A DNA stretch of 34,154 bases from Patescibacteria group bacterium UBA4664. GTDB lineage: Bacteria > Patescibacteriota > Saccharimonadia > CAILAD01 > BJGX01. The stretch covers positions 1-34,154 of the forward strand of contig CALRDO010000002.1 in assembly GCA_943354915.1 (NCBI GenBank), given 5' to 3'. Made by a program: the position numbers and the translations under genes. Position 1 is the first letter of the stretch; each line of letters starts with the position of its first letter. The notes below the pieces were generated by a model. It did not search any database, had not been told where the DNA came from, and was given only the letters and a program-made list of their open reading frames with translations. This document shows, one piece after another, positions 1-34,154 of this stretch.

Positions 1-621
1 CAAGAAATCATGATTACCGCTAGCGACTGGCCAAGCGCCAAAGTCCAAGGCTCGGCCCTTCATAGCTTTCGGGGTGATGTTTTTAGTGGCCTGCAGGTGG
101 CGAGCTTTGATAAAAAAGATCTAGCATACGCTAACCAACACCTCAAAATAATTTCTGGCCTGTATGGGCTGTTGCGGCCGCTCGACGCCGTGGCGCCTTA
201 TCGGCTTGAAATGGGCTACAAGCTGCCTTATAGCCCCGAAGAGCCCTACACTAGCCTGTATAAGTTTTGGGGCGATAGCCTGGCGAGGCTACTGCCCGAA
301 GGCGAACCAATCGTTAATTTGACCTCGCTAGAATACGGCCGGGCAATTGTGCCCTACCTAGACAAGAGCTTAGTCATAAGCCCGCGCTTTTATACCTATA
401 ACGCCAAAACTCGCCAGCATACTAGCGTGGCGGTGCATTCTAAAATAGCTCGCGGGGCCTTTGCGCACTGGCTTATAACCCAACGCACCACTAAGGGTTC
501 AGAGCTAGTTAATTTTGATGAGATCGGCTACCGCTACGAAGGCTCGCTCAGCGCCCCACTGGCGCCGGCTTTTGTGTGCCGAGAGTTTATGGGCAAGGGC
601 CTCAGTGTCCGGCTCAAGTAA
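1..621 (+). CDS. yaaA: YaaA/DUF328 family peroxide-stress protein, C-terminal part (5' end lies outside the window)
   Basis: Frame is open to base 1 (caa gaa atc atg), so the ATG at 10 is probably internal. Motifs ISGLYGLLRPLDAVAPYRLEMGYKL, FWGDSLA and NLTSLEYGRA are typical of the YaaA family. Confidence 0.85.
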   Translation, partial: QEIMITASDWPSAKVQGSALHSFRGDVFSGLQVASFDKKDLAYANQHLKIISGLYGLLRPLDAVAPYRLEMGYKLPYSPEEPYTSLYKFWGDSLARLLPEGEPIVNLTSLEYGRAIVPYLDKSLVISPRFYTYNAKTRQHTSVAVHSKIARGAFAHWLITQRTTKGSELVNFDEIGYRYEGSLSAPLAPAFVCREFMGKGLSVRLK

Positions 622-642
622 CCGATGTGCTAAAATAGCCCA

Positions 643-1086
643 ATGATTCAATTCTTGCTCGGTACTTCAATAATTATTTTAGTTATCGTATTTGTGCTTT
701 ACCTCTGGTACTGCGTATCATTATCGCTGGTTCTTGGTAGGTTAGGGGCCAGACGGTGGAAGGCTTTTATTCCGCTTTATAATATTAGCGCCCTAATTAG
801 CGCCCTCAAACTGCCCCGCAAATGGTTTTTGCTGGTGCTGATTCCATATGTTAGTACCGTTTATTCTGTTGCGGTGGCGTATCGGCTGGGCGAAGTTTAT
901 GACAAAAAATTTCCCTTCTCGGCATTTTGGCTAACCATCGCTGCACCGGTCGGTTTTATGATGTTGTTTTTTTCAAAAAACCAACCCGACCTCAAGAAGC
1001 TCGATTCCCCACCGCCGAGCCTAACGATGATCAAGGCAAAATTAAAAAAAATAAAAAAGGACAAATCAGTAACTAATAATGTCTAG
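643..1086 (+). CDS. Small multi-TM membrane protein, DUF5684-like
   Basis: Hydrophobic segments plus GARRWKAFIPLYNISALI, resembling the 'W.a.IPiYN' motif of DUF5684-type proteins. Extended -10 TGCTAAAAT lies just upstream. Confidence 0.6.
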   Translation: MIQFLLGTSIIILVIVFVLYLWYCVSLSLVLGRLGARRWKAFIPLYNISALISALKLPRKWFLLVLIPYVSTVYSVAVAYRLGEVYDKKFPFSAFWLTIAAPVGFMMLFFSKNQPDLKKLDSPPPSLTMIKAKLKKIKKDKSVTNNV

Positions 1087-1158
1087 CCGTAGATAGTAAG
1101 GCTTAGATGGTAACAGCTGAGCCGACGAGGTCGCTGTGACCCAAGCCTAGCTTTGCGA

Positions 1159-3630
1159 TTACCAAAATTTTTTGCAATTGTTTCTTATCTCTTTATCAGA
1201 CAGGACTCGGCTGAGGTCTAATTCATAACCGAGCTGCTTGAAAATATCCTTGTGACATTCGTAAATTTTTGCAACTGCTTCTTTAGGTATGAATTTATAC
1301 CAGTTATCTTTGTCGCTGGACCAACGGTGCTCGTTGCGGCTATTCACTAGGTAGTTTTTTTGGACATCTTCTACTGCTGCTTTTACTTGCTGTGGTGGGT
1401 ATTCATTACCAGTATCCAGGCACGCTATTAAACTCATGATGGCACTCGGACCATCCTCTATAAAATCCTCGTATCTAATGGTAGCATCGGCTGTCTTTGC
1501 CCAAGAGCTAGAAACATCCAATAAAACATTTGAGCCTTCACTACAAGCCCAGTTTAAAAAATTCTTTGAGGTAGGGTCTTTACCGCGTGGTAATGTTTGT
1601 ACTGTGAATACCTTGCCATGTAGCCAGTTTATGTTAGTATTATTTTGACAAAAACGGAACGCCGATAGCAATACATCCATAGGATTACGTAGAATTGTGA
1701 TTACTTTATACGGGAAGTCTCCGCTGAAGGTCCTATTGAACTCATCGCTAGCAATATGATCAACAACTATTGTTGGTTCTGACATGCGGTTGAAATCTAT
1801 ATCTTGATATTTGGCCTGAATCTTTTGCCAACCGGTAGCTTTGTGGACCGAATGAGCAATGGCCGTATTGCCAGATCGAGGTGTAGCAAGGATAAAATAA
1901 ACCATACCCTCGCTTTTATTGATGCTCGTTTTGTCGTTTATTTTTATTTTGTAGTCGTAGTAGCGTTTACTATACTTGTCGAGCGACTCAACCTTATCAA
2001 TAGCAATACCTGTATCCTTTATACGCTGCTTCAAAAATATAATGAATTCGTCAGCGCTAATCGTAAGCCTTAAGTAAAACTCTCTTTGCCCTAGCGTGCG
2101 TAGCCAGTCGCTAAAAGCTTTTATGACTTCATGGTGGCCTGGGTATATTTTGTCCCAGCCAATCACCTCAAAGAATCCTTCGGGTGTAACTGTGAGCTTG
2201 GCATCTAGTTTGACTACGGTCTGTTTATTTACTTTTTTTGACTTCATTTTTTTTGTAACTTTTATGTTAATTACTACTATACTACTATGTACTATACTGT
2301 TGCCTTCAAAGATAAGTGCGAACTGCTCCATGTAGCTACCTGTTTTTAGTGGGCTATTTAATACTAGGTTGAATTCAAAAGTGTCACCGCTCGCTACACT
2401 GTGAGCATTATAGTTGGGGCTAGTATTACTTTCGCTGTGATTAAACTCGAGAGTGGGCCTATTCGGCGACGACCAAACATCGGAAGCAAAAATACTAGCT
2501 CTGTTGATTGGGCCAAAGGTAGCCAAAACTAAGGGTGGCCGGCCCTCTGGCGTATTGAGGCTATAATCAAATACATTCATTTTTGAGCGGTTCAGATACC
2601 TCAGATTGATTTTTTTTTCAGAACCAGCCGCCATCTCTATCTCCATTTCTTTTTGTTCTGGTAGCAAAAGTGCGTCGCTGTAATCAATGCTTTCGTAGTT
2701 TTTGAAATATTCCCCGAGGTCTGCATTAATCAAGCTATGTGCTTCTACCGTTTTGGTGTTGTTCTGCGTATCTAGACTGTACTTATGCTGAATACGAAAG
2801 GGCCTCTTGGTAGTCTTTTGGAAACAGAGTAGTACCTTTGTAACTGCATAGCCAGAAAATGGTATCTTGATTTCGCTATAGTCTGGGCTATTAAGTTTGA
2901 CTGAGCTTGAATCTGAGAGACCTACTAAATAATTATAGTTGATCCTGGTATCAAAGGTGTCGTTGCCCATGCGGAGCTTAAGCCTGTCGGCTAGCATACC
3001 ATTTTTGAGCATTTGATTGAAAAGCTGCTCGATGTCTTTGAGTCCCCAAATGATAGTGTCAGAGTCTCTGTCTATTGTTTTATTGAAGTTGCTAATATTT
3101 AGCTCTGTCGTAAATACCAGCCAGCCACCCTCTTTGAGGTATTTTGCTGATCTTAGCAGGTGTTTTATGCTCTTTTCCATTGAGCCCAAATGTCCAATTA
3201 CACAATTGTGCCAAATAAAGTCGAACTTATTGTTGTAAGAGTTACTGTTGCGGTTCATGTCGTATGACTGATAACTAACAAGGCTATCGAATACGGCCCT
3301 CTCGATGATGTCTGGATAAAAAAGGGCCTCCTTGTCCTGAGTGAGCTGGCCGTTATTCCACTTCTGTGCAGCTATAGTATTTGGGTCTTGGTCAGTTGCG
3401 ACGATCTTGACGCCGTGACTAGCAAAGGCCGATACTAGCTTCTCATTACCCACCCCCATGCCTAATCCTACTTTGTCACTAGATAGGCAGCCGCGCGCAC
3501 TCAGAGCTTCTGCTATTGTAGCCATTTCCCAGGATTTTGAATGTTTTGAGATAGGTAAATTCATGATTTTAGACCATTTCTTGTACCAAGTTGAGCTAAA
3601 ATCTGCCGATATGCAATCTGTTGTTTTCAC
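1159..3630 (-). CDS. Multidomain protein: N-terminal SAM methyltransferase, central Ig-like (NBR1-like) domain, C-terminal sulfotransferase
   Basis: N-term GLGMGVGNEKLVSAFASHGVKIVATDQDP (SAM motif I); middle VASGDTFEFNLVLNSPLKTGSYMEQFALIFEGNS (NBR1-like beta-sandwich pattern); C-term FILATPRSGNTAIAHSVHKATG (PAPS 5'-PSB-like) and VITILRNPMDVLLSAFR (3'-PB-like). GTG start at 3630. Confidence 0.75.
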   Translation of the reverse strand: MKTTDCISADFSSTWYKKWSKIMNLPISKHSKSWEMATIAEALSARGCLSSDKVGLGMGVGNEKLVSAFASHGVKIVATDQDPNTIAAQKWNNGQLTQDKEALFYPDIIERAVFDSLVSYQSYDMNRNSNSYNNKFDFIWHNCVIGHLGSMEKSIKHLLRSAKYLKEGGWLVFTTELNISNFNKTIDRDSDTIIWGLKDIEQLFNQMLKNGMLADRLKLRMGNDTFDTRINYNYLVGLSDSSSVKLNSPDYSEIKIPFSGYAVTKVLLCFQKTTKRPFRIQHKYSLDTQNNTKTVEAHSLINADLGEYFKNYESIDYSDALLLPEQKEMEIEMAAGSEKKINLRYLNRSKMNVFDYSLNTPEGRPPLVLATFGPINRASIFASDVWSSPNRPTLEFNHSESNTSPNYNAHSVASGDTFEFNLVLNSPLKTGSYMEQFALIFEGNSIVHSSIVVINIKVTKKMKSKKVNKQTVVKLDAKLTVTPEGFFEVIGWDKIYPGHHEVIKAFSDWLRTLGQREFYLRLTISADEFIIFLKQRIKDTGIAIDKVESLDKYSKRYYDYKIKINDKTSINKSEGMVYFILATPRSGNTAIAHSVHKATGWQKIQAKYQDIDFNRMSEPTIVVDHIASDEFNRTFSGDFPYKVITILRNPMDVLLSAFRFCQNNTNINWLHGKVFTVQTLPRGKDPTSKNFLNWACSEGSNVLLDVSSSWAKTADATIRYEDFIEDGPSAIMSLIACLDTGNEYPPQQVKAAVEDVQKNYLVNSRNEHRWSSDKDNWYKFIPKEAVAKIYECHKDIFKQLGYELDLSRVLSDKEIRNNCKKFW

Positions 3631-3749
3631 TCTATATCCCCTTTAGTTATGGTTTTATTTAGTATATATTGCTATAGTAACTGTTAATATCTAAAAAAGA
3701 CATAGCTTAATCATGTTGCCGTAATCAAGAGGGGGTTAAATACACTATA

Positions 3750-5108
3750 ATGAGTAAGAAGCGCAAAGTAATGATTATTAGTCCAGCTATTGAGGATGGC
3801 GGCATGAGGGGCCTAGGTAAGGTGACCTTGGCGCTAGTAGATGGGCTAAAAAACAGTGGCTATGAAAGCTATTTATTAACTGGAGCCCCTCTGGCTAGGG
3901 TCAATAAGCGTTCGAGCAGTAATGCACACAAAGCTACTGTCCGCAGGCTACTTGACCACTACCTGCTGGAGGGCTTTGAGTCGAAAGCCCTTTGTAATAG
4001 CAAGCCGAAGTTATTAAAAATACTACTAAGAGACTTATTTAGAGTGCTGGTACTTGGTAAGGCTGGCGAGATGCCATACGAAAGGGCCATACTTACTCAG
4101 CATCAGCCAGATTCGCTGTGCCAGCTTAAGAACCTAGATGTATTGGTAAATTTTGCCTTAATATATAAAATAAATAGGATACTCCCCAAGAGACTAACCG
4201 CTATGATAGTATTTTCACTAGCTAACACACTTGGGGTAGATACCATAATTACCGCTAGTCCCTTCCCACTAAAAAAGCCTTTTATTTTCCATAAAGACAT
4301 AAAAGTTATCCAATATGTTCACGATATTATGCCACTAAATATTATGGAAACTGTGCCAAAATCTTCTGAGAGATTCTCTAAAGATATAACAATCTGTCTC
4401 AATAATTCTGATTTAATTATTACTTCATCGCTCAACGCCAAGGACAAACTTCAATCTCTGGACCCCAGCTGTAATCCCGAGGTGGTATACCTTCCGATTG
4501 TTAAACCCATACTCAAAAATAGTGCCGATAGCACAGGCCTCTTAGCCCAACACAATATAAAAAAAGGCCAATACATACTATCGTTATCTACACTAGAGGA
4601 GCGTAAAAATATTAAACGGCTAATTGAAGCTTACTCACTGATAGCTAGCCAGACTAGTCAAAAGCTAGTTATTGTAGGTGGTCCGGGGTATGGATACGAA
4701 GATATCAAAAAGGCGTATTTGTCATTAAATAAAAAAATTGCTGATAAGATAGTCTTTACCTCGTACATATCGGAGCCAGATAAATGGGTATTGTTGGAGA
4801 ACTGCAGCAACCTTGTGCACCCAGCTATCGATGAAGGGCTGGGCATACCAGTAATAGAAGCTCTGCTTGTAAAGGTGCCTGTGGTATCGACACGCCTGCG
4901 CTCAATCGAAGAGATAGCACCTGCGGGCTGCGTTACCTTCATAGAAGACCCATACGACATACACGACATTGGATCAAAGACTATGCTGGGAATAAATAGC
5001 AAAAAAAACAGACGCCAAAGCCTTGAGTCTGGCAGCGAATTGCTTAGTGATGTATTCTCTAATATAAATTTTACGAAGAGACTAAAGAAGGTTATAAGTA
5101 GCCTATAG
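3750..5108 (+). CDS. Glycosyltransferase family 4 (GT4)
   Basis: YILSLSTLEERKNIKRLIEAY, KLVIVGGPGYG, HPAIDEGLGIPVIEALLVKVPVVSTRLRSIEEIA: GT-B, GT4 E(x7)E region. Confidence 0.85.
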   Translation: MSKKRKVMIISPAIEDGGMRGLGKVTLALVDGLKNSGYESYLLTGAPLARVNKRSSSNAHKATVRRLLDHYLLEGFESKALCNSKPKLLKILLRDLFRVLVLGKAGEMPYERAILTQHQPDSLCQLKNLDVLVNFALIYKINRILPKRLTAMIVFSLANTLGVDTIITASPFPLKKPFIFHKDIKVIQYVHDIMPLNIMETVPKSSERFSKDITICLNNSDLIITSSLNAKDKLQSLDPSCNPEVVYLPIVKPILKNSADSTGLLAQHNIKKGQYILSLSTLEERKNIKRLIEAYSLIASQTSQKLVIVGGPGYGYEDIKKAYLSLNKKIADKIVFTSYISEPDKWVLLENCSNLVHPAIDEGLGIPVIEALLVKVPVVSTRLRSIEEIAPAGCVTFIEDPYDIHDIGSKTMLGINSKKNRRQSLESGSELLSDVFSNINFTKRLKKVISSL

Positions 5109-5166
5109 CTGCTAGATCGAAACAACTGAGGCGACGAGACCGACCATGTAAAGAGCCGCACATAAA

Positions 5167-5194
5167 TTGCATTATCTACGGAAAAGTGTATAAT
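5167..5194 (+). promoter_or_regulatory. Putative sigma70-type promoter of the RRM gene, giving a ~105-nt 5' leader
   Basis: TTGCAT (5167-5172), 16-bp spacer, TATAAT (5189-5194); gene start at 5309 with SD AAGAAGGA. Confidence 0.55.
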
Positions 5195-5308
5195 AACAAG
5201 CGTTCTTAGATACTATGCTGCTACGGCTCTAATCGATCAGGTTATTAATTAAGTTCTGGGTGCAGCTAAACAGCCACAAGCTGGGATTGCCAGAAAGAAG
5301 AAGGAACT

Positions 5309-5566
5309 ATGGCAAAGAATCTATTTGTTGGTTCACTCCCATGGAGTGTAAACGACGAGCAGCTTGCTCAAATGTTTGCTGAGGCCGGTACAGTTGATTC
5401 AGCTCGTGTTATCACTGAGCGGGACACTGGCCGATCTAAAGGTTTCGGATTTGTGGAAATGGCTACCGATGAGGAAGCTAAAAAAGCAGTCGAAACTCTT
5501 AACGGCAAAGAAATTGAAGGCCGTGCTATCACAGTCAACGAAGCTCGCCCACGCGAAGAAAGATAA
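5309..5566 (+). CDS. RNA-binding protein with a single RRM domain
   Basis: RNP2 LFVGSL and RNP1 KGFGFVEM; SD AAGAAGGA upstream. Confidence 0.92.
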   Translation: MAKNLFVGSLPWSVNDEQLAQMFAEAGTVDSARVITERDTGRSKGFGFVEMATDEEAKKAVETLNGKEIEGRAITVNEARPREER

Positions 5567-5582
5567 TCTTATCTTAATTCTT

Positions 5583-5608
5583 AAAAAACCCCGCTTGCGG
5601 GGTTTTTT
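5583..5608 (+). terminator. Rho-independent terminator (effectively bidirectional) after the RRM gene
   Basis: AAAAAA-CCCCGC-TT-GCGGGG-TTTTTT. Confidence 0.92.
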
Positions 5609-5664
5609 AGTACAAACTAACTACTTCAGGATTGGCTGTAAGCTTCACCGCTCAATAAAAAGTC

Positions 5665-5693
5665 TTGCGCTATTATCAGATTAGCTTTATGCT
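5665..5693 (+). promoter_or_regulatory. Putative promoter of the small zinc-knuckle gene
   Basis: TTGCGC (5665-5670), 17-bp spacer, TATGCT (5688-5693). Confidence 0.5.
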
Positions 5694-5743
5694 ACTCCAA
5701 ATCTGTCGATTGACAATCGAACCCCTAGCAGCAAGGAAAAATC

Positions 5744-5896
5744 ATGCCCTGGCGAGACTGCGAAGAGTGCAGCGGCAACAAGAAATGTGCGTACTGTGCA
5801 GGCAAGGGTATTTTCTGGACACCTGCAGCGAGGAAATGCTCGAAGTGTGAAGGCAGTGGTGAGTGCCCGAAATGCGGAGGGACTGGGCGGAGTTAA
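5744..5896 (+). CDS. Small (50 aa) DnaJ-type CxxCxG zinc-knuckle protein
   Basis: Manual translation: MPWRDCEECSGNKKCAYCAGKGIFWTPAARKCSKCEGSGECPKCGGTGRS*. Four CxxC[SAEG]G-type motifs; SD AAGGA about 7 nt upstream; own promoter and downstream terminator. Not in the supplied ORF list. Confidence 0.8.
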   Translation: MPWRDCEECSGNKKCAYCAGKGIFWTPAARKCSKCEGSGECPKCGGTGRS

Positions 5897-5945
5897 ACCC
5901 ACTATTGTTATCCTCCGCCCGCCCTTTTGGCAATACCTGATTTAC

Positions 5946-5996
5946 GACTTACTCCCCTAGCGAATTTAATTATTTGCTGGGAGCTTAGTCTTTTTT
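5946..5996 (+). terminator. Putative terminator between the zinc-knuckle gene and cysS
   Basis: GACT..CTCCC..AGC / GCT..GGGAG..AGTC stem with small bulges, followed by TTTTTT (5991-5996). Confidence 0.6.
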
Positions 5997-7368
5997 AGGC
6001 CCTGCTGACAAGGGTTCCGATTTCGGTATCAGCCGCAACTAGCCCATGATCGGCAAGTAATTTGGCTCTGAGCTTGTCAGAGTGTTCGAAGTTTTTATCG
6101 TGGCGAGCCTGCGAGTAATTATCGATTAGCTCCAAGACCTTGGCATGCAGAGGATCGTCTGAAACTAGGTTTAGGCCAAGTACATCATCGGCTAGGCGCA
6201 TCAACTCCTTGGCATCTTCGCTAAATACCTTGCCCTCAATAAGACTAATTGCTGCTAGAGCTTTCGGTGTATTGAGGTCGTCTTCTAGGGCGGCTACGAA
6301 CTGCCTATGGCTCTGCTGGGCTATGGAGGCGCTGTCTTGCGTGGGCAACTGGCCAACCCTAGCGAGCATCAGCTGGTCACTGTAGACCCGTAAATTTTTT
6401 ATCCTCTCATGGGCAGAGGCTAAATCAGCTAAATTAAAATCCATCTGGCTACGGTAATGCCCACTTAACACAAGGTACCTGAAGGCTATGGGGTCCTTAA
6501 TGTCATCAATAAACTTAGTGTTACCAATAGATTTGCTCATTTTTTCTTGCTCAATACTCAAATGTTCATTGTGTAAATAAAAATTGGCCTGTGCTCCACC
6601 ACATTGAGCTAGCTCATTTTCGTGGTGCGGGAACTTAAGGTCAACTCCGCCAGTATGAATATCAAATAGCCCGCCAAAAAATTCTCTACTCATTGCTGAA
6701 CATTCAATGTGCCAGCCCGGTCGTCCTGGCAAGTTTTGACCCTCAATCTCAAAATCCCAATATGGCTCATCGGTTTTCCTGACCTTCCATAGGGCGAAAT
6801 CTGCTACACCCTCTTTTTGATCCTGGTCCTGAGTAACTCTAGACTGTGGTGTAAAATTTAGGCTCACCAATCGGCCGTATTTTTGCCCACTTGCCTCATA
6901 CTTTGCAATGCTAAAATAAATACTTCCATCAGATAGGTATGCTATATTGGCCTTTAATAGGGTCAGAATCATACTCTGTATTTGAGGAATATAATCTGTA
7001 GCCCTAGGTAGATGTGAAATATCTCCACGTTTTATGCCTATTTTTTCGATGTCCTCCAGAAATAGGTCGGTGTATTTATCAGCCAATCTACCCAAAGCAT
7101 TAGCTGGTGCTTCTTCTGGATAGGCTGCCTTAAAACGACCCATCATTTTATCGTCAATATCAGTAATATTCATAACCCAATCAACATCGATATTTTCTAG
7201 ATAGCGCAAAACCCTCTGCAATAAATCAGGAAACAGGAAGGCTCTTAGGTTGCCAACATGCACCCGGTCATAGACTGTTGGCCCACAACTATAAATGCTG
7301 ACCCTGCTAGCGCTAATAGGTTTAAATTCCTGCTTGCTATTAGTAAGTGAGTTGTAGAGCTTAATCAT
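5995..7368 (-). CDS. cysS: Cysteinyl-tRNA synthetase
   Basis: YSCGPTVYDRVHVGNLR, MNITDIDDKMM, GRPGWHIECSAMS, GGVDLKFPHHENELAQ, KMSKSIGN. Confidence 0.97.
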   Translation of the reverse strand: MIKLYNSLTNSKQEFKPISASRVSIYSCGPTVYDRVHVGNLRAFLFPDLLQRVLRYLENIDVDWVMNITDIDDKMMGRFKAAYPEEAPANALGRLADKYTDLFLEDIEKIGIKRGDISHLPRATDYIPQIQSMILTLLKANIAYLSDGSIYFSIAKYEASGQKYGRLVSLNFTPQSRVTQDQDQKEGVADFALWKVRKTDEPYWDFEIEGQNLPGRPGWHIECSAMSREFFGGLFDIHTGGVDLKFPHHENELAQCGGAQANFYLHNEHLSIEQEKMSKSIGNTKFIDDIKDPIAFRYLVLSGHYRSQMDFNLADLASAHERIKNLRVYSDQLMLARVGQLPTQDSASIAQQSHRQFVAALEDDLNTPKALAAISLIEGKVFSEDAKELMRLADDVLGLNLVSDDPLHAKVLELIDNYSQARHDKNFEHSDKLRAKLLADHGLVAADTEIGTLVSRA

Positions 7369-7370
7369 TG

Positions 7371-7910
7371 CTACCTATTATATACCTTGCGCAAGACTTG
7401 CGCGGTCAATTTACAGTCCTCGAGTGCATTATGTGTAGTGCGAGCTGGCAAACCAAAATACTCGTTGATAGCTTCACTGCGAATAATATCTCCTTTGCTG
7501 CGCTGCACCATATAGATATGTACAATACTCCAGATATCTAAATAATGATAATCATGGGTATCAATACCCTTACCAATACTCCCTAGCATGGCAGCCAGCA
7601 TGCTATGGTCGAGCATTTCGTTCCAGCTTGCCAAATAAACTTCCGTGCCGAATTGTTCTATGAAACTCGCTATAACCTCTGGGGGCGTCGGTGCCGTGTC
7701 CATCTCTTTTTTGGTGATGCCATGTATTTTAGCGCTCTGCCTGCTCATATTGGACAAATCTTGCCCAATATAGCTCAAAAAATTATCTTTTTCAGCGAGA
7801 GTCTGCCTATCTAGCAAAATGGCTCCAAGCTGGATAGGCAAAGACTTATTGAGGTCAATACCCGTCGTCTCAAAATCAATTAGCAAGATGTCCTTTAAAA
7901 ACCCCTTCAC
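7371..7910 (-). CDS. 3'-5' exonuclease, RNase T / DNA Pol III epsilon-like (DEDD)
   Basis: LLIDFETTGID (ExoI), ASWNEMLDHSML (ExoII), TTHNALEDCKLTAQVL (ExoIII, H..D). Confidence 0.85.
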   Translation of the reverse strand: MKGFLKDILLIDFETTGIDLNKSLPIQLGAILLDRQTLAEKDNFLSYIGQDLSNMSRQSAKIHGITKKEMDTAPTPPEVIASFIEQFGTEVYLASWNEMLDHSMLAAMLGSIGKGIDTHDYHYLDIWSIVHIYMVQRSKGDIIRSEAINEYFGLPARTTHNALEDCKLTAQVLRKVYNR

Positions 7911-8510
7911 TTAAAAGGCCTGCCTGTTATCAAGTGCTCTGCTAAGGGTTAGCTGGTCGGCATATTCTAAATCTGCCCCAATCGGCAAGCCATGTGCTAG
8001 CTTGGTAATGCGACCCTTATAGTTATTGTCATGGAGTTTCTTAGAGATATAAATTGAAGTTGTCTCGCCCTCTATATTGGGGTTGGTGGCTAACAATATC
8101 TCCTCTGGCTGAGATAATTTTACTCTATCAAGTAAACTTTGAATTTCTAAATCATCTGGGCCGACACCATCAATCGGGCTGATAACCCCGTGCAAAATGT
8201 GGTAGGTGCCCTTAAACAGGCCTGTCCGCTCTAGTGCCACGATATCCATTGGGTTGGATACGACAGCAATCATCGTCTTGCTTCTAGCTGAGCTAGAACA
8301 AATAATGCATAAATCTTCAGTTGCATAATTTTTACAATCTGAACATTTTCGAAGGTTTTTTTTAAGGTCCGCCATCACCTGCCCGAATTGTTCTGGGTCG
8401 CCATGTGCCAATAAATAAAAAACCATTCTCTCCGCTGATTTTGGACCTACAGATGGTAGCTTAGAGAATTCATCTATTAAATTTGTGATATTATCTGGCA
8501 GAATTTGCAT
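7911..8510 (-). CDS. recR: Recombination mediator RecR
   Basis: LPSVGPKSAERMVFYLL, CSDCKNYATEDLCIIC zinc finger, Toprim-like IAVVSNPMDIVALERTG, ATNPNIEGETTSIYISK, LAHGLPIGADLEYADQLTL. Confidence 0.97.
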   Translation of the reverse strand: MQILPDNITNLIDEFSKLPSVGPKSAERMVFYLLAHGDPEQFGQVMADLKKNLRKCSDCKNYATEDLCIICSSSARSKTMIAVVSNPMDIVALERTGLFKGTYHILHGVISPIDGVGPDDLEIQSLLDRVKLSQPEEILLATNPNIEGETTSIYISKKLHDNNYKGRITKLAHGLPIGADLEYADQLTLSRALDNRQAF

Positions 8511-8529
8511 ACAATCAGCTGTGCTTCTT

Positions 8530-8838
8530 TTAGATACCGGGCAAATTCATACTACCAGCAATTTCTTGCATCTTTTCGGTAGCCTCGGCCATAAGCTCCT
8601 TATTGGCCTGATTAACGGCGGCGGCAATTAAATCGGACAGCCTGTCTAGGTCCTCGGCTGCTTCGGGCTTGATGTAAATCTTCTGAACCTCAACACTCAT
8701 ACTGGTCTGGCTAATTGCTAGCCCGGCCGTAACTACTACTTCACCGTCTCCAGCCTCTGCTTCAATCTGCATGCGTTTGAGTTCTTTTTGTAATTTGAGG
8801 GCTTTCTGGGCTAATTTAGCCTTATCCATTAGTGACAT
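8530..8838 (-). CDS. ybaB: YbaB/EbfC family nucleoid-associated protein
   Basis: Small protein immediately upstream of recR; DLIAAAVNQANKELMAEATEKMQEIAGSMNLPG; SD AAAGGAG. Confidence 0.93.
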   Translation of the reverse strand: MSLMDKAKLAQKALKLQKELKRMQIEAEAGDGEVVVTAGLAISQTSMSVEVQKIYIKPEAAEDLDRLSDLIAAAVNQANKELMAEATEKMQEIAGSMNLPGI

Positions 8839-8873
8839 ACTTTTTCTCCTTTACTTGCTGTGTTTTATAGGTA

Positions 8874-10376
8874 CTATTGTATCTGATAAAGTCTGATTTC
8901 GCTATAACCAGCGGTGTAGCTTTCTACCAGCACCCAGTTAGATGGGATTTGATCATAGTAGCTATGAGAGCCGGTTTTACCCAAGAGCCAAACTCGACCC
9001 CTGGAGATTTGGGAGTATGAATCGATATATATATTCTTATCATAAATAAGCCCACTTTCGCCAAAACCATTAGGCCTGCCATTGCCAGTATAAAGAAATA
9101 GTGGGCTCTGGGTACTATTATAAAAACTACCATCAAAATAAACATATAGCTCGCCGGCAACGACCTGATCGCCAGGCATAAAGCCTTGAGTTAACCTGCC
9201 CATCACGCTGTCCATACGATGGCCGGCCTGGGAGTTGACATTTCTTAAGCCGACTAGCTGGGAGAATATTAATACTGTCGCGGCTAACACCGCTATGTAG
9301 CGGTGCTTTTTATAAATATCAGATATGCAAAATGCTAGGATAATACATAAACCGAGCACCACGAAAACAAAGTAGCGTTCATGGAAAATCGGCTTTATGA
9401 GTGAGACGCTAATTGCTAAAGCTATCGGCACAAAACAAAACAACCCTAGCATCCTTACTAGATGTTGCTTAGTCTTATCCTGGTGAGTGGCATAGATAGT
9501 AGCTACTATTAAAACAACCGGCACTGCCCAATAAACGACTTCCCAAATTTTATGTGCATCTGTAAAAGTAAAAAACTGCCAGATAGTGTCATGATAGGTA
9601 CCAAGGTTCGCCTTTGGTAACCAGCCTAGGCCTTGAGCTCTGGTGAATTGTTTGATCATATTCCCAGCCCATGGCATGAATAGAGCCAAAGCAACTATAT
9701 TTGCCAGCCACCAGCGCCAGTTAGTTAATAGCTTGACTCTACCCGGCTTGCTCTTAGTTGCTACAAAATAAATACTTATGACGTAAATCCAAAAACTAAT
9801 CACTACCAGCGCCATAAAATAATGAGTATAGAGCCCAGCCGATATGCCAAGAATATAGAGTAAATAGCCCAAACGGTCCTTGCTATTGATAACAATTCTT
9901 ATCAGCCCAAGCATCGCAATTAAGACAAAGACCCCCAACACCCCATACATTCTAGCCTCCTGGCTGTATCTAACTAGGAATGGATTGAGGGCTAGTAATA
10001 AACCAGCCAGAGCGGCGATATTATGGCGTTTTGATATCCTTAATGTTACTAAATACCCAAGTCCGACAACTATTACCCCACAGACTGCGCTAAGTGCACG
10101 CAGTACAAAGGGAGAACTCCCAAAGATTAACGACCAGCCGTGTAGCAACTCATAATACAAGGGAGGATGCACATCTCTTGCCGAGCCAGCCCAAATCTCT
10201 AGCCAATCTCGGCTAGAGAGCATCACACTAAAACCCTCGTCATGCCAAATACTAGCCTTAGTAAGGCCAGAAAACCTAGCTAAGACCGCCAATAGCATAA
10301 TTAATAAAAACACTACCAGCCAGTGCTTATTGGCAGTGCTAAAAATAGATCTAAATTTATTCTTTATATTTGCCAC
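8874..10376 (-). CDS. GT39/ArnT-like membrane glycosyltransferase
   Basis: Multi-TM with ASIWHDEGFSVML, HPPLYYELLHGWS, NPFLVRYSQEARMYGVLG. The listed start (10493) overlaps the GT2 by >130 bp; GTG at 10376 (VANIKNKF) is a more likely start. Confidence 0.82.
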   Translation of the reverse strand: MANIKNKFRSIFSTANKHWLVVFLLIMLLAVLARFSGLTKASIWHDEGFSVMLSSRDWLEIWAGSARDVHPPLYYELLHGWSLIFGSSPFVLRALSAVCGVIVVGLGYLVTLRISKRHNIAALAGLLLALNPFLVRYSQEARMYGVLGVFVLIAMLGLIRIVINSKDRLGYLLYILGISAGLYTHYFMALVVISFWIYVISIYFVATKSKPGRVKLLTNWRWWLANIVALALFMPWAGNMIKQFTRAQGLGWLPKANLGTYHDTIWQFFTFTDAHKIWEVVYWAVPVVLIVATIYATHQDKTKQHLVRMLGLFCFVPIALAISVSLIKPIFHERYFVFVVLGLCIILAFCISDIYKKHRYIAVLAATVLIFSQLVGLRNVNSQAGHRMDSVMGRLTQGFMPGDQVVAGELYVYFDGSFYNSTQSPLFLYTGNGRPNGFGESGLIYDKNIYIDSYSQISRGRVWLLGKTGSHSYYDQIPSNWVLVESYTAGYSEIRLYQIQ

Positions 10377-11097
10377 GTAATAATTGCCAGCGTATTTTGA
10401 GTAGATCCCCAAATGTCTGCAATGATGCTTTGATTGGGGATGAGCCACTAATTTTACTGCCCTCCTTAACATCTTTCCAGTCAGGGACATCAATCAGCCC
10501 GATACTATAACCATTTTTTCTAGCAATAGCCAGTATCTCCATATCAAAGCCCCAGCTATCGATGGTTTGAAGTGGAAAAATAGCCTGCACGGCCTGATTG
10601 GTAAAAGCCTTAAAGCCACACTGTGTATCGGCGATGCCAGGCAATAATAACGTCTGAACTAGAGTATTGCCTGCTCCAGAAATTAATTTGCGCAGCCCCT
10701 TATGGCTCTTTTGAAGGTTTCTAACGCAGATGGCTAATTGTTTGCCTGACTCTAATTCTCGTATGGCCTCCCCAATATACTTTAGCGGAGTAGCTAAGTC
10801 GGCATCCATAAATAATGCATATTGACCCTGGGCTTCTAGCATACCCTTTTTAACCTGCAGTCCTTTAACAAATTTACCCTTTGGCTTTGGGCCGGTACTA
10901 ATAATTCGTAAGCTCTTAAATTTATGGGAGTGCTTCTTAACTTCCTCAACTGTATTATCTGGACTACCAGCGTCTAATATCAAGACCTCCGCAGGGATTT
11001 TTTGTTTATCAAGATAGCTAGCCAAACTATCAAGTGTTGCCCCAATTCTTGGGGCTTCGTTATAGGTAGGGATTATAATGCTAAGTTTGATATTCAT
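10357..11097 (-). CDS. GT2 glycosyltransferase, dolichyl-/polyprenyl-phosphate sugar synthase type
   Basis: KLSIIIPTYNEAPRIGATLDSL, FMDADLATP, DTQCGFKAFTNQA, SWGFDMEILAIA. Confidence 0.9.
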   Translation of the reverse strand: MNIKLSIIIPTYNEAPRIGATLDSLASYLDKQKIPAEVLILDAGSPDNTVEEVKKHSHKFKSLRIISTGPKPKGKFVKGLQVKKGMLEAQGQYALFMDADLATPLKYIGEAIRELESGKQLAICVRNLQKSHKGLRKLISGAGNTLVQTLLLPGIADTQCGFKAFTNQAVQAIFPLQTIDSWGFDMEILAIARKNGYSIGLIDVPDWKDVKEGSKISGSSPIKASLQTFGDLLKIRWQLLRGKYKE

Positions 11098-12659
11098 TGC
11101 TGCACCTTAAAAATACTAAATAATAACTCGCCATTAAAACTAGAATTGACCGTAGTAATTTTACCATTAGGAAATTTAGCTTTCAAGATTTCAATTCGTT
11201 TTGTTTGATCTAATCCAGCAGGAATAATAATAAGCTGATTGATATTGCCCTCAATGGGTAGCTGTCTGAGTTGGCTTTCATCGATTAACTGATATTGAGC
11301 TTTATTATGGGTAAGGTATTGGATTGGATTCGCCTCATAGCCTCCCATCAATATCAAATTTTTAGTGTTCGGTTGGTTGCTAGCAATTAAATATTTAGCG
11401 ATTGCAACCGACGCTTCATTATAAGCTTCATAAGTCGTGGCATCCTGGGCCCAAGCCACAAAATACTGCCGATACGATTGGACTAGCGTCAAAGCTAACA
11501 ATGTAGATATCATAACTAGGCCAGTTGCCCTTGCTAGACTATTAACCGGGAAAGTTCTGTACCAAATATACAATAGGTAATTGGCACCCATACCGGCCAA
11601 CATAAAGACTGGAACAGCCGTCCCGATAGACCGCAAGGCATGAGGCAAACCCTCGGCCGTTAACAGTGCAGGTAAAAGCATCGCCCCTAGTACAATTAGT
11701 AGCATAGCGTAGCGTGGCTTCTTAATATTAAACAAGCACATCACAATGCCCACAAGCAACATAATGCCAACAAAAAGGTTTAATAGTGGCTGGCCGGCCA
11801 AATTATGACGGTTATTGGCATCGCCTAAATAATTATACTGTAAGAGTGTTTTTGCTGTACTAGCTAGCAAGGTTTGAATTGGCTGGCCGTTATTAAGGTC
11901 TTTATTTAAGAAACTAGTGCCCCCAGCTCGCGCCGATGATCCTCCCGGGTCTTTAATAGTGACTACAACTAATGGTGATAGCACGAGTCCAAATACAATA
12001 AAGCTAACAAATAATTTTTTCCAATTAGCCTTGAGGTAGCTTCTTCTGACGATTAACATATAAATAAGCCCTATGAATATGGCTGGCAGTATCATTGTAA
12101 AGGCCGTATAGGTATAAAAGCCTAGGCCCAGCGCTACGGATGCTAGGATATAATATATGGTTTTATTAGTTTTGTAAGCCTTAGCTCCAAGCCATAAGAA
12201 TAAGCCTATAGACAATGGGACTAGGCTGGCCCTAAAGCCGTCACGTTGAATAGTCACAACCCAAGGGTTGGTAGCCATAAAAAATGCTGCAATCAGGGCT
12301 GTTCTACGGTTAAACCAAGCCTTGGTGGCCAGATAAATAACCACCACGCTGGCTACCCCGAATAGGGCTGGTGCCATACGCAGCGCCAAGATGGTGTTGC
12401 CCATAAAAAATACAAAAACAGCCTGCATATAGAAAAACAGAGCCTCTCTAGGGCCATTGGTATTATAAATAATGCGCCAATCACGGTCTTCTAATATTCT
12501 AAAAATATCCAAACCATTAGCAGCTTCGTCTGGGTGTAGTCCGGGTGGCAATGAATTAAGCTGATAGAACCTAAAAAATATTGCTAGGGCTACAATCCCT
12601 ACCAGCAAAATAGCTGGCAAATACTTTTTTATAAATGATGCACTACTTTTTGTCTTCAT
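11094..12659 (-). CDS. GT39-like (PMT/ArnT superfamily) membrane glycosyltransferase
   Basis: LPPGLHPDEAANGLDIFRILEDRDW, many TM segments, NPWVVTIQRDGFRASLVPL; overlaps the GT2 by 4 bp. Confidence 0.85.
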   Translation of the reverse strand: MKTKSSASFIKKYLPAILLVGIVALAIFFRFYQLNSLPPGLHPDEAANGLDIFRILEDRDWRIIYNTNGPREALFFYMQAVFVFFMGNTILALRMAPALFGVASVVVIYLATKAWFNRRTALIAAFFMATNPWVVTIQRDGFRASLVPLSIGLFLWLGAKAYKTNKTIYYILASVALGLGFYTYTAFTMILPAIFIGLIYMLIVRRSYLKANWKKLFVSFIVFGLVLSPLVVVTIKDPGGSSARAGGTSFLNKDLNNGQPIQTLLASTAKTLLQYNYLGDANNRHNLAGQPLLNLFVGIMLLVGIVMCLFNIKKPRYAMLLIVLGAMLLPALLTAEGLPHALRSIGTAVPVFMLAGMGANYLLYIWYRTFPVNSLARATGLVMISTLLALTLVQSYRQYFVAWAQDATTYEAYNEASVAIAKYLIASNQPNTKNLILMGGYEANPIQYLTHNKAQYQLIDESQLRQLPIEGNINQLIIIPAGLDQTKRIEILKAKFPNGKITTVNSSFNGELLFSIFKVQQ

Positions 12660-13194
12660 TCTTGAATATATAATACTTATACATTAGATAGTTATAAACC
12701 AAAACAACAGCAATAGCAGCTAGCAGGGCGAGGTTTCTAGTGTCAAAATCTCTACTAAAGGGTAAATTTAGCCAAGTCGTAATCTCGTAAGCGAATTGGG
12801 CTGGCCAGAGCCAAACATCTGAAAATATATACAGTATGACTGGGCGAATTATGTATAGCCCAAAAGCAGTTATGACAAAAAACATCACTAACTTTTGAGT
12901 TGCTAATTTCTTGGCTTTGAATGTAAAGTTTTTATTAAATATAAAGCTATTAATCATGGCGGCTGTTCCAGAAATAACACCCGCTAAAATTAAGCCAGTA
13001 ACGCTATAGACCTCCCCGAGCAAACTAAAGCTAAAGACAAGATAGGTTTTAGGTAGTAGTGTCATAGATAATATATTAAGCACTAAAAAATCTACTAGAG
13101 TGTTGAGTATTCCAACCAAACCAAAACGGCCAACCTGCGCAATTTCTGCATGGTTCTTGACTAATTTAAGGCGTGGTTTACTATCTTTCTTCAT
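12643..13194 (-). CDS. GtrA family membrane protein
   Basis: QVGRFGLVGILNTLVDFLVLN, FIFNKNFTF motif, four TM segments. Confidence 0.92.
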   Translation of the reverse strand: MKKDSKPRLKLVKNHAEIAQVGRFGLVGILNTLVDFLVLNILSMTLLPKTYLVFSFSLLGEVYSVTGLILAGVISGTAAMINSFIFNKNFTFKAKKLATQKLVMFFVITAFGLYIIRPVILYIFSDVWLWPAQFAYEITTWLNLPFSRDFDTRNLALLAAIAVVLVYNYLMYKYYIFKNEDKK

Positions 13195-13243
13195 ACTACT
13201 TATGTATCTTAAGCATACCCTAAAGTTAGCTTGAGCTCAATAC

Positions 13244-14602
13244 TTAATTAGGCGATCTACTAATTGACCTAAATAGTGTTAAGTCTGGCTGGAAGAAGAG
13301 CTCAACCTCTCCAGTTGGACCATTACGATGTTTCTTAATTAAAATATCAGCTATATTTTTCTTCTCGGTGTCTTTATCATAGTAGTCCTCACGATAAATA
13401 AACATCACGACATCAGCATCTTGCTCAATTGAGCCCGACTCTCTTAAGTCTGAAAGCTGAGGAATCTTTGGTGAACGTTGCTCGACCGAACGACTAAGCT
13501 GTGAGAGCGCAATGACAGGAATATTAAGCTCCCTTGCTAACCCCTTAAGACCACGGGAGATTTCAGAAATTTCCTGCACGCGGTTCTCTGAATTAGAACT
13601 CCGCCCGCTCATTAATTGTAAATAATCTATCACAATTAGACCTAAGTCGTGTTCGGACTGTAGCCGCCTAGCCTTAGTCCGTATTTCCATCACATTGGCC
13701 ATCGCGGAATCATCAATATATAATGGCGCTTCAGCAAGTACACCCATCGCCTTATTAATTTTCTCAAAGTCCTTATCTTCTAAATTACCTGTCCGCAGTT
13801 TCCAGCTATCTATGCCTGCTTCCGATGCTAATAATCTATCGATGAGCTGTTCCTTGCTCATTTCTAGGCTGAATATCCCAACTGGAACTCCCTCTTTTGT
13901 AGCGACATTTTGGGCTATGTTGAGAGCTAAGCTAGTTTTGCCCATACTGGGTCTAGCGGCCAAGATAATAAGGTCTGATTTTTGTAACCCTGCCAATATA
14001 TTGTCAATCCCCTTAAACCCGGTCGGGATTCCCCTTAGACTGCCCTTGTCTTTATGCAGACTATCAAGCCTATCAAAGCTCTCCGCCAAGACATCTTTAA
14101 TAGAAACAAAATTCTGCCGCAGGTGCTTTTGGCTAACATCAAACAGAGTTTGCTCGGCTTTATCTAGTAAGCTATCTAATTGCTGGTCCTCATCGTAAGC
14201 CAGAGTATTGATTTCGCTTGCTGCTTCAATTAGCCTCCTAAGGGTGGCCTTATGGGCAACAATTTGGCCATATTGAGCGACATGAGCGGCAGAAGGGACA
14301 CCATTGACTATCTCTGTAATATAACCTGCACCGCCTATCTCTTTGAGCAGTCCTTGTTTCTCTAACTCTTCTGACAATGTCACGACGTCAACCGGCTCGC
14401 GTTTTTCAAATAGCTTAACTACGGCATCAAATATTAAGCCATTTTTTTCAATATAGAAATCCTTGGCATGGACAATATCAGCCACCTTAATAATTGCGTC
14501 TTTATCCAGTAGCAAAGAACCTATTAGGCTCGTTTCAGCTTGTGGGTTCTGGGGTGGCAGCTTAGCCTTCAGAGCTTCTTTGGCGGTAATCTTGCTAGGC
14601 AT
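13244..14602 (-). CDS. dnaB: Replicative DNA helicase DnaB
   Basis: PPQNPQAETSLIGSLLLD, LIILAARPSMGKTSLALNIA (Walker A), GLIVIDYLQLMSG, ALSQLSRSVEQR, LRESGSIEQDADVVMFIYRED. Confidence 0.98.
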   Translation of the reverse strand: MPSKITAKEALKAKLPPQNPQAETSLIGSLLLDKDAIIKVADIVHAKDFYIEKNGLIFDAVVKLFEKREPVDVVTLSEELEKQGLLKEIGGAGYITEIVNGVPSAAHVAQYGQIVAHKATLRRLIEAASEINTLAYDEDQQLDSLLDKAEQTLFDVSQKHLRQNFVSIKDVLAESFDRLDSLHKDKGSLRGIPTGFKGIDNILAGLQKSDLIILAARPSMGKTSLALNIAQNVATKEGVPVGIFSLEMSKEQLIDRLLASEAGIDSWKLRTGNLEDKDFEKINKAMGVLAEAPLYIDDSAMANVMEIRTKARRLQSEHDLGLIVIDYLQLMSGRSSNSENRVQEISEISRGLKGLARELNIPVIALSQLSRSVEQRSPKIPQLSDLRESGSIEQDADVVMFIYREDYYDKDTEKKNIADILIKKHRNGPTGEVELFFQPDLTLFRSISRSPN

Positions 14603-16016
14603 CGATAATCTCCCCGCCTAAAATCGCCACGGCTGAATTTAATAATTCCTCTTGAGAATTTACAGTAGTCGGGGCCTTAATGTTGCTAAGTTGGACCGCT
14701 AGATGCATCTTGCGGCCATAGACCTTACTAAAGGTTTCCTCAACTAAGCTAGTGTTGTGAGGCTCTGAGATTCTATCCCGGTGGAAGCTAAACTGGCAAG
14801 TGATATTTATTTCATTATTAGTTATTACTATTGATGAGCCCCGCATCACCGCATAGAGTGAGTTGTTGTGGTGCTTAATGACGCTTAGTGATTTTATTAG
14901 CAAATCATCGTTCCCAGTTGGTTGAGAATCAACAGTAGAAGCGATTGTCCTAGTGCTAGGCTTGCTCAATGGCTTATCTGGTGGCTGGCTTAAGATGGCG
15001 CTTGGTTGATCAGCCTTTACTGTGCTAGGCTTTGATAAATTGGCCAGTAAGGAGTTTCTGGCTAATGCTACTTGCAATACAAGCCCCGGAGAACTAGAGT
15101 AGCGCATATTAGTTTGTGCCCAGTGCAGATCGCTAGCTAAAGCTAGCATCGAGGCCTGCTCATGTTTAGTGCTAGATAATAAATTAAATTGCAGGGTGTC
15201 TAGTAGCTGCTGGGTCAGTAGCCCAGCATCGGCGCCAGCGTCAATTAACTGCTGAGTGAGCTCGATGACTAAACCAAAATCATTATTTTGCCGAGCCTGA
15301 ATAATTGATTGTATCGCTTGATTGTCTTGTAGTCCTGTAAATTCTAGTACTATGCTGGGCGTAATAGGGCCATCCAATGAGGAAATTTGATCGAGTAAAC
15401 TAATGGCATCCCGGAACCCACCATTACTCACTCGGGCTATGATATCTAGTGCCGAATCGTCTATTTTAATTTTCTCTTGGTCGGCTATAAATCTCAAATG
15501 TTTAGTAATAGCGCTAGGTGGAATGGGTTTAAAATCAAATCTTTGCGTCCGCGACACTATAGTCTCTGGCAGTTTGTGAACTTCGGTAGTAGCAAAAATA
15601 AATACAACATGTGGTGGCGGTTCCTCTAGAGTCTTTAATAATGCATTAAAAGCTTCCCTGGTAAGCATGTGCACTTCATCGATGATATAGACCTTGTAGG
15701 CTAGTTTTGCTGGAGAGACATGGACCTTTTCGCGTAAATTTCTGATTTCGTCAATGCCCCTGTTACTAGCTCCATCAATCTCAATAATATCTAAAAAATC
15801 ACTAATTACATCGGTTTTTTTAAGGCCATTGAGCTGCTTGGCAATGATTCGTGCCACCGTTGTTTTGCCTACTCCACGAGGACCAGCCAAAAGATAGGCA
15901 TGGCTATGTTTCCCGCTTTTAATAGCATTGTTCAGAGTTTTAACAATAGACTCTTGAGCGATCACTTCGCTAAAGTCAGCTGAACGATATTTACGATACA
16001 ATGCTAAGTTAGTCAA
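14595..16016 (-). CDS. dnaX: DNA polymerase III gamma/tau subunit
   Basis: LYRKYRSADFSEVIAQESIV, LLAGPRGVGKTTVARIIAKQLN, KVYIIDEVHMLTREAFNALLKTLEEPPPHVVFIFATTE, ETIVSRTQRFDF. Confidence 0.97.
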   Translation of the reverse strand: MTNLALYRKYRSADFSEVIAQESIVKTLNNAIKSGKHSHAYLLAGPRGVGKTTVARIIAKQLNGLKKTDVISDFLDIIEIDGASNRGIDEIRNLREKVHVSPAKLAYKVYIIDEVHMLTREAFNALLKTLEEPPPHVVFIFATTEVHKLPETIVSRTQRFDFKPIPPSAITKHLRFIADQEKIKIDDSALDIIARVSNGGFRDAISLLDQISSLDGPITPSIVLEFTGLQDNQAIQSIIQARQNNDFGLVIELTQQLIDAGADAGLLTQQLLDTLQFNLLSSTKHEQASMLALASDLHWAQTNMRYSSSPGLVLQVALARNSLLANLSKPSTVKADQPSAILSQPPDKPLSKPSTRTIASTVDSQPTGNDDLLIKSLSVIKHHNNSLYAVMRGSSIVITNNEINITCQFSFHRDRISEPHNTSLVEETFSKVYGRKMHLAVQLSNIKAPTTVNSQEELLNSAVAILGGEIIDA

Positions 16017-16070
16017 AGCTCCCTCTCTTCTAAATAATATTATAACCTATTGTAGATGTCTTTTACATCA

Positions 16071-16613
16071 TTATGATGAAGTGATTACAGCCTCTATTGC
16101 TGCCCAAGTAGCATCAGTATTGGCGGGTATAACTATTGTTACCTCGTCCCCTGGCTGAGCTTTAAAATAAGTTACGCTGGCATATAGTACGCGATAATGT
16201 TTGTCACCAATAATAGCAATGTACTGCCCGTTCTCAAGTGACATTTTGGCAATTATTTTTTTACGTTCTACTGGCCCAATTTGCTTATAGATAAAGCTGC
16301 CATCTTGAGCTATCGTTAATTTGAGAGTATCACCTTCAACTAATTTAGATTTAGAAGCATAGTTGGCCGGAACGGGGTAAGCTTTGCCATCTGGCCCAGC
16401 CATATTCTGGCCATCAAACTGCCCCTCGATAATTTTACCAACTGAGACCACCGAACCAGATTCAACAAGTTTCTGCTTTTTGGGTTTAGGTAAGTCCTTT
16501 TGGCTAACACCAAGCTTGGCAAGTTCTTCTTCAACTTGCTTAATTGTATCTTGAGCCAACTGCATTTGGGTGGCAAGATTTTGTAATGTTTGCTGTTTAT
16601 CTTTATCCTGCAT
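16071..16613 (-). CDS. Uncharacterized protein: N-terminal coiled coil plus beta-rich domains
   Basis: Long ORF with coherent start/stop; N-term LQNLATQMQLAQDTIKQVEEELAKLG coiled-coil-like, then VSVGKIIEGQFDG and beta-rich segments. No family recognised with confidence. Confidence 0.65.
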   Translation of the reverse strand: MQDKDKQQTLQNLATQMQLAQDTIKQVEEELAKLGVSQKDLPKPKKQKLVESGSVVSVGKIIEGQFDGQNMAGPDGKAYPVPANYASKSKLVEGDTLKLTIAQDGSFIYKQIGPVERKKIIAKMSLENGQYIAIIGDKHYRVLYASVTYFKAQPGDEVTIVIPANTDATWAAIEAVITSS

Positions 16614-16705
16614 TTTGTTTGTCTACCTTACATAAAATTACTTTTTTTATATTTTAGCAAAAAGTGGGCTAAAAGCAAAGCCCCTAGGGTCCTTCAGAGT
16701 CCAAT

Positions 16706-16736
16706 AAAAAAAAGACCCCAGGGATGCTAGGGGTCT
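16706..16736 (-). terminator. Rho-independent terminator of the rplJL unit
   Basis: Minus strand: AGACCCC-TAGCATCCCT-GGGGTCT followed by TTTTTTT. Confidence 0.88.
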
Positions 16737-16777
16737 AATTTTGCTAATTTTATATTTATCAGTGGATGTTGCTACGG

Positions 16778-17290
16778 TTACTGTAGCTCTACCGTGGCGC
16801 CAGCTGCTTCTAGCTTTTTCTTAGCTTCTTGAGCTTCATCAGTAGGTACGGCTTCCTTAACCATCTTAGGGGCGCTATCTACAACAGCCTTACTCTCGGC
16901 TAGACCAAGGCCAGACACTTCGCGGACAGCCTTAATTACATCAATTTTCTTTTCTCCAGCTGCAATCAACATAATATTATATGAACTCTTAGTAGCAACA
17001 GCTTCCTCTTCAGCTGCAGGGCCAGCAGGGCCAGCTACAGCTACTGGTGCAGTTGCACTAACTCCAAAGTGTCCTTCTAGGACTTTTACAAGCTCAGATA
17101 AATCAAGCACACTAAGCTTTGAAATCTGATCAACTAGTGTTTTGAACTTTGCTGGTACTTCTGTTGTTTCACCTTTTACTTCTTTTGGAGTAGCGGCTAC
17201 TGCCTTTTTTACTTCTTCCTTTACTTCTTCCTTTACTTCTTCCTTTACTTCTTCCTTTACTTCTTCTTGTTTTGCGGTTTCTTGCGACAT
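16778..17290 (-). CDS. rplL: 50S ribosomal protein L7/L12 with a charged N-terminal extension
   Basis: [62 protein letters not shown]; preceded by EEVKx5. Confidence 0.97.
17209..17268. repeat. 12-bp coding minisatellite, 5 units (TTACTTCTTCCT), encoding EEVK x5
   Basis: Units 17209-17220, 17221-17232, 17233-17244, 17245-17256 identical; 17257-17268 has one mismatch (TTACTTCTTCTT). Confidence 0.97.
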
Positions 17291-17291
17291 T

Positions 17292-17828
17292 TTATGCTTC
17301 TCCTTTTTTACTCTGCATGGCGTTTAAGGCATACAGCAAATTAGTTATGTTACTATTTAGAACTCGTACCAACCCTGTTAGAGGTGCTGCTATTGTACTC
17401 ACCACCTGGGCGGTAAGTATTTCACGACCTGGAAGGTTAGCCAAAACCATTACTTGTTCACGGCTTAGCATCTCCCCCGCTTCGCCAAACGCACCAATTA
17501 TCTCTAGGCTTTTGTTGGTTTTAGCAAAATCTGCGATAATTTTGCAAGCCTGAGCCTCGTCTGGTCCAAATGCTAGGGCCATTGGTCCAGAAAACATTGA
17601 GGTATCAAGACCTTTTTGATTGCTCTGGGCAATAGCGACTTTTAATAAGGTGTTTTTACTGACCTTATAGCTAATGCCTGCTTCTCGCAGCTGATTGCGC
17701 AAATCGTTAATTGCAGCTACATCTAAACCTCTGTAATCAGTCATCACAGCAATTTTGCTACTAGAGAAAGCCTCTGCTAATGCCTGAACATCAGCTTCTT
17801 TTTGCTCACGTGTCTTTGCCATAGGCAT
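17292..17828 (-). CDS. rplJ: 50S ribosomal protein L10
   Basis: [63 protein letters not shown]. Second ATG (17822) has better SD spacing. Confidence 0.96.
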
Positions 17829-17994
17829 TCTCCGATTTTATTAGTTAATGTGCTCATAATTACCAAACAAAAAATCCCTGGCGAAACCAAGGACCGTCTA
17901 GTTTGAAAATCTAAATAATACGTTAGATTTATAACCTCTTGTAGCGGATTAAGTCTAAATTTTACAAGATAAACAGCTACAGTCTTTAGTAATC
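17829..17994 (-). promoter_or_regulatory. rplJ (L10) mRNA leader with internal attenuator-like terminator
   Basis: ~166-nt leader in the L10-leader position; several inverted repeats (AAATCTAA 17907-17914 / TTAGATTT 17923-17930; TGTAGC 17940-17945 / GCTACA 17976-17981) and a terminator hairpin before the start codon. Confidence 0.6.
17869..17893 (-). terminator. Attenuator-like intrinsic terminator inside the rplJ leader
   Basis: Minus strand TCCTTGG-TTTCG-CCAGGGA-TTTTTT. Confidence 0.65.
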
Positions 17995-18000
17995 AGATTA

Positions 18001-18029
18001 ATTCTAACAGATATCACCTAGGATTTCAA
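18001..18029 (-). promoter_or_regulatory. Putative sigma70-type promoter of rplJ
   Basis: Minus strand TTGAAA, 17-bp spacer, TAGAAT. Confidence 0.6.
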
Positions 18030-18051
18030 GACCTATTTGGCGATATAGCTG

Positions 18052-19308
18052 CTAATACCACCAGGCTAACTGATCGCCCAAGGCTAGACTAAAAGCCTTT
18101 AGCTGCTCAATACCTTCTCCGAGTATCACGGAACCTACTAACGCTCCGAGTTCTTCAGATTTTTTTAAGTCAATGCCACGACTAGTAAGAGCTGCTGCTC
18201 CGAGCCTTAACCCGCCGGGCCTCCAGGCACTGCCCATGTCGTTAGGGATGGCGTTACGGTTGGTTAAGACCCCTGCTCTTTCTAGCAATTCTTGCAGCTC
18301 TAGGCTATCGGTTGATTCTGGTAATTTAACTAAGGCAATATGGTTTTGGGTGCGAGAAACAATCTCTACCCCGCTAGATTCAAGGCCCTTCTGAAGGGCT
18401 TGAGTATTGGCCATAACAGCCTTGATATAATCCCCGAAAGGTTTTTTATCAGGATAAGTATCATCACCAGCTACCTCTAAAAGTGCCTGCCCGACAGCTG
18501 CAATTTGATTCAGATGCGGACCGCCACTAGTGCCAGGAAAGATAGTTTTATTAATTGCTGGCATATACTCTTTTTTGGCAAAAAGCATCGCAGAACGTGG
18601 ACCGCGCAGGGTTTTATGGGTAGTCGTGGTGATAAAATCAGCTCCTGCATCATTACTACCAAATGGAGTGCTATGGTTGCCAGTTGCCACTAACCCGCTA
18701 ATATGAGAGATGTCAGCTAGCACTAAGGAACCATTGTCGTGAGCAATTTCACAAAGCTTGGAAAACTGATATTGACGCGGGTAAGCAGAAAACCCAATAA
18801 TCACAAGCCGTGGTTTAATTTTTGCAAGCTTGCTCTTAAAGTCCTCAAGGTCAATTTCGTAGCCTTCGGCAGTCTTAGCAAGGCCATAGTTCTGATGATT
18901 ATAAAATTTGTTCAGGGAGCTAGTAGCATGCAAATGACTTAAGTGCCCACCACTATTTAAGTCTAGGCTAAGTACCGTATCGCCAGGCTCTAGAATAGTA
19001 AAATAAACCATCATATTTGCCGGACTGCCAGAGAGGACCTGAACGTTGACACCGTACTGATTGGTTTTATCAAAAACTTGAAGGGCTTTATGACATACAA
19101 ACTCCTCAAGCTCATCGGCCAATAGATTGCCGGCATAATACCTCTTGCCTGGGTAGCCTTCAGCATATTTATCGTTCCAAATTGAACCAAGTAACTCCAA
19201 AACTTTTGGACTCGGGTAATTCTCAGACGCAATCAAATTGATACTCGAGCGCTGTTTGTCGGCTTCTTTTTTGGTTAATTCAAATAGTTTATTCATCAAG
19301 ATACTCAT
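18052..19308 (-). CDS. glyA: Serine hydroxymethyltransferase
   Basis: INLIASENYPSPKVLELLGS, KYAEGYPGKRYYAGN, NVQVLSGSPANMMVYF, TTTTHKTLRGPRSAMLF, RPGGLRLGAAALTSRG. Confidence 0.97.
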   Translation of the reverse strand: MSILMNKLFELTKKEADKQRSSINLIASENYPSPKVLELLGSIWNDKYAEGYPGKRYYAGNLLADELEEFVCHKALQVFDKTNQYGVNVQVLSGSPANMMVYFTILEPGDTVLSLDLNSGGHLSHLHATSSLNKFYNHQNYGLAKTAEGYEIDLEDFKSKLAKIKPRLVIIGFSAYPRQYQFSKLCEIAHDNGSLVLADISHISGLVATGNHSTPFGSNDAGADFITTTTHKTLRGPRSAMLFAKKEYMPAINKTIFPGTSGGPHLNQIAAVGQALLEVAGDDTYPDKKPFGDYIKAVMANTQALQKGLESSGVEIVSRTQNHIALVKLPESTDSLELQELLERAGVLTNRNAIPNDMGSAWRPGGLRLGAAALTSRGIDLKKSEELGALVGSVILGEGIEQLKAFSLALGDQLAWWY

Positions 19309-19332
19309 TCATATAGATAATTATACATTAAA

Positions 19333-19360
19333 ATAGACCCCCAGTATCCCGGGGGTCTAT
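19333..19360 (-). terminator. Putative terminator between the double-ThyX gene and glyA
   Basis: 10-bp stem ATAGACCCCC-AGTATCCC-GGGGGTCTAT; minus-strand 3' side continues into a short T-rich tract. Confidence 0.6.
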
Positions 19361-19373
19361 AAATGATTAAATG

Positions 19374-21143
19374 CTAATCGGCCTGTGATTGTTTAGCGCT
19401 AAGCCGTTTTTCAGCTCCGGCTCGTTCCAAACTATACTGGCTATAATCAACGTAGCCCATACTCTTAGCAATAGCAGGGTCACGGGAATGAATTAGGCTA
19501 TGCATCTGCTGTGCGACTGTGCGATAGCTGGGGTGCCCCTGCTGGCTAGTGCGTAGTTCCAGCATAAACATCAAAGCTCGTGCATTAATGTTAATGTTAA
19601 ATTTCATACGATATGCTAAGCAAACGACGTATTGTGCTGACTTGGGATAATCCCGCTGTAAGCTAGCATATAGCTCCGAGCTTAAATCCATGGCCTCTTG
19701 GTAGAATTCTGAGAGCTCCATATCTAGAATAAACGGTGATATCGTCCAGCCTAGCGAGGTATCTAGCTCGCCCCACAACGCAGTTAGTAGCCTGTGGCGC
19801 TTCCAGTCTCGCATAATGCCGAAATCAATCACCATATCAAAGTTATAGCTTGCCAGCTCAAACGCTCGGCCTGGCTTCCAGCGACGGTTGCCCTGCTGAG
19901 CATTGAAACTGCTACGATCACCACAATAGTTCCGAATTAATAAACCCTGATTGTAATTACCAATCCGTTCGGCAAGTACCATGCAATCTGACATAGCCAT
20001 ATTGCTAGAGCCATGCTCATACAAAATACCAGCACAAACTTTTTGCTCATTATCGGAGTCGGCCCAAGTCAAACTAACTTCGTTTTGAGCTGGAGAAGCG
20101 ATACTCGCCTCTTCGATGCCATATTGACTCTGCAAACTACTCACCAAATACTGAGTGTTAGTTCTGGTCTTGTTAAAATAAGCAAGCCATGGGATGCCTT
20201 TTTTAGCATCGTCAATCTGATTAAAGAACGCCGGTGCGGCATCTGGGTGGCGCAATGCATCAAGCGCCATTTGCCCTAGCACCCTGGCCTCACTTAACTC
20301 TGAACTCAGTAGTCGTCTGAGCATATTTGCAGCTGCTTGAGCACTACCAAAAAAACCAACATTACTTATAATACCTGCCGGCAACATTGGCCTGACGGTA
20401 TCGAAGGCTTTGGCTCTAATGGTAGTCCGGTATGCCCGGTCGTCCCCCTCAAAACTATTTCGAGGATTCGTGGCCTCAAAGTACTTAATGGCTGAATCTA
20501 GCATCTTGATATAATAATCAAAAAGCTTGTCCATGCCTTTTTCGTAAGTTTGGGCATATTCGCTAGACATCACATCATCTGGGCGGTAGTAGCGATACCG
20601 ATTATCGTCAAGCCTAGCGGAGTAATCAAGGTAGCGAGTAGATTGCTCTAGGTAAGCCCCTAGCCTCCCCCACTCAATCTCATTAATTACAATATTGCTG
20701 GCTTGCTCAAAAACGATATGTACACCACCGAGCTGACTAACAGAGTCATCTCCGTACTCATCAAAAACTCGCCGGTACAATGACTCGGCATGCTCCAATG
20801 AAAAAATGGGGTCAAGACCTTCAAGTTTAAGCTCCTCGGCAATGTAAGCAAAAGAATCGCTGGGATTTTGTGACCAGCGTTCTCCTGCTTCAATTGCTGA
20901 CATACTTCTAGACATAGCGTTAACCGCGATTTCTTTACGATTAACAAACTCATCTAAAAATAATCGTCTGGTGCTTTTGGTGGTCCTGGAGTACCTGGCG
21001 TACAGTGCACCCTTAACCACCTCGGGTAAGTTGATAAGACAAAAAACTGGCTTATCGTTATTGGTGAAGTACCGAGACAAAATAGACAGTTCGGCCTCGC
21101 TAAAGTCTTCAACGAAGTAGCTTGCTGTTTGGTTTGTGGACAT
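19374..21143 (-). CDS. Double-domain ThyX-like (FAD-dependent thymidylate synthase family) protein
   Basis: N half: INEIEWGRLGAYLEQSTRYLDYS (degenerate RHRx7S); C half: IMRDWKRHRLLTALWG, ELRTSQQGHPSYRTVAQQMHSLI. Listed start 21176; ATG at 21143 has a better SD (CAGGGAGATGTGATG). Confidence 0.78.
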   Translation of the reverse strand: MSTNQTASYFVEDFSEAELSILSRYFTNNDKPVFCLINLPEVVKGALYARYSRTTKSTRRLFLDEFVNRKEIAVNAMSRSMSAIEAGERWSQNPSDSFAYIAEELKLEGLDPIFSLEHAESLYRRVFDEYGDDSVSQLGGVHIVFEQASNIVINEIEWGRLGAYLEQSTRYLDYSARLDDNRYRYYRPDDVMSSEYAQTYEKGMDKLFDYYIKMLDSAIKYFEATNPRNSFEGDDRAYRTTIRAKAFDTVRPMLPAGIISNVGFFGSAQAAANMLRRLLSSELSEARVLGQMALDALRHPDAAPAFFNQIDDAKKGIPWLAYFNKTRTNTQYLVSSLQSQYGIEEASIASPAQNEVSLTWADSDNEQKVCAGILYEHGSSNMAMSDCMVLAERIGNYNQGLLIRNYCGDRSSFNAQQGNRRWKPGRAFELASYNFDMVIDFGIMRDWKRHRLLTALWGELDTSLGWTISPFILDMELSEFYQEAMDLSSELYASLQRDYPKSAQYVVCLAYRMKFNININARALMFMLELRTSQQGHPSYRTVAQQMHSLIHSRDPAIAKSMGYVDYSQYSLERAGAEKRLSAKQSQAD

Positions 21144-21269
21144 CACATCTCCCTGTTGATAATATTTGACTGTCAAGGTAAACCAAAGCTTATTTTATCT
21201 TATATGCATTAGCAATAAAACCTTAAGTATTTTGCATATAGAAAATAGAAAATGGCTAGAGCGGAGTAA

Positions 21270-22328
21270 TTATTGCGCGCTTTTTGATTGAGGTTCTTTA
21301 GCCACTTTGGCTTCTTGCGGAGCACTGGTTGCAATAGATTTTTTAACTTCCCTAGCTTCCTTAACGGCTTCATTGTTATCTAGCTGAATGCTAGGGCTCA
21401 TGCTGGCACTGACATACATGCTTCTAATAAATACCCCCTTAACTCCGCTTGGCTTAGCTGAAGATAGAGCTTTAATGGTTGCTTTAGCATTACCATACAG
21501 AGCCTCAGGCTTAAAACTTAATTTGCCGAATGCTAGGTGCACAATACCATTAGCATCATTCTTAATTTCAACCTTACCTTTTTTAAATTCATCAACAGAT
21601 TTTGCTGGGTCGGCCATAACCGTACCATTTTTAGGTGAAGGCATTAGTCCTTTTGGACCCAAGACTTTAGCTAGCTTACCAACTTCGGCCATTCTGTCTG
21701 GGCTGACTATTAAAACATCAAAATCAAACTTTTCATTCATAATATCCTTAATAATGGAGTCGGCATCTACGATATCAGCGCCAGCTTGCTTGGCTGAAGC
21801 AGCTAGTTCGTCCGTAGTGATCACAGCTACTCGAATAGGCTTACCGGTCCCAAACGGCAATGAGGTGTTAGTGCGAACCATCTGGTCAGCTTGACGAGGA
21901 TCAATGTTTAATGCCACGTGTAGCTCAGCAGAAGCGTCAAACTTAACTTTAGATACCTTATAGAGCAAATCAATGGCATCTTTAAGCCCATACTTCTTGT
22001 CTGATTCTATTAAAGCTCTACCGGCTTTTTGATTTTTTGAATACCTTTTAACGTGGGGCTTTTGCTTGGGCTTAACTACCTCGTCTTTTTTAGCTTTTTT
22101 GGTCTGGGTTTTTCTGACTTCCTTAGCTTCTTTTTCGGCTGTTTCTTTTGTGATTTTAGCACTTCTTTTGCCAGCTTTAGCTAACTTAGTATCTGTAACT
22201 GTTGCAGTCACTACAGCGTCGTCAGCCTTAGTACTTTGTTTGAGGTTAGGTTCTGTAGTATCCTTAGACTTAGTTGCCTTAGTGGTTTTTACGGGCTTGG
22301 TGCTATCTTCCTTTAGTATCTTTGCCAT
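21270..22328 (-). CDS. rplA: 50S ribosomal protein L1 with a Lys/Thr-rich N-terminal extension
   Basis: KYGLKDAIDLLYKVSKVKFDASAELHVALNIDPRQADQMVR, VLGPKGLMPSPKNGTV. Listed start 22355; ATG at 22328 is preceded by AAAGGAG. Confidence 0.96.
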   Translation of the reverse strand: MAKILKEDSTKPVKTTKATKSKDTTEPNLKQSTKADDAVVTATVTDTKLAKAGKRSAKITKETAEKEAKEVRKTQTKKAKKDEVVKPKQKPHVKRYSKNQKAGRALIESDKKYGLKDAIDLLYKVSKVKFDASAELHVALNIDPRQADQMVRTNTSLPFGTGKPIRVAVITTDELAASAKQAGADIVDADSIIKDIMNEKFDFDVLIVSPDRMAEVGKLAKVLGPKGLMPSPKNGTVMADPAKSVDEFKKGKVEIKNDANGIVHLAFGKLSFKPEALYGNAKATIKALSSAKPSGVKGVFIRSMYVSASMSPSIQLDNNEAVKEAREVKKSIATSAPQEAKVAKEPQSKSAQ

Positions 22329-22389
22329 TATTTTACTCCTTTCGTGGTCAAGCACTACTTGCAGTAGCTCCCACAGCGAGGTTAATTAT

Positions 22390-22821
22390 TTATTCTACTT
22401 CGACTCCCATTGATCGGGCGGTACCTGCAATAATCTTTTTTGCGGCTTCAATATCATTGGCGTTTAAATCTGGCATTTTCTTTTCAGCTATTTCAGTCAG
22501 CTGGGCTTGTGTCAATTTACCAACCTTTTCTTTGTTAGGAACACCTGATGCTTTTTTCAACTTTAGAGCTTCTTTAATCAAAATCTTTGCCGGAGTACCC
22601 TTAATAACAAAGCTCATAGTCTTATCGGCATAAATAGTAACATGGACTGGGGTTGGTTGCCCCTTGCGATCCTGAGTCTGCTCATTAAAAGGGTTGATAA
22701 AATCCATCATGTTAACTCCGTGTTGTCCTAGTGAAGACCCAACTGGAGGGGCTGGAGTGGCTTGGCCACCCATGATGATCATTTTTACTTTAGCTTGAAT
22801 TTTTTTTGCTTCTGTTGCCAT
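22390..22821 (-). CDS. rplK: 50S ribosomal protein L11
   Basis: IIMGGQATPAPPVGSSLGQHGVNMMDFINPFNEQTQ, IAGTARSMGVEVE. Confidence 0.98.
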   Translation of the reverse strand: MATEAKKIQAKVKMIIMGGQATPAPPVGSSLGQHGVNMMDFINPFNEQTQDRKGQPTPVHVTIYADKTMSFVIKGTPAKILIKEALKLKKASGVPNKEKVGKLTQAQLTEIAEKKMPDLNANDIEAAKKIIAGTARSMGVEVE

Positions 22822-22835
22822 ATTAATTATCCTTT

Positions 22836-23369
22836 CTAGATTTTCTTAACCTGCAGTGAGTCCAGCTCAACTGGCGTCTCGCGACCAAACATACTGACTA
22901 AAACCTTAATCTTCCCTTTTTGTTCATCGATTTCGCTAACCTGTCCATCGAAACCCTTAAAAGGGCCGTCGGTAATATTAACAGTTTCGCCGATTTTAAA
23001 ATCAATATGATACTTAGGCTCATCAATACCCATACGGCGCTGAATAGACTTAACTTCGTCTTCGCTTAATGGTGAAGGGTTGGTGCTGGTACCAACGAAG
23101 CCCGTGACATTTGGAGTATTACGTACCACAAACCACGACTCTTCGGTCACAACCATTTCAATCATGATGTAGCCCGGAAATATTTTACGCTCTACCGTGC
23201 GTCGTTTACCGTTTTTAATTTCGATCTGCTTTTCTTTTGGCACAATCACATCAAAGATCTTGTCCTTCATGTCTAGTGAATCAATGCGTTGGCGTAAGGC
23301 ATCGGCCACCTGATCTTCGTAGCCAGAGTAAGTGTGTACAACAAACCAGTTTTTTTGTAAATCTATCAT
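22836..23369 (-). CDS. nusG: Transcription termination/antitermination protein NusG
   Basis: KNWFVVHTYSGYEDQVADALRQRI, KIFPGYIMIEMV, WFVVRNTPNVTGFVG, KOW domain. Listed start 23417; MIDLQKNW at 23369 is more likely. Confidence 0.97.
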   Translation of the reverse strand: MIDLQKNWFVVHTYSGYEDQVADALRQRIDSLDMKDKIFDVIVPKEKQIEIKNGKRRTVERKIFPGYIMIEMVVTEESWFVVRNTPNVTGFVGTSTNPSPLSEDEVKSIQRRMGIDEPKYHIDFKIGETVNITDGPFKGFDGQVSEIDEQKGKIKVLVSMFGRETPVELDSLQVKKI

Positions 23370-23560
23370 TATGGAATCCTTAAAATTAATGACTTCAAAA
23401 TATTTCTCCAGAACCAATCAAGACCGGCTAGAGTTAGCCCTAATGCAAATGACACTAAAATTATTAATACAGTTAGTTGCAATGCCTGCTTACGGGTAGG
23501 CCAAATAACTTTTTGCATCTCTGCAACTGAATTCTTAATATAGTTGGTAAATGCTCGCAT
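23369..23560 (-). CDS. secE: Preprotein translocase subunit SecE
   Basis: 63 aa, single TM, AEMQKVIWPTRKQALQLTVLI, directly upstream of nusG. Confidence 0.95.
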   Translation of the reverse strand: MRAFTNYIKNSVAEMQKVIWPTRKQALQLTVLIILVSFALGLTLAGLDWFWRNILKSLILRIP

Positions 23561-23600
23561 TTGGAATCTAATATAAATTTAATTAATTAAATTGTAATCT

Positions 23601-23620
23601 AAAAAAGCCTCGTGGGCTTT
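23601..23620 (-). terminator. Rho-independent terminator downstream of the 23666-24862 gene
   Basis: Minus strand AAAGCC-CACGA-GGCTTT with T6 tract. Confidence 0.75.
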
Positions 23621-23665
23621 GAGTAGTATTTTAGCTGATAAATAGCCTTTTTGTCAACGCCCTGG

Positions 23666-24862
23666 CTAGGGCTTTGTCAAATTAATCTTAATTGTGTCTG
23701 GCAAGCGAGACCACACTTCACTAAGCACGAGTGATAATTGGCTTGAATAGGCCACGCAAATGGCTAAAAACGCCCCAGATATTAATAAAATAGTAATTAC
23801 TACTACCAGTAACCCCATATACCCCGACTCTCCTTCGGATGAGAATACCAAATGTGCGGGGTGCCTTCTAGACCGTACCAGCGCAGTCCAGAAGCCTACT
23901 TGGCTAGCACTCCAGATGGACCACAGAATATATAGTAAGGTCGTGAAGATAGCCAGCCATAGAATATTGGCCGTAACTGATTGGATTGTCTGCAGTAATA
24001 ATATCTCAGCATAGGCTAGCCCAAGACTGGCAAATATGGTGGCGCTTAAGAACCCAAGCCAACTGATGCCATAGCATAGTGCGCGCCCAGGATGCAATGA
24101 TACCTGCTTGATACTCATTAAAAATTTACTTTTACCGTAGCCAGAGCCAATGGCGGTTGAGGCCTGTAGCCAGAATTTAAACGAAATAAACAGACACAAT
24201 ATAACCAACACCAATATCGAGAATAAGCAGTAAAACCAAATCTGGATACTAAGTGAGCCATAGCCAAGCAGATATATAGCATAATAGCCAACAACTACCA
24301 GTACCAGAACAAATATTAGCACTATCAGCTTAGTCAGCTTTTGTAGTGAATTAGAGACAACCCCCTTGAGGGAGTCGGCTAAAGCTGCACTAATTAATGC
24401 CTTGCGCCGATCGAGTTGCTGATAGCGTAGCCTAATTAAGGCCGGTATTATGATGGTATCGGCTAGCCAACTAGCTAGCATTAATAAAAATACTACCGAT
24501 ACTAACATGATAAATTGGAAGGTATTGCTAGGGGCTAAAATTAATTTTAGCTTAACCAATGCTTGATCTGGCTTCAAAACCGACAAGAAATGCAGCTGAA
24601 AATATACCAATGGTAAAATTGCGAAGCATAAGACTCTTAAGCTCAATAAGTTTCTAAGTAGTGAGAGCAAAAATATCTCTGAGCTAAAAATTGCCGTAAT
24701 GCCTGACCACAGCAAGGTAAAATAAGATGCATAGCTGGTGGAGTCAGCTATCAGCGGCTTCTGGGGTGAGCGTTGGCGCTTGGCCCGAGTTGAACTGGCA
24801 CTAGCACCATGTGGCTTGTTTTTCTCAACCCGCGCTATATCGATATTACGGTTCTGACTCAT
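23666..24862 (-). CDS. Uncharacterized polytopic membrane protein
   Basis: 398 aa with a basic cytoplasmic N-terminus and several TM segments; no family recognised. Confidence 0.7.
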   Translation of the reverse strand: MSQNRNIDIARVEKNKPHGASASSTRAKRQRSPQKPLIADSTSYASYFTLLWSGITAIFSSEIFLLSLLRNLLSLRVLCFAILPLVYFQLHFLSVLKPDQALVKLKLILAPSNTFQFIMLVSVVFLLMLASWLADTIIIPALIRLRYQQLDRRKALISAALADSLKGVVSNSLQKLTKLIVLIFVLVLVVVGYYAIYLLGYGSLSIQIWFYCLFSILVLVILCLFISFKFWLQASTAIGSGYGKSKFLMSIKQVSLHPGRALCYGISWLGFLSATIFASLGLAYAEILLLQTIQSVTANILWLAIFTTLLYILWSIWSASQVGFWTALVRSRRHPAHLVFSSEGESGYMGLLVVVITILLISGAFLAICVAYSSQLSLVLSEVWSRLPDTIKINLTKP

Positions 24863-24968
24863 TTTGATGCTTTCATTTAAGTATAATTATAGCTTTTTAT
24901 GAGCTAGCTAGCTAATGCTAAAGTGGTGCCCGAGCTTTTTTAAGTACACTCCGGGCTAGAGGGGCTAC

Positions 24969-24998
24969 CTGACAGCTATACTGATAGTGGTGTATAAT
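24969..24998 (+). promoter_or_regulatory. Putative promoter upstream of the UbiA-GT2 gene
   Basis: CTGACA (24969-24974), 18-bp spacer, TATAAT (24993-24998). Confidence 0.5.
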
Positions 24999-25037
24999 AC
25001 TAACTCAATTCCTAAGATAACTTTTTTGAGGATAATT

Positions 25038-25079
25038 ATGCCCTTTCTGCAAGAGCCTTGCCGCCGCGCGAGGGGCTGA
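25038..25079 (+). CDS. Candidate 13-aa leader peptide MPFLQEPCRRARG
   Basis: GAGGA (25028-25032) 5 nt before ATG 25038; in-frame TGA 25077-25079; downstream of a promoter and upstream of the UbiA-GT2 gene. Confidence 0.3.
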   Translation: MPFLQEPCRRARG

Positions 25080-25118
25080 CAGTAATATTAACTAAGTTAG
25101 AAAATAATAGATTTTACA

Positions 25119-27116
25119 ATGCAGATAAAGACTATCAAAAACAATCTACCAAGCGCTAAAGATATTATTGCAACTTCTCGACCATTAAGCTGGTTTAATA
25201 GCGCCATACCATTTTTCATTGGCTACACCATTGCCAATGGCTCAATCAATCTTAGGTGTATACTTGGTACTATATATTTTTGTCTATTTTATAATTATCT
25301 AGACCATATTATCGATAGTATCTGTGAGGACAAATATAATGTTAAGCCCCACGCTAAAAACCCCGACCAGCCTGGAACCAAACGAATAGCTTATTTTGCA
25401 ATCGGGCTCAATATCCCATTTATAATTTTTTTCCTATACACCGGCAGTCTAATCAGTAGCCTACTACTGGTACTGATAATATTTCTAAGCTATAGCTACC
25501 CTGCTAAGCCTTTGCGCCTTAAAGTGGTACCCATTGGTGGCTCGATAGTCTCAGGCGCGCGCCTCATATTGCCACTAATATTTGGCCTAGTTTATGCCGG
25601 TGCCAGCTCATTGCCATGGCCGGCGATAACTGCCTTTTTCTGTTGGGGTCTAGCCTCGCAAGCACTTGGTTCTATCCCCAGTATCAAGGTAGACCGAGCC
25701 GCTAGCGTACAATCTATCGCAACTAAGCTGGGCGCTCGGCTTACCAATAGTTACTGCATCATCCTATACAGTTTGTGCTGTCTTATAACCGCAGTATTTT
25801 ATTATCCATATGGCGCTTTAGCTAGTGTACTGCTGCTAGCATACCCATTAAATACACTCTTCTTTAGAAAATTTAAGTCTGACGCTAGAAGCTTAGAATA
25901 CCGACGAGCCTGGAAAAATTTTATTTGGCTTAATTTGATAATTGGGGTTTGGCTTGGGCTATTATTACTATCGGCATTTGACCCGTTCTCGTTGGGAGCC
26001 AATAAAGTCCTCTGGTTTGCTGGAGCCATCCTTGGTTTTGCTATCATTCAGCTTGGCTTAATGATTTATAACTATAAGAAACTAACCAGGCCAAAATCTA
26101 AAAGATTAGGCGACCTACCGCATATTGATATACTAATCCATTCCTCTGGAGACAAGGATAATATTGCCTCTACTATTTTAGCCTTAATAGGACAGAACTA
26201 CCCTCATTTTGACATCTACTATGCTAACCTAGATAATAATTTGCAGTCTCAAAAAATAGTCGAAGGGTACCAAGATAAAAGACTCCATATCATTGAAATA
26301 CCTAAGCCACCATCTGGCTGGCTAATACAGCCCTGGGCTAGTAATGTTTTATTTAAGAAATCCAAATCTGACCTAGTAGTCCTCTTGGGCGCCGATACAA
26401 TTCTTTTACCCAACACCCTAGCGGTCATAGCTAGTGCTATTGGTGCAGGCGATGTAGACTTGATTTCGCTTTTACCAGCCGATCAAAATAAATCTTTTTG
26501 GCAACAGCTAATTATGAGCCAAGAGCAATACTTATTTTTTGGTTTTTATCCGCTACCATACCTGAATGCCAAGCACCCCCGGCTGGCTTATTCGCGTAGC
26601 AACCTACTCGGCTTTAAACGGGCCCCCATCAGTAAGCTAGGTGGCTTTGAGATAGTTAAAAATAATCCACTAGAGGAGTTCGATATCGCCAACACAGCCA
26701 GGCAGGCTGGACTCAACACGGCATTTTATTGTGCCAGCGATCTAGCAATCAACCAAAATAAGGCTAGCCTAGCTAACCTCAGGAGCTACCATAAGCAATG
26801 TCTCTACCCCGCAATGCGATTTAATATGCCCCTTACTATAGCTTTGGTGACTGGTGGTATTTTTATGGTTTGCTTCCCTATCTTGCTCTTAACATACTTG
26901 CTAGTGACAGGAAGATATGGGGGCACGATTTTACTGGCATTGAGTTGCTTCGCGCTGCTACTCAATAGGCTTATCGTCATGTACAAATCTAAACAAAATA
27001 TTACGAGTGCGCTATTGTTCCCAATAGGTACACTACTGATTTTACTGGAACTTATTGTATCTATGGTCAAGTATGAGTTCCAGAAACCCCACTGGCAAAG
27101 CCGATATGAGGCCTAA
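25119..27116 (+). CDS. Fusion protein: UbiA-family prenyltransferase (lycopene elongase-like) plus GT2 glycosyltransferase
   Basis: N half: SRPLSWFNSAIPFFIGY, NYLDHIIDSICED, YSYPAKPLRLK, IPSIKVDRAASVQSIATKLGAR. C half: DILIHSSGDKDNIASTILALIGQNYPHFDIYYANLDN, VVLLGADTILLPNTL, LLGFKRAPISKLGGFE, then TM segments and PHWQSRYEA tail. Confidence 0.85.
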   Translation: MQIKTIKNNLPSAKDIIATSRPLSWFNSAIPFFIGYTIANGSINLRCILGTIYFCLFYNYLDHIIDSICEDKYNVKPHAKNPDQPGTKRIAYFAIGLNIPFIIFFLYTGSLISSLLLVLIIFLSYSYPAKPLRLKVVPIGGSIVSGARLILPLIFGLVYAGASSLPWPAITAFFCWGLASQALGSIPSIKVDRAASVQSIATKLGARLTNSYCIILYSLCCLITAVFYYPYGALASVLLLAYPLNTLFFRKFKSDARSLEYRRAWKNFIWLNLIIGVWLGLLLLSAFDPFSLGANKVLWFAGAILGFAIIQLGLMIYNYKKLTRPKSKRLGDLPHIDILIHSSGDKDNIASTILALIGQNYPHFDIYYANLDNNLQSQKIVEGYQDKRLHIIEIPKPPSGWLIQPWASNVLFKKSKSDLVVLLGADTILLPNTLAVIASAIGAGDVDLISLLPADQNKSFWQQLIMSQEQYLFFGFYPLPYLNAKHPRLAYSRSNLLGFKRAPISKLGGFEIVKNNPLEEFDIANTARQAGLNTAFYCASDLAINQNKASLANLRSYHKQCLYPAMRFNMPLTIALVTGGIFMVCFPILLLTYLLVTGRYGGTILLALSCFALLLNRLIVMYKSKQNITSALLFPIGTLLILLELIVSMVKYEFQKPHWQSRYEA

Positions 27117-27120
27117 AGCC

Positions 27121-27978
27121 CTACTTGCGCTTATGCTTAATGGCTTTATCTCGGGAACGATAAAGGAATCTAGCAACGACAATGACGGCTACGCTAAGCC
27201 CAGCTAAAAGGGCGTAAGCAAATATAGTTTCTTGAACAGACACCAGTAAAATTTTAGTAAGTATCTGAAAGTTATTTAGCTCAAATTTAGTCGAGGAATC
27301 TAGGACTATACTTTGGGCGGAGATAACTGCAATAGTAGCAACGACTAGGCCAACAACACTAGCAAAGAGAGCTGGATAGCATACTCTAGTGAATTTCTTA
27401 CTACCTTTTCTTATGTTCAAAATAAATAGCAATAATGAACAAGCCGCTACAACTAACCATACAACAGGCAAGATAACCTTGGCAGTTTTATAAAAGTACC
27501 TGACTTTATCTAGCTGTGAGAGCAAATTATTATCACTACCCTTGGAGCTTAAAATTGATAAATTATCAGGTAAAAGTTTAGTTATCTCAAACCTAATCTT
27601 AGGATCCACCGAGAGCGAAGTTAGCTTGTTTTTAACTGGCAATAAATCAAGCTCTAGCTGAAGTGAGGAGTTGGAGCTATTTAGCCACTCCACAAATGTA
27701 ATCTGGCCAGGCTGAATAACTGTTTTGGCAATATCGGCGTTAATGGCCAGTGCGATACTATTTTTAATAGCTAATGATATCTCCTCGTTGGGAGCGGTGA
27801 CTGTCTTAGATAGTTCGCTTGAGAGAGCCTTAGAGGCGGCCGAATAGAACCCAGCTGATTCTAGAATTTTTGTGAGATGCTGATTGGAAGAGAATACCCC
27901 TATAAATGTAGAGACATTCACAAGTAGAATAATGCCTATGAATAAAGTTATTTGGATAATTTTATTAAGAAAGCCCAT
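27121..27978 (-). CDS. Uncharacterized membrane protein with a large non-cytoplasmic domain
   Basis: N-terminal TM, ~130-aa soluble region, then three TM segments; basic C-terminus. Confidence 0.65.
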   Translation of the reverse strand: MGFLNKIIQITLFIGIILLVNVSTFIGVFSSNQHLTKILESAGFYSAASKALSSELSKTVTAPNEEISLAIKNSIALAINADIAKTVIQPGQITFVEWLNSSNSSLQLELDLLPVKNKLTSLSVDPKIRFEITKLLPDNLSILSSKGSDNNLLSQLDKVRYFYKTAKVILPVVWLVVAACSLLLFILNIRKGSKKFTRVCYPALFASVVGLVVATIAVISAQSIVLDSSTKFELNNFQILTKILLVSVQETIFAYALLAGLSVAVIVVARFLYRSRDKAIKHKRK

Positions 27979-28006
27979 AGCTATATTCTACCAAACTTTT
28001 TAATAA

Positions 28007-28720
28007 TTATTGTTGCGAGGTAGCATCTAAAAATTTTTGCTTAGCATCAAATGCGGTGACCTTAAACTCTGCTAGGGCTTCATCGATAGACTGCTTCCTG
28101 ATTGTTATCAGTAAATTTAGTTTTTGCTTATTGCTTGGCTGGGTTTGTACGGCATTAATTAAATCCAGCTTAGCCCGGCCTAGTGAGGATTTAAAAACAC
28201 TTTTTACTTGCATAGGGTCCATCCCAGAACCACAATTGTCCTGCGCCGTCTTGGTGATTGTAGCTAGGCTAGTGAGTAGTATCTGCTCAGACTGAACAAT
28301 CTCGTCGCGGTGAGCAATAATTAGTAAATTAGCAGAGCTAATAAATTCGGCTCGAGCCTTGTCAACCGCCAGTCTTCTAGCAGTTATGGCGCCTTGAACT
28401 ACTTGTTTGTACTGGCTAAGGTGCTCTGCTTGCTCTGTTTCGAAATACTTTTTATCTAGCTTGTCAAAATGCTCCAACCTTTTAGAATTAGCTGTTATCC
28501 TCCTGTTATCTAGCTTGCTCTGGCCAGCTTTGATACTATCTAGCTCAGATAACTGTTGATGCTGGATATCAGAACTGATTTTGCTAGAAATTGCAACGAC
28601 TGAGCGGCAGAATGAATCTGAACTGTTAGCCTTAACAATAGGGACATTGATTAGCTGTAAGGCAATAATTAATGCCAATACTAAGCACTTTTGCCTAGTA
28701 ACCAACTTAGAAATCTTCAT
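28007..28720 (-). CDS. Secreted/anchored alpha-helical protein
   Basis: Signal-peptide-like N-terminus MKISKLVTRQKCLVLALIIALQLINVPIVKANS followed by helical, charged sequence. Confidence 0.65.
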   Translation of the reverse strand: MKISKLVTRQKCLVLALIIALQLINVPIVKANSSDSFCRSVVAISSKISSDIQHQQLSELDSIKAGQSKLDNRRITANSKRLEHFDKLDKKYFETEQAEHLSQYKQVVQGAITARRLAVDKARAEFISSANLLIIAHRDEIVQSEQILLTSLATITKTAQDNCGSGMDPMQVKSVFKSSLGRAKLDLINAVQTQPSNKQKLNLLITIRKQSIDEALAEFKVTAFDAKQKFLDATSQQ

Positions 28721-29234
28721 TTATAGCCTCCCCTGCGGTAGAGCTACTCTGGATATTGGCTGTAGCTGTTTTATCTGAACCCTCGTCTGTTATTAACGGG
28801 TTAGCGTCATTTTCAGCATCAGCGATATTAAGATTGTGTAGATTTTCAATCGAGCCATTGGCGGCAACGCTAGATGTATTGAGGGTGTCTGGCGGTGTGC
28901 CATTGAGCATCGAGAAACCAACCCCGCCGACAGCCGCCAGCATCACAAAAACTGCCAAATAGCTACAGGCTACTCTTAGCTGGTGGGTCTTCAAGAGCCT
29001 ACCTAGCATGCTCGGCTTAACTTCTTGCGGGCTACACACGAGCTCCAAAGCTTGTCTTAAAGATGCTTTACCCAAACTATCTCTAGAGCGAAGGTTTTTT
29101 AGAGATTTATTAATTTCTAATGCATGGACCAGATCTCGCTTTTGAGATGCACTTAATGCCTTAGAGTATTTTGGTGAAACTCTTGAGAGATTATGGTCTA
29201 AATGATATTGAAGTATTTTATTATAATTATTCAT
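28707..29234 (-). CDS. Putative anti-sigma factor (single TM)
   Basis: Overlaps the 3' end of the ECF sigma gene by 8 bp; soluble N-domain, one TM (VACSYLAVFVMLAAVGGVGFSML), extracytoplasmic tail. No classical HxxxCxxC ZAS motif; call rests on position and topology. Confidence 0.5.
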   Translation of the reverse strand: MNNYNKILQYHLDHNLSRVSPKYSKALSASQKRDLVHALEINKSLKNLRSRDSLGKASLRQALELVCSPQEVKPSMLGRLLKTHQLRVACSYLAVFVMLAAVGGVGFSMLNGTPPDTLNTSSVAANGSIENLHNLNIADAENDANPLITDEGSDKTATANIQSSSTAGEAINEDF

Positions 29235-29799
29235 CTATTTTACCTACCTTAATTTCATATTGTAGTTTTTGAATACCTCTTGAGTAAAGCTTTCTAGTGG
29301 CTACTTCTGACTTCCCAATGATTTTAGAAATTTCAGGGTTTGACAAACCATCGATTAATCTTAATACAATAACCTCTCGATAATTATCTGGCAAGCGGTT
29401 AATTCCCCGAGATATCTCAGCCACCGCTTGCTTGCTCTGTACTATCTCATCGGGTTTTTTGCCGTTATCTACCAATAGCGGAATGATATCTTCTGAATTG
29501 CTAACTGGCCTATTTTTATTAGATCGCCAATAATCTGATACGACGCTTCTAGCAACCGTAAAAATATAAGCCATGGGCGAATAGCCTTGATCCTTCCAGC
29601 TTGCAAGGTTGGAATAAAAACGGATAAACACTTGTTGGGCAAGATCCTCGGCATCATCTACCGTTGGCACACGAAAAGCAATGTACCTTAAAATTGGCTC
29701 ATAACATTCGTGGTAGAGTTGTTCGAAAGCTGCTTCATCGCCAGCCTGGGCCTTTACTACAAGTGATAGTAAATGTTGGCTCTGATCATATCCGTGCAT
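29227..29799 (-). CDS. RNA polymerase sigma factor, sigma-70 ECF subfamily
   Basis: FEQLYHECYEPILRYIAFRV, DAEDLAQQVFIRFYSNLASW, RLPDNYREVIVLRLIDGLSNPEISKIIGKSEVATRKLYSRGIQKLQ. Confidence 0.95.
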   Translation of the reverse strand: MHGYDQSQHLLSLVVKAQAGDEAAFEQLYHECYEPILRYIAFRVPTVDDAEDLAQQVFIRFYSNLASWKDQGYSPMAYIFTVARSVVSDYWRSNKNRPVSNSEDIIPLLVDNGKKPDEIVQSKQAVAEISRGINRLPDNYREVIVLRLIDGLSNPEISKIIGKSEVATRKLYSRGIQKLQYEIKVGKIDE

Positions 29800-29893
29800 A
29801 GTAACGCTTTCTCGCCGTATTTTGTGACATCTGGTGATTATACTATAATTCTAGTAGTTTTTTAAGTTCATATCAGCTACTCAACAGATATGG

Positions 29894-29899
29894 TATAAT
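29894..29899 (+). promoter_or_regulatory. Putative extended -10 promoter (TGGTATAAT) upstream of the tandem repeats
   Basis: TG at 29891-29892 and TATAAT at 29894-29899; followed by hairpin TGTACT-TTATTGC-AGTACA. No convincing -35. Confidence 0.45.
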
Positions 29900-29951
29900 T
29901 TAGGGGCTGTACTTTATTGCAGTACAATCGGATTAAGTCTTACTTTTGTAC

Positions 29952-30370
29952 GATTTGTTAAGCCAAGGCTGTTTGACAAATCCAGAGGAAAAATACGATA
30001 CTAGCTGTATGTAATTTGTACTTAAACAAATTACGAAAGCTAAAATCGTAATTTGACGCTTGTATTGCGACTGGTGCTGTTTTGTAGGATTTGTTAAACC
30101 AAGCCGAGTTTTTTGGCCTTTGAAGGCTGTTTGACAAATCCAGAGGAAAAATGCGATACCAGCTGAAGCAATTTGTACTTAAACAAATTACGGAAGCTAA
30201 AATCGTAATTTGACCCTCATATTGCGTTCGGTGCTGTTTTGTAGGATTTGTTAAACCAAGCCGAGTTTTTTTGGTCCCAAGGCTGTTTGACAAATCCAGA
30301 GGAAAAATGCGATACCAGCTGAAGCAATTTGTACTTAAACAAATTACGGAAGCTAAAATCGTATTTAGAC
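29952..30370. repeat. Three tandem copies of a ~157-bp structured repeat upstream of tRNA-Trp
   Basis: Cores at 29965-30050, 30123-30207 and 30279-30363; cores 2 and 3 identical over 85 bp, core 1 diverged at several positions with 1-nt length difference. Inverted repeats GGATTTGTTAAAC...GTTTGACAAATCC and AATTTGT-ACTTAA-ACAAATT. Confidence 0.95.
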
Positions 30371-30372
30371 GA

Positions 30373-30449
30373 AGGGGTGTAGCTCAGTTGGCTAGAGCGT
30401 CGGTCTCCAAAACCGAAGGCCGCGGGTTCAATTCCTGCCACCCCTGCCA
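30373..30449 (+). tRNA. trnW: tRNA-Trp (anticodon CCA), 3' CCA encoded
   Basis: AGGGGTG acceptor / CACCCCT, D arm GCTC..GAGC, anticodon arm TCGGT-CTCCAAA-ACCGA, T arm GCGGG-TTCAATT-CCTGC, GCCA end. Confidence 0.96.
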
Positions 30450-30523
30450 TCTTTCGCTAAAGCTTCGGACTGGTAAACCATCCTGCCAATCTACGCTGAA
30501 GATTCGGACTGGCAAGACGGTAT
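30446..30523. repeat. Imperfect ~39-bp tandem duplication immediately after tRNA-Trp
   Basis: TGCCATCTTTCGCTAAAGCTTCGGACTGGTAAACCATCC followed by TGCCAATCTACGCTGAAGATTCGGACTGGCAAGACGGTA. Confidence 0.7.
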
Positions 30524-30773
30524 GAAGCATTTGCGAAATACGGTAAACCAAACCAAAGAAGTAATAATGTAATAAGCATACATAACTATATAACATCATT
30601 AAGCTTTTTGGGAATCTACTACAAGCTAATTATTAGCCACCATCCTCCGCGCAAGCCGAACTAAGCTGGTTTTTGCTTCGACTAAGCTTGGGAGCAGACT
30701 GGACTTGATTGTTTAAACAGCTTGCGCTTTATACGATATTAAACAAAAGCATTTTCAGTTATAATAGATAAAG

Positions 30774-32447
30774 ATGGACAAAGACAAGTTAAAACTTAGT
30801 GAGTTTGAAGATACCCTAATAGATGCCAGGGTAACTGCACCCCTAACGATTGCCGCTGCACTGCTAATTGCTGTTGCCTATCTCACGCACACCAGCTACA
30901 CAACTAACCCATACCTTGTCTGGCCAACTGTGGTTGGGCTCATAATATTCTCGTTTAGTCATTTTATACCTAGCCTAGACTTTTCTAAAAGACACACTCT
31001 TTACCTGACCGCCTACCATTTGGTGCTGGCTTTTATAGCTATCGCCATAGTACCAACGCTATCATCCTATTTGGTACTCTGGATACTGCTTGGCTACCTT
31101 ACTGACTACTTCTACCAAAGACCAGGTCTAGCATTAACAATAATATTTATGATAGCCTCTATTACGGTTGGGGTTATATACCAGAATCAGCCGTTGACCT
31201 CGGGCCTTTTGCTCGAAACACTGCCTTGGCTGGTCTACTTATCGGGCGTAATGCTCGTTATGAGCAAGATTGTTCTAGGCACAAAGCAATACCGTGCAAC
31301 TCTAGCTGCCAAAATGGCGAAGGCAAAGTATGAGCATTTAAGGTTAGTAGCACTAATTAATAGTATGGTCGAAGCAGTTATTGCAGTAGATGATACCGGC
31401 AAAATAAACATTTATAATGCTGCGGCTATTGAACTCTTTGACACCAATACTAATATTGAAAATCATGATTTGCGCGATTATTTAAAGCTCTTTGATGCTA
31501 AAGACGACCCTGTAGATGTCATGAAAATTGCAGCCGAGACTACTTACCTATCTAAAAGATCGGAATTTTATACTCTGATAGGGAAAGAAAAAATTGCTGT
31601 TGAGCTTAATATCAGTAGGACCACGGTCGATAACCCCATAACTCATGAAAACGGCTATACTTTTTTGATACGCGATATAACAAAACAGCGTTCCGTAGAA
31701 GAAGAACAAAGTGATTTCATCGCAGTTGTTAGCCATGAGCTTAGGACTCCAGTTGCCGTTGCCGAAGCTAATATAGCAATGGCAGAATTAACTACAAAAA
31801 AACAACTTGGCGAGGATAACCAAACCATGAGTTCAATTAAAAAGGCTCATGACCAAGTTATCTCACTGGCAGAAATGGTTAACGATTTGTCTACTTTATC
31901 CAGAGCCGAAAAAGATAGCAATGAGATGGAGATAGAAACATTTAATATTACTGAGCTGTTCGAAGAGCTTAAGCCTATTTATGCTAGACAGATAGAACGT
32001 AAAGGCCTATACCTAAAGTTTGAAACCGAAGAAGCCTTACCGGCAGTCATAACATCTAAGCTCTACCTCAAAGAGATTATTCAAAATCTCATATCAAATG
32101 CCATTAAATACACTCAAGTGGGGGGCGTTACAATCATTTCCAAAAAGGTTATGAGTGGACAAGTTCAGGTTTCTATTAAAGATACTGGCATAGGTATATC
32201 AAAAACTGAACAGAGGAAGGTCTTTGAAAAATTCTGGCGCTCTGAAGACCCCCTAACCAGAGAATCAGAAGGTACGGGCCTAGGGCTACATATTGCCTAC
32301 AAGCTAGCCGCCCGAATAGGCTCGCTACTCAAGTTTGAAAGTAAAATAGGTGTTGGCTCAACCTTTTATTTAGATGTACCCGCAGTGGGCGCAAAAAATA
32401 TCGAAACAGGCAATATTGTAAAAAATGAAGTTGAGAATTTTCTATAA
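30774..32447 (+). CDS. Membrane sensor histidine kinase (TM sensor, PAS-like, HisKA, HATPase_c)
   Basis: N-terminal TM helices; MVEAVIAVDDTGKINIYNAAAIELF (PAS); FIAVVSHELRTPVAVAE (H box); NLISNAIKYTQVGG (N box); DTGIGIS; EGTGLGLHIAYKLA. Confidence 0.95.
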   Translation: MDKDKLKLSEFEDTLIDARVTAPLTIAAALLIAVAYLTHTSYTTNPYLVWPTVVGLIIFSFSHFIPSLDFSKRHTLYLTAYHLVLAFIAIAIVPTLSSYLVLWILLGYLTDYFYQRPGLALTIIFMIASITVGVIYQNQPLTSGLLLETLPWLVYLSGVMLVMSKIVLGTKQYRATLAAKMAKAKYEHLRLVALINSMVEAVIAVDDTGKINIYNAAAIELFDTNTNIENHDLRDYLKLFDAKDDPVDVMKIAAETTYLSKRSEFYTLIGKEKIAVELNISRTTVDNPITHENGYTFLIRDITKQRSVEEEQSDFIAVVSHELRTPVAVAEANIAMAELTTKKQLGEDNQTMSSIKKAHDQVISLAEMVNDLSTLSRAEKDSNEMEIETFNITELFEELKPIYARQIERKGLYLKFETEEALPAVITSKLYLKEIIQNLISNAIKYTQVGGVTIISKKVMSGQVQVSIKDTGIGISKTEQRKVFEKFWRSEDPLTRESEGTGLGLHIAYKLAARIGSLLKFESKIGVGSTFYLDVPAVGAKNIETGNIVKNEVENFL

Positions 32448-32452
32448 TCTAT

Positions 32453-33163
32453 TTATGCGGTAGTGTTCTTACTGCTAGCCACATTACGTATAATAAGAGC
32501 AAGCACTATAACGCCGATACCGACTATTAGCACCTGGTAAAAATCATCTCCAATACCGATAAGATAGGCCCTGAAGCAGGATACAAAACCAACTAATAAT
32601 AAAATTAGACCCAGGTTAAATGTTCTGATTCTTTTTGCGCGTTGGGTCGTTGAGGTAGATTGATATAGGAACATCGCGCCAATAATTATAACGGAGGCAT
32701 ACTGAACCCCAGAGAGAATATCAAATATTGGCCTGGGCAAATAGTTAATGTTCCAAAATACTCCAGAGACGTGCGAAATTGTGGTAGGGATAGTCAGGTT
32801 TGCCATAATTGAAACGTAACTAGCAAAAATCACCAATAGCATATCAAACCCAACAATAAAGGCCCTTAATAGCCTACTTTTAGGAGCATACAGTCTAGCT
32901 ACAGCAAACCACAAAAATAAAAGCCCTATATATTGTAAAATGCTGGCTACGATAAAGAAGTATGTTAGCACTGTAGAATCGGTTGATACTATTGGCCCCA
33001 TTATAAATGTTAGTAGGTATAGTGTAAAAAATACCCCTACCCAACCTAAATATTGATCAAGCATATTCCCGTTCTTCTTGTACTGGGATAGACCCCTAAA
33101 AGCTACATAGATTAAAACTGGGAGCCCAAAATACCAATATAGTGAATTAGACACAATACGCAT
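32453..33163 (-). CDS. Uncharacterized ~7-TM membrane protein
   Basis: 236 aa with about seven hydrophobic segments; no family motif recognised. Confidence 0.65.
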   Translation of the reverse strand: MRIVSNSLYWYFGLPVLIYVAFRGLSQYKKNGNMLDQYLGWVGVFFTLYLLTFIMGPIVSTDSTVLTYFFIVASILQYIGLLFLWFAVARLYAPKSRLLRAFIVGFDMLLVIFASYVSIMANLTIPTTISHVSGVFWNINYLPRPIFDILSGVQYASVIIIGAMFLYQSTSTTQRAKRIRTFNLGLILLLVGFVSCFRAYLIGIGDDFYQVLIVGIGVIVLALIIRNVASSKNTTA

Positions 33164-33207
33164 ATGCTTAAAATTATAGCAAACTTTGCTGGCATTGAGA
33201 GGTTTTA

Positions 33208-33236
33208 TTGTGCATAGTTAAACATAAGTGTAATAT
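33208..33236 (+). promoter_or_regulatory. Putative promoter of the cruF-like gene
   Basis: TTGTGC (33208-33213), 17-bp spacer, TAATAT (33231-33236); ATG at 33244. Confidence 0.5.
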
Positions 33237-33243
33237 TACAGTT

Positions 33244-34083
33244 ATGAGAGCTAACATTCTGAAGCTAACGAATCTAAAGAATGATAAATATAGCGGATTG
33301 CGCTGGTTTATTTTGGCGCTTATCGTGCTGACCAGCCTAATATCATTTGGTGGTGGCTTGCTACCACTTTTAATATATTTCTTGCCGGCTATATTTATTT
33401 TTATGCATGGCAGTAAGTACCTGGGACGCAAAAATATTATATTGTTTTTTATTGTGATATTTATAGTTAGCTACACCACTGAATACCTTGGCGTCAGCAC
33501 CGGAAAGATATTTGGAGACTACTACTACAATTTACTAAATAATGGTCCGCTTGTTGGTGGGGTTCCGCCACTACTGATGCTAACCTACTTTGCCATCACC
33601 TACTCCACCTACTGGGTCGTGCGTATCTTGCTTGGTGATTTTAAAATAATCAAAGGCCAAAAGATAGTTTGGTTTGCTTTACTGGGCGGATTAATAGCAA
33701 CTCTCACCGACCTCGCTGCCGATCCCGTAAACTCGACTGTTAATAAGGTTTATATCTGGACCAATGGAGGTATATTTTTTGGTGTACCCTACCTCAATTT
33801 CATTGGGTGGCTGGCAGAAATTACACTATTTTTTATTATCATATCAGTTATTTTTGCCTATATTACGAAAGCGCCCAAGTCAGAAAAAGCCCCCAGCAAG
33901 AGCTTTCAATTACAACCAATTGTGCTTTTTTCGGCACCCATAATACCTATAATACTGCGGCCAATCTGGGGCGAGCAGCCGGCCGATATTAGAGCTGCGA
34001 TGTCGCTAATTGCCCTATTTGGGCTAGGCTCGATTATTTTGCTGGCTACCCTGAGAGTTTTCTGGAACAACAACTCGAAGTAG
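33244..34083 (+). CDS. Carotenoid biosynthesis protein, CruF/DUF422 family
   Basis: Multi-TM with TEYLGVSTGKIFGDYYYNLLNNGPLVGGVPPLLMLTYFAITYSTYWV, LGGLIATLTDLAADPVNS, WTNGGIFFGVPYLNFIGWLAE. Listed start 33208; ATG 33244 fits the promoter better. Confidence 0.83.
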   Translation: MRANILKLTNLKNDKYSGLRWFILALIVLTSLISFGGGLLPLLIYFLPAIFIFMHGSKYLGRKNIILFFIVIFIVSYTTEYLGVSTGKIFGDYYYNLLNNGPLVGGVPPLLMLTYFAITYSTYWVVRILLGDFKIIKGQKIVWFALLGGLIATLTDLAADPVNSTVNKVYIWTNGGIFFGVPYLNFIGWLAEITLFFIIISVIFAYITKAPKSEKAPSKSFQLQPIVLFSAPIIPIILRPIWGEQPADIRAAMSLIALFGLGSIILLATLRVFWNNNSK

Positions 34084-34098
34084 CACCCGAGCAATGAG

Positions 34099-34154
34099 TT
34101 AGCGTACTCGCGGCTTGGCTTCGGGCTTAATGACTGCGCCAATAATCAGATACA
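34099..34154 (-). CDS. Possible C-terminal end of a minus-strand gene running off the window (…YLIIGAVIKPEAKPRVR*)
   Basis: Open minus frame from the window edge to TAA at 34101-34099; too short to identify. Confidence 0.25.
   Translation of the reverse strand, partial: YLIIGAVIKPEAKPRVR

Follow-up and report, generated by a model that had tools for sequence, protein, structure and literature searches.

The closest described systems are short palindromic repeats that carry a conserved tag beside a hairpin. The CGTC-tagged REPs, among them the neisserial dRS3 and the rickettsial RPE-4 and RPE-6 (Di Nocera et al. 2013, PMC3733652), measure 20-40 bp and have stems of 8-9 bp that almost always start with AT pairs, loops of 4-5 nt, and mostly a CCA tail. 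They are dispersed in several phyla, including Bacteroidetes, are often paired, and have no dedicated transposase (PMC3733652). The GTAG REPs and REPINs, which we group with single-strand transposition of the IS200/IS605 type, are also short tagged hairpins; they are non-autonomous and are thought to move as folded single-stranded DNA with the help of an enzyme acting in trans (PMC3733652).

Here, we report a family of two-hairpin elements that is apparently undescribed, since we found no description of it in the open-licence literature. Their fixed end lies exactly at the ends of tRNA and tmRNA genes, suggesting a small element, mobile or involved in processing, that recognises these gene ends. 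In our best reading, to which we give an even chance of being right, they are small non-autonomous palindromic repeats, REP-like but distinct from the CGTC-tagged REPs, whose GACG(A) end joins the ends of tRNA and tmRNA genes.

The tandem array upstream of tRNA-Trp

The window, i.e., the whole stretch of 34,154 nucleotides that was analysed, belongs to a genome of 0.54 Mb in 37 contigs (G000). The first-pass annotation had described a repeat of ~157 bp in three direct copies upstream of tRNA-Trp. The repeat is present, with start-to-start distances of 158 and 156, and copies 2 and 3 share 98% identity over 92 nt. Its end had been placed 10 bp before the tRNA, which is not the case: unit 3 ends with GACGA and the tRNA starts at the next nucleotide. 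The features of the locus are as follows.

29891..29899, plus strand: TGGTATAAT, an extended -10-like site and presumed promoter of the array and the tRNA, from the sequence
29943..30059, plus strand: unit 1 (model R2 E-value 2.3e-12, fold z -6.4), with the loop of hairpin 1 mostly deleted
30079..30214, plus strand: unit 2 (model R2 E-value 8.8e-14, the unit being near-identical to unit 3; fold z -3.5)
30236..30372, plus strand: unit 3 (model R2 E-value 1.3e-18, the unit being itself in the R2 alignment; fold z -4.6), flush with the tRNA at 0 nt
30244..30297, plus strand: hairpin 1 of unit 3, GGATTTGTTAAAC[CA]AGCC..GGCTGTTTGACAAATCC, from the fold and from covariation across 24 sequences
30298..30303, plus strand: AGAGGA linker of unit 3, from the sequence; nearly all units read keep AGAGGA, a set in part of which the search pattern dictates it
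30304..30367, plus strand: hairpin 2 of unit 3, with internal loops, from the fold; its outer five pairs covary
30368..30372, plus strand: GACGA, the fixed end abutting the tRNA, from the sequence and from placement in other genomes
30373..30449, plus strand: tRNA-Trp(cca), from ARAGORN and Rfam RF00005 (72 bits)

The two dyads initially proposed for each unit do fold as claimed when compared with shuffled sequences (z values above), and the fold of the entire leader with the tRNA has a z of -7.7. Hairpin 1 is longer than the dyad first drawn, as it runs on beyond the CA bulge to AGCC/GGCT, and the second dyad is the end part of a longer hairpin (TACGAT..ATCGTA). The -10-like site, already noted in the first-pass annotation, is also found upstream of the array in the sister genomes G001 and G002, and a scan of positions 29780-30620 revealed no terminator-like site. 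Together with the strong covariation described below, this supports the earlier proposal of a structured, probably co-transcribed leader as far as the window is concerned, and the array probably is such a leader of pre-tRNA-Trp. The contig of G001 starts within the apparent Trp array, which makes array length in metagenome assembled genomes (MAGs) uncertain.

Several other features were observed around the array. A gene encoding an ECF-type sigma factor lies on the minus strand (29227-29799), divergent from the array; the arrangement is the same in G001 and the flank is similar in G002. Just 3' of tRNA-Trp, at 30443-30515, there are two copies of a separate 34-nt repeat (CCTGCCATCTTTCGCTAAAGCTTCGGACTGG..), which has more copies in G002. 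A peptide reading of AGAGGAAAAATG.. was rejected, as the ATG is missing in copy 1 and in G002. The tRNA-Trp of the window has no close match in G003, G007, and G008, of which G008 is 99% complete; the anticodons of the tRNAs listed there were read in part, and the gene may possibly be diverged or unassembled in these genomes.

Structure, distribution, and placement of the units

All these units follow the same order, with hairpin 1 (often containing AAACCAAGNC..GNCTGTTT), AGAGGA, hairpin 2, and GACGA, in about 115-140 nt. We aligned on anchors 24 diverse units from Saccharibacteria, other Patescibacteria, Bacteroidales, and Oscillospiraceae. Covariation was 0.598, against 0.148 in shuffled data, and paired cells amounted to 92.5%, against 29-43% when the alignment was slid. 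Most rows were chosen by a pattern in which AAACCAAG, CTGTTT, and AGAGGA are fixed, and rows were cut at GACGA; hence, conservation cannot be claimed from the letters of these four motifs. The search pattern does not include the covarying flanking pairs or the stem beside GACGA. These results show that the two-hairpin structure is under selection. At tRNA-Ser(tga), the structure of the unit is kept in sister species through compensatory changes. G-T mispairs exceed A-C mispairs in the stems of the unit strand (27 versus 4), which identifies this strand as the one that folds, also where it is antisense to the tRNA. The statement that the unit matches no known RNA family was borne out: an Rfam search of the window matches the tRNA only, and at the gathering threshold the loci of 18 relatives yield only tRNA, tmRNA, and RNase P RNA.

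A covariance-model search of related genomes, as suggested in the first-pass annotation, uncovered further units. The first model, built from five units of the window and of G002, has matches in 9 of 13 related genomes at E<=1, and the units read there end at tRNA-His, Pro, Lys, Met, and Trp. We then searched 85,462 species genomes for the pattern AAACCAAGNC-gap-GNCTGTTT-gap-AGAGGA. This resulted in 34 stretches, where about one was expected by a rough estimate, in Saccharibacteria, other Patescibacteria, Bacteroidales/Paludibacteraceae, and Oscillospiraceae. In most of them a second hairpin with GACGA comes next, and the majority of those lead into a tRNA, or in one case into a tmRNA. Three pattern matches (L125, L130, L147) look like chance occurrences, their genomes having no model match. 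With the 24-sequence model, units were found sporadically in Patescibacteria (18 of 240 genomes at E<=1e-6), and the occurrence of the element is patchy over three phyla.

How precisely do the units abut tRNA genes? The 24-sequence model contains no tRNA sequence, and the cleanest test of placement uses its 20 matches at E<=1e-6 in other families of the phylum, in genomes outside model building. There, 14 matches end 0-2 nt 5' of a same-strand tRNA or tmRNA (one tmRNA included), 4 lie at the 3' end of a tRNA on the opposite strand, with the unit strand antisense, and 2 do neither. In other words, the 18 abutting units are sense in 14 cases and antisense in 4. The chance of abutting a tRNA is about 2.5e-4 per match. 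The gap between the fixed end and the tRNA is mostly 0 and at most about 4 nt. In the opposite-strand cases the usual order is unit..GACG directly followed by TGG.., i.e., the fixed end touches the CCA terminus of a tRNA that is encoded on the other strand.

Two larger sets were also classified. In seven genomes with known tRNA coordinates, the 24-sequence model has 61 matches. Of these, 32 end at the 5' side of a same-strand tRNA (22 with a gap of exactly 0 nt), 19 belong to tandems as their upstream members, and 2 touch the 3' end of an opposite-strand tRNA; the 8 others include four at contig ends and two before a partial tRNA-Leu copy. A further 61 matches, from the genomes reached by the pattern and from relatives and with a few shared with the previous set, comprise 35 flush on the same strand, 4 flush on the opposite strand, and 22 that are neither. 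The link to tRNA-Trp suggested by the window is thus not specific, since units are also found at His, Pro, Lys, Met, Ser, Gln, Gly, Ala, Arg, Leu, and other tRNAs, and at tmRNA.

Some loci have particular arrangements. At L096 (G008:C8, about 150349-150728), two outward-pointing units lie between two minus-strand tRNA genes, each abutting one, which resembles a head-to-head REP dimer. Elsewhere, a unit is directly followed by a partial tRNA copy of ~20-24 nt from the 5' part, of tRNA-Ser (L121:6141-6251 and L249:439-565) or tRNA-Leu (L317:302-428 and, on the minus strand, L314 335-454), or by a longer degenerate copy of tRNA-Gln (L354:466-675). In these five loci the intact tRNA lies about 100-200 nt beyond the copy, and in several genomes with a copy of ~20-24 nt this distance is about 110-130 nt. 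A similar partial tRNA-Trp copy occurs in G010 (L022) without a recognised unit.

The number of units at a given tRNA varies between sister genomes. tRNA-His has two or three tandem units in G000-G002 and one in G003, while at tRNA-Lys(ctt) there are two or three units in both G001 and G002, but G003 lacks them. The upstream tandem copies are cut-and-joined mosaics. No target-site duplication was found. The leader of tRNA-Ala(ggc) in G000 and G001 (L311, L321) has a different short direct repeat (AACAGAAGTGTCTCTCGACAA twice), which is absent in G003.

Many copies in Bacteroidales and in the Oscillospiraceae genome G024 have no adjoining tRNA. G024 has the most matches in one genome (29). It also has a MITE-like repeat of ~400 bp with terminal inverted repeats GAATAATTTCGTTTG..CAAACGAAAATATTC and a unit inside (L216-L226), and another type of unit that has shortened copies of its 3' end repeated after it. 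About half of the non-tRNA copies of Bacteroidales lie directly before CAAAGRTA or a close variant (L236, L277, L280, L282, L283, L286, L135, L129), a motif that, when its complementary strand is read, resembles the -7 promoter box of Bacteroidetes. There was no clear rule in gene orientation around the non-tRNA copies, no plasmid similarity for an Oscillospiraceae copy, and no phage similarity for a Bacteroidales copy.

Mobile repeat or pre-tRNA leader

The reading of these data as a REP-like repeat could work as follows. The array would consist of three tandem copies of an element made of hairpin 1, AGAGGA, hairpin 2, and GACGA, whose fixed GACG(A) end would be joined to tRNA or tmRNA ends, usually at the 5' side and sometimes at the 3' side on the other strand. 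Copies would be, or would have been, mobilised by a trans-acting enzyme whose substrate is the folded strand, in the form of ssDNA or RNA, and which recognises the tRNA end in its folded state. If a cloverleaf can form on either DNA strand, or in the RNA and in its copy, the two ends of the tRNA gene would be equivalent. In the window and at other 5' ends, transcription from the upstream promoter would include the copies in a structured leader of the pre-tRNA, which RNase P would remove, so that the insertion would do little harm. Flush placement, the many tRNA species and tmRNA concerned, the variation in copy number, the patchy occurrence in three phyla, the 29 matches in a single genome, the covariation, and the folding of the unit strand even where it is antisense all favour a mobile element. 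The MITE-like repeat and the shortened 3'-end repeats of G024, the non-tRNA copies of Bacteroidales, and the partial tRNA copies beside units are further signs of mobility or copying. Sister genomes differ in copy number and presence, but no clean pair of occupied and empty sites was found among them, and mobility is therefore something that we infer. The element may just as well have a function as a leader and spread in addition. More tentatively, and with the chances somewhat against it, it might represent a new class of bacterial mobile elements, which move in a folded single-stranded form, ssDNA or RNA, read the ends of tRNA and tmRNA by their shape and not their sequence, and insert flush at either end. 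As for the enzyme, no Y1 transposase (Y1_Tnp) was found in the incomplete MAGs of the window's genus, nor in 9 of the 13 carriers searched, and reverse transcriptases (RVT_1) are lacking in this genus and in most carriers searched. Mobilisers of the IS200/IS605 and reverse-transcriptase types were rejected, as their domains are absent from most of these carriers.

The main rival, which we find rather unlikely, is an RNA leader acting in cis in pre-tRNAs and pre-tmRNA, whose hairpins would dock beside the acceptor stem and tune the transcription of the adjacent tRNA, its 5' processing, or its stability, the tandem copies raising the effect. Its best argument is that most copies share the strand of the tRNA and directly adjoin its 5' end, an excess (14:4, 35:4, 32:2) that symmetric insertion leaves unexplained and that would fit selection for a leader. 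The presence of the -10-like site upstream of the array in three genomes agrees with it, as do the compensatory changes that keep the structure at the same tRNA in sister species, which at tRNA-Ser(tga) suggest a use to the host. Yet, the opposite-strand copies at the 3' ends of tRNAs carry the motif on the strand antisense to the tRNA, which a simple leader cannot explain; it is in these cases that the leader proposed in the first-pass annotation fails. Many copies in Bacteroidales and G024 have no tRNA to lead, and in the window's genus units occur at no more than 4-7 of the roughly 30 tRNA genes in each genome, with differences between sister genomes. The first-pass annotation had opposed its leader to an ordinary dispersed repeat: the repeat is indeed dispersed, but its placement is not ordinary.

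The remaining alternatives appear much less probable. The fixed 3' boundary, the near-invariant unpaired letters, and the patchy occurrence irrespective of neighbours could fit a self-cleaving ribozyme that cuts after GACG(A) and releases the tRNA 5' end, but we consider it very unlikely because there is no match to Rfam ribozymes, some units stop 3-4 nt short of the tRNA, and most tRNAs of the same genomes lack a unit and must be processed by a general enzyme (RNase P RNA was found in one carrier, L128). It would be even more surprising if the unit were a scaffold RNA whose 3' flank, here the tRNA, guides an RNA-guided nuclease as in the omegaRNAs of TnpB. The unit would indeed be a structured RNA with tRNA sequence, sense or antisense, directly after its fixed 3' end, but no nuclease is linked to the loci examined, no shared motif precedes the flanks (by eye), and many tandem units are not followed by tRNA sequence. 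Least credible of all are the tandem promoter/operator units put forward as an alternative in the first-pass annotation. A scan did find one sigma-70-like site within unit 1 (29973-30002), but related and distant units lose the TTGTAC..TAAAAT letters while keeping the pairing on one strand, AGAGGA, and GACGA, and the conserved -10-like site is upstream of the array.

The nucleotide-exact placement of these repeats at tRNA ends, in several phyla and on either strand, implies that some enzyme or process reads the ends of tRNAs; we found none described for short bacterial repeats in the open-licence literature. In Patescibacteria, the element would account for the variable, repeat-filled leaders of tRNAs and perhaps also for contig breaks at tRNA genes. 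It provides a testable case for deciding whether REP-like repeats act as mobile DNA, as RNA leaders, or as both.

Comparison with known systems

The integron attC site was rejected by eye, as the order of GTTRRRY/RYYYAAC does not fit. Like the cis-regulatory leaders in Rfam, such as riboswitches and T-boxes, the element has a covarying structure with near-invariant unpaired nucleotides. In contrast to them, it matches no family, its downstream genes are tRNA and tmRNA, and some copies are antisense to these. The GTAG REPs and REPINs have a GTAG tag and a RAYT gene, whereas the tag here is CGTC/GACG and the incomplete MAGs of the window's genus have no Y1_Tnp. The likeness to CGTC-tagged REPs lies in the dispersal over several phyla, in the frequent pairing, and in the unpaired GACG (CGTC on the other strand) that directly follows hairpin 2 in nearly all units. 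However, the outer pairs of hairpin 2 are variable and mostly GC, internal loops interrupt this hairpin, and AGAGGA (TCCTCT on the REP strand) takes the place of the CCA tail. The element also has two hairpins in about 115-140 nt and is flush with tRNA ends, a placement absent from PMC3733652. Because the start of its stem and its tail differ from those of the CGTC-tagged REPs, we call it REP-like rather than a REP.
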